From contig NZ_PUGF01000004.1 in the NCBI RefSeq assembly GCF_002976435.1, positions 186,001 through 250,000 of the forward strand: a stretch of 64,000 nt of DNA, written 5' to 3'. A program made the position numbers and the translations under genes. A model generated the notes under the pieces. It saw only the letters and a program-made list of their open reading frames with translations, had not been told where the DNA came from and searched no databases. Below, one piece after another: positions 1 through 64,000 of the stretch (positions are counted from its first letter, which is position 1; each line of letters begins with the position of its first letter). This stretch comes from Solimicrobium silvestre. GTDB taxonomy: Bacteria > Pseudomonadota > Gammaproteobacteria > Burkholderiales > Burkholderiaceae_D.

Positions 1-30
1 GTGCGAGTTGAATCAGTCAGAACTGTGAAA

Positions 31-84
31 AAGTTAGATGCTATGTTTGGTAAGTTTATAAAACTACCAAATCAACTCTAACTT
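31..84 (-). other. nested hairpin in the rpsK downstream spacer
   Basis: Bases 31-38 (AAGTTAGA) pair with 77-84 (TCTAACTT), and inside them 46-52 (TTTGGTA) pair with 65-71 (TACCAAA), giving a two-step stem. It lies just after rpsK in the direction of transcription, where rpsD is expected beyond the window edge. There is no U-run, so it does not look like a terminator. A role in alpha-operon translational control is only a guess. Confidence 0.35.
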
Positions 85-115
85 TGCAAATCACAAGACC
101 AACAACTCCAGCGTA

Positions 116-520
116 TTAGATACGACGACGCTTTGGAGGACGGCAACCATTGTGTGGAACTGGAGTAACGTCTTGAATCAAAGAAATTTTGATACCAAGG
201 TTATTCAGAGCGCGCACTGAAGATTCACGGCCAGGACCAGGTCCCTTGATGCGAACTTCCAAGTTTTTAACGCCACATTCAACTGCCACTTTACCGGCGG
301 CTTCTGCTGCTACCTGAGCTGCAAACGGAGTCGATTTACGTGAACCTTTAAAACCAGCACCACCAGCAGTTGCCCAGGAAAGTGCATTTCCTTGACGATC
401 TGTGATCGTGATGATTGTGTTGTTAAAGGATGCATGTACGTGTGCAATACCTTCAGCAACATTTTTCTTAACTTTTTTACGAGCGCGCGCGGCGGCTGCG
501 TTATTTGGTGCTTTTGCCAT
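116..520 (-). CDS. rpsK: 30S ribosomal protein S11
   Basis: The 134-residue product is S11, a platform protein of the 30S subunit near the mRNA exit and the 16S rRNA 3' end. It carries the family core with GPGPGRES in the second half and the basic tail ending CRPPKRRRI. The length is close to the usual 129 residues, with the extra residues in an Ala/Lys-rich N-terminus ([12 protein letters not shown]). It follows rpsM by 63 bases and is the last complete gene of the alpha operon in the window; rpsD and rpoA would be expected beyond base 1. Confidence 0.98.
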
Positions 521-583
521 AATTGATTCCTTGAACCCGTTAGCTTAGTTAAGCCACAAAGTGACTAACTAAACTAACACGGA

Positions 584-949
584 TTATTTTTTCAACGATT
601 GAGCTGCTTTACGTGGGCCCTTACGGGTACGCGCATTAGTACGTGTGCGTTGTCCACGGCAAGGCAAGCCTTTGCGATGACGCATTCCACGGTAACAACC
701 CAGATCCATCAATCGCTTGATGCTCATGGAGACTTCACGACGAAGATCACCTTCAACGATGAATTTTGCAATCTCATCGCGCAGCTTCTCTAATTCGTTA
801 TCGTCCAGATCTTTGACCTTTTTATTGGTCAATACACCCGTTGCTGCACAGATTTTTTCTGAGCGTGGACGTCCAATACCATAGATAGCTGTTAAGCCGA
901 TTACGGTATGCTGATGATTTGGGATATTAACCCCTGCGATACGTGCCAT
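584..949 (-). CDS. rpsM: 30S ribosomal protein S13
   Basis: The 121-residue product is S13 of the 30S head, which contacts the P-site tRNA and forms inter-subunit bridges. It begins [10 protein letters not shown], has the helix-hairpin-helix stretch [12 protein letters not shown], and ends in the basic tail [19 protein letters not shown] that reaches toward tRNA. Length and start match the family. It is the first gene after rpmJ, as in the standard spc/alpha junction. Confidence 0.98.
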
Positions 950-977
950 TCGTTATTCCTCGATCAATAACGTTAAA

Positions 978-1091
978 TTAACCTTGACGCTGTTTATGAC
1001 GCGGTTCAATGCATATAACACGAACCACACCTTTGCGCTTGATGATCTTGCAATTGCGGCATATCCGCTTAACTGATGCGAGAACTTTCAT
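978..1091 (-). CDS. rpmJ: 50S ribosomal protein L36
   Basis: This 37-residue gene was read directly from the minus strand: ATG at 1089-1091 and TAA at 978-980. It begins [15 protein letters not shown] and ends [11 protein letters not shown]. The Cys-x2-Cys pair followed by Cys-x4-His makes this the zinc-binding (C+) form of L36. It sits between infA and rpsM, its usual place in proteobacteria. Presence of the zinc form hints that a zinc-free paralogue may exist elsewhere, but none is in the window. Confidence 0.95.
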
Positions 1092-1135
1092 TTTGTTGCC
1101 CTCTTTGCTAATACTACTTGGTTTTACTAATAAAG

Positions 1136-1354
1136 TTACTTGGTACGGAACACGATACGCGCCCGGCTTAAATCATAAGGTGTCAATTCAACCGTCACCT
1201 TGTCGCCTGGAAGAATACGAATATAGTTCATCCGCATTTTCCCAGAAATATGGCCTAGCACAACATGCCCATTCTCAAGCTTTACTCTAAATGTTGCATT
1301 TGGTAGATTCTCAAGAATCTCGCCTTGCATCTGAATTACGTCGTCTTTTGCCAT
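1136..1354 (-). CDS. infA: translation initiation factor IF-1
   Basis: The 72-residue product is IF-1, a single OB-fold (S1-like) domain that occupies the ribosomal A site during initiation with IF-2 and IF-3. The sequence [15 protein letters not shown] through [17 protein letters not shown] is the family hallmark and the length is standard. It lies between secY and rpmJ, a common betaproteobacterial arrangement. Confidence 0.98.
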
Positions 1355-1375
1355 TCTTGTCTATATTCCCTCACG

Positions 1376-2707
1376 TTACCGTGAAGAAATTCCGCCCTTG
1401 AAGTTTGCTTTACGAAGTAATGAATCATATTGCTGAGACATGACATAGTTTTGAACTTGCGCCATGAAATCCATTGTTACAACTACGATAATCAACAGAG
1501 ATGTACCACCAAAAGAGAATGGTACTTTCCATTTCGCAACTAAAAACTCAGGTAGCAAACAAACTAGCGTGATATAAACAGCACCTGCCAAAGTCAAACG
1601 CATTAATATCTTATCGATATAGCGCGCTGTCTGATCCCCTGGTCTGATTCCTGGCACAAACGCACCACTCTTCTTCAGGTTATCGGCTGTTTCTTTGCTA
1701 TTAAATACCAATGCAGTATAAAAGAAGCAGAAAAATACGATAGCTACTGCATACAACAACGCATGAATCGGTTCACCAGGCCCCATCGACAATGCTAAAT
1801 CCTTTAAGAATCGCATAAACGGTGAGTTATCTCCAGTTGAAACAAACCAACCAGTAATAGTAGCCGGAAACAGGATAATAGAGGAAGCAAAAATTGGAGG
1901 AATTACGCCTGCCATGTTTAGCTTCAACGGCAAATGACTACTTTGCCCACCATAAATCTTGTTACCTACCTGACGCTTAGCATAGTTTACGAGTATTTTG
2001 CGCTGACCGCGTTCAATGAACACAACCAGATAAGTTACGCCTGCAGCAATAAGACAAATCAACATTGCTGAGAATGGATTCATTGAACCCGTACGAACCA
2101 ACTCAAATAAACCAGCGACAGCATTAGGCAAACCAGAAGCAATACCGGCGAAGATAATAATAGAAATACCATTACCTAAACCACGTTCAGTAATCTGTTC
2201 ACCTAACCACATCAAAAACATTGTTCCAGTTACCAAAGTAACTGCTGTCGTTAAACGAAACGCCATTCCTGGATCAATAACCAGGTTTGCCTGGTGCTCT
2301 AACGCTACTGCAATACCAAAGGCTTGAAATGCAGCCAAAAATAAAGTTCCATAACGTGTATATTGGGTAATTTTTCTACGACCAGATTCGCCTTCTTTTT
2401 TAAGCGCTTCCAATTGCGGAGAAACTATCGACATCAATTGCATAATAATTGACGCCGAAATATACGGCATGATACCCAGTGCAAGTACAGAGAAGCGCGA
2501 TAAAGCACCTCCTGAAAACATATTAAACATACCCAGAATACCACCTGAGTTCTGATTAAACAGTTGCGTTAATTGCGCTGGGTCTATGCCTGGCACTGGA
2601 ATATGTGTACCTATCCGATACACCACCAATGCTGACAATAAAAACCACAGTCTTCCCCAAGGAAAACCGCTGGCAGCGCCTTTAGCTAGCTGAGGAGTTG
2701 TCGCCAA
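1376..2707 (-). CDS. secY: protein translocase subunit SecY
   Basis: The 443-residue inner-membrane protein is the channel of the SecYEG translocon, which works with SecA and the ribosome to export or insert proteins. About ten hydrophobic segments are visible. The family signature [14 protein letters not shown] follows the first segment, and the cytosolic loop containing [17 protein letters not shown] is the SecA/ribosome-binding loop. The length matches the E. coli protein (443). It follows rplO closely in the spc operon; its partner secE lies at 36117-36497. Confidence 0.98.
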
Positions 2708-2727
2708 TTATTGCTCCAGTATGTGCA

Positions 2728-3159
2728 TTAAGCGACTGAGCCGCCGGCTGCTTCAATAGCAGCTTTAGCGCCTTTAGTCACGATCAAGCCTGTCAATGTC
2801 ACTTTTTTAGTGATAGAACCAGACAAGATGACGCGTACCACTCTGGCAAGTTCAGGAACCATGCCAGCTTGTTTCAACGCCAACATATCGATTTCTGCGA
2901 TTGGCAAAGAATCGAGTTGTGACAAACGAACTTCTGCTTTGAACGGAGTTGCCAGTGATTTAAAACCACGTTTTGGCAAACGACGTTGCAAAGGCATCTG
3001 ACCGCCTTCAAAACCGACTTTGTGAAAACCGCCAGTACGGGACTTTTGACCTTTATGACCACGTCCCGATGTTTTACCTAAACCAGAACCGATACCGCGA
3101 CCAACACGACGTTTGTAGTGTTTTGCGCCATCAGCTGGCTGAATGCTATTCAATTCCAT
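2728..3159 (-). CDS. rplO: 50S ribosomal protein L15
   Basis: L15 (143 residues) is a late-assembly protein of the large subunit. The start [22 protein letters not shown] at 3159 is chosen because GGAG lies six bases upstream; the longer frame beginning at 3198 would overlap rpmD and adds a non-conserved leader. The Gly-rich [15 protein letters not shown] region is diagnostic. It lies between rpmD and secY. Confidence 0.97.
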
Positions 3160-3187
3160 AATTTGCTCCGATCGCAAGCCTTGCGGC

Positions 3188-3367
3188 TTACGATACAACC
3201 TTCACAAGATACGAGACTTTATTGATCATGCCGCGTACGGATGGAGTGTCTTGTAATTCAGAAACTGAATTAATACGACGCAACCCCAAACCACGTACAG
3301 TGGCACGGTGAGATTCGCGTGTGCCAATCAAACCTTTGACCAAAGTTACTTTAACTGTCTTTGTCAT
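3188..3367 (-). CDS. rpmD: 50S ribosomal protein L30
   Basis: The 59-residue L30 begins [16 protein letters not shown]. The 69-residue version starting at 3397 adds a non-conserved leader that overlaps rpsE, so the start at 3367 is preferred. It contains the GLRRINS and RGMINKV motifs of the family. It sits between rpsE and rplO in the spc operon. Confidence 0.97.
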
Positions 3368-3377
3368 TTCGATCACC

Positions 3378-3896
3378 TTAGCCGAGGATTTCTTCAACGG
3401 ATTTGCCGCGTTTAGCAGCGATTTCCGATGGAGTACTCATCTTGGACAAACCGTCCAATGTGGCACGAACCATGTTATATGGATTAGTTGAGCCGTTTGA
3501 CTTAGCAACCACGTTAACAATTCCCATTACTTCGAAAATTGCGCGCATTGGTCCACCAGCAATAACACCAGTACCTTCTTTAGCTGGCATGATCATCACT
3601 TTCGATGCGCCATGCTGACCAGTAACAGTGTGTTGCAAAGTACCGTTTTTCAACGTTACTTTAATCATTTTACGACGAGCTTCTTCCATTGCTTTTTGTA
3701 CAGCGACAGGAACTTCTTTCGATTTTCCTTTACCCATACCGATACGGCCATCGCCGTCACCAACAACGGTCAACGCTGCAAAGCCCATGATACGACCACC
3801 CTTAACCACTTTGGTTACACGGTTAATCGCGATCATTTTTTCGCGCATACCATCATCTGGTTTATCGGACGCTGTTTTCGCTTGCATTTTTGCCAT
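3378..3896 (-). CDS. rpsE: 30S ribosomal protein S5
   Basis: S5 (172 residues) lines the mRNA entry channel and contributes to decoding accuracy. An N-terminal double-stranded-RNA-binding-like domain ([31 protein letters not shown]) is followed by the C-terminal S5 domain. The length is slightly above the E. coli protein (167) because of a short N-terminal extension ([16 protein letters not shown]). AAGGAA lies about nine bases upstream of the ATG. Confidence 0.97.
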
Positions 3897-3908
3897 GACG
3901 AATTTTCC

Positions 3909-4271
3909 TTAGAACTTCAAGCCAGCTTCACGGGCAGCTTCTGCAAGCGCCTTGATGCGACCATGGTAACGGAAACCGGAGCGATCAAATGCAACTTCGG
4001 TAACCCCTGCTTTTAATGCTTGTTCAGCGACACGCTTGCCAACCAGAGTAGCTGCTGCAACGTTGCCACCATTGCCAGATGCTGCGGCCAATTCTGCACG
4101 AACTGATGCTTCCAATGTCGAAGCAGATGCTAATATTTTTGCATCTGGTCCGATAATGTTGGCATAAATGTGCAAATTGGTACGATGCACTGCCAGGCGA
4201 TTCACTTTTAATTCTGCGATCTTGGCACGGGTTTGACGTGCGCGGCGCAGACGTGATTGTTTCTTGTCCAT
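3909..4271 (-). CDS. rplR: 50S ribosomal protein L18
   Basis: L18 (120 residues) binds 5S rRNA with L5 and L25. The ATG at 4271 ([15 protein letters not shown]) has AGGGG about seven bases upstream and fits the family better than the TTG two codons earlier. The C-terminal [25 protein letters not shown] is the conserved end. It lies between rplF and rpsE. Confidence 0.97.
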
Positions 4272-4283
4272 CGTCAACCCCTA

Positions 4284-4817
4284 TTACTTCTTCTTGGTTT
4301 CTTTGAGCACAACCACCTCATCAGCATAACGAACGCCCTTGCCTTTATACGGCTCAGGTTGACGATATGCACGAACTTCGGCGGCAACTTGCCCCACTTT
4401 TTGACGATCAATCCCTTTAATCAGGATCTCAGTCGGCGTAGGTGTTTCACACTTTACGCCAAGAGGCATCGAATGAACTACTGGATGAGAAAAACCTAAA
4501 GATAAATTTAATTTATCGCCTTGTGCTTGCGCTTTATAACCAACGCCAACCAAGTTTAATTTTTTCTCAAAGCCTTTAGTTACGCCGCTTACCATGTTGT
4601 TGACCAAGGCACGTAATGTGCCAGTCATCGCATTAGCTTCGCGAGCATCACTAACTGGCTCAAACTTCAATGAACCATTGTCATTAGCAACTTTTACCAG
4701 ACCATTCAAGGCTTGGGACAACTCACCCATTGGGCCTTTAACTACGATTTGCGCTGCTGAAATAGATACTTCCGTACCTGCTGGCAGTGCAATCGGCATT
4801 TTACCTACTCGAGACAT
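4284..4817 (-). CDS. rplF: 50S ribosomal protein L6
   Basis: L6 (177 residues) has two similar alpha/beta domains and sits near the sarcin-ricin loop. It starts [14 protein letters not shown] and carries the C-terminal signature [15 protein letters not shown]. The length is as in E. coli. It is the middle gene of the spc operon between rpsH and rplR. Confidence 0.98.
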
Positions 4818-4827
4818 GTTCTGCTCC

Positions 4828-5223
4828 TTAGGCTACGTAGCAAATTACTTCGCCACCGACACCGGTTGCGCGCGCTTTGCGGTCTGTCATGACACCTTGA
4901 GGTGTGGAAACAATCGCCACGCCCAAACCATTCATAACATTTGGAATATCGCCCTTACCTTTGTAAATGCGCAATCCAGGGCGTGAAACACGCTCTAAAC
5001 GCTCAATTACAGGACGACCTGCATAATATTTCAAGCCAATTTTCAATTCTGCTTTACCAGCAGTTTCGCTAATGGCGAAGTCTTCAATGTAACCCTCATC
5101 TTTAAGTACGTTTGCAATAGCAACTTTTACTTTTGATGATGGCATAGCAACCGCAGTTTTATGAACAACTTGCGCATTACGAATGCGGGTCAACATATCG
5201 GCGATAGGATCGCTCATACTCAT
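4828..5223 (-). CDS. rpsH: 30S ribosomal protein S8
   Basis: S8 (131 residues) is a primary 16S rRNA-binding protein of the central domain; in E. coli it also represses spc operon translation near rplE. It begins [18 protein letters not shown] and ends [11 protein letters not shown], both characteristic. It is downstream of rpsN. A matching operator near rplE was not examined in structural detail. Confidence 0.98.
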
Positions 5224-5237
5224 TGCATATTCTCCTA

Positions 5238-5543
5238 TTACCAGCTAGCTTTTGTCATTCCGGGAACTTCGCCACGCATGGCTACTTCACGGAGTTTAAT
5301 ACGGCCCAAACCGAACTTACGGAATGTGCCACGTGGTCGACCAGTCAAAGCGCAACGATTACGCTGACGTGTCGGATTTGAGTTCCGTGGTAATGCTTGC
5401 AACTTCAGACGCGCGTCGTAACGCTCTTCTTCAGTTTTTGATTGGTCATCTACGATGGCCTTCAAAGCAGCACGCTTACCGGCAAATTTCTTTACCAAGT
5501 CAGCACGCTTCTGCTCACGGTTAATCAGTGCCAGTTTTGCCAT
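5238..5543 (-). CDS. rpsN: 30S ribosomal protein S14
   Basis: S14 (101 residues) of the 30S head starts [17 protein letters not shown] at 5543; the frame can be extended to 5603, but that leader overlaps rplE and is not conserved. This is the long zinc-free (C-) form: the region [12 protein letters not shown] lacks the paired CxxC motifs of the short zinc form. It lies between rplE and rpsH. Confidence 0.97.
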
Positions 5544-5550
5544 GGCGACC

Positions 5551-6090
5551 TCAGTTTCTGAACGGAAATTTAAATGCGGCGAGAAGAGCTTTCGCTTCTT
5601 CATCGGTCTTAGCTGTGGTGGTGATACTAATATTCATACCACGCAAAACATCTATCTTGTCGTATTCGATTTCAGGGAAAATAATCTGCTCTTTAACGCC
5701 GATATTGTAATTTCCACGTCCATCAAATGCACGACCAGAAACACCACGGAAATCGCGTACACGCGGCAAAGCCACGGTGATCAGACGATCCAGGAATTCG
5801 TACATATGCGCACCGCGCAATGTAACCATACATCCGATTGGATAGCCTTCACGAATCTTGAAACCTGCAATCGCTTTGCGAGCCTTAGTCACCACTGGCT
5901 TTTGACCAGCAATTTTCGTTAAATCGCCAACTGCATGCTCAATAATCTTCTTGTCCGCAATCGCTTCAGATAAACCCATATTCAGAGTAATCTTGGTGAT
6001 GCGCGGCACTTCCATTACAGTTTTGTAGGAGAATTTCTCCGTTAAAGCTGCAACGACTTTTGCTTTATAAATTTCTTGTAGACGTGCCAT
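5551..6090 (-). CDS. rplE: 50S ribosomal protein L5
   Basis: L5 (179 residues) binds 5S rRNA and contacts the P-site tRNA in the central protuberance. It begins [13 protein letters not shown], contains [11 protein letters not shown] and the [22 protein letters not shown] region, and ends FPFRN. The length is standard. It lies between rplX and rpsN. Confidence 0.98.
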
Positions 6091-6096
6091 GATGCG

Positions 6097-6411
6097 TTAT
6101 ACCTTCACAACTTCGCCGTTTGACTTAAATACGCGAACTTTTACACCGTCCACGACCTTAAAGCCAACGCGATCTGCCTTGCCAGTTGCTGCATTAAACA
6201 ATGCAACATTTGACACATGAATAGGCATCACCTTATCAACGATGCCGCCAGTTGCGCCTGTCATTGGGTTGGGCTTAACCGCTTTTTTAGCGATATTTAC
6301 ACCAGCGACAACCACATGATCCGCGTCGATCCATTGCTGAACCTGGCCGCGCTTGCCCTTGTCTTTACCTGTCAAGACGATGACTTCGTCGTTTTTCCGA
6401 ATCTTGTTCAT
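6097..6411 (-). CDS. rplX: 50S ribosomal protein L24
   Basis: L24 (104 residues) is an assembly initiator protein with an N-terminal KOW motif ([17 protein letters not shown]) that binds 23S rRNA near the exit tunnel. The length matches the family. It is separated from rplN by nine bases. Confidence 0.98.
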
Positions 6412-6420
6412 AACGACCCC

Positions 6421-6789
6421 TTACAGAACTTCTGGAGCTAAAGACACGATTTTCATGAAACGTTCAGTACGCAATTCGCGTGTGACCGGTCCAAAAATAC
6501 GAGTGCCGATAGGCTCAAGTTTCGCGTTCAATAACACCGCTGCGTTACTATCGAACTTAACCAAAGAGCCATCTGGACGACGAACACCTTTAGCAGTGCG
6601 AACTACAACAGCATTGTAAATTTCACCTTTTTTTACACGCCCTCTTGGCGCAGCAGATTTAATCGTGACTTTAATAACATCACCGATACCTGCGTAACGA
6701 CGCTTAGAACCGCCCAATACTTTAATACACAAAACTTCGCGTGCACCAGTATTGTCAGCTACTTCGAGCCGGCTTTCTGTTTGAATCAT
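6421..6789 (-). CDS. rplN: 50S ribosomal protein L14
   Basis: L14 (122 residues) lies at the subunit interface. It begins [19 protein letters not shown] and contains the signature [15 protein letters not shown]. It is the first gene of the spc operon; the 233-base spacer before it (6790-7022) holds a strong hairpin, so transcription may partly restart here. Confidence 0.98.
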
Positions 6790-6941
6790 AATGTTCTCTT
6801 TCCCAACTTAATCCATAAAATCTGCACAATGCAAATTAATGGTCAGTCTTGGTCCCGCCAGAAAGCTTAACTACACTCACTGATTAGGTGGACGATTTTT
6901 AACCACTTTTTTCACATTGACAGCGAAAAAAGCCATTTTAC

Positions 6942-6980
6942 CTGTCGTTTGCGCCGCATTCAATGCCTTGCAAACGACAG
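6942..6980 (-). promoter_or_regulatory. 11-bp stem-loop at the S10/spc operon junction
   Basis: Bases 6942-6952 (CTGTCGTTTGC) and 6970-6980 (GCAAACGACAG) form a perfect 11-bp stem with a 17-base loop in the rpsQ-rplN spacer. On the minus strand the stem is followed, nine bases later, by CTTTTTTCG, so partial termination of S10-operon transcripts is possible. The remaining spacer is AT-rich but no convincing -35/-10 pair was found. Confidence 0.5.
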
Positions 6981-7022
6981 CCAGCTATTATCACATCAAT
7001 TTCTGATAATTACAATAGCTAA

Positions 7023-7295
7023 TTACACGATTTGTGCAACTTGTACTACGCGTGTTACTGACCATGCTTTTGTCTTTGAAATCGGACGACCTTCTTGGAT
7101 TTCAACTACATCGCCTGCTTTAGCAACATTACCTTCATTGTGCGCATGGTACTTAGTGCTGCGAACAATGATTTTTCCGTACAAAGGATGCTTAACGTGA
7201 CGCTCGATCAATACGGTTACCGTTTTTTCCATTTTATCGGAGACAACGGTGCCAATCAGCGTGCGCTTAGAAGCTTGTTTGACTTGATCGTTCAT
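7023..7295 (-). CDS. rpsQ: 30S ribosomal protein S17
   Basis: S17 (90 residues) is a primary 16S rRNA-binding OB-fold protein. It contains [22 protein letters not shown] and [16 protein letters not shown], both characteristic. The start overlaps the rpmC stop by four bases (ATGA), implying translational coupling. It is the last gene of the S10 operon here. Confidence 0.98.
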
Positions 7296-7483
7296 TTGTC
7301 GTCCTTCTGATTCATGACCGTTTTAACACGTGCGATATCGCGACGCACTTTCTTGAGCTGCGAAGTGTTGCTCAGTTGCTGCGTAGCTAATTGCATGCGC
7401 AAACTGAATTGTGCCTTCAACAGTTCATTCAGCTCTTTAGTCAAAGTCACTTCGTCTTTGCCGCGGAGTTCAGATACTTTCAT
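7292..7483 (-). CDS. rpmC: 50S ribosomal protein L29
   Basis: L29 (63 residues) is a two-helix protein at the polypeptide exit site that helps dock SRP and trigger factor with L23. The ATG at 7483 ([14 protein letters not shown]) follows AGGGG by about six bases; the TTG two codons earlier is less likely. The helix motif [22 protein letters not shown] is family-typical. Confidence 0.96.
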
Positions 7484-7495
7484 TTTCAACCCCTA

Positions 7496-7915
7496 TTATT
7501 GGCCGACTTGACGCACGACGAACGTAGTCAATAACGGCAGTTTGGCTGCGGCCAAGCGGAAAGCTTCGCGCGCAAGCGTCTCATCAACACCATCCATCTC
7601 GTACAACATCTTGCCTGGTTGAATCTCGGCAACATAGTACTCAGGATTACCCTTACCATTACCCATACGAACTTCGGCAGGTTTTTGAGAAATTGGCTTA
7701 TCCGGGAAAATACGGATCCAGATACGACCACCACGTTTAATGTGGCGAGTCATAGCACGACGCGCAGCTTCAATTTGACGAGCCGTAATACGACCACGAC
7801 CAATCGCCTTCAAACCAAATTCACCGAACGAAACAGCAGTACCGCGAGAATGTGAAATTCCCTTGTTGCGGCCTTTTTGCTCTTTTCTATACTTTCTGCG
7901 TGCTGGTTGCAGCAT
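7496..7915 (-). CDS. rplP: 50S ribosomal protein L16
   Basis: L16 (139 residues) helps organise the A site and peptidyl-transferase region. It begins [17 protein letters not shown] and has the [17 protein letters not shown] and [13 protein letters not shown] motifs. The Arg in the WIRIFPDKP region context and the overall length are standard. It lies between rpsC and rpmC. Confidence 0.98.
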
Positions 7916-7917
7916 GA

Positions 7918-8745
7918 TTATTCTCCTGCTTTCTCAGCCGGCGCTTTAGCAGCTACGACTGGTGCCGCAGCGCGTACACGCTTAGCAGCTGGTGCTGGAG
8001 CGCCGGTTGTGGTTTGCTTAGGACGTGGACGGCTATTTGGCTTGCCATCATCACGACGTGGGCCACGACGTTTTTTATCATCTTCCGGAGTGGATTCAAT
8101 TACTGGTGCGTCGCCGTTAGGCAAACGATCACCCTTGTAAACCCAAACCTTAACACCGATGATACCGTAGGTTGTTTGCGCTTCGCTTGTTCCGTAGTCG
8201 ATATCAGCACGCAAAGTATGCAGAGGCACGCGGCCTTCGCGATACCATTCTTTACGAGCGATTTCAATACCGTTCAAACGTCCACCAGACATAATCTTAA
8301 TACCTTGAGCGCCCAAACGCATTGCGTTTTGCATAGCACGCTTCATGGCACGGCGGAACATAATACGCTTTTCTAATTGCTGAGCAATTGAATCGGCGAT
8401 CAGTTGCGCATCGATTTCCGGCTTGCGAATTTCTTCGATATTAACGTGTACAGGAACGCCCATTAATTTGGACAATTCTGTTTTTAACACTTCAATATCT
8501 TCACCTTTTTTACCAATAACCACGCCTGGACGTGAGCTATAAATAGTAATACGGGCATTCTTAGCTGGACGCTCGATAGTAATACGACCTACAGATGCGT
8601 TCTTCAGTTTTTTCTTGAGGTAAGCACGTACTTTCAAATCTTCGCCGAGCATGGTGGCAAAATTTGTATTGCCAGCATACCAACGTGAAGACCAGTTACG
8701 TGTTACCGCAAGGCGAAAACCGGTTGGATGTATCTTCTGTCCCAT
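7918..8745 (-). CDS. rpsC: 30S ribosomal protein S3
   Basis: S3 (275 residues) lines the mRNA entry tunnel. It starts [18 protein letters not shown], followed by the KH domain ([17 protein letters not shown]) and the S3 C-terminal domain ending near the [10 protein letters not shown] motif. Residues from about 215 on are a low-complexity Arg/Pro/Ala tail ([18 protein letters not shown], then [17 protein letters not shown]). The E. coli protein is 233 residues; such tails are common in Burkholderiales and support the taxonomic call. Confidence 0.98.
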
Positions 8746-8754
8746 CGTGACTCC

Positions 8755-9084
8755 TTAATTACCGACAGTCACGTAAATGTGACAGGATTGTTTAGAGATA
8801 CGATCACCACGGCCTTTTGCACGCGCTGTAAAACGCTTCAAAACCGCACCTTTTTCAACATAGATAGTTTTAACTCTCAACTCATCGATGTCAGCACCAT
8901 CATTATGTTCGGCGTTTGCAATTGCAGACTCCAAAACACGCTTAATGATTGCTGCACCTTTTTTAGGGCTGAAGGCCAAAATGTTCAATGCTTGATCTAC
9001 TTTTTTACCGCGAATCTGGTCTGCTACCAAACGACCTTTTTGGTCTGACAAACGCACTCCGCGTAGAATTGCTTTAGTTTCCAT
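8755..9084 (-). CDS. rplV: 50S ribosomal protein L22
   Basis: L22 (109 residues) lines the exit tunnel through a long beta-hairpin. [19 protein letters not shown] starts at 9084; an additional ATG one codon upstream is possible, with AAGG four or seven bases away. The hairpin region [13 protein letters not shown] near the C-terminus shows no visible macrolide-type deletion. Confidence 0.96.
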
Positions 9085-9093
9085 CATCGCACC

Positions 9094-9369
9094 TTATTTT
9101 TTAGCCTTTTTATCAGCGGCATGACCCTTGAACGTACGAGTCAATGCGAATTCGCCGAGTTTATGACCAACCATGTTTTCAGAAACATACACAGGCACAT
9201 GTTGCTTACCGTTATGCACCGCAATGGTTAAACCAATGAAGTCAGGCATAATCGTAGAACGACGTGACCATGTCTTGATTGGCTTTTTGTCTTTAATCGC
9301 TTGCGCGGCTTCGACTTTTTTCACCAAGTGGGCATCACAGAATGGCCCTTTTTTCAATGAACGTGTCAT
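9094..9369 (-). CDS. rpsS: 30S ribosomal protein S19
   Basis: S19 (91 residues) forms a complex with S13 in the 30S head. The sequence [19 protein letters not shown] and [23 protein letters not shown] are diagnostic. The C-terminal lysine-rich end (AADKKAKK) is usual. It lies between rplB and rplV. Confidence 0.98.
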
Positions 9370-9379
9370 GTGCTACCCC

Positions 9380-10207
9380 TTATCTCTTACCACGGCGTGA
9401 AACGATCATGGAAGTCGTACGCTTATTGCGACGTGTCTTCTTACCTTTGGTTTGCTGACCCCATGGCGACACTGGATGACGACCCGCTGCAGTCTTACCC
9501 TCACCACCACCGTGTGGGTGATCGACCGGATTCATTACCACACCGCGAACGGTAGGACGAACACCACGCCAACGCATAGCACCAGCTTTACCAATCTTAC
9601 GCAGATTGTGTTCACCGTTACCAACTTCACCAACAGTAGCGCGGCATTCGATATGCACGCGACGAACTTCGCCAGAACGCAGACGCACTTGAGCGTAGAC
9701 GCCTTCACGAGCCATCAACACAACACCAGCGCCAGCAGTACGAGCCATCTGCGCACCCTTGCCTGGCAACATTTCTACGCAATGCATAGTTGTACCGACT
9801 GGGATATTGCGAATTGGCAAGCAGTTACCAGATTTGATCGGAGCTTGCGCACCATTCATCACCTGATCACCAGCAGCCATACCTTTAGTTGCAATGATGT
9901 ATTGACGTTCACCATCCGCATAGCACAACAAAGCAATGTGCGCTGTACGGTTAGGATCGTATTCAATGCGTTCAACTTTTGCAGGAATACCATCTTTAGT
10001 GCGTTTGAAGTCAACCAAACGATAATGCTGCTTATGACCACCGCCGATATGGCGAGTAGTAATATGACCGTTGTTGTTACGGCCAGCAGTTTTTGATTTC
10101 TTTTCTAACAAAGCAGCGAACGGACGACCTTTATGCAAGCCCTCTGTCACTACTTTGACCATACCACGACGACCAGGCGAGGTTGGCTTTACCTTAACGA
10201 GTGCCAT
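9380..10207 (-). CDS. rplB: 50S ribosomal protein L2
   Basis: L2 (275 residues) is a core 23S rRNA-binding protein needed for peptidyl transfer and subunit association. The C-terminal signature [20 protein letters not shown] contains the highly conserved histidine of the [10 protein letters not shown] loop. The N-terminal [19 protein letters not shown] is typical. It follows rplW by one base. Confidence 0.98.
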
Positions 10208-10208
10208 A

Positions 10209-10523
10209 TTATGCCTCCTCGGTGAAGTTAATTTCTTGACCTGGCTTCAAGCATACAAAAGCACGCTTGGTGTGATTGCGACGACCGGTAAAGCGACCAC
10301 TACGCTTTTGTTTACCTTGACGATTCGCAACCTGCACAGACTCAACCTGTACCTTGAAGAGCATTTCTACAGCAGCTTTGATTTCTGGCTTAGTAGCATC
10401 TGGACTAACACGGAAAACAACTTGTTCGTTTTTTTCCGCAACCATCGTTGCTTTTTCAGAAATCACTGGTGCTAACAGTACCTTTAACAGGCGCTCTTCG
10501 CTAAATTTAACTAGTGTGCTCAT
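10209..10523 (-). CDS. rplW: 50S ribosomal protein L23
   Basis: L23 (104 residues) sits at the exit tunnel and docks trigger factor and SRP. It contains [21 protein letters not shown] and [16 protein letters not shown]. Its start overlaps the end of rplD by four bases (ATGA). The length is standard. Confidence 0.98.
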
Positions 10524-11143
10524 GCCAGCATCTCCTCAATCTTTGCCAACGCCAGCTTGGTGATCAAAATTTTCTTGAAGAACACCAATGAAACTGGATC
10601 TGCATAACGCGGCTCAACAATCAGCACGTTCGGCAGATTACGTGATGCAAGCATCAAGTTTTCATTGAATTCATCAGCAATGATCAACACTGAGTCGAGA
10701 CAACCCATTGTTTTCAATTTATCTGACAACAACTTAGTTTTTGGAGCATCGACAGCAAACTCTTCTACCACCGACAAACGACCTTCGCGAGCTAACTGAG
10801 ACAGAATCGAACAGATACCTGCGCGATACATCTTCTTGTTAATTTTTTGCGAGAAGTTTTCATCTGGCGAATTAGGGAATGCACGTCCGCCTCCACGCCA
10901 CAGCGGGGAAGATGACATACCAGCACGAGCGCGGCCCGTACCTTTTTGACGCCAAGGCTTCTTGGTTGTGTGATGAACGTCATCACGACCCAATTGCTTG
11001 CGGTTACCGCTGCGTGCATTTGCTTGAAATGCAACAACCACTTGATGAATCAACGCTTCGTTGTAATCACGAGCGAAAATTGTATCTGGAGCAGCTACGT
11101 TTGATGCAGTTTGACCTTGATCATTTAGGAGCTTGAGTTCCAT
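10520..11143 (-). CDS. rplD: 50S ribosomal protein L4
   Basis: L4 (207 residues) reaches into the exit tunnel and, in E. coli, autogenously controls the S10 operon by binding its leader. The tunnel loop [24 protein letters not shown] is present with the usual KGTGRARAG residues, so no macrolide-resistance change is evident. It lies three bases after rplC. Confidence 0.98.
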
Positions 11144-11146
11144 AGA

Positions 11147-11803
11147 TTAAGCTCCCTTCTTGGTTTTAACTTTAATAGCAGGCGTTACAACTACCTGACC
11201 ATTTTTTGCACCTGGCACAGCACCCTTAACCAGCAATAACTGACGCACCGTATCAATACGAGCGATTTCCAGATTTTGCACAGTACGCGTAACATCACCC
11301 AAGTGACCGGTCATGCGCTTACCAGGGAAAACACGACCTGGATCTTGCGCCATACCAATTGAACCTGGAACATTATGCGAACGGGAGTTACCATGTGATG
11401 CGCGACCAGAAGAGAAGTGATGACGTTTAATAGTACCAGCGTAACCTTTACCGATAGTTACACCTTGAACGTCCACGATCTGGCCAGCTTCGAACATACC
11501 AACAGGCACAACATCGCCTGCCTTCAGTTCTGCGGCTTTAGCTGCATCAATGCGGAATTCTTTTAAGACAGTACCAGCTTCAACACCTGCTTTTGCGAGG
11601 TGACCTGCAACCGCTTTTGTTACGCGGGATGCACGGCGCTGACCGAATGTTACCTGGACTGCGGTATAACCGTCAGTTTCAGGCGTTTTGATTTGTGTCA
11701 CACGGTTGTTTGAGACATCCAAAACAGTAACAGGAATTGAATCCCCATCATCTGTATAAATGCGCATCATACCAACCTTGCGACCAACAAGGCCCAAGCT
11801 CAT
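11147..11803 (-). CDS. rplC: 50S ribosomal protein L3
   Basis: L3 (218 residues) starts an early step of 50S assembly and approaches the peptidyl-transferase centre. [16 protein letters not shown] at 11803 has GGAG upstream at good spacing; an ATG four codons earlier is not supported. The central [19 protein letters not shown] loop carries the glutamine that PrmB methylates in E. coli. It is preceded by an extended -10 promoter at 11920-11946. Confidence 0.97.
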
Positions 11804-11816
11804 TGTATTCTCCATT

Positions 11817-11836
11817 CCCGCCTACGATTGGGCGGG
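11817..11836 (-). other. GC-rich hairpin immediately upstream of rplC
   Basis: CCCGCC at 11817-11822 pairs with GGCGGG at 11831-11836 around an eight-base loop. It ends about 13 bases before the rplC start codon and abuts the ribosome binding site, so it could tune rplC translation or belong to an S10-type leader. No L4-binding structure could be matched with confidence. Confidence 0.4.
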
Positions 11837-11919
11837 GCTGACTGTTTGTAGCAAAATCTGCCACTTAAAACATGTAGACATACCTGAATTTATCAGATAA
11901 ATCTACACCTAAGCCTAAA

Positions 11920-11946
11920 ATTATAGCATGTAAAAAAGATTTACAA
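11920..11946 (-). promoter_or_regulatory. extended -10 promoter upstream of rplC
   Basis: On the minus strand TATAAT (complement of 11920-11925) is preceded by TGC, a perfect extended -10 (TGnTATAAT). A weak -35-like TTGTAA lies 15 bases further upstream (complement of 11941-11946). The site is in the rpsJ-rplC spacer, so rplC and the rest of the S10 genes can be transcribed separately from rpsJ-tufA. Confidence 0.6.
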
Positions 11947-11960
11947 CACCAAATTCTAGA

Positions 11961-12278
11961 TTACTGCAATTTAATTTCTACATCAACACCAGCTGGCAAG
12001 TCCAACTTCATCAATGCGTCTACAGTTTTTTCTGTTGGGTCAACGATATCCATCAAACGCTGATGGGTACGAATTTCAAACTGGTCGCGTGAAGTTTTGT
12101 TGACGTGCGGTGAACGCAGAACGTCGAAACGCTGAATACGTGTAGGTAAAGGAACTGGCCCCTTAACAATAGCGCCAGTACGTTTTGCTGTATCAACGAT
12201 TTCCAAAGCGGATTGATCGATTAACTTGTAATCAAATGCTTTCAGACGAATACGGATTTTTTGATTTGGTGTAGACAT
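11961..12278 (-). CDS. rpsJ: 30S ribosomal protein S10 (NusE)
   Basis: S10 (105 residues) is a 30S head protein that, as NusE, also joins NusB in antitermination and contacts NusG. It contains [29 protein letters not shown] and the loop region [17 protein letters not shown]. It has AAAGGAAA just upstream of the ATG. It lies between tufA and rplC, and a large promoter-bearing spacer separates it from rplC. Confidence 0.98.
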
Positions 12279-12298
12279 GATTTTCCTTTAAAGAACGA

Positions 12299-12332
12299 AT
12301 CACGGTATTTGTTTTACAACAAACACCGTGAT
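12299..12332 (-). other. 15-bp hairpin in the tufA-rpsJ spacer
   Basis: The arms ATCACGGTATTTGTT (12299-12313) and AACAAACACCGTGAT (12318-12332) form a 15-bp stem with a four-base loop. As minus-strand RNA the single imperfect position becomes a G-U pair, whereas on the plus strand it is A-C, which favours a minus-strand RNA function. It lies between the tufA stop and the rpsJ ribosome binding site; no U-run follows on that strand. Confidence 0.6.
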
Positions 12333-12343
12333 GATTTTTTTAC

Positions 12344-13534
12344 TTAAGCAATAATTTTTGCAACAACACCAGCACCAACAGTACGACCACCTTCACGAAT
12401 AGCGAAGCGCAAGCCTTCTTCCATCGCGATCGGGTTGATCAGTTTTACTGTGATCGATACGTTGTCACCAGGCATAACCATTTCTTTGTCTGCTGGCAAT
12501 TCGATCGAACCAGTTACGTCCGTTGTACGGAAGTAGAACTGTGGACGATAGTTGTTAAAGAATGGAGTATGACGACCACCTTCATCTTTAGACAATACGT
12601 AGATTTCACCAGTGAAATGATTGTGCGGCTTGATCGTGCCTGGCTTTGCCAACACTTGACCACGCTGAACGTCTTCACGCTTAGTACCGCGCAACAATAC
12701 ACCAACGTTGTCGCCTGCTTGACCTTGGTCTAACAATTTACGGAACATTTCAACACCAGTACATGTTGTCACTGCCGTGTCGGTGATACCGATGATTTCT
12801 AACGATTCGCCAACTTTAACGATACCGCGTTCGATACGACCAGTTACCACTGTACCGCGACCTGAGATCGAGAATACGTCTTCGACTGGCAACAAGAATG
12901 CACCGTCAACAGCGCGTTCTGGTGTTGGGATGTAAGTATCCAACGCTTCAGCCAATTTCATGATGGCTTCTTCGCCCAATGGACCTTTGTCGCCTTCAAG
13001 TGCTAATTTAGCGGAACCTTGAATGATTGGCAGATCGTCCCCTGGGAAGTCATATTTCGACAACAACTCACGCACTTCCATTTCAACCAATTCCAACAAC
13101 TCAGCGTCATCAACCATGTCGCATTTGTTCAGGAATACGATGATGTATGGAACACCAACTTGACGTGCCAACAGGATGTGTTCACGTGTTTGTGGCATTG
13201 GACCATCGGCTGCGGAACAAACCAGAATAGCGCCGTCCATTTGTGCTGCACCAGTAATCATGTTTTTAACATAATCAGCATGGCCTGGGCAATCTACGTG
13301 GGCGTAGTGACGTACTGCTGTTTCGTATTCAACGTGGGAGGTATTAATCGTAATACCACGCGCTTTTTCTTCTGGCGCGTTATCAATTTGGGAGTAGTCT
13401 TTTGCTTCGCCGCCAAATTTCTTCGACAATACAGTAGCGATCGCTGCTGTTAATGTAGTTTTACCATGATCAACGTGGCCAATTGTACCGACGTTTACGT
13501 GCGGTTTGGTCCGCTCAAATTTACTTTTTGCCAT
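12344..13534 (-). CDS. tufA: elongation factor Tu (copy A)
   Basis: EF-Tu (396 residues) carries aminoacyl-tRNA to the ribosomal A site in a GTP-dependent manner. The G motifs GHVDHGKTT (about residues 18-26), DCPGHADY and NKCDMVDD are intact, followed by domains 2 and 3. The protein is identical to the copy at 36698-37888. The last 849 bases of the two genes appear identical, while silent differences lie in the first third, especially the first 60 bases. This is the str-operon copy after fusA. Confidence 0.99.
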
Positions 13535-13593
13535 TTTATTCTTCCTTCAAAAAGAACGATTAGTACTAAATTAGTACTTAGTTGGTTACTTAA

Positions 13594-13626
13594 CTATATC
13601 CACCCTCACAACGAGGATGAATATAG
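13594..13626 (-). other. 14-bp hairpin in the fusA-tufA spacer
   Basis: Bases 13594-13607 (CTATATCCACCCTC) and 13613-13626 (GAGGATGAATATAG) fold around a five-base loop. The two non-Watson-Crick positions are both G-U pairs in minus-strand RNA. It could be an RNA processing site or control point separating tufA output from fusA; there is no U-run after it. Confidence 0.5.
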
Positions 13627-13673
13627 TGACAATGCTACAAATAAACTACGGTGAACCCGTTATTTTACAACGA

Positions 13674-15779
13674 TTACTTCGCTTTAGCAGTTACGATAGC
13701 GTCGATCACGTTTTTAGGTGCTTCAGAGTAATGCTTGAATTCCATCGTGTATGTTGCGCGACCTTGTGTTGCTGAACGCAACGAAGTCGAATAACCAAAC
13801 ATTTCAGACAATGGCACTTCAGCTTTAATGATCTTGCCGCCGCCGCCTGGGATTTCATCCATACCTTGAACCATACCGCGACGTGACGACAAATCACCCA
13901 TCACAGTACCAGCATAATCTTCTGGAGTTTCAACTTCAACCGACATCATCGGCTCCAGAATTACTGGGCTCGCTTTACGGCAACCATCTTTAAACGCCAT
14001 CGAACCAGCCATGCGGAACGCATTTTCGTTCGAATCGACATCATGGTATGAACCGAAGAACAAAGTAACTTTAACGTCAACAACTGGGTAACCAGCCATA
14101 ACGCCTGAAGTCAATGTTTCGCGAACACCTTTTTCAACTGCAGGGATATATTCACGTGGAACAGTACCACCTTTAATTGCGTCAACGAATTCAAAACCTT
14201 TACCAGCTTCTTGCGGTTCGATTTTCAATACAACGTGACCGTATTGACCGCGACCACCAGATTGCTTAACGAATTTACCTTCGATCTCTTCGCAAGTTTT
14301 GCGAATAGTTTCACGGTACGCAACTTGTGGCTTACCAACTGTCGCTTCAACGCCGAATTCACGACGCATACGATCAACGATAATTTCCAGATGCAACTCG
14401 CCCATACCACCAATAATGGTTTGACCTGATTCTTCGTCCGTTTTAACGCGGAATGAAGGATCTTCTTGTGCCAGACGATTCAACGCCAAGCCCATTTTTT
14501 CTTGATCAACCTTAGTTTTTGGCTCAACAGCCTGAGAAATAACTGGCTCAGGGAATACCATGCGCTCCAAAGTGATGATCGATGATGGATCGCACAATGT
14601 TTCACCGGTAGTTGCTTCTTTCAAACCAACTGCAGCAGCGATATCGCCAGCGTGAACTTCTTTAATTTCTTCACGTTGGTTAGCATGCATCTGCAAAATA
14701 CGACCCAAACGTTCTTTCTTGTTTTTGTTCGGGTTAAATACAGTATCACCTGACTTAACCATACCGGAATACACACGGAAGAAAATCAATTGACCAACGA
14801 ATGGATCGGTCATGATTTTGAACGCTAATGCGGAGAACTTTTCAGTATCTTCTGCTTTACGTGATGTCGGCTCGTCATCTTCATCCAAACCTGTCACTGG
14901 CGGAATATCCACTGGTGATGGCAAGTATTCAATAACCGCATCCAACATGGCTTGTACGCCCTTGTTTTTGAACGCAGTACCGCACATCATTGGCACGATT
15001 TCAGCCGCAATAGTACGGGCGCGCAATGCTGCTTTAATTTCTTCTTCTGACAAATCGCCTTCTTCAAGGTATTTGTTCATCAGTTCTTCAGTGTACTCAG
15101 CAGCCACTTCGACCATTTTTTCGCGCCATTCAGCAGCTTGCTCTTGCAATTCAGCTGGAATTTCACGGTAGTCGAATTTCATCCCTTGGGATGCTTCGTC
15201 CCAATAGATAGCTTTCATCTTAACCAGATCGACCACACCCAAGAAGTTTTCTTCAGCACCGATAGGGATTTGAATCAACACAGGGTTAGCCTTCAGGCGT
15301 GCGCGCATTTGCTCGTAAACTTTGAAGAAGTTCGCACCAGTGCGATCCATCTTGTTTACAAACGCCAAACGAGGCACTTTGTATTTGTTAGCTTGACGCC
15401 AAACTGTTTCTGATTGTGGCTGAACACCGCCCACAGCGCAGTAAACCATGCATGCGCCATCAAGCACACGCATCGAGCGTTCAACTTCAATAGTGAAATC
15501 AACGTGACCAGGAGTATCAATAATATTGATGTGATGCTCAGGGAAGTTGTTAGCCATACCCTTCCAGAAGCAGGTAGTAGCAGCGGAAGTAATAGTAATA
15601 CCGCGCTCTTGCTCTTGCTCCATCCAATCCATGGTGGCAGCGCCATCATGAACTTCACCAATCTTGTGATTTACACCGGTGTAGAACAAAACACGTTCTG
15701 TGGTCGTCGTTTTACCAGCGTCAATATGCGCTGAAATACCGATATTACGGTAGCGTTCAATGGGGGTCTTGCGAGCCAT
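13674..15779 (-). CDS. fusA: elongation factor G
   Basis: EF-G (701 residues) is the translocation and ribosome-recycling GTPase. It shows [22 protein letters not shown] and [10 protein letters not shown] as G motifs, then domains II-V. The ATG at 15779 follows AGGA by six bases; a TTG two codons upstream is rejected. The length is close to the E. coli protein (704). It lies between rpsG and tufA. Confidence 0.99.
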
Positions 15780-15806
15780 AATCAATCCTAATTCTTATAA
15801 TGGACA

Positions 15807-15839
15807 AAACCGAGCATCTGTTTTCACGATACTCGGTTT
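15807..15839 (-). other. hairpin in the rpsG-fusA spacer
   Basis: AAACCGAG (15807-15814) pairs with CTCGGTTT (15832-15839) around a 17-base loop, between the rpsG stop and the fusA start. The downstream arm is followed by only a short T-stretch on the minus strand, so it is a weak terminator at most. Confidence 0.4.
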
Positions 15840-15905
15840 GATTCAAAAGTACTGCGCGAAGTAATTACTCTCAGCAACAGCACGGCACACTCTATCTATC
15901 TCTAA

Positions 15906-16376
15906 TTAGAAACGGAAATGTGAGAATGCTTTATTCGCTTCTGCCATACGATGAACTTCATCGCGTTTTTTCATGGCACCGCCGCGACCTTCAGCGGCTT
16001 CCAACAATTCGCCGCCTAAGCGTTGTGGCATTGATTTTTCGCTGCGCTTGTTAGCTGCTTCACGCAACCAACGCATCGACAAAGCCAAACGGCGTACTGG
16101 GCGAACTTCAACTGGCACCTGGTAGTTTGCACCACCAACGCGACGGGACTTAACCTCGACGAGTGGCTTGCAGTTACCAATTGCTGCAGCGAAAACTTCT
16201 AGCGGATCTTTACCAGATTTAGTCTGGATGTGATCAAACGCACCATAAATGATGCCTTCTGCTACTGATTTTTTACCTGACAACATCAAAACGTTGACAA
16301 ATTTTGCGACTTCTACGTTACCGAATTTTGGATCCGGCAAAATATCGCGTTTCGGGACTTCACGACGACGTGGCAT
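15906..16376 (-). CDS. rpsG: 30S ribosomal protein S7
   Basis: S7 (156 residues) nucleates the 3' domain of 16S rRNA and in E. coli represses str operon translation. It begins [20 protein letters not shown] and ends [11 protein letters not shown], with [19 protein letters not shown] in the middle. The length is standard. It lies 131 bases after rpsL. Confidence 0.98.
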
Positions 16377-16507
16377 TTCTTTTCCTTTCGATCTTCAGTT
16401 GAGCATGTGGCAACTCCACATCCTCGCGGTGAGCCATCATAGCCCGCCACTTACTCGGCTCAGTTAAAACCGACACTCATACTAAATAAGAACTAACTTG
16501 TTTGTTT

Positions 16508-16891
16508 TTACTTCTTGGCTGCTTTAGCGCGCTTCGAACCATACTTGGAACGAGCTTGCTTACGGTCTTTAACGCCTTGAGTATCCAATGCGCCGCGAAC
16601 CATATGGTAACGCACACCCGGCAAATCCTTAACACGACCACCGCGCAGCAAAACTACGCTATGTTCTTGCAAGTTATGGCCTTCACCGCCGATATACGAA
16701 ATAACTTCGAAACCGTTGGTTAAGCGTACTTTGGCAACCTTACGTAAAGCCGAGTTAGGCTTTTTAGGGGTTGTTGTATAAACGCGAGTACAAACTCCAC
16801 GCTTTTGCGGGCTGTTTTCCAGCGCCGGCGATTTGCTCTTGACACGTGCAGAAACACGTGGCTGGCGAATCAATTGATTGATGGTTGGCAT
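16508..16891 (-). CDS. rpsL: 30S ribosomal protein S12
   Basis: S12 (127 residues) is the decoding-centre protein. It contains the loop [13 protein letters not shown] with the lysine whose change gives streptomycin resistance in E. coli, and the second loop [11 protein letters not shown]; both are wild type. It is the first gene of the str operon. A structured leader (16921-16996) and the accessory block lie upstream of it instead of rpoC. Confidence 0.98.
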
Positions 16892-17213
16892 CGTTCTAAA
16901 CCCAACATAAATAAGACATAAACCCGGAAACGATTGCCCGGGGACTAATCAATCTCTCGCACATTGTGCGGGCAGTTAAGTAGATAACTACTTAATCCTC
17001 TCTGACTTTATATCTGCCGTGCCGGGCTAACAGTTGCCTATTTTTTCATCAAAAAATTGATGGAAATTACCCTATCACACTACAGAAACAAAATTGAGAA
17101 CTCGCAAGTTTAATCTCGGTTTGGAAGCACGTCAATCACTTTCCAGCAATTTCCACCGTTACGCACCACGAAATCCAACTTCTTGCTTGCATAAAACAGC
17201 TTTCTTGTTAAAG
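16892..17213. other. spacer between rpsL and the phosphoethanolamine-transferase-like gene
   Basis: This 322-base stretch separates divergent genes. It holds the rpsL leader hairpins and, presumably, promoters for both directions. An open frame beginning with TTG at 17094 runs into the plus-strand gene, but the added 40 residues look non-conserved, so that segment is treated as leader. No other gene was seen. Confidence 0.5.
16924..16995 (-). promoter_or_regulatory. structured leader of the str operon
   Basis: Three hairpins follow one another ahead of rpsL: CCCGG/CCGGG around 16924-16941, the palindrome CGCACATTGTGCG at 16958-16970, and TTAAGTAG/CTACTTAA at 16976-16983 and 16988-16995. They would lie in the rpsL 5' untranslated region on the minus strand. 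A TATAAA about 25 bases upstream of them could be a -10 box but its -35 is weak. Confidence 0.4.
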
Positions 17214-19085
17214 ATGGCATACATTCACAGCAACTTTCACCTTTTGATGCAAAAACAACATTTATTGCGTCCCGCCCAACTTTATTTAGTTTGTTCCTAC
17301 CTACTACTTTCAGCGACGCCTTTTTTCTCATTGATGCTTGGAATTCCAGTTGAAAATGCTGCCACCATTATCGGTTTAGAAATTTTTTTCTGGTTGCTGT
17401 TGTGGAGTGTATTTAAGCGCCCCAACTATTTTCATTGGCTGTTATTACCGGTATTTTTAGCCCTACCGATTGAAATCTATTTGCGCTTGTTTTTTGCGCA
17501 AGGCATTTCACCGCATCATCTGGGCATTATTTTCGAGACCAGTCCAAAGGAAGCCTTCGAATTTTTAGGCAGGAAAACCTGGTTACTAGCATTAACCAGT
17601 ATAGGCATATTTTTGTGGTGGTACAGCCTGCAAATTGTATCCAGAAAAATTTTTATCTGGTCGCACTCTAGCCGCTGGTTTTGCTTAGCAGTTTTACTCT
17701 TTTGCACCATGGGCTTTGTCTACGGCGAAGAATTTGGCTTTAATACGCCTAGCCACAGCGTGACCAGCTCACCCAACTCGACCAGTGCCGACGAGGAGGA
17801 AGATAGCTCTCCTGACGATGCTACCTGGTTTCAAGATTACACTGCAGCCTATCGCGCTACTATGCCCAAATTACCGGCATGGGCTGATAACGATATTGAT
17901 AAAGAGTTAATTGGCCGCACCTGGCCGTTTGGACTTGCCATACATGCCGCCGATTTTTTGTATGAGCGCCATTATTTAAGTATTCTCGCCCAAAAAAGTA
18001 GCACATTTAAGTTTGACGCCAGCTCCGACACAACCCCAAAAACAATCGTCATCGTAATCGGTGAATCATCACGCTATGATCGTTGGAGCTTGAATGGTTT
18101 TAAGCGCGATACCAATCCGCACCTTAAAAACGAAACCAATCTGGTGAGCTTTACCGACATCATCAGCGCAGTTTCTGCCACACGCCTTTCCGTGCCGATC
18201 ATCGTTTCACGCAAACCAGCAACCCAGAGTTTAAAAGCCGGTTTTTCAGAGAAGTCATTCATCTCCGCATTCAAAGAAGCCGGCTATAAAACCTATTGGC
18301 TTTCTAACCAGATGACGTTTGGTGAATTTGATACGCCGATTTCCGTGTTTGCCAAAGAAGCAGATGTCACCCAGTTTTTGAACTTGGGTGGATTTACCAA
18401 CAATTCGAGCTTCGATCAGATTCTGCTGGAGCCGTTTCAAAATGCGCTAACTGACTCGGCACCAAAGAAATTAATCGTCTTGCACACGCTGGGCAACCAT
18501 TGGAATTACAGCCATCGTCACCCTGCAGAATTTGAGCGCTGGAAGCCATCACTGAGCGGCGTGCAGGATCCTGACTATAACAATCGCGATATGAAAGAGC
18601 AGATCAATAATAGCTATGACAATTCGATTTTGTACACAGACTGGATGCTCGATCAGGTCATTACGCAGTTAAAGGCCCAGCAAAACATCAGCGCACTGCT
18701 CTATGTTTCTGATCACGGGCAAACGCTGTACGATGGCAGCTGCAACCTGGCTTTTCACGGCCACAACACGCAATATGAATTTCATATCCCCGCATTCATG
18801 TGGTATTCAAATGATTACTTAAGCGCCTATCCTGATAAAATTGAGCAGCTGTTACGGCATAAGAAAGCCCGTCTTTCAACAGAAAATATCTTTCATTCTT
18901 TGCTTGATATTGCCGACGTTCATTACCCGACCGAACAACTAGACCGCAGCTTCGTCAACGCGCAATTCAAACCGCATGTGCGTTATGTAGATAGTTACGG
19001 CTGGAGCAACTACGACAACGCTCGCTTTAAAGGCGACTGCCGCGAAGTTATTGATAAAAACAAGCCATTAAAGCAAGAAAAATAA
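17214..19085 (+). CDS. phosphoethanolamine transferase-like membrane enzyme (alkaline phosphatase superfamily)
   Basis: The protein has an N-terminal membrane domain of about five hydrophobic segments, then a periplasmic alkaline-phosphatase/sulfatase-type domain. The metal/substrate motif GESSRYDRWSLNGF begins at about residue 283, and SDHGQTLYDG plus FHGHNTQYEFHIP form the second metal-binding set near residue 500. The likely nucleophile lies in SAVSATRLSVP, where the GTxT of EptA-type enzymes is replaced by Ser/Thr. Such enzymes transfer phosphoethanolamine to lipid A or core sugars and change surface charge. The start is uncertain: ATG 17214 is chosen, with TTG 17094 and ATG 17247 as alternatives. 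The exact acceptor cannot be told. Confidence 0.8.
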   Translation: MAYIHSNFHLLMQKQHLLRPAQLYLVCSYLLLSATPFFSLMLGIPVENAATIIGLEIFFWLLLWSVFKRPNYFHWLLLPVFLALPIEIYLRLFFAQGISPHHLGIIFETSPKEAFEFLGRKTWLLALTSIGIFLWWYSLQIVSRKIFIWSHSSRWFCLAVLLFCTMGFVYGEEFGFNTPSHSVTSSPNSTSADEEEDSSPDDATWFQDYTAAYRATMPKLPAWADNDIDKELIGRTWPFGLAIHAADFLYERHYLSILAQKSSTFKFDASSDTTPKTIVIVIGESSRYDRWSLNGFKRDTNPHLKNETNLVSFTDIISAVSATRLSVPIIVSRKPATQSLKAGFSEKSFISAFKEAGYKTYWLSNQMTFGEFDTPISVFAKEADVTQFLNLGGFTNNSSFDQILLEPFQNALTDSAPKKLIVLHTLGNHWNYSHRHPAEFERWKPSLSGVQDPDYNNRDMKEQINNSYDNSILYTDWMLDQVITQLKAQQNISALLYVSDHGQTLYDGSCNLAFHGHNTQYEFHIPAFMWYSNDYLSAYPDKIEQLLRHKKARLSTENIFHSLLDIADVHYPTEQLDRSFVNAQFKPHVRYVDSYGWSNYDNARFKGDCREVIDKNKPLKQEK

Positions 19086-19132
19086 GATTTTTCATATTCC
19101 TATTTTTTGAAATTTTTAACGCATCCAATAGG

Positions 19133-20539
19133 TTATAAAGGCCGCGTAAAAATTGTACTTATAAATCGCATATCCACCTGCAAACCTTGCCCGCTTAGTG
19201 GCGTCGTCAAAACAAGCTGTGCATTGATAGACAAGGCAATTTCATTCGCGATAGATAAACCCAGACCTGAGCTAGTTGATTGGCTTGCATCCAAACGATA
19301 AAACCGCTGCAACACATTTTTGCGCTCTGATTCTGGAATCCCGGGGCCGTTGTCAACAACACGAAAAATACAATTATTTTTTTCTCGCAGAATAGAAATT
19401 GTGACGACACCGGATTTTGTCATGTGCTGAATCGCGTTCTCGACCAAATTTAAAACCAGCTCATGTAATAAATAAACCGGTGCGCTAATCAGCACCGTTT
19501 CATCCAAGTTATCAATGCCAAGATCACTATTTTTATGCTGCGCCAAGGGCGCCAACTCCTCCAATACTTGCTTGACGATGTCGGCCAGCACACAAGGGTG
19601 CGTTACAACATGGTTTTGTTGAGTGCGTTCTAATGCGGCCAATATCAATAATTAATTAATCACTTTACTACCTTGTGCCACGGTTTTTTGCAGTGCAATG
19701 AATACTTCGTTTTGTGTGCTATCCAGCGTGGCGCTACGGCGTCCAAAATTAAGTTGCGAGGTCAACACCGCAAATGAGGTACGAAGTTGATGCGCGGTAC
19801 TAGCGACAAATTGTTCGTATGACGAAAGCGTATTATCTAAGCGCATCACGTAATCATTCATAGCGGAAATCACTGGCAATAATTCACTTGGAACATCCTT
19901 GGTATCTAGTTGTTCTAACGATCCGCCTTGCCGTTGGGTGATTTTTTCACCGAACGAAATCAAGGGGCGCAAAGCCCATCGTGATGCAACCATCAAACCG
20001 GCTAATACCATGCACAACAACATAAAATGTCGACGCATGGTGAGCATAAATAGCTCCTGCCTAAATGCCGCCTGGCCTTTCTGTGTTTGGGCAATTTGTG
20101 TAATAACGATATCGTGTGCCGAGCCAGTTGGCAGCGCGTGCGCATAGGCAATAAATCGTACTGATTCGCTGCCTACCCGGCTTGAAAAATAATGCGCTTG
20201 TTCAAGCGGTATATCGATATTCAATGGCGCTATTTCATCTGCGCCAGCAATCAGCTTACCTTGCTCGCTTCGGATGCTGTAATACACATGATCTTGATAA
20301 GGACTAGCAAACAATTCAAACGCGGCCGGAGGCAAATTAAACTCAACTTCACCATTGATTAAGTTGATTTGTTCGGACATGATTTTTGCCGAGCTTTTCA
20401 GCAGCTGCTCCTGTACCAACGTGGCAATTTTGTCCGTACTGTTATACGTAAATAACAGGTCAACAAAGGAGATCAGCAAAGCTGGTAAAAACACCCATAA
20501 GATCAAACGACTTTTAAGACTTCTAAGTGGTTTGAACAT
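19133..20539 (-). pseudogene. TctE-like sensor histidine kinase interrupted by an in-frame stop
   Basis: The N-terminal part (20539-19652, 295 residues) has a membrane helix, a 2CSK_N-type sensor region, a second helix and a phosphoacceptor region AHQLRTSFAVL with histidine near residue 250. The usual proline of HxLRTP is serine. It ends at TAA 19652-19654. The same frame then continues for 171 residues with LLILAALERTQ, the N box (LVENAIQH), DNGPGIP and SSGLGLSIANE, a full ATPase domain. TctE relatives have a glutamine at the stop position (NQLL), so a single CAA-to-TAA change explains it. The start overlaps the response regulator by 17 bases. It is either a broken gene, a split kinase, or a base error. 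Confidence 0.85.
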
Positions 20540-21197
20540 AGCTCAACATGTAACCTAAGCCGCGTAAGGTAATGATTTGCGCACCGGAATGATCGATTTT
20601 TTTTCGTAGCCGCAAGATGTAAATTTCTAGCGCTTTGGGCGATATGGAATCATTTAACGTACATAAACTATTGGCCAGCTGTTTTTTATCGACCGTCTTA
20701 CCTGCCTGACGCATCAATGCTTCTAAAACAGCGTGTTCTCGCGGTGTTAAATTAAGGTCAAAGGACTGGCTGCTGAAGATTTTTGAATTGCTGTCGTAGC
20801 GTAAATTACCGCAAGAAATAATCGGATTTAATTTGCCGCTAGCACGTCGCAACAATGAACGTATGCGCGCTTCTAATTCGGCAATATCAAACGGCTTGGC
20901 TAAATAATCGTCTGCGCCTAAATTTAAATTTTCAACCATGTCACCAAGCGCGGCAGAGGCGCTAATAATCAATACCGGCACTTCATTATTTTTACTGCGC
21001 AAATTTTTTAAGATCGTTTGACCATTGATTTTTGGCAAGGTGATATCTAACAAAATCGCATCGTAACATTGCGTCCTCAACAGCAACATGGCCTCTTCTC
21101 CGCTAAATGCCTGTTCAATCGTGTAGCCAGAAGCCTGCAAAAGGCGCGTTAGCCAAGTTGATAATTCACGATTATCTTCAACTAATAGTAGTTTCAT
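20523..21197 (-). CDS. OmpR-family response regulator (TctD-like)
   Basis: The 224-residue protein has a receiver domain with the acidic pair E7-D8, phosphoacceptor D51 (ILLDITLPKINGQ) and lysine in LAKPFD, followed by a winged-helix DNA-binding domain (LTPREHAVLEALMRQ, ISPKALEIYILRLRKKI, GLGYML). It is transcribed with the interrupted TctE-like kinase and divergently from the ABC transporter genes, which it probably controls. If the kinase is truly broken, this regulator has lost its partner or relies on another phosphodonor. Confidence 0.93.
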   Translation of the reverse strand: MKLLLVEDNRELSTWLTRLLQASGYTIEQAFSGEEAMLLLRTQCYDAILLDITLPKINGQTILKNLRSKNNEVPVLIISASAALGDMVENLNLGADDYLAKPFDIAELEARIRSLLRRASGKLNPIISCGNLRYDSNSKIFSSQSFDLNLTPREHAVLEALMRQAGKTVDKKQLANSLCTLNDSISPKALEIYILRLRKKIDHSGAQIITLRGLGYMLSYVQTT

Positions 21198-21234
21198 CTT
21201 GCATCACTCCAATCCAGCTATGCACTTCAATAAT

Positions 21235-21251
21235 TTATTATTAAATAATAA
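21235..21251. promoter_or_regulatory. AT-only palindrome in the regulator/transporter divergent spacer
   Basis: A perfect 17-base palindrome TTATTATTAAATAATAA lies in the 182-base region between the response regulator and the substrate-binding protein gene. It may be an operator for the TctD-like regulator or simply part of an AT-rich promoter. Confidence 0.3.
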
Positions 21252-21379
21252 CTAATTGTAGGCCAATTGAAGGCTTGTACCTGCTACATTCATTTTGGCG
21301 TTATCAAATAACGTTGCTGCGCATCCCAGCGTGTCTTTACCAATAGCATTAAATACGAAACAAAATAACGGAGATCAAA

Positions 21380-22396
21380 TTGACCAAACTTCCTAAGTTA
21401 TCAACGTTTTTAAAATCGCTTTTCACATTAATCATGTTCGCCATCAGCACCAACAGTATCAGCGCTGAAAAAATCATTCTCATCGTTGGTGGAATGGAAA
21501 AGCAAATCTATTTACCAGTGAAATTAGCTGAGCGATTAGGCTACCTAAAGGAAACTGGTCTGGACATCGAATTACTGAGCGAGCCATCCGGCGTAAATGC
21601 AGTGACTGAAATGCTTTCTGGCGCCGCGCAAGGCGTGGTCGGTTTTTATGATCACACCATTGATTTGCAAGCGCGCGGCAAACAAGTGCAATCCGTCGTT
21701 CAATTCAGCCAGGCACCTGGCGAAGCGATTTTGGTATCTAAAACAGCATCAGCACACATCAAATCACCTGCAGACTTCAAAGGGAAAACGCTAGGTGTAA
21801 CGGGGCTTGGTTCTTCGACTAATTTTTTAACCCAATTTTTGGCCTCAAAATATGGCGTTAAAAATAGTGAATATACGACCTTACCAGTCGGTTCTGGATC
21901 AACCTTTATTGCTGCGATGACGCAAAAAAAGATTGATGCCGGCATGACCACAGAACCAACCATTTCACGCTTAACCTCCACCGGAGCGGCGTCTATTCTA
22001 GTAGATTTGCGTACACTCAAAGCCACCGAAGCAGCACTCGGGGGCGCGTATCCCGGTGCGTGTTTATATATGCCAACTGCTTGGGTTAATTCACACAAAG
22101 AACAGGTTCAAAAAATTGTCACAGCATTTGTAAAAACCTTAGCCTACATCCAGACACATAGTGCGCAGGAGATTGCCGACATGATGCCGCCCGATTATTA
22201 CAAAGCCAATAAACAGCAATACATTGATTCGCTTTCAGCAAGTAAAGACATGTTTACTGCCGACGGTATCATGCCTGAATCTGGTCCAGCTACAGTACTT
22301 AACGTATTGAATGGCTTTAACAAAGCCGTGCAAGGGAAAAATATTAATTTATCCAATACTTACACCACTGAATTTGTTAAAGCGGCACGCAAATGA
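21380..22396 (+). CDS. ABC transporter substrate-binding protein, NitT/TauT (NMT1/SsuA) type
   Basis: The 338-residue protein has a signal peptide (cleavage after SISA near residue 30) and a periplasmic binding domain resembling the sulfonate/nitrate/thiamine-precursor group: VGGMEKQIYLPVKLAERLGYLKE, then GKTLGVTGLGSSTNFL. It starts with TTG at 21380, supported by GGAG six bases upstream. It is followed by the ATPase (four-base overlap) and the permease, so this is a complete importer. The ligand cannot be inferred; taurine, other sulfonates, nitrate-like or pyrimidine ligands are all possible. Confidence 0.88.
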   Translation: MTKLPKLSTFLKSLFTLIMFAISTNSISAEKIILIVGGMEKQIYLPVKLAERLGYLKETGLDIELLSEPSGVNAVTEMLSGAAQGVVGFYDHTIDLQARGKQVQSVVQFSQAPGEAILVSKTASAHIKSPADFKGKTLGVTGLGSSTNFLTQFLASKYGVKNSEYTTLPVGSGSTFIAAMTQKKIDAGMTTEPTISRLTSTGAASILVDLRTLKATEAALGGAYPGACLYMPTAWVNSHKEQVQKIVTAFVKTLAYIQTHSAQEIADMMPPDYYKANKQQYIDSLSASKDMFTADGIMPESGPATVLNVLNGFNKAVQGKNINLSNTYTTEFVKAARK

Positions 22397-23169
22397 AAAA
22401 AATCGCGATCGAACTGACCAACGTCAGCCGTAAATTTATTAGTCCAACAGGCGTATCCACTTTAGCGTTACATGACTTTAGCATGACGCTGCATGAAGGT
22501 GATTTTTGCGCCATTGTTGGCCCAACCGGCTGCGGCAAATCCACCGCGCTGGGCATGATTACCGGCTTAAGCCCACCCTCTTCCGGCACGGTGCGCGTGT
22601 TTAATCAACCGGTCACTAAAATTGATCCCAATATTGGCTTTGTTTTTCAGGCTGATGCGGTTTTTCCCTGGAAGAATGTCATCGACAACATCTCGATCGG
22701 GCCGATTTATCGCGGAACTAACAAAAGGGAAGCAAAAGACAAAGCAGCGGAATGGGTACGGCGTGTTGGGTTGTCCGGTTTTGAATATCATTATCCTCAT
22801 CAATTATCAGGCGGTATGCGCAAGCGCGTGGCACTGGCACAAACATTTATTAACGAACCAAAAATCTTGTTAATGGATGAACCTTTTTCTGCTTTGGACG
22901 TACAGACGCGCGCGTTAATGCAAGATGAATTATTGGGACTCTGGTCTGAAAATAAGGCCTCTGTCGTCTTTGTTACGCATGATATTGAAGAGGCAATTGC
23001 CTTGGCCGATCGGGTAATCGTGCTCACCAAAGGGCCAGGCAAAATTAAAAGCAGTTACGAGATAAACCTGCCACGCCCGCGTGATGTTTCTACCGCCCGC
23101 TACTCAACCGAATTTATTAATTTATCTAAGCAAATTTGGTCTGATTTAAAAGACGAAGTTCATATTTAG
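22393..23169 (+). CDS. ABC transporter ATP-binding protein (SsuB/TauB-like)
   Basis: This 258-residue ATPase powers import through the neighbouring permease. Walker A is GPTGCGKST, the Q-loop is FVFQADAVFPWKNV, the signature is LSGGMRKRVALAQ, Walker B is ILLMDEPFSALD and the switch histidine is in VFVTHDIEEAIALADR. The ATG overlaps the preceding stop (ATGA), indicating coupled translation. Confidence 0.95.
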   Translation: MKKIAIELTNVSRKFISPTGVSTLALHDFSMTLHEGDFCAIVGPTGCGKSTALGMITGLSPPSSGTVRVFNQPVTKIDPNIGFVFQADAVFPWKNVIDNISIGPIYRGTNKREAKDKAAEWVRRVGLSGFEYHYPHQLSGGMRKRVALAQTFINEPKILLMDEPFSALDVQTRALMQDELLGLWSENKASVVFVTHDIEEAIALADRVIVLTKGPGKIKSSYEINLPRPRDVSTARYSTEFINLSKQIWSDLKDEVHI

Positions 23170-23176
23170 GATCCCC

Positions 23177-24049
23177 ATGACAACACCTTTTACACCCACG
23201 CCACCCCTTCCTTCTTCAACAACGGGAAAAGAGGAATTACAGGCAATTGCCAAAGCCAACAAACATCATCGTCTGGTTATTTTTCTACGTTTTGCCGTAG
23301 CGATTGTCACTCTAGCCACTTGGGAATTCGCTGTTCACGTTGAATGGCTGGATGGCTTCTTTTTCTCACGCCCTTCGAGCATTATTGAGCAACTTTTTAT
23401 TTGGATAACTGAAGGCACCGAGCAAGGACCACTATGGAAAGAATTAATGGTGACGCTCGAAGAAACGATATTAGGCTTTTTGATTGGTAGTTTTCTGGGC
23501 ATCTTTTTCGGTATTGCACTAGGCCGAAATAAGCTGATGTCAGATGTATTTAGCATCTACATCAAAATCGCCAATGCCATTCCGCGGATTGTGCTGGGTT
23601 CTATTTTTATCATTATGTTTGGATTAGGCTTAGGTTCAAAAATTGCGCTGGCCGTTGTCATGGTATTTTTTGTGGTTTTTGGCAATGCATTTCAAGGTGT
23701 ACGTGAAGCCGATAAAAACTTAATCGCCAATGCCTATATTCTGGGTGCCAATAAACGGCAGGTTACTTTTTCAGTCATCTTTCCTTCTGCATTGACATGG
23801 ATTTTAGCTAGCTTACATGTCAGTTTTGGCTTTGCTCTGGTTGGCGCTGTAGTTGGGGAATTTCTAGGCGCAAGGCACGGCATAGGCCTGCTGATCGCCA
23901 CCGCGCAAGGCACATTTAATGCGGCAGGCGTTTTTGCAGCGATGATTATTTTGGCGGTGGTAGCGCTTGTGGCGGAATATCTCTTAACTGCGCTTGAAAA
24001 TAAATTATTGAAATGGCGGCCTACGCAATTTGTTGAGCATGGGATGTAA
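23177..24049 (+). CDS. ABC transporter permease (SsuC/TauC-like)
   Basis: The 290-residue inner-membrane protein has about six hydrophobic segments and the binding-protein-dependent transport permease loop near GANKRQVTFSVIFPSALTWIL that contacts the ATPase. The family fits NitT/TauT permeases. It follows the ATPase by seven bases. Downstream is a bidirectional terminator shared with convergent rpoC. Confidence 0.93.
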   Translation: MTTPFTPTPPLPSSTTGKEELQAIAKANKHHRLVIFLRFAVAIVTLATWEFAVHVEWLDGFFFSRPSSIIEQLFIWITEGTEQGPLWKELMVTLEETILGFLIGSFLGIFFGIALGRNKLMSDVFSIYIKIANAIPRIVLGSIFIIMFGLGLGSKIALAVVMVFFVVFGNAFQGVREADKNLIANAYILGANKRQVTFSVIFPSALTWILASLHVSFGFALVGAVVGEFLGARHGIGLLIATAQGTFNAAGVFAAMIILAVVALVAEYLLTALENKLLKWRPTQFVEHGM

Positions 24050-24100
24050 CTATTCTATTTTCCTCATAGAACGAATCGCTGATATTCAAATCAGAAAACA

Positions 24101-24135
24101 AAAAAGCGACGCCTTATTAAGACGTCGCTTTTTTT
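24101..24135. terminator. bidirectional terminator between the ABC permease and rpoC
   Basis: AGCGACG at 24105-24111 pairs with CGTCGCT at 24123-24129, extended inward by CCTTA/TAAGA including a G-U pair. A-runs precede and T-runs follow the stem, so it can end transcription of both the permease (plus) and rpoC (minus). Confidence 0.85.
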
Positions 24136-24163
24136 ACTACTTCACCAAGAAGCGCTTAAAGAA

Positions 24164-27100
24164 TTAAGCGTCGCCTTCAGTGATGTCACTTGTGCTAGCT
24201 TCAGCGTGAGTGGCAAATGCTGCTTTTTCTGCTTGCAACATGGCAGTGCGTTCGTCTGCTTCCCATGTTTCTTTCAACTTACGGGCGCGGTGATAAGCCA
24301 AACCTGTTCCGGCAGGAATCAAACGTCCAACAATGACGTTTTCTTTCAAGCCGCGCAAGCTATCTTGTTTGCCCATAATCGCTGCTTCAGTCAAGACACG
24401 TGTTGTCTCTTGGAATGACGCTGCAGAAATGAATGAATCTGTCGACAACGATGCTTTAGTAATACCGAGCAAAATATTTTCATATGTAGCTGGGATATTG
24501 CCTGCAGCAACAACGCGATCATTTTCATCCAGCAATTCAGAACGCTCAACCTGCTCACCGACGATGTAATTCGCATCGCCTGGATTCACAACCGTTACGC
24601 GACGCAACATCTGACGCACAATCACTTCAATATGCTTGTCATTGATCTTAACGCCTTGCAAACGGTACACGTCTTGAACTTCTTCAACGATGTAACGCGC
24701 CAACGCTTCAATACCCAACAAACGCAGAATGTCTTGCGGGTCACGCGGACCGTCCACAATCATTTCACCTTTGTTGACTACCTGGCCGTCATGTACCAAC
24801 ACTTGTTTTTCTTTAGCGATCAGGAATTCGTGTTTTTCACCATCCAGATCAGTAATTTCCAAACGTTGCTTACCTTTGGTTTCTTTACCGAAGGCAACCG
24901 TACCGGTTACTTCAGCCAAGACACCAGCGTCTTTAGGCGAACGTGCTTCAAACAACTCAGCAACGCGCGGGAGACCCCCGGTAATATCACGTGTTTTTTG
25001 CGATTCAGTTGGGATACGCGCCAATACTTCACCGACGTGTACTTGCTGTCCGTCTTTCACCATCAACAACGCACCCGGCTGGAAGCTGATCGTTACGGCG
25101 TGTTCTGTGCCGGCGATCTTCACTTCTTGACCTTGTTCGTTCAACAGCTTAACTTGCGGACGCAACAACTTAGTTGCCATACCACGACGTTTCGCATCAA
25201 TCGCAACCAAGGTCGACAAACCAGTTACTTCATCAACTTGCTTAGCAACGGTAACGCCTTCTTCGACGTTTTCAAACTTAACCTGACCGGTGTATTCAGT
25301 AATGATCGGACGAGTCAATGGATCCCAAGTCGCCAAAATAACGCCGGCCTTGATAACCATACCGTCGGTCACTGCCAACGTTGCACCGTAAGGTACTTTA
25401 TGACGTTCACGTTCACGACCGTGGTCATCGGTAATCATGACTTCACCGGAACGGGAAATCACGATCAAGTCACCTTTGCCGTTTGTTACATAACGCATCG
25501 TTGCGGTAAAGCGGATAGTTCCGTTTGACTTGGCTTCGATAGAAGATGCAACAGCAGCACGGGAAGCAGCACCACCAATATGGAAGGTACGCATCGTCAA
25601 CTGGGTACCCGGTTCACCGATCGACTGAGCAGCGATAACACCAACTGCTTCACCGGCATTGACCATAGAACCACGACCTAAATCGCGGCCATAACACATG
25701 GCGCACAAACCGTAGCGTGTGTCGCAAGTTAATGGCGTACGAACTTTAACTTCATCAATACCTAAGCGCTCGATTTCTTCAACTTCGTCTTCGCTCAGCA
25801 ACGTGCCGGCTGGGTACAGAGTTTCTTGCGTATCTGGATTAACAACATCCAACGCAGTAACGCGACCTAAAATCAATTCGCGCAACGGCTCAATAACTTC
25901 ACCACCCTCAACCAGGGCCTTCATCGCGGCGCCGTTGGCTGTACCGCAATCATCGTCAATAACGACCAGATCTTGGGTAACGTCAACCAGACGACGAGTC
26001 AGGTAACCTGAGTTCGCTGTTTTCAACGCAGTATCGGCCAAACCTTTACGAGCGCCGTGAGTTGAAATAAAGTACTGCAACACGTTCAGACCTTCGCGGA
26101 AGTTCGCGGTAATCGGTGTTTCAATAATCGAACCATCCGGTTTAGCCATCAAACCGCGCATACCTGCTAACTGACGAATCTGTGCAGCTGAACCACGCGC
26201 ACCGGAGTCGGCCATCATGTAAATGGCGTTGAATGATTCTTGCGTGCCGGTTGTACCGTCGCGCTTGACGACGTCTTCAACCTTCAGACGTTCCATCATC
26301 GCCTTACCTACGTCGTCACCGGTTTTGCCCCAGATATCAACCACTTTGTTATAACGCTCGCCGGCTGTCACCAGGCCGGATGCATATTGCTGTTCAATCT
26401 GCTTAACTTCTTTTTCAGCAGCAGCGATCAAGGTTACTTTTTGTGGCGGTACCAACATGTCGTCGATACAGATAGAAATACCTGCACGCGTCGCCAAGCG
26501 GAAACCAGATTGCATCAATTTATCGGCAAATACCACTGTCGCACGCAGACCGCATTTACGGAATGAGATGTTGATCAGTTTTGAAATTTCTTTCTTTTTC
26601 AAGGCACGATTCAAGACGCTGAATGGCAAACCTTTTGGAAGAATTTCTGACAAAATCGCGCGACCAATCGTGGTTTCGTAACGAGTAATTGTCTTTTCAA
26701 ACTCACCAGTTTCCAGATTTTTTGGATACTCGGTAATACGTACAGTAATACGGGTAGTCAGTTCCACTTCTTTGTTGTCATAAGCACGAATCACTTCTGA
26801 CACATCCGGGAACATCATGCCTTCGTTCTTACCGTTGATTTTTTCGCGAGTAGCGTAGTACAGACCCAACACGATATCTTGGGAAGGTACGATCGATGGT
26901 TCACCGTTAGATGGGAACAAGATGTTATTTGAAGCCAGCATCAATGTGCGTGCTTCCATCTGTGCTTCTACTGACAGTGGAACGTGAACCGCCATTTGAT
27001 CGCCATCGAAATCGGCATTGAATGCGGCGCAAACCAAAGGATGTAACTGGATCGCTTTACCTTCAATCAGGACTGGCTCAAACGCTTGAATACCTAAACG

Positions 27101-28390
27101 ATGCAAAGTAGGCGCACGGTTCAACATCACCGGATGCTCTTTAATCACATCTTCCAAGATATCCCAAACTACCGGTTCTTGAATCTCAACTAATTTTTTA
27201 GCAGCTTTAATAGTGGTCGCTAAACCCATCAATTCCAATTTATTGAAAATGAATGGTTTGAACAATTCCAACGCCATCAATTTCGGCAAACCGCATTGAT
27301 GTAATTTGAGTTGCGGACCAACCACGATAACCGAACGACCAGAATAATCGACCCGTTTACCCAGCAAGTTCTGACGGAAACGACCGCCTTTACCTTTGAT
27401 CATTTCTGCCAATGATTTCAACGGACGCTTGTTCGCGCCGGTCATGGCTTTACCACGACGACCATTGTCTAACAATGAATCGACCGCTTCTTGCAACATC
27501 CGTTTTTCATTGCGGGTGATGATTTCCGGCGCGCGGAGTTCCATCAAACGCTTCAAACGGTTGTTACGGTTAATAACGCGGCGATATAAATCGTTCAAAT
27601 CGGACGTTGCAAAACGACCGCCATCCAGCGGCACCAATGGGCGCAATTCTGGCGGCAATACCGGCAACACTTCCATGATCATCCAGTCTGGCTTAATACC
27701 AGAACGTTGGAACGCTTCCAGCACTTTTAAGCGCTTGGCGTATTTTTTGATCTTGGCTTCAGATTTGGATTCTTTGAGTTCTACGCGCAGCGTTTCTGCA
27801 TCACGGTCGATATCGATCGAGCGCAATAATTCGCGGATACCTTCTGCACCCATGAATGCGGTGAATTCATCACCGTGCTCTTCGTATTTAGCGGCGTAGT
27901 CATCTTCCGACATGATTTGGCATTTTTTCAGCGGAGTCATGCCGGGATCGGTCACAACATAGGCTTCAAAATACAAAACGCGTTCGATATCACGCAAGGT
28001 CATGTCCAACACCATACCCAAACGGGATGGCAGGGATTTCAAGAACCAGATATGCGCAGTTGGTGAAGCCAATTCAATATGACCCATGCGTTCACGACGC
28101 ACTTTAGTCAATGTAACTTCAACACCGCACTTTTCGCAGATAACACCGCGATGCTTTAAGCGCTTGTATTTACCGCATAAACATTCGTAATCTTTGATTG
28201 GGCCAAAAATTTTTGCGCAGAACAAACCGTCACGTTCAGGCTTAAAAGTACGGTAGTTAATGGTTTCCGGCTTTTTAACTTCGCCGTAGGACCAAGAACG
28301 AATTTTTTCTGGGGAAGCAAGACCAATTTTGATCGCGTCAAATTGTTCATTTTGCTGGACTTGCTTGAATAGATCGAGCAGGGCTTTCAT
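24164..28390 (-). CDS. rpoC: RNA polymerase subunit beta'
   Basis: The 1408-residue subunit carries half of the polymerase active site and the zinc-binding N-terminus ([22 protein letters not shown]). The catalytic Mg-binding loop [16 protein letters not shown] is intact. The start is [18 protein letters not shown]; the length matches E. coli (1407). It is 269 bases after rpoB and is followed by a strong terminator. Confidence 0.99.
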
Positions 28391-28573
28391 CGTTCACTCC
28401 GGTCAAGCGCGCAAATTTACTATGAAATTCACGCTAGTTGGCTGAATAGTGCGGCAAACATTGCTTATCGTCATACCCTGTTCGCATCAACGGGAGAGCC
28501 AGGTCTTACGACACTAGTTCCATTGATACCGGGAACGAAACACAACGCTAACTACAAGCTATCTTAACGACCA

Positions 28574-28596
28574 TCGCCCGAAGTAAATTCGGGCGA
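28574..28596 (-). other. 9-bp hairpin in the rpoB-rpoC spacer
   Basis: TCGCCCGAA (28574-28582) and TTCGGGCGA (28588-28596) form a perfect stem with a five-base loop. There is no U-run on the minus strand. It could be an RNase processing site or help set the rpoB:rpoC ratio. Confidence 0.45.
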
Positions 28597-28630
28597 CAGG
28601 GGTACTACTTTTTTACTTCAAAAAACGTTG

Positions 28631-28660
28631 CTTCAAAAGCCTTATCTTCAAAAGCCTTAT
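28631..28660. repeat. tandem 15-bp repeat at the 3' end of rpoB
   Basis: CTTCAAAAGCCTTAT is present twice, directly adjacent (28631-28645 and 28646-28660), starting at the last base of the rpoB stop region. It probably arose by slippage or short duplication and adds further stop codons after rpoB. Confidence 0.9.
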
Positions 28661-31600
28661 TACTTGCGTTCCAGATCAATATCGATACCCAATGAACGGA
28701 TTTCTTTGACCAACACGTTAAACGATTCCGGCATACCGGCATCAATCACGTGATCGCCTTTGACGAGATTTTCGTACACTTTAGTACGTCCATTTACGTC
28801 ATCCGACTTGACAGTCAACATCTCTTGCAACACATAAGCTGCGCCGTATGCTTCCAGTGCCCAAACCTCCATCTCACCGAAACGCTGACCACCGAACTGG
28901 GCTTTACCACCGAGCGGTTGTTGCGTAACTAATGAGTAAGGTCCAGTTGAACGAGCATGCATCTTATCGTCAACCAAATGGTGCAATTTCAGAACGTGCA
29001 TATAACCAACGGTGACATTACGTTCAAACGATTCACCAGTGCGACCGTCATACAAAGTCACTTGGTTTTTCGATGGCGTCATGCCCAACTGTTTAGCGAT
29101 GTGGTCTGGATAAGCTAAATCCAGCATGCGGCGAATTTCGCCTTCATGAGCACCGTCAAATACTGGCGTTGCAAATGGAACACCGTGTTTCAGGTTATTT
29201 GCCAATTCCAGAATTTCATCGTCGGAGAAACTATCCAAGTCTTCTTTTTTACCTGATTCATTGTAAATAGAAGCCAAGAATTTCCGCAGTTCTTGCATTG
29301 CTGTGTGCGCTTTGAGCATTTCGCCAATACGCAAACCTAAGCCTTTAGCAGCCCAGCCCAAATGCACTTCCAACACCTGACCAACGTTCATCCGTGAAGG
29401 AACACCCAACGGGTTCAATACAACGTCTGCTGGCGTACCGTCTGCCATGTATGGCATATCTTCAATCGGAACAATGCGTGAAACCACACCTTTGTTACCG
29501 TGACGACCCGCCATTTTGTCACCAGGTTGCAAGCGACGTTTAACAGCCAAATACACTTTGACCATTTTCTGTACGCCTGGAGGCAACTCATCACCTTGGG
29601 TGAGCTTGGTACGTTTTTCTTCAAATGCCAGATCAAACTGATGACGTTTTTCAGCGATAGAATCTTTAATAGCTTCCAAAGCAGCAGCAGCATCGTCATC
29701 GGCTGGACGAATATCAAACCAGTGATGGCGGTCTACAGCAACCAGATACTCTTTATCGATTACCGTGCCTTTTGCTAACTTTTGAGGGCCGCCATTAGCT
29801 ACTTTACCGATCAACATACGCTCTAAACGCTCAAATGCATCACCTTCAACAATACGCATCTGATCATTCAGATCAAGGCGATAACGTTTTAATTCGTCAT
29901 CGATAATCTGTTGAGCGCGCTTGTCGCGGGCAATTCCCTCGCGGGTAAATACTTGAACGTCAATAACTGTACCAACCATGCCGGAAGGAACGCGTAATGA
30001 AGTGTCTTTTACGTCAGAAGCTTTTTCACCGAAAATCGCACGCAGCAATTTTTCTTCCGGTGTCAATTGCGTTTCACCTTTTGGTGTCACTTTACCGACC
30101 AACGTATCGCCAGCTGTCACTTCAGCACCGATGTAGACAATACCTGCTTCATCCAAACGCGCTAACTGATTTTCAGCCAGGTTTGAAATATCACGGGTAA
30201 TTTCTTCTGCACCGAGTTTAGTGTCACGAGCAACTACGGACAGTTCTTCAATATGAATCGATGTGTAACGATCATCAGCAACTACTTTTTCTGAGATCAG
30301 GATCGAATCTTCGAAGTTATAACCATTCCATGGCATAAACGCGACCAGCATGTTTTGACCTAAAGCCAATTCACCCAAATCGGTTGAAGCACCATCCGCC
30401 AATACGTCGCCACGCGCCACAACATCGCCAACTTTAACGATAGGACGTTGGTTGATATTGGTGTTTTGATTTGAACGGGTATATTTGATGAGGTTGTAAA
30501 TATCCACACCAACATCACCTGCCGTTGCTTCCGCATCATTGACACGAATAACAATACGGCCAGCATCGATATAATCCACTTTACCGCCGCGCAACGCCTG
30601 AACCGTAGTTCCGGAATCGACTGCAACAGTACGTTCAATACCAGTACCGACTAATGCTTTTTCTGGACGCAAGCAAGGAACTGCTTGACGTTGCATGTTG
30701 GCACCCATCAACGCACGGTTCGCATCATCGTGTTCCAAGAATGGAATTAACGATGCCGCAACAGAAACAACCTGACCAGTTGCCACGTCCATGTATTGAA
30801 CACGTTCTGGCGTTACTAAAATTGTTTCGCCAGCTTCACGTGAAGAAACTAATTCATCGCTTAACTTGCCGTTAGCATCAATCGTCGCATTCGCCTGAGC
30901 GATGATGTAACGACCTTCTTCAATTGCGGACAGATAATCAATTTGCGTAGTGATTTTACTGTCTACCACTTTACGATACGGTGTTTCTAAGAAACCGTAT
31001 TCGTTTAAGCGCGCATACAACGCCAACGAGTTGATCAGACCAATGTTTGGTCCCTCTGGAGTTTCAATCGGGCATACACGACCATAGTGAGTCGGATGCA
31101 CATCTCGAACTTCAAAGCCGGCACGTTCACGTGTCAAACCACCAGGTCCCAGTGCAGAAATACGACGCTTATGCGTGATCTCTGACAATGGATTGGTTTG
31201 ATCCATAAACTGCGACAATTGGGATGAGCCAAAGAATTCGCGAATTGCAGCGGAAATAGGCTTGGAGTTAATCAAGTCATGCGGCATTAAATTGTCGGCT
31301 TCGGCTTGACCTAAGCGTTCTTTAACAGCACGTTCAACACGCACTAAACCAGCACGGAACTGATTTTCCGCCAATTCACCAACACAACGTACACGACGAT
31401 TACCTAAGTGATCAATATCATCCACTTCGCCACGGCCATTACGCAGCTCAACCAGAATCTTAATGACTGCCAATACATCTTCATTGGACAACGTCATCGA
31501 ACCAGTCAATTCTTCACGACCAATACGGCGATTGAATTTCATACGACCAACTGCAGATAAATCATAACGATCTGCGTTGTAGAACAAGCCATTGAATAAC

Positions 31601-32766
31601 GCCTCAACTGAATCTTCAGTTGGCGGCTCGCCAGGACGCATCATGCGATAAATGGCCACTTTAGCGGACATTTGATCAGCAGTATCGTCTGAGCGCAATG
31701 TGTTAGAAATGTAGCCACCTTGATCTAAATCATTGATGTACAAGGTTTGAACATTGCTGACGTTTGCTGTGCGCAAGCTAGCCAATAATTCTTCTGTCAA
31801 TTCATCATTGGCATTAGCAATTATTTCACCAGTTTCAGCGTCGATCACGTTTTTAGCTAAAACGCGACCATATAAGTAATCTTCTGGAACAGAAATATTT
31901 TTGATTTTTGCTGCTTCAATATCACGTACATGACGGCTATTGATACGCTTATCTTTTGCAACGATGACGGTGCCTGATTTATCAGCAATGTCAAAACGTG
32001 CAACTTCACCGCGCAGGTGTTCAGCAACAAATTCCATTTCTGCGCCTTCACGATGCAGAATGAAATTATCAAAGACGAAGAAATTCGCCAAGATCTGTTC
32101 ATTGCTCATGCCAATGGCTTTGAGCAAAATAGTGACCGGCATCTTACGACGACGATCTACCCGGAAAAATAAAATATCTTTTGGATCAAACTCGAAATCG
32201 AGCCATGAACCACGGTAAGGAATAATCCTTGCCGAGAATAATAATTTACCGGATGAATGTGTTTTGCCGCGATCATGTTCAAAAAACACACCAGGTGAAC
32301 GGTGTAATTGGGACACGATCACACGCTCTGTACCATTGATAACAAAAGAACCAGTCGTTGTCATGAGTGGTAATTCACCCATGTAAACTTCTTGTTCTTT
32401 CATTTCTTTGACAACAGGCTTAGTCGGCGATTCTTTGTCCAAGATCACCAAACGTACCTTGGCACGTAATGGTGATGCATAGGTCAAACCACGCTGCTGA
32501 CATTCTTTCACGTCAAAAGCAGGATCTCCCAATACATAGGACAAAAATTCTAATCGCGCAAAACCATTATGCGAAACGATAGGAAAAATGGACGTGAAGG
32601 CAGACTGCAAGCCTTCATTTTTACGTTGTGACGGTACATTGTCAGCCTGTAAAAAGCCCAAATAAGATTCAAGCTGAGTAGCCAGCAAGAAAGGAACGTT
32701 GTGAACGTTGGCGCGTTTCGCAAAAGATTTACGAATACGCTTCTTCTCAGTAAATGAGTAGTGCAT
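28660..32766 (-). CDS. rpoB: RNA polymerase subunit beta
   Basis: The 1368-residue subunit begins [18 protein letters not shown] at 32766 with GGAG six bases upstream; the frame can be extended 13 codons to 32805 but that leader is not conserved. The rifampicin-binding region [20 protein letters not shown] and ISALGPGGL shows no classic resistance change. The C-terminal [19 protein letters not shown] contacts beta'. Confidence 0.98.
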
Positions 32767-32908
32767 GAACACTCCGTGAGTGACAGGGAAAGATAGAGAA
32801 TTCAAGTTTCAACCAGATTTTTTCTGTACTACGAAGAAACTTCAAGTCTTTATCCTTCGTGCTGTAAGTGGAAAATTACAACTAAGATCGAAACCTAAAA
32901 CGACAAGC

Positions 32909-32934
32909 GGAACCCTCTCTTTCGAGAGGATTCC
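32909..32934 (-). other. GNRA-capped hairpin in the rplL-rpoB spacer
   Basis: As minus-strand RNA, GGAATCCTCTC and GAGAGGGTTCC (32909-32934) form an 11-bp stem with one G-U pair, closed by a GAAA tetraloop. On the plus strand the same position would be a mismatch. In E. coli this spacer contains an attenuator and an RNase III site, so a comparable role is plausible. Confidence 0.6.
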
Positions 32935-32944
32935 AACTTTACTA

Positions 32945-32968
32945 TTTGACGAATAAATATCCGTCAAA
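32945..32968 (-). other. small hairpin after rplL
   Basis: TTTGACG (32945-32951) pairs with CGTCAAA (32962-32968) around an AT-rich loop, 12 bases past the rplL stop. It precedes the GNRA hairpin and may act with it to limit read-through into rpoB. Confidence 0.4.
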
Positions 32969-32979
32969 CACCAGCACGA

Positions 32980-33351
32980 TTACTTAATTTCTGCTTTCGC
33001 GCCAGCTTCTTCCAATTTCTTCTTAGCTGCATCAGCATCTGCTTTAGAAACGGCTTCTTTAACTGCTTTTGGTGCGCCATCAACTACGTCTTTAGCTTCT
33101 TTCAAGCCTAAACCAGTCAATTCACGAACTGCTTTAATAACGCCAACTTTGTTCGCGCCAATTTCAGTCAGAATTACGTTGAATTCTGTTTGCTCTTCAG
33201 CTGCTGCGGCACCGCCAGCTGCTGGACCAGCAACTGCCATTGCAGCAGCTGAAACACCAAATTTTTCTTCGAAAGCTTTAACTAAGTCGTTCAGATCCAT
33301 TACGGACATCGCGCCTACTGCTTCCAAGATATCGTCTTTGCTAATTGCCAT
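32980..33351 (-). CDS. rplL: 50S ribosomal protein L7/L12
   Basis: The 123-residue stalk protein recruits and stimulates translational GTPases. It has the N-terminal dimerisation helices, an Ala/Gly-rich hinge ([11 protein letters not shown]) and the C-terminal domain [21 protein letters not shown]. It follows rplJ by about 60 bases. Confidence 0.98.
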
Positions 33352-33410
33352 TTGAAACTCCTAAATTTTTTCAGTAATTACATCTATTCGGTATTTGACG
33401 GGAATCCGTA

Positions 33411-33962
33411 TTACTCAGCTGCTGCTTCAGTAGCCGCTACTTCGGCAACTTCTGCAACTGGTGCTGGTGGTAATTCAGATACCTTTTTGGCTGACAATGC
33501 AGCCAAGCCACGAGCAAAACCAGAAACCGGTGCCAGCATAACGCCCAACAACTGCGCCAACAGGACTTCACGGCTTGGAATGCTTGCCAATGCAGCTACA
33601 CCGGCTTTATCCAGTGATTTACCTGCATAGTTACCAGCTTTAATAACTAGTTTGTCGTTGGTTTTTGAAAATTCAAATGTTACTTTTGCCGCAGCAACAG
33701 CATCATCAGAAATTGCATAAATCAACGGACCAGTCATTTCATTGCCCAAGCTGGCAAAAGCAGTACCTTCAACTGCGCGACGAGCTAATGTATTTTTCAA
33801 TACACGCAGGTATACGCCTTGGGCACGTGCTTTGGCGCGCAATTGCGTCAAATGACCGACCTGGATGCCACGATATTCGGCCACAACGATAGTCTGTGCC
33901 GTTGCTACTTTGGCAGAGACTTCAGCGACTACGGCCTTTTTGTCATTCAGATTGAGACTCAC
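33411..33962 (-). CDS. rplJ: 50S ribosomal protein L10
   Basis: L10 (183 residues) anchors the L7/L12 stalk on 23S rRNA and represses its own operon. The start is set at GTG 33962 ([18 protein letters not shown]) because GGAGG lies six bases upstream; the TTG two codons before has poor spacing. The C-terminus is Ala/Pro-rich ([19 protein letters not shown]). It lies downstream of a conserved leader. Confidence 0.96.
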
Positions 33963-33968
33963 GGTCAA

Positions 33969-34180
33969 CCTCCAATTATGATGTTTGGAAAATTCCTCAC
34001 ATCGTTTCGAACACGGCGTCCGAAGTTAGGAGTCTCCGACTGTTTCCAGCCATGTAACTACAAAACTTGTTCGGGCCCACCATCTGCGCTGGGCACTCGA
34101 AGTAGTAAGATATAAATCAAACTACCCTAGTGATTACCTGAATCCCGAAGAATTCAGCCCAACGGTCTTTGATTGTCTGG
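33969..34180 (-). promoter_or_regulatory. ribosomal L10 leader (rplJ autoregulatory region)
   Basis: The minus-strand RNA carries ATCAAAGACCGTTGG (near 34162-34176), which matches the E. coli rplJ leader stretch ATCAAAGACCGTAGG, and CCCAGCGCAGATGGTG (near 34077-34093), resembling the second E. coli leader element. The E. coli leader binds L10(L7/L12)4 to repress translation. Similarity is by recall and eye. Confidence 0.65.
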
Positions 34181-34209
34181 ATGCAAAATACACCCAGCCC
34201 AAAGATTCG

Positions 34210-34232
34210 CCTTACGCTTTATCAGCGTAAGG
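34210..34232. other. hairpin between rplA and rplJ
   Basis: CCTTACGCT and AGCGTAAGG pair perfectly with a five-base loop just after the rplA stop. On the plus strand it is followed by GCTTTATTTTTT, but nothing is transcribed in that direction here; in the operon direction no U-run follows. It may be an attenuator or RNase site ahead of the L10 leader. Confidence 0.5.
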
Positions 34233-34242
34233 GCTTTATTTT

Positions 34243-34938
34243 TTAAGCAGCCAAGTTAATGTGATCAACCCGTACGCCTGCACCCATAGTGGATGACAGA
34301 GCAACACGGCGTAAATACACACCCTTGCTTGATGTTGGCTTAGCTTTTTGCAATGCTTCGATCAAGGCCATTAAGTTGGCTTTCAAATCTGCATCAGCGA
34401 AAGATTTACGACCGATAGTCGAGTGAATGATACCGGCCTTGTCAGTACGATATTGCACTTGACCTGCTTTAGCGTTTTTAACCGCTGTAGCAACGTCAGG
34501 AGTAACAGTACCAACTTTCGGATTTGGCATCAAACCACGTGGTCCCAAGATCTGACCTAATGTACCAACGATACGCATTGTGTCTGGAGAAGCGATAACG
34601 ATATCAAATGGCATGTCGCCAGCTTTGATACGCTCAGCCAAATCTTCCATACCTACAACGTCAGCACCGGCAGCTTTAGCTTGCTCCGCTTTTTCGCCTG
34701 TTGCAAATACCGCTACACGTACAGTACGACCTGTACCAGCTGGCAATACAACTGAACCGCGAACTACTTGGTCAGATTTCTTTGGATCAACACCTAATTG
34801 AATCGCTACGTCAAAAGATTCATTGAACTTGGCAGTTGCGCATTCACGAATCAAGGCAACAGCGTTGTCAAATGGATATACTTTTGTACGATCAATTTTT
34901 GATTTGATCAGTTTTGCGCGTTTAGATAACTTAGCCAT
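34243..34938 (-). CDS. rplA: 50S ribosomal protein L1
   Basis: L1 (231 residues) forms the mobile L1 stalk at the E site and represses rplKA translation in E. coli. It begins [15 protein letters not shown] and includes [15 protein letters not shown], the family signature. Its ATG overlaps the rplK stop (TAATG). Confidence 0.98.
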
Positions 34939-35369
34939 TACACACCCTCTACCGTGATGCCCATCGAACGTGCTGAACCGGCGATAGTACGCACTGCTGC
35001 GTCCATATCTGCGGCGGTCAAATCTGCGCGTTTCAATGTTGCGATTTCTTCAGCTTGCGCACGAGTGAGCTTGCCTACTTTATCTGTATGTGGCTTTGGT
35101 GAGCCTTTAGTGATACCAGCTGCTTTCTTAATCAAATAAGTTGCAGGAGGCGTTTTCATTACGAATGTAAACGACTTATCTGCAAAGGCAGTGATAACTA
35201 CTGGAATCGGCATACCTGGCTCAACACCTTGAGTCTGCGCATTAAATGCTTTACAGAATTCCATGATGTTCAAACCACGTTGACCCAATGCAGGGCCGAT
35301 TGGTGGGGATGGATTTGCTTTACCAGCTGGAACTTGCAGCTTGATAAAACCTATAATTTTCTTTGCCAT
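34938..35369 (-). CDS. rplK: 50S ribosomal protein L11
   Basis: L11 (143 residues) is at the GTPase-associated centre with L10 and the L7/L12 stalk and is needed for RelA activation. It begins [23 protein letters not shown] and includes [19 protein letters not shown]. The proline-rich N-terminal PPIGPALG that binds thiostrepton is present. It overlaps rplA by one base. Confidence 0.98.
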
Positions 35370-35528
35370 GATGGCTCCTTCTTAAGTTGAGTGTTAGCGC
35401 CCACTATGATCTTTATCTAATACATCAGCTAAATCTCAAGCCAGCTCCTCCGTTGTGCTGATTTCTTGCAGTTACTTTCAACTCCAAGCGCCACAGCTGA
35501 CGTCTTACTTATTTCTAAACTTTTATCT

Positions 35529-36116
35529 TTAAACTTTTTCGACTTGGCTGAAATCCAGTTCAACTGGAGTAGCACGGCCGAAAATAGTTACTGTTACACG
35601 AACTTTAGACTTCTCATAATTAACCTCTTCAACGTTACCGTTGAAATCAGTAAATGGACCATCTTTAATACGAATAACTTCACCAATTTCATACAAGACT
35701 TTAGGACGTGGTTTTTCAACGCCTTCTTGTACTTGCTGCATAATTTTTGCGACTTCGTGCGGTGCAATTGGCGTCGGCTTATTGGATTTTCCACCAATAA
35801 AACCAGTAACTTTACTGGTATTTTTAACCAAATGCCAAGTGTCGTCCGTCATTTCCATTTCAACGAAAACATAACCGGGAAATAAACGACGCTCCGTTAC
35901 CGCTTTTTGACCATTCTTTACTTCAACAACTTCTTCGCTTGGAACCAATATTTGACCAAACTTGTCTTGCATGCCAGCACGTTCAATACGCTCGGTCAGC
36001 GCGCGCTGCACACTCTTCTCCATACCGGAGTAAGCATGTACCACATACCAACGCATATTCCCAGTTGGCGTTACCGCTGCAACTGGGTCATTTGTACTCG
36101 AGAGATTTTCACTCAT
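35529..36116 (-). CDS. nusG: transcription termination/antitermination factor NusG
   Basis: NusG (195 residues) has the NGN domain ([32 protein letters not shown]) that binds RNA polymerase and a C-terminal KOW domain ([18 protein letters not shown]) that binds Rho or S10. The start directly abuts the secE stop. A 159-base spacer separates it from rplK. Confidence 0.98.
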
Positions 36117-36497
36117 TTATTTTTTCCAGCCCAGAATTAAGTCATACAAGACAAATTCTAAAATTTTATCCGTGCCCCATAAAAATAGCGCCATCACTAA
36201 TACAAAGCCAAATACCACGGCAGTGATTTGCCCGGCTTCTTTACGTGTAGGCCAGACTACTTTTTTAGTTTCACGTACTGCTTCTTTACCAAAAGTCAAA
36301 AAACTTTGACCAGGCTCAGAGGTCCACACAAAAGCAATTGCCACCAATAATCCAACAACTAACGCAGCGATGCGCAAAGCTGATTGATCAGATAGCACAA
36401 AAAAACCAACCACGCCTGCTACTGCAGCAATAACTGCCAGGGTGATTTTTAACTTATCGCTTGATGTGCTGACAGTTTGCACAGAATTGTTTGACAT
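36117..36497 (-). CDS. secE: protein translocase subunit SecE
   Basis: SecE (126 residues) stabilises SecY. The start is ATG 36497 (MSNNSVQTVSTSSDK); the longer frame to 36638 runs through tRNA-Trp and is not coding. Two N-terminal hydrophobic segments are followed by the conserved FGKEAVRETKKVVWPTRKEA region and a third segment, the three-helix form of proteobacteria. Confidence 0.96.
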   Translation of the reverse strand: MSNNSVQTVSTSSDKLKITLAVIAAVAGVVGFFVLSDQSALRIAALVVGLLVAIAFVWTSEPGQSFLTFGKEAVRETKKVVWPTRKEAGQITAVVFGFVLVMALFLWGTDKILEFVLYDLILGWKK

Positions 36498-36535
36498 ACT
36501 TATATTTATCTTTCGATGCCCTGCTAGCATGATGG

Positions 36536-36611
36536 TGGCAGGGGCGGAGGGAATCGAACCCCCAACCTTCGGTTTTGGAGACCGACGCTCTGCCAATTGA
36601 GCTACACCCCT
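36536..36611 (-). tRNA. tRNA-Trp (CCA anticodon)
   Basis: A 76-base cloverleaf read on the minus strand: acceptor AGGGG/CCCCT, D-arm AGCTCAATTGGCAGAGC, anticodon loop CTCCAAA (CCA), TpsiC loop GGTTCGATTCC and encoded CCA end. It lies between tufB and secE, as in E. coli. Confidence 0.97.
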
Positions 36612-36697
36612 AAACTGAACTTTTTCGACATCCACCAAGCTTTAACTACTTGGCGAATGCCGTACTTTACCAACTAACTACAATTACTTGACAATAT

Positions 36698-37888
36698 TTA
36701 AGCAATAATTTTTGCAACAACACCAGCACCAACAGTACGACCACCTTCACGAATAGCGAAGCGCAAGCCTTCTTCCATCGCGATCGGGTTGATCAGTTTT
36801 ACTGTGATCGATACGTTGTCACCAGGCATAACCATTTCTTTGTCTGCTGGCAATTCGATCGAACCAGTTACGTCCGTTGTACGGAAGTAGAACTGTGGAC
36901 GATAGTTGTTAAAGAATGGAGTATGACGACCACCTTCATCTTTAGACAATACGTAGATTTCACCAGTGAAATGATTGTGCGGCTTGATCGTGCCTGGCTT
37001 TGCCAACACTTGACCACGCTGAACGTCTTCACGCTTAGTACCGCGCAACAATACACCAACGTTGTCGCCTGCTTGACCTTGGTCTAACAATTTACGGAAC
37101 ATTTCAACACCAGTACATGTTGTCACTGCCGTGTCGGTGATACCGATGATTTCTAACGATTCGCCAACTTTAACGATACCGCGTTCGATACGACCAGTTA
37201 CCACTGTACCGCGACCTGAGATCGAGAATACGTCTTCGACTGGCAACAAGAATGCACCGTCAACAGCGCGTTCTGGTGTTGGGATGTAAGTATCCAACGC
37301 TTCAGCCAATTTCATGATGGCTTCTTCGCCCAATGGACCTTTGTCGCCTTCAAGTGCTAATTTAGCGGAACCTTGAATGATTGGCAGATCGTCCCCTGGG
37401 AAGTCATATTTCGACAACAACTCACGCACTTCCATTTCAACCAATTCCAACAACTCAGCGTCATCAACCATGTCGCATTTGTTCAGGAATACGATGATGT
37501 ATGGAACACCAACTTGACGTGCCAACAGGATGTGTTCACGTGTTTGCGGCATTGGACCATCGGCTGCGGAGCAAACCAGAATAGCGCCGTCCATTTGTGC
37601 TGCACCAGTAATCATGTTTTTAACATAATCAGCATGGCCTGGGCAATCTACGTGAGCGTAGTGACGTACTGCTGTTTCGTATTCAACGTGGGAGGTATTA
37701 ATCGTAATACCACGCGCTTTTTCTTCTGGCGCGTTATCAATTTGGGAGTAGTCTTTTGCTTCGCCGCCAAATTTCTTCGACAATACAGTAGCGATCGCTG
37801 CTGTTAATGTGGTTTTACCATGATCAACGTGGCCAATTGTACCCACATTCACGTGTGGCTTAGTCCGCTCAAACTTGCTTTTTGCCAT
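36698..37888 (-). CDS. tufB: elongation factor Tu (copy B)
   Basis: The 396-residue protein is identical to the copy at 12344-13534. The two genes show no difference across their last 849 coding bases; all differences are silent and concentrate in the first third, including several within the first 60 bases. It lies in the tRNA-tufB-secE-nusG unit, as in E. coli, and is expected to be co-transcribed with the tRNAs from 38380-38408. Confidence 0.99.
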
Positions 37889-38013
37889 TTTTGACTCCTA
37901 ACGATTTTGATGAGAATGTCTAGACACACGCCAGACTGTCAAACTGAGATTGTTGTTTTCTTGCGATTGCTTATTACGAATACTACAGATTACTTTAATT
38001 GAGACTTATTCTT

Positions 38014-38089
<76 letters not shown>

Positions 38090-38158
38090 TTTGTTTCTGC
38101 ATGACCCAGCACTCAATAGCACTTAGTTATTAACCAGTCAGTACACAAACTTAAAAAT

Positions 38159-38232
38159 TGGAGCGGGTGAAGGGAATCGAACCCTCGTCATAAGCTTGGA
38201 AGGCTTCAGCTCTACCATTAAGCTACACCCGC
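38159..38232 (-). tRNA. tRNA-Gly (TCC anticodon)
   Basis: A 74-base cloverleaf: acceptor GCGGGTG/CACCCGC, anticodon loop CTTCCAA (TCC), TpsiC GGTTCGATTCC, encoded CCA. It is the second of three clustered tRNAs before tufB. Confidence 0.97.
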
Positions 38233-38280
38233 AAAGTTGGCTTGCGCCATATTCATAAGCTAATACGCTAATTCTACCTA

Positions 38281-38365
<85 letters not shown>

Positions 38366-38379
38366 ATAGGGAACCCCGA

Positions 38380-38408
38380 ATTATAGACATCTCGATTTCA
38401 CTCGTCAA
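38380..38408 (-). promoter_or_regulatory. strong sigma-70 promoter of the tRNA-tufB unit
   Basis: On the minus strand TTGACG (complement of 38403-38408) and TATAAT (complement of 38380-38385) are separated by exactly 17 bases. The start region downstream is C/G-rich (TCGGGGTTCCC), the discriminator expected of a stringently controlled stable-RNA promoter. Confidence 0.9.
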
Positions 38409-38471
38409 GCAACTGCTAGGATTTTTTTACACTATTTGAGAAAAAAGTCTAATTCAGTGGCTCGCAGCACA

Positions 38472-39701
38472 CTAAATTAATTTTTTTACATTTGAAAAAT
38501 GCTTCATTGCAATCAATAACGCCATTCCTTGCGCAAATGCAGCCATGAAAAATGGTGCTCCCAACAAAATATTTCCCTTGGGGAAATGCCCCACTTGCGC
38601 CAAAAGAGAAGTACCTAATAAGGTAGCGCAAACGCTCATAACACTTCCTAATGAAGATAACGACCCCATCACCGCGCCTTGCGATTTGGCATCCACCGCT
38701 TTGGAAAAAATAGCCTGGATTGCTGGTGCAGCGGCGTAGCCTAAAATATTGCAAGGGATTAATAAATACATTATCCAACCTTGCTGCGTCACTCCATACA
38801 TTATTAATACCAAACAAGATGAGCTCAATCCCCACATTGCCGTTTTTGCCTCACCTAAGCGCCTTATTACACCGCCTAATAAGAAGCCTTGCATGACAAC
38901 ACTACATACTCCGACCATGAACAAAGAAATTCCATTTTGCAAAGGTGTCCAGCCAAACCGCAATTCTGTTGAAAGCACCCATGTGGTTTGCATTGTGAAT
39001 TGAGCGAATAGACTAAAACCCATAGACCAAACCAATGCACCTACATTTTTCAGCTGTGTTAAGCCTTTTAAGTTATGCAGTGGATTTGCTCTAGTGAAAG
39101 AAAATGCGCGGCGATTGTTTAATGGTAGCGATTCTGGCAATGCAACGAGTCCATAGCTAAAATTACACAGCGAAACGATTGCTGCTAAATAGAAGGGATA
39201 TTGATAGTGCTGCTCGCCCAACAAGCCGCCCAACATGGGGCCACAAATAAAACCCATGCCAAACATGGCGCCGATCTTTCCCAGTGCCTTACCTCTGTTT
39301 TCTGGCTTGGATACATCTGCAATGTAAGCATTCGCTACCGCGATATTTCCAGCTGTCATACCGCCCATTGCGCGAATTACCAATAACCAGATTAACGAAG
39401 GTGCTTGCGTCATTAAGAAAAAATTCAGCCCTAGCCCCAATACACATATTAATAATATTGGGCGGCGACCGAAACGGTCACTAAGCGCACCTAACAGCGG
39501 CGCACAAAAAAATTGCATGATTGCGTATGCGGCAACAATAGCGCCATACCAATATGCTTGCTGATCCGGTTGCGGCGCAAACATGGCAACCATGCGCGGC
39601 AAAACTGGAATTATCAGACCTATCCCAAGAATGTCTAAAAAGACCGTAATTAAAACAAAACGGGAGTTGATAAGACTTGGTGGCTTTACTTCAGATGACA
39701 T
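38472..39701 (-). CDS. MFS transporter, TetA-like DHA1 group
   Basis: The 409-residue protein has about twelve hydrophobic segments. Segment 1 contains DILGIGLIIPVLP, the loop-2/3 motif is GALSDRFGRRP, and motif C is GFICGPMLGGLLGE, a drug:proton antiporter mark. Resemblance to Tet(A) is family-level only. No regulator is adjacent, so substrate and resistance role are unknown. A 106-base spacer separates it from the tRNA promoter region. Confidence 0.85.
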   Translation of the reverse strand: MSSEVKPPSLINSRFVLITVFLDILGIGLIIPVLPRMVAMFAPQPDQQAYWYGAIVAAYAIMQFFCAPLLGALSDRFGRRPILLICVLGLGLNFFLMTQAPSLIWLLVIRAMGGMTAGNIAVANAYIADVSKPENRGKALGKIGAMFGMGFICGPMLGGLLGEQHYQYPFYLAAIVSLCNFSYGLVALPESLPLNNRRAFSFTRANPLHNLKGLTQLKNVGALVWSMGFSLFAQFTMQTTWVLSTELRFGWTPLQNGISLFMVGVCSVVMQGFLLGGVIRRLGEAKTAMWGLSSSCLVLIMYGVTQQGWIMYLLIPCNILGYAAAPAIQAIFSKAVDAKSQGAVMGSLSSLGSVMSVCATLLGTSLLAQVGHFPKGNILLGAPFFMAAFAQGMALLIAMKHFSNVKKLI

Positions 39702-39847
39702 GACTATTTATTTCATGAGTTGGATTAGTTGCTGATTATAACTTCTCGCCTCTCATCCACACCCTCTAATCCAATCATCAATCAGCCATTTACAACCTTG
39801 TTGATATAGTTATAATGCAACAATGTTATTTTTAACGTAACCTGCAA

Positions 39848-40390
39848 ATGACACCCAAATCCAATCTGCGATCTTTAGTTTGCCTGAGTTTTGTAGTGCT
39901 GCTGCATGTTGTGATCATTTCCATGTGGCATCTAAGAAATAATTTCCACGACATAACTTCCTCTGAGCTGCGCTATTTGCAATATGTTTCAATAGCTCAA
40001 CCCAGACCCCGCCCAATTTCTACCCCTAACAACTCACCCACCGTTAAATCGCAACCAAACAAAACCACTAAGTCAGCAGTCAATACTGAATCCACAACTG
40101 CGCCAATAACTGAACCTCAAGCTATTTCTTCAACACCAAGCAATGAACCAAGATTAGATTTGGATGCTTTGCGCGCCAGTGCCGTGCAACAAGAATTGCA
40201 CAGGACTAGATCACCAATAGAAAAACAACAAGAAGCGAATTTAAAAAATCAAAGCTTGGAAGCTCGCGTAGAAGACGCTGCCAACAAAGCGCAGCGACCA
40301 GACTGCCGAACAGCCTATGCAGGTGGTGGCTTATTAGCACCCATTGGAATTGCCATCGATTTAATCCGCGATAAAGGCTGCAAATTTTAA
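39848..40390 (+). CDS. small membrane-anchored protein, function unknown
   Basis: The 180-residue product has one N-terminal hydrophobic helix (CLSFVVLLHVVIISMWH), then a long Pro/Ser/Thr-rich, charge-poor stretch, and ends with DCRTAYAGGGLLAPIGI and IDLIRDKGCKF, a two-cysteine terminal module. I recall similar C-termini in other Burkholderiales proteins with a TonB-like N-terminus but no known function. It converges with the yigZ-family gene and overlaps it by four bases. Confidence 0.7.
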   Translation: MTPKSNLRSLVCLSFVVLLHVVIISMWHLRNNFHDITSSELRYLQYVSIAQPRPRPISTPNNSPTVKSQPNKTTKSAVNTESTTAPITEPQAISSTPSNEPRLDLDALRASAVQQELHRTRSPIEKQQEANLKNQSLEARVEDAANKAQRPDCRTAYAGGGLLAPIGIAIDLIRDKGCKF

Positions 40391-40977
40391 GGTAGCTCGG
40401 TCACATTTTTCAATGCGCCGCGCAATGCATCAAATGCGGCCTGCTCAAACAATGCCGCCTGACTGAGCTTTATCTGCAAATGCAAAGTAACCAGTTCAGC
40501 ATAATCCACCGCTTGTACCGTCACCGCGAATTGCTCGCACAAACGGCGTAGATGCGATTCATCGGAAAATTGCACGGTAAAACTCCGAAGGCACATCACC
40601 TCAACCGCCACCAACTCTGCCAATTTACTGGCGTCCGATATTGCCTGACTATAGGCCCGCGCCAAACCGCCAGCACCCAACTTAATACCGCCCCAGTAAC
40701 GCACAACTACCGCCAACACATTCATCAATTCTTTATGAACCAACACGTTATACATCGGACGCGCTGCTGTGCCGGATGGTTCGCCATCATCATCCAGACC
40801 GGACTCTCCTTCACAAATCAACACCCAACAAATATGCACTGCATTGGGATGCTGCACACGCAACTCGGCCAGCTTGGCCCGTGCTTCTGTACGACTTGAA
40901 ACAGGGTAAAGCTGGCCGATAAATCGACTTTTTTTGATTTCGATTTCGGTGCTGACTGGCGCCGCTAATTGATACAT
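40387..40977 (-). CDS. yigZ: YigZ/IMPACT family protein
   Basis: The 196-residue protein has the N-terminal IMPACT (UPF0029) domain signature DDDGEPSGTAARP and VVVRYWGGIKLGAGGL, followed by a C-terminal ferredoxin-like DUF1949-type domain. In eukaryotes the relatives act in translational control; in bacteria the function is not established. It is next to ettA on the same strand. Confidence 0.93.
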   Translation of the reverse strand: MYQLAAPVSTEIEIKKSRFIGQLYPVSSRTEARAKLAELRVQHPNAVHICWVLICEGESGLDDDGEPSGTAARPMYNVLVHKELMNVLAVVVRYWGGIKLGAGGLARAYSQAISDASKLAELVAVEVMCLRSFTVQFSDESHLRRLCEQFAVTVQAVDYAELVTLHLQIKLSQAALFEQAAFDALRGALKNVTELP

Positions 40978-40992
40978 TTTTAAGGCGCCAGA

Positions 40993-42660
40993 TTACACCG
41001 CCAATGGTTTATAACGGATCCGACGTGGTTTCGCACCTTCTTCACCTAAGCGTTTTTTCTTATCGGCTTCGTATTCTTGATAGTTACCATCAAAGAAGGA
41101 AACTTGAGAATCACCTTCGAAAGCCAGTATATGCGTTGCGATACGATCCAGGAACCAGCGATCATGTGAAATAACCATGACGCTACCCGCAAACTCCAGC
41201 AACGCATCTTCCAAAGCACGCAAGGTTTCCACGTCCAGATCATTGGATGGTTCATCGAGCAATAACACGTTACCGCCTTGCAACAAGGTTTTAGCCAGAT
41301 GCAAACGACCGCGTTCACCACCCGATAAATTACCGACGATTTTTTGCTGATCGCCGCCTTTAAAATTGAAGCGCCCCAAGTAAGCACGGGAAGCCATTTC
41401 AAAACGACCCACAGTCAGGATATCAGCACCGCCGCACACATCTTCAAATACAGTTTTAGTATTGCCCAAGTCTTCACGGGTCTGATCCACCAGCGATACT
41501 TTAGCTGTTTGACCGACAGCAACTTCACCGCTGTCTGGCTGTTCACGACCAACGATCATTTTAAACAGCGTCGATTTACCAGCACCGTTGGGGCCGATAA
41601 TTCCGACAATAGCACCGGCCGGCACAGTAAAGCTTAAGTTATCGATCAGCAGACGATCACCAAATGATTTGGTGACGTTTTTAAATTCAATCACATCATT
41701 ACCCAAGCGCTCGGCGACCGGAATAAAAATTTCCTGGGTTTCATTACGCTTTTGGTATTCGTGTTCGGACAATTCATTAAACCGTGCCAAACGTGCCTTG
41801 CTCTTGGCTTGACGCGCTTTCGGGTTTTGACGTGACCATTCCAATTCTTTTTGCAGCGCTTTTTGACGTGCCGATTCGGTTGATTCTTCTTGCTTCAAGC
41901 GTGCTTGCTTTTGATCGAGCCAAGAACTGTAATTGCCTTTCCAAGGAATACCGTGACCGCGATCCAGCTCCAAAATCCATTCAGCGGCGTTATCCAGGAA
42001 ATAGCGATCATGGGTAATCGCCACAACTGTGCCTGGGAAGCGCAGTAAAAACTGCTCTAACCAATCCACTGATTCCGCATCCAAATGGTTGGTTGGCTCA
42101 TCGAGCAATAACATATCTGGCTTGGATAACAATAAACGGCACAACGCCACACGGCGTTTTTCTCCGCCTGACAACACGCCAATCTTGGCGTCCCAGGCTG
42201 GCAAGCGTAGTGCATCGGCAGCCATTTCCAACTGTAATTCCACATTGTCGCCAGACGCGGTAGAAATAATTGCTTCTAAACGCGCCTGCTCATTAGCCAG
42301 CGCATCAAAGTCGGCATCTTCTTCGCCATAAGCGGCATACACGGCTTCCAATTTGGCTTTAGCCGCAAACACTTCGCCCAAGGCACTTTCCACTGCTTCG
42401 CGTACCGTTTGCTCTGGGTCAAGCAATGGCTCCTGCGGCAAATAACCAATATTCAAATTCGGCATCGGCACTGCTTCACCTTGAATATCTTTATCAATAC
42501 CCGCCATAATTTTTAACAACGTTGACTTACCCGATCCATTCAAACCCAACACACCAATTTTGGCGCCCGGGAAAAACGACAGGGAAATATCTTTTAGAAT
42601 TTGACGTTTAGGTGGAACAATTTTTCCCACCTTATTCATGGTGAATACGTAATGTGCCAT
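40993..42660 (-). CDS. ettA: energy-dependent translational throttle protein EttA
   Basis: The 555-residue ABC-F protein has two ATPase domains: GLNGSGKST with LSGGEKRRVALCR and LLLDEPTNHLD, then GPNGAGKST with LSGGERGRLHLAK and LLLDEPSNDLD. The inter-domain linker is present (about residues 245-320). EttA binds the ribosomal E site and gates the first elongation step by the ATP/ADP ratio. It starts MAHYVFTMNKVGKIVPP as in other EttA proteins. Confidence 0.97.
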   Translation of the reverse strand: MAHYVFTMNKVGKIVPPKRQILKDISLSFFPGAKIGVLGLNGSGKSTLLKIMAGIDKDIQGEAVPMPNLNIGYLPQEPLLDPEQTVREAVESALGEVFAAKAKLEAVYAAYGEEDADFDALANEQARLEAIISTASGDNVELQLEMAADALRLPAWDAKIGVLSGGEKRRVALCRLLLSKPDMLLLDEPTNHLDAESVDWLEQFLLRFPGTVVAITHDRYFLDNAAEWILELDRGHGIPWKGNYSSWLDQKQARLKQEESTESARQKALQKELEWSRQNPKARQAKSKARLARFNELSEHEYQKRNETQEIFIPVAERLGNDVIEFKNVTKSFGDRLLIDNLSFTVPAGAIVGIIGPNGAGKSTLFKMIVGREQPDSGEVAVGQTAKVSLVDQTREDLGNTKTVFEDVCGGADILTVGRFEMASRAYLGRFNFKGGDQQKIVGNLSGGERGRLHLAKTLLQGGNVLLLDEPSNDLDVETLRALEDALLEFAGSVMVISHDRWFLDRIATHILAFEGDSQVSFFDGNYQEYEADKKKRLGEEGAKPRRIRYKPLAV

Positions 42661-42694
42661 TCGCTGTTTCCTCTTTAAATATACTAAAAATAGG

Positions 42695-43366
42695 TTAGGA
42701 CAGTGTTAATTCCATAATCACTGTCGTGCCTTGTTCAAACAATTCTTCCGTCTCGGTATCCACGGCTGGAGCGGCCTGTTCTGGATAATGCATACCATTT
42801 GCTTCGATAAGAAAAAAATCAAATTTCTGGGCCAGCGCTTTAATTGCACTGTTAGAACGTTCTAACAAAGCTGCCGCAGCTGCCAGATCAGCGCATTGTT
42901 TGGTTTTACTAATTTGTTTAAAAACACCGATGCCATTGTCTTGCACAGTAAGCTCAATATGGTCAGCGGTTTGTTCAGCGATTACATGCATGCTATTTCC
43001 TTGCGAATGTTGAGAAGCATTATTCGCGATAGCGGTAAAACTGGAACTAATTAATTTACGTAGGTTTTCATTTAAGTCCTGCATTAAAAAAGGCGCAAAG
43101 TCGCGTTGCCAAATCTGTTCCGCATCACCCAGCGGCAAGCTATAACTTTGCATTACCGTGATGTTGGATGCCGCTTCAAAAATTGGTCGATTAACGGCAC
43201 CAGTGCGCTTGATGACACCGGCCTGCTCCAATTTTTTAACCGTGGCAGAGGCAGTGGAGCTACTCACTTGATAGCGACTTGCCAACGCTTTAATCAGATC
43301 ATGCGCGTGCAACGATAACGCGCTCGTAACCCAACTTTTTGCCTCATCAAAATCAATTTTAGCCAT
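42695..43366 (-). CDS. winged-helix protein with GHKL-type ATPase domain
   Basis: The 223-residue product starts with an HTH region (ALASRYQVSSSTASATVKKLEQAGVI) and carries a GHKL ATPase-like C-terminus. The N box reads FTAIANNASQHS and the G1 box QDNGIGVF. Relatives, from memory, show FTEMLNNAIDHS, so the glutamate that activates water is alanine here. No STAS-like DUF4325 domain follows. It is 34 bases upstream of ettA on the same strand. It may be an ATP-binding sensor/regulator that no longer hydrolyses ATP. Function is unknown. Confidence 0.6.
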   Translation of the reverse strand: MAKIDFDEAKSWVTSALSLHAHDLIKALASRYQVSSSTASATVKKLEQAGVIKRTGAVNRPIFEAASNITVMQSYSLPLGDAEQIWQRDFAPFLMQDLNENLRKLISSSFTAIANNASQHSQGNSMHVIAEQTADHIELTVQDNGIGVFKQISKTKQCADLAAAAALLERSNSAIKALAQKFDFFLIEANGMHYPEQAAPAVDTETEELFEQGTTVIMELTLS

Positions 43367-43669
43367 GCTTTTCACCTTCTATCGAGAATGGCAGGAATTG
43401 TAACGTTTTTGCCTATTGGCAGGTTAGGTTTTGCTTGCAACATGCAGAATCAATCTTGGCATTTGCGCAAAATATTCACGTACAACTAGCCAATATTTCA
43501 AGTTGGTTAACTAAAAACAATTTATTTATTAAATTTATCTACTAATATTTAAACTTAAACAAATATTTGCCGTTAATAGCAGCACACAACAGCGTCACGC
43601 TTACAAAGTATCCAGATATTCACTGACACCCAACGTTTTTTAATGCTGTCTCTTTTTGCCGGGAGAGAG

Positions 43670-44518
43670 ATGAATAATTCGTCATTGCGCATACAACTGC
43701 ATATCACAATTATATTTTTGATATTGTTTGTCTCATCAGCAATTGTTGGAATTATGGTGTTGGCAATACCCCGCGCTGACTTTATAGGCGGCATTTCCCG
43801 CAACTTATTTCAAAGTATTGCATTGGTTGTGGTGTTTATTATATTGACCTTAATAATCGGCTTATCTGTCATTGAGCATATGTTGCGCGATATTCGGCAC
43901 ATCACTCAAGTCGCAAAAAAAATGGGGCAAGGCGAACCATTACCACGCCCTCATAACTATCGCAAAGATGAAATTGGGCACTTAGTAAAAACATTTATTG
44001 AGATGGAAAACAAGCTGCGTTTTGATTGTTTAACACATATATATAACCGTGATTTCTTAATCGCTCAGATCGAGTTTTTAGAACGGCACGCAGCACAACA
44101 CCCTTCTAAGAAGGTAAGTTTTACTTTATTGTTTTTAGATCTGGATAAATTCAAAACCATTAACGATAGTTACGGCCATGCGGCTGGCGATCAACTATTA
44201 ATTGTCATCGCCGCCAGACTCAAAGCCGCCGTGCGCGAAACAGATACCGTGGCACGCTTTGGTGGCGATGAATTTGTTGTGCTACTCAATGGCGCTAGCA
44301 ACAATATTGACATCGAAACCACCGTTGATAAAATCCATGCACTGGTTGAACAGCCAATTGCGCTCTCAAACACCATCGTTTCCGTGCGTGTTTCTATTGG
44401 CTGGGCAACTTTCCCTCTCGACGCGTCGAATTATCCCAAATTGGTCGAAATCGCTGACAAACGTATGTTTTCCAGTAAAAAATCACGGAATGACGTGCAT
44501 TTGCGATTAGTTGAATAG
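43670..44518 (+). CDS. membrane diguanylate cyclase (HAMP-GGDEF)
   Basis: The 282-residue product starts at ATG 43670 with GGGAG upstream; the frame can be extended nine codons. Two membrane segments flank a short extracellular stretch, then a HAMP-like linker and a GGDEF domain. GGDEF is at about residue 198 and the inhibitory-site RETD lies five residues before it, so it should make c-di-GMP and be product-inhibited. It overlaps the convergent GGDEF-EAL gene by 12 bases. Confidence 0.92.
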   Translation: MNNSSLRIQLHITIIFLILFVSSAIVGIMVLAIPRADFIGGISRNLFQSIALVVVFIILTLIIGLSVIEHMLRDIRHITQVAKKMGQGEPLPRPHNYRKDEIGHLVKTFIEMENKLRFDCLTHIYNRDFLIAQIEFLERHAAQHPSKKVSFTLLFLDLDKFKTINDSYGHAAGDQLLIVIAARLKAAVRETDTVARFGGDEFVVLLNGASNNIDIETTVDKIHALVEQPIALSNTIVSVRVSIGWATFPLDASNYPKLVEIADKRMFSSKKSRNDVHLRLVE

Positions 44519-46870
44519 GGTTTCTTTTTGCCCTAGCCACTCAATCAACTGCTCAGAAGGAATTGCCCGGTTGATGTAATTCCCTTGTGCCTGGTCACAA
44601 CCCATCTTCGTTAACAATGCCATAACAGCGGCATCTTCCACGCCTTCCGCAACGACGCGGAGCCCCATGTTGTGACCAAGATCAATCGTTGATTTAACGA
44701 TTTTCCTATCGTCGCTATCATTTTCCATATGCATAACAAAGGACTTATCAATTTTTAGCTCGTCAACCGGCAAGCGCTTTAAATAGGCCAGCGACGAATA
44801 TCCGGTACCAAAATCATCGATAGAAAGTTCAACGCCCATCGCATTTAAACGCTCTAAAGTAACTTGCGCCCGATGCGGATCATTCATGATCGCGCTTTCA
44901 GTAATCTCTAAACAAAATGACGATGTTTTTACCCGATGACGGGTCAGGATATCGGCAAATTTAACCGGTAAATCCTGGTCCAGTAAATCGTGCGTCGAAA
45001 TGTTGACGGATATTTTTAAGTGAATTCCATGTGTGATTAATTCTGTGCATAAAGCAGCTGACTTATCTAATATCCAACGTGTCAGCAAGCGAATGATGCC
45101 GGTTTGTTCGGCAAAAGGAATGAATTGATCTGGCACCAAAAAGCCGCGGGTTGGATGTTCCCAACGCATCAATGCCTCGATGCCAACCACCTCTTTTTCG
45201 CCCAAGCTTAATTTTGGCTGCACATATAAGCGCAATTGGTTTTCTTGAATCGCGCAGCGCAATTCGCTCAACAGCGACAGATTTTGCTGACTGCTTTGAT
45301 CTATTTCCGGTCTGTAAACCGTAAAATTACTGCCCACATTGCGCTTCGCGGCATACATGGCAACTTCGGCGTGACTTAATAGTATTTCAGCATCTTCGCC
45401 ATGTTCTGGGTAGCCAGCCAAACCAATTCCGGCACCCAAATCTACGGCCTGGTCTTCTAATGTAATCGGCTGTTCAAGCATTAACAAAATGATGAGCGCT
45501 GCTTCTTGTGCCGCATTTAAATTTGAATTGGGTAGCAATAACGCGAATTCGTCACCGCCTAATCTAGCCAACTGAGCACCTGGCAGTGCTTCGCGCAAAC
45601 GGCTCGCAACTTTTTTAAGTAATAAGTCGCCGAAACTGTGTCCCATGATGTCATTCACATGTTTGAATCTATCTAAATCCATCATGAGTACAAAACACGA
45701 TTGCGAGGTTTGTTCAGTTGCTGCGACGGCTTTAGTTGCTGCAATCGCCTGCTTTAGCAAAAAGGTAAATTGCGCCCGATTCGGCAAGTCAGTTAAAGTG
45801 TCCCAATACGCCAATCGTTTAATTTCATTTTCACGGTGAGCAATCCCATCGCGCATACTGACAAAGGCGTGCGCCAACTCGCTAATTTCCCCGTCGCCAC
45901 TGACTTGAATAGGCGAATCGTAATCACCGGCGCCTAAGCGTTTAGCGATGTCACGCAATTGCCGCAACGGCTGACTAATGCGTTTAGTAAAGGTAATGCT
46001 GCCAATGACGGCAACCGCAAGACTGAATAGCGTGAGCAGAATCAAACCAATTTGAATTTTATTATACGGCGCAACCATGTCGCTAATTGAACCCTGAATA
46101 ACCACAATCGCGTCGGCTGATGGCGGCTTGGTTAGTGCCATCATCTCCATGCTATATTCACTGTCGTTTAACACTACTTTTTTGGCTTCAGTAGCAATTG
46201 AACTGGGTACATTTTTTGCTAATGTTTCTGCTTCCGAATTACTCAAGCTGGAACTGACCACCTGCCAATACTGCTTGTCTTTGATTAGCATGGTGACTTG
46301 CAGCGGTGTGAGTTGGCGCATCTCCAAGATGATATTATTTTCTAATGGAAAAGCCATCACAATCCAGGCAGTCGAGGTCGGCGTTTTGAGCAAGGCTGCG
46401 ATCAATTGAGTAGGGTAATGATTATTCACTACAATGCTGCTGGCATAACCTTGCTGCTCAGCGCCTGATATCAACGCGATACTGGCTTGTTTTAATTGCG
46501 AGGAAAGTTGTCGCGACGAGGTGACCTGAATCTGATTATCCATCCCGATCAACATACCCATACTGGCATTCATTTGAGCACATTGCTTAGCGAGAATGGA
46601 TTCAATTTTAATACTGTCGGCATTACTTACATTGCTCAGCGCCTCCAAAAAATTGCTATCACTGGTCAACTTTGTGACTTTTTCCGTCAGCTTCATTGTG
46701 TGTTGATCTAACAGCCGCTGAATCGCCCGTTCGCTATGTGCGAGGCCCATCTCCATGCTGGAGCGTGCTTTACTTTCTAGTGCGCTGCGTAGTGAAAAAA
46801 ATCCAGCTAGCTGCACACCCAAAATAATTAAAATAAACAGCGTAACAATTCGGCTTTCAATACTACGCAT
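44507..46870 (-). CDS. membrane GGDEF-EAL protein
   Basis: The 787-residue protein has two membrane helices around a large periplasmic sensor region (about residues 35-270), a HAMP domain, GGDEF (about residue 438, LARLGGDEFALL) and EAL (from about residue 565: EALMRW, ESAIMND, DDFGTGYSSL, KIDKSFV, VAEGVED). The RxxD inhibitory site is absent and the EAL motifs are complete, so phosphodiesterase activity is likely and cyclase activity possible. It faces and overlaps the GGDEF gene at 43670-44518. Confidence 0.94.
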   Translation of the reverse strand: MRSIESRIVTLFILIILGVQLAGFFSLRSALESKARSSMEMGLAHSERAIQRLLDQHTMKLTEKVTKLTSDSNFLEALSNVSNADSIKIESILAKQCAQMNASMGMLIGMDNQIQVTSSRQLSSQLKQASIALISGAEQQGYASSIVVNNHYPTQLIAALLKTPTSTAWIVMAFPLENNIILEMRQLTPLQVTMLIKDKQYWQVVSSSLSNSEAETLAKNVPSSIATEAKKVVLNDSEYSMEMMALTKPPSADAIVVIQGSISDMVAPYNKIQIGLILLTLFSLAVAVIGSITFTKRISQPLRQLRDIAKRLGAGDYDSPIQVSGDGEISELAHAFVSMRDGIAHRENEIKRLAYWDTLTDLPNRAQFTFLLKQAIAATKAVAATEQTSQSCFVLMMDLDRFKHVNDIMGHSFGDLLLKKVASRLREALPGAQLARLGGDEFALLLPNSNLNAAQEAALIILLMLEQPITLEDQAVDLGAGIGLAGYPEHGEDAEILLSHAEVAMYAAKRNVGSNFTVYRPEIDQSSQQNLSLLSELRCAIQENQLRLYVQPKLSLGEKEVVGIEALMRWEHPTRGFLVPDQFIPFAEQTGIIRLLTRWILDKSAALCTELITHGIHLKISVNISTHDLLDQDLPVKFADILTRHRVKTSSFCLEITESAIMNDPHRAQVTLERLNAMGVELSIDDFGTGYSSLAYLKRLPVDELKIDKSFVMHMENDSDDRKIVKSTIDLGHNMGLRVVAEGVEDAAVMALLTKMGCDQAQGNYINRAIPSEQLIEWLGQKETLFN

Positions 46871-47119
46871 AGCGATTCCAACTCATGTTTTTCCCATTCA
46901 TTAAGTTTGGTGTTGAGAAATAACGACTGCTAGCCCCCCGTTCTCACAACTTAACAACATTGTTCCTCGAGGTACGGCATAAAACCGCCATACAAGTTGC
47001 TCTTATGAATTATTTTTGTTAGCGTACCGTGGGATGGCTGCCGTGTAGAATTTTATAGCAATAATGCTACGCTATAATTTTATTTTCATTTAAAGCGCAT
47101 TGCTAACTGAAAGAGTTAC

Positions 47120-48754
47120 ATGACCGAAATTGTGTTTGATTACATTGTAATAGGCGGCGGTTCAGGTGCGTGCGCCACTGCGGGGCGCTTGAGTGAAGAC
47201 AGCACTAAAACGGTCTTGGTTTTAGAAGCGGGTGGCGAAGGAAAAGACTGGGCAATACGCATCCCGGCCGGCGCCATTACCATGCTTCCCACAAAATACA
47301 ACAACTGGGCTTTTCAAACCGTTCCGCAAGCGGGCTTAAATGGGCGGCGCGGTTACCAGCCACGTGGTAAAGCACTAGGTGGTTCTTCCGTGCTGAATGC
47401 CATGGTCTACATACGCGGCCAGGCTAGCGACTACGATCATTGGGCCGCATTAGGCAATACCGGCTGGTCGTTTAATGAGTTGCTCCCCTACTTTAAACGT
47501 GCTGAAAACAATGCTGATTTTACCGACGCATTTCACGGCAATAACGGCCCTTTGCATGTAGGAAAACTGCGCACTGATAACCCGTTTCAACAGATCTATT
47601 TAAACGCAGCGCAACAAGCCGGCTTCCCACTCAACAACGACTTTAATGGCGTATCGCAAGAAGGTGCCGGCACTTATCAAGTAACGCAATTTAATGGCGA
47701 ACGCTGGAGTGCGGCGCGCGCCTACCTTGAACCACATCGCGCCACCCGATCCAATTTGCACGTCATGACCGGTGCGCATGTAACGCAAATTTTGTTTGAA
47801 GATGAAGAAGTCGCGATAGCCAATCAAAAACGTGCTGTTGCGGTTAAATTCACCCACAACGGCCAAGTAAAAACCGCAAGGGCTAAAAGTGAAATTATTC
47901 TCGCCGCCGGCGCTTTACAATCCCCTCAACTATTAATGTTGTCCGGCGTTGGCGATCGCACTGAATTAGAAAAACTTGGTATTCCAGTGGTTCATCACTT
48001 ACCAGGAGTCGGGAATAATTTACAGGACCACCCAGATATGGTGCTGAACTATACCGCCAACAGTCTCGATTTAATGGGATTTTCAGTATCCGGTGCATGG
48101 CGTATGGCGCGTGAATGCTGGCGTTACATTACAAAACGGCGCGGCATGCTAAGTACCAATTATGCCGAAGGCGGCGCTTTTTTAAAAACATCACCAGAAT
48201 TACCCAGCCCGGATGTACAACTGCATTTTGTGATTGGCGTGGTTGAAGACCACGCACGCAAGCTGCGTTGGGGGCACGGCTATTCTTGCCATGTCTGCAT
48301 ACTGCGTCCAAAAAGTCGTGGCAGCGTGCGCTTAGCCAGCGCCAATCCGCATACCGCGCCACTGATTGATCCCAACTTTTTTTCTGATCCAGATGATTTA
48401 GAAGTGATGCTAAAAGGCCTTAAACTAACCCAGAAATTAATGGATGCGCCAGCCTTAAAAAACATCCGTACCAGCGCCCTGACCGATGCCGATGCACACA
48501 GCGATGATGAGTTACGCGAATTGATACGGCAACGCGCCGACACCGTTTATCATCCCGTCGGCAGCTGCAAAATGGGGTTGGACGCGATGTCGGTGGTGGA
48601 TCCGCAATTGCGCGTCTACGGAGTTAAAGGCTTGCGCATTGCTGACGCGTCCATCATGCCAACACTCATCAGCGGCAACACCAATGCGATTTGCATGGTG
48701 ATTGGTGAAAAAGCCGCGGAATTTATTTTTAATGAGAAACATGACGAGACTTAG
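47120..48754 (+). CDS. GMC-family FAD-dependent oxidoreductase (choline/alcohol dehydrogenase-like)
   Basis: The 544-residue protein begins with an FAD-binding Rossmann motif (IVIGGGSGACATAGRLSED, VLVLEAGG), followed by GMC signatures GGSSVLNAMVYIRGQ and GALQSPQLLMLSGVGD. The catalytic region near the C-terminus has YHPVGSCKMG and ISGNTNAICM, providing the His/Asn pair. It probably oxidises an alcohol; choline versus other alcohols cannot be told. It has no signal peptide and no betaine-pathway neighbour. Confidence 0.9.
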   Translation: MTEIVFDYIVIGGGSGACATAGRLSEDSTKTVLVLEAGGEGKDWAIRIPAGAITMLPTKYNNWAFQTVPQAGLNGRRGYQPRGKALGGSSVLNAMVYIRGQASDYDHWAALGNTGWSFNELLPYFKRAENNADFTDAFHGNNGPLHVGKLRTDNPFQQIYLNAAQQAGFPLNNDFNGVSQEGAGTYQVTQFNGERWSAARAYLEPHRATRSNLHVMTGAHVTQILFEDEEVAIANQKRAVAVKFTHNGQVKTARAKSEIILAAGALQSPQLLMLSGVGDRTELEKLGIPVVHHLPGVGNNLQDHPDMVLNYTANSLDLMGFSVSGAWRMARECWRYITKRRGMLSTNYAEGGAFLKTSPELPSPDVQLHFVIGVVEDHARKLRWGHGYSCHVCILRPKSRGSVRLASANPHTAPLIDPNFFSDPDDLEVMLKGLKLTQKLMDAPALKNIRTSALTDADAHSDDELRELIRQRADTVYHPVGSCKMGLDAMSVVDPQLRVYGVKGLRIADASIMPTLISGNTNAICMVIGEKAAEFIFNEKHDET

Positions 48755-48839
48755 GCATTTTTCATATATCGTCCTTAAAAAAACTTAATATATTCAATGG
48801 GTTGCAAGTCGGCAAAGTGTGCCAAAACAAAAATGGTCG

Positions 48840-50003
48840 CTAAATATCCAGTTCCAACTGCCGCCCAACCGCCAACCCACCTGCGGGCACCTCATCCACC
48901 CCCACCAACCCACTCGCCTTAACGCCCAACAATCGCAATCTCTTTTCCAATGGCACACGCTTTAAACAAGCCCCTGCCGCCTGCCGGATTAACAAAGAAT
49001 CTGCGGTGGGCTCCGGCAGCGTTAAATCTCGCGTCACCGATTTAAAATCGTCATAACGCAATTTAATCCCGATGGTACGGCTCAGATATCCTTTGCGCTG
49101 CAAATCCTCTGCTAATTTGCTGCACAGGGAAGTGAAAATTTCTGACAATACAGCGCGGTCATGACGCGCATGCAGATCGCGTTCAAAGGTGGTTTCGCGA
49201 CTGATTGATTTGGTTTCTGACTCGGTAATCACCTCACGCCGGTCAATTCCGTGCGCTACTTCATTAAGCCAGATGGCATAGGTACGTCCAAACTCCTCTT
49301 GTAATATGGAGGTATCCATTTCAGCTAATTGGGCAATGGTGTTGACGCCCAAGGCCTCTAATTTTTGTGCCGCTTTAGGCCCAATGCCGTTAATTTTCCG
49401 CACATGTAAAGGCCAAATACGAGTGGGGATATCACTCATGCTTAGTACGGTTAATCCGTTCGGTTTTTCCAAGTCAGAACAAATTTTTGCCAGCAGCTTG
49501 TTCGGCGCTATCCCTATCGAGCAGCTTAAGCCGGTCGCCTCAAACACCGCATTTTTAATTCTTTGCGCCAGTTCCACGGTTTCACCGACTTCATTACTCA
49601 AATCGAGATAGATTTCATCTATGCCGCGATCTTCAATTTGCGACACGACGCTGGCAACCGCCGCTTTAAACAAACGCGAATAATGTCGATACGCGTCAAA
49701 ATTGACCGGCAATAAAATAGCCTCCGGCGCAAGCTTGGCGGCCTTCATGGTTCCCATTCCAGAAAATACCCCCAGCGCACGCGCTTCGTAGGTGGAGGTA
49801 GTCAGCACCCCGCGCCCGACATAATCAGCCAGACGTGAAAATTGACGTGTGCCATCGGCCAGCAAAATGGGCCGATGCTCATTTCTGCCGCCAATCGCAA
49901 CCGGCTTACCCCGCAACTCGGGATAGCTGATTAACTCGACGGATGCATAAAACGCGTCCATATCCAAGTGCGCTATGCGACGATTAATTAAACTAGTTTC
50001 CAT
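48840..50003 (-). CDS. dinB: DNA polymerase IV
   Basis: The 387-residue Y-family polymerase replicates past lesions with low fidelity. The catalytic carboxylates are in LDMDAFYASVE and GIDEIYLDLSNE. The little-finger domain follows, and the C-terminus ends QLELDI, which resembles the QLVLGL sliding-clamp motif of E. coli Pol IV. A LexA box in front was not seen. It is oriented toward the GMC gene. Confidence 0.95.
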   Translation of the reverse strand: METSLINRRIAHLDMDAFYASVELISYPELRGKPVAIGGRNEHRPILLADGTRQFSRLADYVGRGVLTTSTYEARALGVFSGMGTMKAAKLAPEAILLPVNFDAYRHYSRLFKAAVASVVSQIEDRGIDEIYLDLSNEVGETVELAQRIKNAVFEATGLSCSIGIAPNKLLAKICSDLEKPNGLTVLSMSDIPTRIWPLHVRKINGIGPKAAQKLEALGVNTIAQLAEMDTSILQEEFGRTYAIWLNEVAHGIDRREVITESETKSISRETTFERDLHARHDRAVLSEIFTSLCSKLAEDLQRKGYLSRTIGIKLRYDDFKSVTRDLTLPEPTADSLLIRQAAGACLKRVPLEKRLRLLGVKASGLVGVDEVPAGGLAVGRQLELDI

Positions 50004-50240
50004 GCTTTTACATTAAACCCGGGTTTCCCATTAAGAGTAAAATTAACTTTTAGTGTTATTTTTGTCAGTATAATTTGCTGTTCCGTTTTACATTTTCACC
50101 GGTCAAACCTGCATCAGGGCTATATTGCCAGATATTTGACCAGATCATGCCTGTGGGTGTTTAATCGTACTAAGCTTTATTTTTCTAAAATCAATAAACA
50201 TAAAATAACACCAAGTTATTGTGTCTAAGGAGATAAAAGA

Positions 50241-50792
50241 ATGAGTAGCATTTTCCCAGAATTACAAACGCCCCGGATCAAATTACGCGAACTCACTGAA
50301 AAAGATGCTGATGTGTTATTTGCGATGCACTCTAACTATTCCATCATGCAATGGTATGGCACCGATCACATGACGCAACGCGAAGATGCTCTTGCGTTAA
50401 TCACCACCTTTGCCAATTTGCGTAAGCTGCCTTCTCCGGGCATTCGTTGGGGACTTTGCACACATGAATCGAACACATTATTAGGCACTTGCGGTTTTCA
50501 TAGATGGAATAAAGAATGGAATTCCTGCACCATACGTTATGATTTAAAAGTCGAAGCACGCGGCAAAGGCTACATGCAAGAAGCGCTGCGCTGTGCGATA
50601 GTCTGGGCGTTTGCAAATATGAATTTGAACCGTATTGAAGCACAAATTCACCCCAATAATCGCGCTTCAATACTCTTGGTTGAAAAGCTTGGTTTTGTAC
50701 GCGAAGGTTTAGCCAGAAAAGCGGGCTACTGGGGCGAACAATACTATGATTTATGTTTTTACAGTCTGCTAAAAAGCGAATTTTACGGCTAA
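50241..50792 (+). CDS. GNAT acetyltransferase, RimJ/RimL-like
   Basis: The 183-residue protein starts with LQTPRIKLRELTEKDADVLF and has the acetyl-CoA-binding motif EARGKGYMQEALR followed by NRIEAQIHPNNRASILLVEKLGF, typical of ribosomal-protein-alanine or other N-acetyltransferases. AAGGAGATAAAAGA precedes the start. The true acceptor is unknown. Confidence 0.88.
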   Translation: MSSIFPELQTPRIKLRELTEKDADVLFAMHSNYSIMQWYGTDHMTQREDALALITTFANLRKLPSPGIRWGLCTHESNTLLGTCGFHRWNKEWNSCTIRYDLKVEARGKGYMQEALRCAIVWAFANMNLNRIEAQIHPNNRASILLVEKLGFVREGLARKAGYWGEQYYDLCFYSLLKSEFYG

Positions 50793-50832
50793 TAAATTTA
50801 ATGATTTAGCTCAACTACTCTATGATTACACA

Positions 50833-51309
50833 ATGAAAAAAATTTACCTTTACGTTGTCACGCTAACCGCCTTATTCATTAGCAGTATCGCTTTTGCGGC
50901 GACCAACTTACCTTATGATGAAACAGCCGATTCCGCAGTAAATATACAAACAGCATTAATCCAGGCAAAAGCCAACAAGAAAAACGTACTGCTTATTTTT
51001 GGTGCCAACTGGTGCAAAGATTGCGTTGAATTAGATCGCTCGTTAAAAGGTAAAAGCGCATCGCTCATAGATAAAAAATTTGTCGTGGTGAAAATCGATA
51101 TAGGCCAATTTGATAAAAACCTGAACATTGCTAATGATTATGGTAATCCTATCAAAATGGGCATTCCTGCTGCCGTATTATTAAAGCCTGACAACACAGT
51201 GTTATACGCAACTCACGGGGGCGAGTTAGCCAACGCGCGCCATATGAGCGAACAAGGTGTTTATGATTTTTTTAATACCATTACTGCACAGCGCAAACCC
51301 ATCGAATAA
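50833..51309 (+). CDS. exported thioredoxin-like protein
   Basis: The 158-residue protein has a signal peptide (cleavage near AFA, residue 22) and a thioredoxin fold with WCKDC (C61 and C64). The motif GIPAAVLLKPDN supplies the cis-proline. It resembles periplasmic DUF255/thioredoxin-7-like proteins. A role in thiol reduction or oxidation is likely; its partner is not known. Confidence 0.85.
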   Translation: MKKIYLYVVTLTALFISSIAFAATNLPYDETADSAVNIQTALIQAKANKKNVLLIFGANWCKDCVELDRSLKGKSASLIDKKFVVVKIDIGQFDKNLNIANDYGNPIKMGIPAAVLLKPDNTVLYATHGGELANARHMSEQGVYDFFNTITAQRKPIE

Positions 51310-51360
51310 ACACAGCACCGGGCTTCGGGCTTAACTTTTTACTCTTTACATGAACACCAT

Positions 51361-51405
51361 GCACGGCAAGAATTCCTGCAATTCAGGATGACCACGCTTC
51401 CGTGC
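51361..51405 (+). other. hairpin leader upstream of the M20 gene
   Basis: GCACGG (51361-51366) pairs with CCGTGC (51400-51405) and TCCTG (51374-51378) pairs with CAGGA (51384-51388). This two-part structure sits in the 5' untranslated region ahead of AAGGAAAC and the ATG at 51422. A regulatory role is not shown. Confidence 0.3.
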
Positions 51406-51421
51406 CGAATAAGGAAACACC

Positions 51422-52609
51422 ATGAATCTCATTGACCCTATCGTTCAATTTTCCGCTGAAATTCAACAAATCCGACGTGACATCCACGCACATCCTGAAC
51501 TTTGTTATCAAGAACAGCGGACCGCCGATGTCGTCGCTGACAAACTTACCGAATGGGGAATTCCGGTCCTACGCGGCATGGGCGTGACCGGCGTGGTTGG
51601 CATCATCAAACGCGGCACCAGCGAACGCGCAGTTGGCCTACGTGCGGATATGGATGCACTACCCATGCAAGAATTAAACACGTTTGCCCACACTTCAAAA
51701 CATGCCGGGAAAATGCATGCTTGCGGACATGACGGACATACCGCCATGCTGTTAGGCGCCGCGCATTATCTGGCACAACATGGCACGTTTGACGGTACAG
51801 TTTATGTGATTTTTCAACCCGCCGAAGAAGGCGGCGCAGGTGCCAAACGCATGATCGAAGACGGCTTGTTTGTGCAATGCCCTATGGAAGCGGTGTTTGG
51901 CATGCACAACTGGCCGGGTATTCCACTTGGTCATTTTGGCGTAAAAGACGGGCCGATGATGGCGTCTTCTAACGAATTTGAAGTCACTATTAACGGCAAA
52001 GGTGCGCATGCTGCACAACCGCATAAAGGCATCGACCCAATTATGGTGGCCGTGCAAATTGCGCAAAGCTGGCAGACCATTGTGTCACGCAACGTTAGTC
52101 CGGTAGATAGCGCGGTGCTTTCCATTACCCAAATTCACTCTGGCAGTGCCACCAACGTCATCCCCGACCAAGCCACCCTAATCGGCACTGTGCGCACCTT
52201 TAAAGAATCCGTTTTGGACCAGGTTGAAACCAACATGCAACGGATCGCCGAACATACTGCAAAGGGATTTGAGGCGCAGGTTGAATTCAATTTTAAGCGC
52301 AATTATCCTGCGCTATTAAATCACCCAAAAGAAACCGCCATCGCTGCCGACGTATTGCGCAGCATAGTCGGCAATAGCGCAGTCAATACCCAAATAGAAC
52401 CAACCATGGGCGCGGAAGATTTTGCCTATATGCTACAAGCAAAGCCGGGCTGTTATGTATTTATAGGTAATGGCGATGGCGATCATCGCGAACACGGGCA
52501 TGGCTTGGGACCATGCAACTTACATAATGCAAGCTACGATTTCAATGACCAACTACTACCTATTGGCGCTACTTATTGGGTACGTTTAGCCGAGCATTTT
52601 TTAGCATAA
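51422..52609 (+). CDS. M20 family amidohydrolase (hippurate hydrolase-like)
   Basis: The 395-residue cytosolic metalloenzyme removes acyl groups from N-acyl amino acids. Metal ligands are in MHACGHDGHTAM, EEGGAGAKRM and the C-terminal HGLGPCNLHN region. GAEDFAYMLQAKPGCYVFIGNG is also typical. It starts at ATG 51422 with AAGGAAACACC upstream. It converges with the chemoreceptor gene, separated by 17 bases. Confidence 0.93.
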   Translation: MNLIDPIVQFSAEIQQIRRDIHAHPELCYQEQRTADVVADKLTEWGIPVLRGMGVTGVVGIIKRGTSERAVGLRADMDALPMQELNTFAHTSKHAGKMHACGHDGHTAMLLGAAHYLAQHGTFDGTVYVIFQPAEEGGAGAKRMIEDGLFVQCPMEAVFGMHNWPGIPLGHFGVKDGPMMASSNEFEVTINGKGAHAAQPHKGIDPIMVAVQIAQSWQTIVSRNVSPVDSAVLSITQIHSGSATNVIPDQATLIGTVRTFKESVLDQVETNMQRIAEHTAKGFEAQVEFNFKRNYPALLNHPKETAIAADVLRSIVGNSAVNTQIEPTMGAEDFAYMLQAKPGCYVFIGNGDGDHREHGHGLGPCNLHNASYDFNDQLLPIGATYWVRLAEHFLA

Positions 52610-52626
52610 GAATCTACAACGTCGCA

Positions 52627-54369
52627 TCAAAATTCTTCCCAATCACCCGGATCTGCTTTTGACGCTGCGGAGCTCGTTGCGGGTGCAGCAGCGTTTTTAT
52701 TGGCCACCAAACGCGCCATTGCTGCTGGTTTATTCGGCACTTTCACCACGGGGCGCACAGTCGCTGTCACTTTTTTCGGACTAGCAACCGTTGTGGCCCG
52801 TGCCGCCACCCTACCTCCGCCGCCACTGAGTTTAAACTGACCGACTAATTTATTTAACACGGAAGTTTGCTGTTCCATTGAACTTGCCGCTGCGGCCGCT
52901 TCTTCCACCAAGGCGGCATTTTGTTGCGTCACTTGATCCATCTGCATAATGGCATCATTAACCTGTTGCACGCCGCTACTTTGCTCTTGGCTGGCAATAG
53001 TAATATCGGCCATGATCGTCGTCACTTTTTGAATGCTGGAAACCACTTCCTCCATCGTGCTACCGGCATGATTGACCAGGCGCGAACCCTCCTGTACTTT
53101 TTCTACCGAATTACCGATCAGCTCTTTAATTTCTTTAGCCGCACTGGCAGAACGTTGCGCCAAATTTCGCACTTCGGAAGCCACCACGGCAAATCCCCGC
53201 CCTTGTTCACCGGCGCGCGCCGCTTCCACTGCCGCATTCAACGCTAAAATATTGGTTTGAAATGCGATGCCATCAATCACGCCGATAATATCCACGATTT
53301 TTCTGGCAGAAGCATCAATCTCGCCCATCGTACTGACCACATCGGACACCACTTTACCGCCGCGTACCGCCACCTCGGATGCCGCAATCGAAAACTGATT
53401 GGCTTGACGGGCGTTATCCAGGTTTTGCTTCACGGTCGAGGTTAATTCTTCGGTAGATGCCGCGGTTTCTTCTAATGAGCCGGCCTGCCTTTCGGTACGC
53501 TGCGACAAATCCATATTCCCCGCCGCAATTTGAGAAGTCGCCACCGCTATCGTCTCGGAGCTCGCCCGTACTTCACCCATCACTTCGTTTAAATGCGCAT
53601 TCATATCATGCAGCGCTTGCAATAAATGACCGGTTTCATCTTTTGAACTCACCACAATATGACTTGTTAAATCGCCACTAGCCACAGTCTGCGCAACCTG
53701 CAACGCTTCTTGCATCGGGATTGAAATCAATCTGTTTATCCAAATTGAAAACACTAAATTCACCGCCACACTAACTAGCAACAAACCAATAATCCAGGTT
53801 CTCGAACTTTGATATGTTTGCACTGAATCGGTATAAGATCTTGCACCGGCATTGGTATTAATATCCGCCATGTCATTGACCAATTGAATCATTTTGCTAT
53901 TGGCTTGCGATGATTCAGTACCCATTAACACCATCGCTTCGTCAATTTTATTTTGATTTGATAATGCAATGATTTTGCTGTGTACCGCCAGATATTGATC
54001 CCACAAAGTCAGGTATTCAGCGAATTTGGCTTTTTCATCGGGGAAGGTCAGCAATTTTTCATAGATATCGCGGTTTTTTTTCGCATTGCTCAAATAAGTC
54101 TCTAAGCGTTGCTCATACTTCGCCTTGCCTGCCTCATCTTTGGCCAGTACATGCTCTAATTCTTGCGCGCGGTAAGACGCCATATTCGCTTTAACCTGCA
54201 AAATTGACACCGCGCTTGGCATCCAGTTATTGCCCAAATCATCTGTCGCCTGATTCACCTTAGCCAACTGCGTAATGGAGAAAACTCCCACTAAAATAGC
54301 GAGAAATACGCTCAAAGATGCGCTAACTAATAGCTTACTGGATATTTTCAAGTCTTTAAAAGAAAGCAT
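52627..54369 (-). CDS. methyl-accepting chemotaxis protein, Tar-like
   Basis: The 580-residue inner-membrane receptor has an N-terminal helix, a four-helix-bundle periplasmic domain (about residues 35-190), a second helix, HAMP, and a long signalling domain with the tip [20 protein letters not shown]. It ends DWEEF, a CheR-binding NWETF-like pentapeptide at the tip of a flexible Ala/Pro/Lys-rich tail. Che genes are not in the window. Confidence 0.95.
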
Positions 54370-54672
54370 GTCGTCACCTAAATATGGTAATTTTTACAAA
54401 AATTCTTTAAACGGAATGGACATTGCATTGAAACTACATCGTCAGTGATATGTGAGCAAAGACAGACTGAGTAAATATACTGTAGTGCACGATCTACTCT
54501 ATTTCCATAAGAAAATTATAGATGCCGACTAAGCGAATATTCTAGGGAATGGGGGGTAAGCAGCGCCGAAAGGGGATCTTGGTCGCTACTGTTGGATGGG
54601 GATTAAATGATGGCGCAATGCGCGTTGCGCCATAGGGCAAGTTTAAATAGCTTACTTTAATTTCAATTTTTA
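54370..54672. other. spacer between the chemoreceptor and LTxxQ genes with a palindrome
   Basis: This 303-base stretch precedes the chemoreceptor promoter side. The only structure seen is the palindrome ATGGCGCAA/TTGCGCCAT at 54610-54618 and 54625-54633, which may be a terminator-like end of the LTxxQ gene, though it lacks a T-run. No gene was found. Confidence 0.5.
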
Positions 54673-55179
54673 CTACGAATCAGACTTAGCCTCTACTTTA
54701 GTATCAACTTTTAAATCAGCCTTATGATGCGCGTTACGCCCCATTTTGGAGTGGTAGTCATCAAACGTTTTTTGCTGTTCTGGCGTCAATGCGGCATAAA
54801 AAGTTTTTAACGCTAGCAGGTTGGCCGTCATTTTAGCCTCATGCTCCTTGAGCATATTCAATTGCTGTTCCATACGTTCAGGGGTGGTTAATTTTTCCAT
54901 AGCGGCGCGATCAAGTCGAGTAGGTTTAGCTGGTGCGGGCATGCTGGCAACGAAGTTTTTCCAGGCGGGCTCTTGTGCTTCGGTCAATTTTAATTGTTCG
55001 TGCAGCTGGGTCTGATGCTTCACCATATTCGCTTGCACGCTCTCCACCATTTTAGTCTGATCTTGACATGCACGACTCACATGTTCTTGCGCATTCACTA
55101 GCGCCGAAGCTGCGACAAAACCAAAGGCAATAAAACCAAATGCTATTTTTTTACCTAGGTGTTTTCCGATTTTTTTCAT
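54673..55179 (-). CDS. exported LTxxQ protein, Spy/CpxP-like
   Basis: The 168-residue protein has a signal peptide (cleavage near ALVNA-QE) and the LTxxQ motif in two places: LTEAQEPAWKNF and LTPEQQKTF, as in Spy and CpxP. Such proteins are periplasmic chaperones or stress sensors. It is divergent from an OmpR/EnvZ-like pair, mirroring the cpxP-cpxRA layout, so it may be that system's target or modulator. Confidence 0.88.
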   Translation of the reverse strand: MKKIGKHLGKKIAFGFIAFGFVAASALVNAQEHVSRACQDQTKMVESVQANMVKHQTQLHEQLKLTEAQEPAWKNFVASMPAPAKPTRLDRAAMEKLTTPERMEQQLNMLKEHEAKMTANLLALKTFYAALTPEQQKTFDDYHSKMGRNAHHKADLKVDTKVEAKSDS

Positions 55180-55414
55180 AGTCTTCCTTTATGCTATTGT
55201 GTCAGCCAAGTTTGGCAAGCTAGCAACTCGGCTGATAAGGTGAGGTACACTATCTTGCGCTGCCTTTGTAAATAAAGCATCTCAAAAATCATGTTAGTTG
55301 TATCGTGATGTTTCGAAATATTATTTTTTTAACTGCATTTCTCCTCACAACAAGTCACAACATTCCGATACAAACTCGACAATCAACTTCACTGAAATTC
55401 TTCATAATAGCCAA

Positions 55415-56128
55415 ATGGATACAAATCAAATTTTAATCGTCGATGACGACCGCGAAATCCGCACTTTGCTGGCGGATTATTTGCAAACCAATGGCTATCG
55501 CTGCTTTATGGCGGCCGAAGGCAATGCGATGTGGCACACGCTGAATGAACATGACGTTGATTTAGTCGTGCTGGACCTGAATATGCCCGGCGAAGACGGT
55601 TTGACGTTGTGCCGTAATTTACGCGCCAAGTCATCACTTCCCGTCATTATGCTTACCGCGCGCAGTGAGCCTTTAGATCGTATTTTAGGTTTGGAAATGG
55701 GCGCAGACGATTATTTGCCTAAGCCATTCGAGCCGCGTGAATTGCTGGCCCGTATTCGCAGCGTATTACGACGTAGCAGCGGCCAGAGTCAAAGTACCAA
55801 TGACAAAATTCAATTCCTGCGTTTTGCTGGCTGGACGCTGGATTTAACTGCCCGCCATTTGCTTGATCCTAAAGAAATGGTGGTGCTATTGTCCGGTGCT
55901 GAATTCCGCATGCTGAAGATTTTTTTAGAACATCCAAATCGAGTTTTAAATCGTGACCAGTTATTAAATATGACGCAAGGTCGGGATGCGGATCCGTTTG
56001 ACCGCTCAATTGATATTCAAATTAGCCGCATTCGTCAAAAATTAGGCGAAGATGCGCGCTCGCCGCAAATTATTAAAACAGTACGTAATGGCGGATATGT
56101 GCTGGCTGTGAATGTGGAGACTGTGTGA
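55415..56128 (+). CDS. OmpR-family response regulator
   Basis: The 237-residue regulator begins MDTNQILIVDDDREI at ATG 55415; the 39-residue upstream extension is treated as leader. The phosphoacceptor is D54 in LVVLDLNMPGED and the lysine is in LPKPFEPRELL. A winged-helix DNA-binding domain follows (RQKLGEDARSPQIIKTVRNGGYVL). It overlaps the kinase by four bases. It is close to OmpR in sequence, but the upstream gene suggests an envelope-stress role. Confidence 0.92.
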   Translation: MDTNQILIVDDDREIRTLLADYLQTNGYRCFMAAEGNAMWHTLNEHDVDLVVLDLNMPGEDGLTLCRNLRAKSSLPVIMLTARSEPLDRILGLEMGADDYLPKPFEPRELLARIRSVLRRSSGQSQSTNDKIQFLRFAGWTLDLTARHLLDPKEMVVLLSGAEFRMLKIFLEHPNRVLNRDQLLNMTQGRDADPFDRSIDIQISRIRQKLGEDARSPQIIKTVRNGGYVLAVNVETV

Positions 56129-57450
56129 TTAAATCGTTATCTGGCCGGGTATTTTTAGTTTTATTGCTCGGCATTGTCGCCTCAGTCTGTCTTACTTTAT
56201 GGCTCGCCTTAGGTGAGCGTCAAAATAGTTTAATTAAGTCTCGCGAATCGCATTTTTTAGAACGCGCTGAACAATTAGTCATGGCCATCGACGCTTTGCC
56301 GGCCGATAATCGCGGCGCGTTTATTAAAATGTTGCCGCGCTTGGGGATACGCATTAGCTTAGACCCTGATTTACGCGGTGCCTTAACCAGCAACACCGCG
56401 AATGCCAATGCGATGGCTGAAAGAATAGGCTCAGAGTTTCATGTCACCAGCTTACCTTTCGTCCAATGCCCTTCATTTGGCGGCTCCGGGCCTAACGCCG
56501 CGTGTGAAAATTTTGCCATTACCTTACACGACGGCACGCATTTATCTTTCGTCTTAATGCCGCCAAAAATGCCATTACCGCCGCTTACTGCCGATTTTTA
56601 CCTATATTTATTGCTATTCCTGGTGTGTATTGCCAGCCTGGCGTATTTAGTTACACGCATGACTATTCGCCCTTTGCAAAAATTATCGCAAGCCGCTTTA
56701 GATTTAGGTAATGATATTAATCACCCACCGCTAGAAGTTGCTGGCGCGACCGAATTAAAACAAGCAAGCAGTGCCTTTAACGCCATGCAAGCGCGCATCC
56801 GCCACTATATTGAACAACGCACCCACATGCTGGCAGCAATTACCCATGACTTACAAACCCCGCTGACCCGCTTACGTTTGCGGATAGAAAAAGTGTCCGA
56901 CCATGATTTGCGTGACCGACTGATTACCGATCTATCTGCCATGCAAGATATGGTGCGGGAAGGCTTAACTCTGGCTCGTAGCATGGACAGCTCTGAACAA
57001 AGACAATCCGTTAATTTAGATTCACTCATTGACAGTGCCGTCCTTGACGCTACTGATGCTGGCCAACCGGTCAAGTTAACCGGCGAAACCAATATGAGTA
57101 TCAGAGCACAACCACAAGCCTTATTACGCTGTGTGAATAATCTAATTGATAACGCGCTTAAATACGGACATTACGCTAACGTTTCAGTAAACCGCGACAG
57201 TAATAACATCGCAATGATCCACATTCGCGATGGTGGCACCGGCATACCAGAGGGTGAATTAGAAAAAGTATTCACCCCGTTTTACCGGCTTGAAACTTCA
57301 CGTTCCAGAGATAGCGGCGGCACCGGTTTAGGCTTAACCATTGCGCGCAATATTTGCGAACAACACGGTGGCACTTTAACGCTCAGAAACCATCCTGAAG
57401 GTGGTTTAGAAGCCACCTTAAAATTACCGGGTAAAGCCTTAACCAGCTAA
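56125..57450 (+). CDS. EnvZ-like sensor histidine kinase
   Basis: The 441-residue kinase starts at GTG 56125, overlapping the regulator stop. A membrane helix near residue 10 and a second near 165-180 enclose a periplasmic domain of about 130 residues, then HAMP, a phosphoacceptor region THDLQTPLTRLRLR with H241, an N-box with NNLIDNALKYG, RDGGTGIP and GGTGLGLTIARNI. All conserved motifs are intact. Confidence 0.95.
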   Translation: MIKSLSGRVFLVLLLGIVASVCLTLWLALGERQNSLIKSRESHFLERAEQLVMAIDALPADNRGAFIKMLPRLGIRISLDPDLRGALTSNTANANAMAERIGSEFHVTSLPFVQCPSFGGSGPNAACENFAITLHDGTHLSFVLMPPKMPLPPLTADFYLYLLLFLVCIASLAYLVTRMTIRPLQKLSQAALDLGNDINHPPLEVAGATELKQASSAFNAMQARIRHYIEQRTHMLAAITHDLQTPLTRLRLRIEKVSDHDLRDRLITDLSAMQDMVREGLTLARSMDSSEQRQSVNLDSLIDSAVLDATDAGQPVKLTGETNMSIRAQPQALLRCVNNLIDNALKYGHYANVSVNRDSNNIAMIHIRDGGTGIPEGELEKVFTPFYRLETSRSRDSGGTGLGLTIARNICEQHGGTLTLRNHPEGGLEATLKLPGKALTS

Positions 57451-57452
57451 AT

Positions 57453-57477
57453 GGTAGGGGCATTTAATGCCCCTACC
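57453..57477. repeat. REP-like palindrome 1
   Basis: GGTAGGGGCATT (57453-57464) and AATGCCCCTACC (57466-57477) form a perfect 12-bp palindrome with a single central base, directly after the kinase stop. It may be a terminator or an REP-like repeat; a GTAGGG start and CCCTAC end are shared with the palindrome at 58067-58098. Confidence 0.6.
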
Positions 57478-57571
57478 CACTTAGAAACAAGTCAAAATTC
57501 CCTCATAGCAACACCAAGTTGCCACTATCTGGTTCTATAATGATGTCCTCTAATTCATACTCACGGACACC

Positions 57572-58030
57572 ATGAATATTCAGCTTGACGACATTGGCAA
57601 AATTATCCAACTCTCGATTGCTCCAGTGTTCATGCTCTCTGGCGTGGGAACGCATTTAATTGTACTGACCAACCGGCTTGCCAGAATTATTGACCGCTCC
57701 CGCAAATTAGAAGAAACGCTGACGCCTGAAGCACTACATCACGATATCGAGCTCGATGAACTTTATGCCCGCTCACACCTCATCAACCGCTCCATCACCT
57801 TATCGTGCCTGTGCGCATTGCTGATTTGTTTAGTGATTGCCACTTTATTTGTTAGTGATGCACTGGAAATAGCTTTAGCTAAACCGATAGCCAGTATGTT
57901 TGTGCTGGGAATTTTGTCGCTGATAGGAAGTTTTGTGTACTTTTTGCGGGAAATTTTTGTGGCAACCAGAACCTTGGAACGCGATCGATTGCGCCGTGGC
58001 GGTGGGATTATTCGCTCAGATCAGGCTTAA
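57572..58030 (+). CDS. DUF2721 family membrane protein
   Basis: The 152-residue protein has three hydrophobic segments and the family start MNIQLDDIGKIIQLSIAPVF with TNRLARIIDR. The function is unknown. It is flanked on both sides by REP-like palindromes and is not obviously in an operon with the kinase 121 bases upstream. Confidence 0.85.
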   Translation: MNIQLDDIGKIIQLSIAPVFMLSGVGTHLIVLTNRLARIIDRSRKLEETLTPEALHHDIELDELYARSHLINRSITLSCLCALLICLVIATLFVSDALEIALAKPIASMFVLGILSLIGSFVYFLREIFVATRTLERDRLRRGGGIIRSDQA

Positions 58031-58066
58031 ATTGCACTTTCTCCATATAGAGCCATTTAATTAATT

Positions 58067-58098
58067 GTAGGGTGGGCACAAAACCGTGCCCACCCTAC
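58067..58098. repeat. REP-like palindrome 2
   Basis: GTAGGGTGGGCAC (58067-58079) pairs with GTGCCCACCCTAC (58086-58098), a 13-bp perfect stem with a six-base loop. It lies between convergent genes (DUF2721 and GST) and shares the GTAGGG/CCCTAC ends with palindrome 1. It could be a shared terminator or a mobile non-autonomous repeat. Confidence 0.65.
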
Positions 58099-58106
58099 GC
58101 GACTAC

Positions 58107-58718
58107 TTATTCCTTAATCAGGCCCTCGGCCACCATCGCCGCATGTACAGCCGGACGTTCGGCAACCCGCGCCAAATATGCCTGGATTGTTGGCCAGTCA
58201 GCCAATGACAATTTAACGTGCGCACTCCATGAAAGCACCACGAATAAATACGCATCCGCCACGGTAAATTGACTACCTGCGATGTAATCCGAATTACCCA
58301 ATTGTTTTGCTATCAAGCTAATACGCGGCAGCAAGGCATTAATTGCTACTTCTTTACCAGCATCACTCGTCGCCGGGTTAAACAGCGGCGAAAAACCTTT
58401 ATGCAATTCAGTCCCAATGTAATTTAAGGTTTCCATTACGCGGTAACGTTCCATGCTGCCCGCTTTCGGTACCAAATGCTTTTCCGGAACCAAATCTGCC
58501 AGATACTGCACAATAACCGGTCCTTCAGTCAGAATGCTGCCATCATTTAATTGCAATGTTGGCACGTAACCTTTTGGGTTAATAGTCCGAAAATCAACGC
58601 CAGTAGCGGTTTGCTTGCTGCGTAAATCAACTTTTTCTAACGTATGCTCTAAGCCTGCTTCGCGCAAAACAATGTGTGGTGACAATGAACATGCGCCGGG
58701 TGCAAAATATAGTTTCAT
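58107..58718 (-). CDS. glutathione S-transferase, beta-class
   Basis: The 203-residue protein has a thioredoxin-like N-domain with Cys10 in GACSLSPH, the beta-class catalytic cysteine, and a helical C-domain with TVADAYLFVVLSW. The motif NPKGYVPTL is the cis-proline glutathione site. It may detoxify electrophiles; substrate unknown. Confidence 0.93.
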   Translation of the reverse strand: MKLYFAPGACSLSPHIVLREAGLEHTLEKVDLRSKQTATGVDFRTINPKGYVPTLQLNDGSILTEGPVIVQYLADLVPEKHLVPKAGSMERYRVMETLNYIGTELHKGFSPLFNPATSDAGKEVAINALLPRISLIAKQLGNSDYIAGSQFTVADAYLFVVLSWSAHVKLSLADWPTIQAYLARVAERPAVHAAMVAEGLIKE

Positions 58719-58849
58719 AACATTCTCCTGAAATAGGGAGTGTTAATTTACCAGATTTGCCTATTTTTTGCTTACAACGCATTACTCAAAAAAATTAGTC
58801 CGCCGCAGGCAAGTTACAATAGCGCCTTATCGCTCCACTTTTTCCTGCC

Positions 58850-60391
58850 ATGACCATTCTGCTGTCCACCCTGAACGCCCGCTATTCACACGCCTCGCTC
58901 GGCCTGCGTTATTTATTCGCCAACATGGGCGACCTGCAAGCCAGCACCATATTGCAAGAATTTGTGATCGGTACCAAAACCACTGACATCGTCGAAAAGA
59001 TCTTGGCACATGAAAAACCCGATGAAAAATTAATCGTCGGCTTTGGCGTCTACATCTGGAACGTGGAAGAACTCAGCAAAGTAGTCACCATGTTGAAATG
59101 CGTTGCGCCGCACGTTACCGTCATTTTAGGCGGGCCGGAAGTATCGTATGAAACAGCGCAGCAAAATATTGTTCAAGCAGCTGATTACGTGATTACCGGC
59201 TGGGGCGACGTCAGCTTTGCCGCGCTCTGCCAACAGGTCATTAACGGCCCGCAGCCGCTGATGAAAATCCACGCTGGCGTACAACCAAAATTAGACCAAC
59301 TGAAACTGCCCTACGCTCACTTTACCGACCACGATATTGCACACCGTATTTTGTATGTAGAAGCTTCGCGCGGCTGCCCATTTAAATGCGAATTTTGTTT
59401 ATCCGCACTCGACAAAACTGCTTGGCCGTTTGACCTCGATTTATTTTTAGCGGAGCTGGAAACGCTGTATCAGCGTGGCGCACGTCTGTTTAAATTTGTT
59501 GATCGCACCTTCAATTTAAATATCAAATCAAGCCTGCGGATTATGCAGTTTTTTCTGGATAAATTAGCGGCCAAACCAGATGATCCCGTATTCGCGCATT
59601 TTGAAGTAGTGCCCGACCATTTACCGGACGCATTAAAGACCGGCATCCAGCAATTCCCAGCTGGCACCTTACAATTTGAAATCGGCATTCAATCGTTTAA
59701 CCCGACCGTGCAAGCCTTGGTCAGCCGTAAACAAGACAATGCCAAAGCTGCAGAAAACATACGCTGGTTATGCCAGCATTCTCATGCGCATTTACACGTC
59801 GACTTAATCGCCGGTTTACCGGGCGAAGACATGGCCAGCTTTGCACGCGGCTTTAATCAGTTAGTGACCTTGGAACCGCATGAAATTCAATTCGGCATTT
59901 TAAAACGTCTGCGTGGTACGCCAATTATTCGTCATACCGAAGAATATAAAATGGTGTTTGACCCCAACCCTCCCTACACCATTTTAGCCACCCGCGATAT
60001 CGACTTTAATACCATGCAACGTCTAGTACGCTTTGCTCGCTATTGGGATTTAGTCGCCAACTCCGGACGCTTTAACCACACTTTAAAATTGATCTTGGCG
60101 GATGACCCATTCGCCCATTTTATGGCGCTCTCAGACTGGTTATATATTAATACCGATGCCACACACCGTATCGCGATGGAACGTCTGGCAAAGTTAGTCT
60201 CGAATTGGTTGCAACAAGAACGCGGCTTAGGCGAAGACGAGATTGCTGCGCAATTAAAACTCGACTACGCGGGACAAGTTTCACCGGAAAAAATTCCACG
60301 ATCAGAGCGTAAGAAACTCAAAGAAGAACAAGAATTGTTGGGAAAAAAAGCGGCGCCGGAAAGACAGGCTCGGCATTTGGAAGCGGTTTGA
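58850..60391 (+). CDS. B12-binding-domain radical SAM protein
   Basis: The 513-residue protein has a cobalamin-binding-like N-domain (GFGVYIWNVEEL, ILGGPEVSYE), then a radical SAM core with CPFKCEFC (C176, C180, C183). The glutamate/SPASM-like C-terminal part resembles DUF4080. Such enzymes perform methylations or other radical chemistry on unknown substrates. It is followed by a terminator and convergent TonB receptor. Confidence 0.88.
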   Translation: MTILLSTLNARYSHASLGLRYLFANMGDLQASTILQEFVIGTKTTDIVEKILAHEKPDEKLIVGFGVYIWNVEELSKVVTMLKCVAPHVTVILGGPEVSYETAQQNIVQAADYVITGWGDVSFAALCQQVINGPQPLMKIHAGVQPKLDQLKLPYAHFTDHDIAHRILYVEASRGCPFKCEFCLSALDKTAWPFDLDLFLAELETLYQRGARLFKFVDRTFNLNIKSSLRIMQFFLDKLAAKPDDPVFAHFEVVPDHLPDALKTGIQQFPAGTLQFEIGIQSFNPTVQALVSRKQDNAKAAENIRWLCQHSHAHLHVDLIAGLPGEDMASFARGFNQLVTLEPHEIQFGILKRLRGTPIIRHTEEYKMVFDPNPPYTILATRDIDFNTMQRLVRFARYWDLVANSGRFNHTLKLILADDPFAHFMALSDWLYINTDATHRIAMERLAKLVSNWLQQERGLGEDEIAAQLKLDYAGQVSPEKIPRSERKKLKEEQELLGKKAAPERQARHLEAV

Positions 60392-60430
60392 TATGTTGTA
60401 ACTGACGCTTTTATTTTAATATTCAACACC

Positions 60431-60470
60431 AAAAAAAAATCGCACAGGTTTTATGCTGTGCGATTTTTTT
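60431..60470. terminator. bidirectional terminator between the radical SAM and TonB receptor genes
   Basis: CGCACAG (60441-60447) pairs with CTGTGCG (60456-60462), preceded by an A-run and followed by a T-run, so it can serve both convergent genes. A nearly identical hairpin occurs at 63381-63417. Confidence 0.9.
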
Positions 60471-60485
60471 GTGTATCACGCTATC

Positions 60486-63152
60486 TTAAAAGCGATAAGT
60501 TCCACGCAAATACAAGGCGCGCCCAACCGGATTAGTAAACCGTGGATCATATCCTTGTTGGAAAGTGGTTCCCTGATTAGTAAACGGTGGATTTTTATCA
60601 AACAGATTTTTCAATCCTGCAGTCAGCGTTACATTTTTAAAGCCCGAGTAAGTACCCGTTAAATTCCAAATGGAATAAGACGAAACATCTTGATAATACT
60701 GCGCAGCCACCTGCTGATTTTGGTCATGATAACCAGTCATAAATTGCTGTGACAATGTCGTACTCCAAACATTTTTAGTCCACATCAACGACAAGGTATG
60801 CTTCCAACGGAATACTGGACTGTTATCTGCATAAGTACCGACGTTTTGAGTCCATGCGCCATCCTTCTCATTTTGGTACTTATACTGATTCACGTACGTA
60901 CCGTCCAGATTAACTACAAAATTCCCTAAAGACGTTTTAGGCAAACGCAACGTCATGCTTGCGTCAATACCATCCGTATTGATTCCACCTAAATTGGCGT
61001 TGGTTGCTAAAACATACTTCAATGACCCATCTGGGTTACGTACAAATAAGTCTGCATATTTTGTTGGATTACCAAAAATGACAGTTTCTGGCAAGGTTCC
61101 GATGCTGTCAGTAATACGCAAATTCCAATAATCAGCTGAAAAAGTCATTGCCGAATTAGGCTCATACACAAAACCAACAGAGAAATTTTTCGCTTTTTCA
61201 GGCGCCAAATTGGCACTCCCCCCACCTCTTATCTGCTGTTGTGCATTACAAACCAAGCTCGGATTTTGTCCTGGCAATGCTGTTCCACCTGGGCACAATG
61301 CGGGATCATTGTAAGTATTTGCAGTATTGGTGGTTGAGTCTGGTGAGAATTTTTCAAACAAAGTTGGTGCGCGGAAGCCGGTATTTGCCGAAGCTCGTAA
61401 CAATAATTCTTTGGCTGGCTGATATCGAATACCAATTTTTGGATTAAATGTACCGCCTACGTCACTGTAATAATCGTAACGAGCAGCCAATTGCACCTCT
61501 AATTCTTTGGTAACAGGTGCAGTAAATTCACCAAACAGCGCTGAAATATTGCGGGCACCAGAAACATTTTGCGCATCGGAACCACCGGTTGCCGATGCTT
61601 GATCAGCAACTGATCGATTCACTGTATAAGCTGCCGATTCATGAGCAAATTCTGTCCCTATCGCCACACCCATTGCGCCGCCTGCCAACCGGCCAAATTC
61701 ACGGCTCGCTGTGAAATCAATTCCCGTACGCTTGGTGGTTCCACTATACAACTCGCCGTTTAGCGCAATGCTATCCAAATAGGCTAATCCTGCTGCATTT
61801 TGTGGTCCAAACGGATTGATAATTCCGCCTGTAATACCTGCCAGCACACCCGAGTCCTTTAAATATCCGTTGGTTAACGTGGTGGTTGCTTTACTTTGTG
61901 CGTACATAAAGCCAGTTTTATAGTCCCACCCAGCAAGCAAACCTTCCGCGCCGATTAAGAATCTATCTGTCTTACTTTTATCTTTTTCTCTACGTTGACC
62001 TGCATCCATGCTGCGCCAATTCAAGTCCAATGGCCCACCAGATAAGCCTGGGTAAGCTGGTGTTATGCCATTTCCAGGATAGAAGGGGCTGTTTGAATCA
62101 ATATTCAAACCAGGTAATGAACCTGAACCTGTATAAAAAGGCGTAGGCGCTACCCGACCAATATTAGTTGAATCTGAATGCAGATATTCAAGTGTTAATA
62201 CGTTATCTGCATTGAGTTTGTAAGATGCTTTTCCTAAAAAACTCCACTGTTCCGTTTGAGGAATATCATCAATATCTGCGGTGTAATCATAGCCACATGA
62301 AGTCGCATTTTTTATATAACTATTTTGCGCAGGATTACACCCCGCTGCACGCGACATATTGCCGCTTAAGCCACTAATAGGATCATAAAAGTTAGCGGAA
62401 CCGGTATTTCCGCTCATCTTATTTAAACCACGATTCGGGATAATGCCGGTTGCTGAAAAGTCCCGGTCTGTGGCCTTTAATGCGTTTTGCTTATGCCAGT
62501 CAAACACGCCAAATACATTAAAGCCATCTTCTTCAAGATCACCAATGCCGGCCAATAAATTAAACCGTGCTTCTCCACCGCCTTTGTGCTGTGGATTGAC
62601 GCCTTCGCCGGTCACTTCTACTCCTTTTACAGAACGTTTGGTAATGAAGTTAATCACGCCACCAATGGCATCCGTTCCGTAAATAGCAGAAGCGCCGTCA
62701 CGCAATACTTCAACACGATCTAATGCGCCGACGGGGATAATGTTTAAATCAACGCTAGAGCCATCATAAGGATGATTGGCTAAACGCCGCCCATTTAATA
62801 AAATTAACGTTTTATTTGTTCCTATGCCGCGTAAATCTGCGGAAGATTTACCGCCGCTTCCTGACCCGACGCTTTGGCTACCACCTGAACTCGATTGGTT
62901 TGAACCAAGCGAGTTCAGTACATCTTCTGCTGTTGTCAGACCTTGTTTAACAAACGTATCGGCTTTGATAATGGTGATCGGCAGCGCAGTTTCTGATGCC
63001 ATGCGCTTAATTGACGACCCGGTAATTTCCACACGCTGCACAACTTCTGCTTCCTGCGCCAAAGCTGAACCTCCCAATACCCCCATTCCCAGCGCGATCC
63101 CGCTTGAGAAGATTGAGCGCATGGAGCGCGATAAGTTTTTTTCTTTGATCAT
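60486..63152 (-). CDS. TonB-dependent outer-membrane receptor
   Basis: The 888-residue protein has a signal peptide (cleavage after ALA, residue 32), a plug domain with LRGIGTNKTLILLNGRRLA and GALDRVEVLRDGASAIYGTDAIGG, then a 22-strand beta-barrel ending in the aromatic C-terminus LRGTYRF. It belongs to the large-barrel group that imports siderophores, vitamins, peptides or glycans; the ligand is not evident. No ABC partner lies beside it. Confidence 0.95.
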   Translation of the reverse strand: MIKEKNLSRSMRSIFSSGIALGMGVLGGSALAQEAEVVQRVEITGSSIKRMASETALPITIIKADTFVKQGLTTAEDVLNSLGSNQSSSGGSQSVGSGSGGKSSADLRGIGTNKTLILLNGRRLANHPYDGSSVDLNIIPVGALDRVEVLRDGASAIYGTDAIGGVINFITKRSVKGVEVTGEGVNPQHKGGGEARFNLLAGIGDLEEDGFNVFGVFDWHKQNALKATDRDFSATGIIPNRGLNKMSGNTGSANFYDPISGLSGNMSRAAGCNPAQNSYIKNATSCGYDYTADIDDIPQTEQWSFLGKASYKLNADNVLTLEYLHSDSTNIGRVAPTPFYTGSGSLPGLNIDSNSPFYPGNGITPAYPGLSGGPLDLNWRSMDAGQRREKDKSKTDRFLIGAEGLLAGWDYKTGFMYAQSKATTTLTNGYLKDSGVLAGITGGIINPFGPQNAAGLAYLDSIALNGELYSGTTKRTGIDFTASREFGRLAGGAMGVAIGTEFAHESAAYTVNRSVADQASATGGSDAQNVSGARNISALFGEFTAPVTKELEVQLAARYDYYSDVGGTFNPKIGIRYQPAKELLLRASANTGFRAPTLFEKFSPDSTTNTANTYNDPALCPGGTALPGQNPSLVCNAQQQIRGGGSANLAPEKAKNFSVGFVYEPNSAMTFSADYWNLRITDSIGTLPETVIFGNPTKYADLFVRNPDGSLKYVLATNANLGGINTDGIDASMTLRLPKTSLGNFVVNLDGTYVNQYKYQNEKDGAWTQNVGTYADNSPVFRWKHTLSLMWTKNVWSTTLSQQFMTGYHDQNQQVAAQYYQDVSSYSIWNLTGTYSGFKNVTLTAGLKNLFDKNPPFTNQGTTFQQGYDPRFTNPVGRALYLRGTYRF

Positions 63153-63552
63153 GGATATTTCTCGACTATGGTTGACAATTAAAAAATAGTAAATTGATTG
63201 AAATTATTTCTAACTTGCAATTAACTATTGGTAAAATAATACTTACATATGTAATCATTTAGCACGTTAATACGTCAATGTTTACTTATTTATATTTAGA
63301 TAAATTTACAACACACAGCGATTGAAAAATCAGCTAAGAAATGCGGAGGAATTTTTATTTTGGTATTCCAGAGGCAAAAAAAAAACCGCACAGATTTTGC
63401 TCTGTGCGATTTTTTTAGAGGTGATTTAGCTTGCTATAAACCAGAAAATTTTAAAAATTTAACTAAATGCTACAGCATGCTGAATTTATTTTCGAAGAAG
63501 CATCCATTGCTTCCCGATGAATACCGAATGCTATTAACTCGATCTGATCAAA
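63153..63552. other. intergenic region with promoter-side AT tract and a terminator
   Basis: This 400-base stretch holds the TonB receptor's upstream region (AT-rich, 63190-63310) and the hairpin at 63381-63417. No further gene was found, although the last bases read into the 3' end of the pseudogene at 63553-63895. Confidence 0.6.
63381..63417. terminator. bidirectional terminator after the frameshifted gene
   Basis: CGCACAGA (63387-63394) pairs with TCTGTGCG (63401-63408), flanked by A- and T-runs. Its stem CGCACAG/CTGTGCG is shared with the hairpin at 60431-60470. On the minus strand it can end transcription of the gene at 63553-63895. Confidence 0.85.
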
Positions 63553-63895
63553 TCAATTATCTTCGTCTTCGCCATTTACATGGTTGCGTGCTTTGATGTA
63601 ACCGTTTAATTCTTTCATCGCCGCTTCAGCTGCATCATGATGCTTGATTCGCCTTGGCTACCTCGGCCGTTTTTTTTGATATTTCTTGTTGAGCATCTGC
63701 AAAATTTATTATGCAATCTTTATAGATATCCGTTTTTCTCTCAATGGCTCTTAGCGCAGCATCTGATGCAAATTTACCAGGGACTGGCGGTTGTTTGCAG
63801 TTATGCTTTGGAGGTTCGTCCGCCAACGCATGTGTACTGAACAGGGCAACTAAAATAAGAGAGATTAGAGATTTGATTTCATGTATGTCTCGCAT
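63553..63895 (-). pseudogene. small exported protein with a frameshift near its 3' end
   Basis: The minus-strand frame from ATG 63895 gives a signal-peptide-like N-terminus (LISLILVALFSTHALA), then KHNCKQPPVPGKFASDAAL, ASDAALRAIERKTDIYKDC, and stops at 63635-63637. Skipping one base at the TCATGATG junction restores a frame that continues AEAAMKELNGYIKARNHV and ends at TGA 63553-63555. I recall similar small secreted proteins in Burkholderiales with a DCxKKxP start and a terminal helix. One extra T therefore explains the break. The gene is either frameshifted or contains a sequence error. Confidence 0.7.
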
Positions 63896-63965
63896 TCTGG
63901 CAAATAGTGGTTTAAACCGTAATTTTTCATTAAAAATGGGCTTAAAGCAAAAAATATTTCGTTAA

Positions 63966-64000
63966 AAAAGGCGCTTTCACCTGAAGTGAAAGCGCCTTTT
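63966..64000. terminator. strong hairpin at the right edge
   Basis: AAAAGGCGCTTTCAC (63966-63980) pairs with GTGAAAGCGCCTTTT (63986-64000), a 15-bp stem with a five-base loop, followed on the minus strand by TTTTTT. It probably ends a gene entering from beyond base 64000 on the minus strand. Confidence 0.85.

Follow-up and report, generated by a model that had tools for sequence, protein, structure and literature searches.

The window, which is the whole stretch of 64,000 nucleotides of Solimicrobium silvestre DNA that was analysed, carries on its minus strand a 468-codon frame for a sensor histidine kinase, running from ATG 20539 to a final TAA at 19135-19133. The frame shows a sole break, a TAA at 19654-19652 that is in frame with ATG 20539 at codon 296 and separates the phosphoacceptor half of the kinase from the ATPase half. 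The minus-strand letters around it are ...AGT AAA GTG ATT AAT TAA TTA TTG ATA TTG GCC... The features of the region are the following:

19133..19651, minus strand: downstream part of the kinase, 172 codons plus stop, with the end of HisKA and HATPase_c
19544..19546, minus strand: internal TTG, codon 332, putative start of a 137-residue free ATPase domain with HATPase_c at residues 27-125
19556..19562, minus strand: GGAGGAG, best anti-Shine-Dalgarno match of the downstream starts tested (-9.3 kcal/mol), ending 9 nt before TTG 19546
19646..19648, minus strand: TTG nearest past the stop
19652..19654, minus strand: in-frame TAA, residue 296, Gln in 31 of 33 homologues
19652..20539, minus strand: upstream part of the kinase, 295 codons plus TAA, with 2CSK_N, a hydrophobic segment (by eye), His 250 and most of HisKA
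20523..21197, minus strand: OmpR-type response regulator, frame intact, 17-base overlap with the kinase start
21380..22396, plus strand: NMT1/THI5-like ABC substrate-binding protein, oriented divergently to regulator and kinase
22393..23169, plus strand: ABC transporter ATP-binding protein (domain search, neighbourhood comparison)
23177..24049, plus strand: ABC transporter permease (domain search, neighbourhood comparison)

A preliminary description of this DNA had named the TAA as the lone interruption of the kinase, KVIN and LLILAALERTQ as its flanking residues and a 171-residue open reading frame from TTG 19648 downstream of it. The frame is otherwise open, the flanks are correct in translation, the downstream frame is present as described, and the stop codon was confirmed in each detail checked.

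According to Pfam, a 2CSK_N input domain precedes the stop (93.9 bits, cut-off 23.2) and HATPase_c follows it (72.5 bits against a cut-off of 26.4, in the downstream part). HisKA is weak: with X in place of the stop, the frame scores 23.0 bits, below the cut-off of 26.9, while the intact kinase of the nearest homologue, from Sapientia aquatica SA-152 (Oxalobacteraceae; G004), reaches 27.7 bits. Since the HisKA match spans residues 242-304, the stop sits in the final stretch of this domain, in what we take to be its second helix. The phosphoacceptor His is residue 250 and is aligned in all 34 sequences compared, and the stop column stands opposite a Gln of QseC (3jz3). The ATPase motifs N, G1, F and G2 are located after the stop; the alignment thus bears out the earlier placing of the phosphoacceptor His before the stop and of these motifs after it.

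The kinase shares its domain order, H-box, ATPase motifs and place beside an OmpR-type regulator with the 2CSK_N-type kinases (QseC/TctE-like; PF08521, PF00512 and PF02518). The latter are each one continuous polypeptide, whereas the window frame is broken by the TAA at residue 296. The name TctE-like, used in the preliminary description, holds at the family level through 2CSK_N; no TctE model appears in the family matches listed for either part of the kinase, and the transporter is NMT1-type. The transporter partner of TctE is TctCBA. In the window the neighbours are NMT1, ABC_tran and BPD_transp_1 instead of this tripartite transporter, and the best NCBIfam model of the partner regulator is TctD, which it matches under the cut-off (229.6 bits versus 337). 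The window kinase is therefore of the broad TctE/QseC type and not TctE proper.

A proline is usual in the H-box of histidine kinases. At residues 250-256, 21 of 34 sequences, the window kinase among them with 20 homologues, show H[QH]LRT plus Ser/Thr/Tyr, then an aromatic residue, and the remaining 13 show HQLRTPL. In contrast to other 2CSK_N-type kinases, Ser or Thr (once Tyr) thus replaces the Pro after HQLRT/HHLRT in the clade of the window, and the Pro is missing from the whole group, the 19 closest homologues included.

Homologues were searched in 59 relatives (E 1e-30 or better), where 49 genomes have one, the window's own included, and in 392 genomes of the family (E 1e-75 or better), where 48 genomes gave 49 rows. 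Rows without a locus sequence were left out of the alignment at the stop column, which contains 33 homologues: L010-L015 from the search of relatives and L052-L078 from that of the family. The residue in this column is Gln in 31 of them (CAG in 17, CAA in 14) and in all 19 closest homologues (47-60% identical); the exceptions are Asp in L011, which belongs to the same genus and is 35% identical, and Lys in L014 (29%). This comparison of orthologues agrees with the earlier expectation of a glutamine at the stop, for which a single-codon nonsense change suffices. The ungapped homology through both flanks, together with the Gln column, makes the stop more than chance, and a chance stop in a misread frame is ruled out by the homology that continues on both sides.

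None of the other 48 rows of the family search (392 genomes, E 1e-75) shows an internal stop in the matched stretch, and the six stops flagged in other homologue rows of both searches all proved to be terminal on sequence check. The break is thus seen in this genome only, the species sample being one strain. The genomes of the window and of S. aquatica SA-152 are assigned to the same genus, where comparison is thin because the set contains five genomes. No relative was found when contigs were scanned with the window fragment, and the same scan with the S. aquatica kinase found, beyond S. aquatica SA-152 itself, one remote kinase. Furthermore, the window's own genome has no close paralogue at E 1e-30; its other two matches are 30 and 28% identical.

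Both the response regulator and the NMT1-type ABC transporter divergent from it are intact, and S. aquatica has them in synteny. Among 16 regions compared, 11 show the same divergent five-gene layout, with regulator and kinase on one side and binding protein, ATPase and permease on the other (G004, G341, G177, G111, G060, G356, G404, G096, G133, G361 and G030). Eleven of the 19 closest homologues were checked for synteny and ten have this layout. Of the other regions, G012 contains all five genes in a different arrangement, in G003 and G305 the binding protein alone accompanies the two-component pair, and G032 and G054 lack both binding protein and permease in the stretch compared. This conserved neighbourhood suggests that the two-component pair probably serves the ABC transporter. 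The gap between the regulator and binding-protein genes is about 1.6-1.8 kb in eight of the 11 divergent loci (L079, L081-L087), with space for another gene, and is short in the window, G004, G177 and G030.

Constraint on the two kinase parts was compared with ten orthologues, picked for synteny from the 16 regions. No second stop or frameshift was found after the TAA in the 172 codons downstream in the kinase frame. In this part the window changed one of 41 otherwise invariant columns, while each of the other ten taxa, left out in turn, changed 0-2 of 40-42. In the part before the stop, four of 73 invariant columns are lost in the window (others 0-12 of 69-81), and in the regulator five of 120 (others 0-8 of 115-123). 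Private residue changes number 24 in the window versus 38 in S. aquatica before the stop, 20 versus 19 after it, and 13 versus 14 in the regulator. Their relatively higher share after the stop (20/39 versus 24/62) may give a slight hint of relaxation, nothing like decay.

In a neutral simulation of a downstream part freed from selection by the stop, the joint probability that no further stop arises and that not more than one of the 41 columns changes was 0.34 at 0.02 substitutions per site, falling to 0.035 at 0.05 and to 0.003 at 0.075; the simulation modelled substitutions without indels, and the one observed change may predate the stop. Neutral drift after the stop is thereby bounded at roughly 0.05 substitutions per site. 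Synonymous sites to S. aquatica are saturated, with pS at 0.72-0.75 for the kinase's two parts and at 0.68-0.76 across the five genes, and interspecies dN/dS ratios were therefore not used. Set against this saturation, the drift bound means that the stop is very young for the species, or an error, or tolerated. The recent inactivation proposed in the preliminary description is in line with the preserved columns and the simulation, provided that the lesion is real.

The best explanation, to which we give a probability of roughly 0.6, is that an otherwise normal gene for a sensor kinase recently acquired a nonsense mutation, and the case is most likely an ordinary interrupted gene and not a new kind of kinase. 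The single in-frame TAA, the Gln in relatives, the lack of decay after the stop and the lack of an ochre-reading tRNA among the 46 found all speak for the nonsense mutation. Translation of the kinase would end near the end of HisKA, and the main product would be a membrane protein of 295 residues that keeps the sensor domain and the phosphoacceptor His but lacks the ATPase domain, and that therefore could not autophosphorylate. The response regulator, whose intact gene lies upstream and overlaps that of the kinase, would be orphaned, and its usual target, the divergent ABC transporter, would presumably be left without kinase control. In this account we infer that the regulator controls the transporter, that the cell produces too little of the ATPase half to be of use and that the TAA was called correctly. 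Two points count against it: a sequence error, or continued production of both halves, would leave the gene just as free of decay, and the strong Shine-Dalgarno sequence before TTG 19546 is explained only as chance (3.5% of recodings, see below).

The window kinase shows no notable difference from the interrupted coding sequences of bacterial genomes (PMC1852416, PMC2277376), which likewise combine a single lesion with a conserved gene that is intact elsewhere. A narrow search requiring all terms, for nonsense or premature stops in histidine kinases, gave nothing, and says little of what is in print at large. If the lesion is real, this strain has a regulator without its kinase, beside a transporter that in relatives of the strain adjoins an intact two-component pair, and would be a small case of recent regulatory loss.

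The main rival is an error of sequencing or assembly, or the adoption of a minority variant by the assembly, with the real gene intact. We judge it unlikely on balance, although it deserves weight. Both flanks of the stop are well preserved, as an error would leave them, and the stop stands alone in a 67-contig draft, where the letters around it are rich in A/T and include a short ATTA repeat; some interrupted genes in other genomes are reported to have proved sequencing errors (PMC1852416, PMC2330054). Against an error, the change is a substitution, ungapped against the homologues, and not a homopolymer indel. In addition, stops are not in general excess in this genome: its 82 HATPase_c and 75 ABC_tran matches contain no true internal stop, by a check that covers stops inside the domain match only, while the TAA of the window lies outside the HATPase_c match. 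Wide stop reassignment and general decay were rejected on the same check, the single flagged HATPase_c match (contig C1) being a normal terminal stop.

A functional split kinase, in which the 295-residue sensor and His part is phosphorylated in trans by a separate ATPase part started at TTG 19546 or TTG 19648, appears rather improbable to us. Such kinases exist in nature: CheA3/CheA4 of Rhodobacter sphaeroides are known, the separated halves of EnvZ work in vitro, and SMART lists 42417 HisKA proteins of which 1556 are without HATPase (PMC3591291); Hik36-Hik43 of Synechocystis is also described as a split kinase (PMC7656254). As in these systems, the His and ATPase modules of the window are on separate open frames, and the ATPase motifs are kept; unlike in them, the putative split in the window originates from one stop inside HisKA. 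With the break inside HisKA, the dimerisation bundle of the first part would lack its last turns. Furthermore, the arrangement is seen in no relative, the remaining 48 rows of the family search being free of internal stops in the matched stretch.

The translation signals of the downstream part differ between the two putative starts. Random 15-mers gave a Shine-Dalgarno baseline with a median of -0.5 kcal/mol and 5% at -4.5. The preliminary description had asked for a ribosome binding site of the 171-residue part, and none is present at TTG 19648, where the pairing is -0.9 kcal/mol. This TTG lies three bases past the stop, and coupled restart may be possible there, given that the kinase's own start is weak (-2.0 kcal/mol) and the regulator gene overlaps it. 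The GGAGGAG before TTG 19546 (-9.3 kcal/mol) beats the eight window gene starts measured, which range from -1.1 to -6.6, and the fragment from this TTG holds the HATPase_c domain; entry there would lie about 105 bases past the stop. The 22 long ORFs of the window contain 1020 in-frame start codons in their interior, and two of these have a site as strong. When the sequence was recoded synonymously 3000 times with the codon usage of the window, 3.5% of the versions contained one as good within the first 80 codons past the stop, a figure that flatters TTG 19546, as the test was picked post hoc with the site already noticed. No site of this grade was found in the ten orthologues, the best of which is -6.2 kcal/mol. 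The earlier suggestion of a split kinase is borne out as regards the separate His and ATPase frames; the start that it implied, TTG 19648, has no Shine-Dalgarno match, and the relatives do not have the arrangement. The sequence before TTG 19546 lends the split reading some plausibility without establishing it. That the stop divided a 2CSK_N kinase and the GGAGGAG-TTG supplies a trans-acting ATPase domain, giving a newborn split kinase, is quite improbable. This reading, if true, would make the locus a split kinase of very recent origin that offers a view of how split kinases arise, and the intact sister genes would allow a direct test of the cost or benefit of splitting.

Readthrough of the TAA by suppression or recoding, which would give some full-length kinase, is highly improbable. 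The frame and its constraint continue past the stop, as readthrough would have it, but the stop is not shared with the relatives and no internal TAA occurs in the HATPase_c and ABC_tran matches of the genome. A suppressor tRNA was rejected: all 46 tRNAs found have ordinary anticodons and none reads a stop, with 150 of 243 first-look candidates scored in a genome about 99% complete. An old pseudogene in long decay would account for one stop, but without a second stop or frameshift, and with residue losses no higher than those of intact relatives, it was rejected from the column comparison and the neutral simulation and is the least credible reading.

Rfam gave no match at the gathering score between 15000 and 25000. 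Scans of 18900-21400 are not telling, with three promoter-like sites versus 5.9 in shuffles and six terminator-like sites versus 2.8 (sd 2.2). Position 17094-19085 encodes a sulfatase-fold protein whose best NCBIfam model is the phosphoethanolamine transferase CptA, below the cut-off (236.2 bits versus 404), and the end of this gene converges on the kinase gene. By eye, this phosphoethanolamine-transferase-like gene, the two-component pair and the ABC transporter (16891-24164) lie between rpsL and rpoC in the window, and in S. aquatica the pair and the transporter adjoin aminotransferase-like and homoserine dehydrogenase-like genes.
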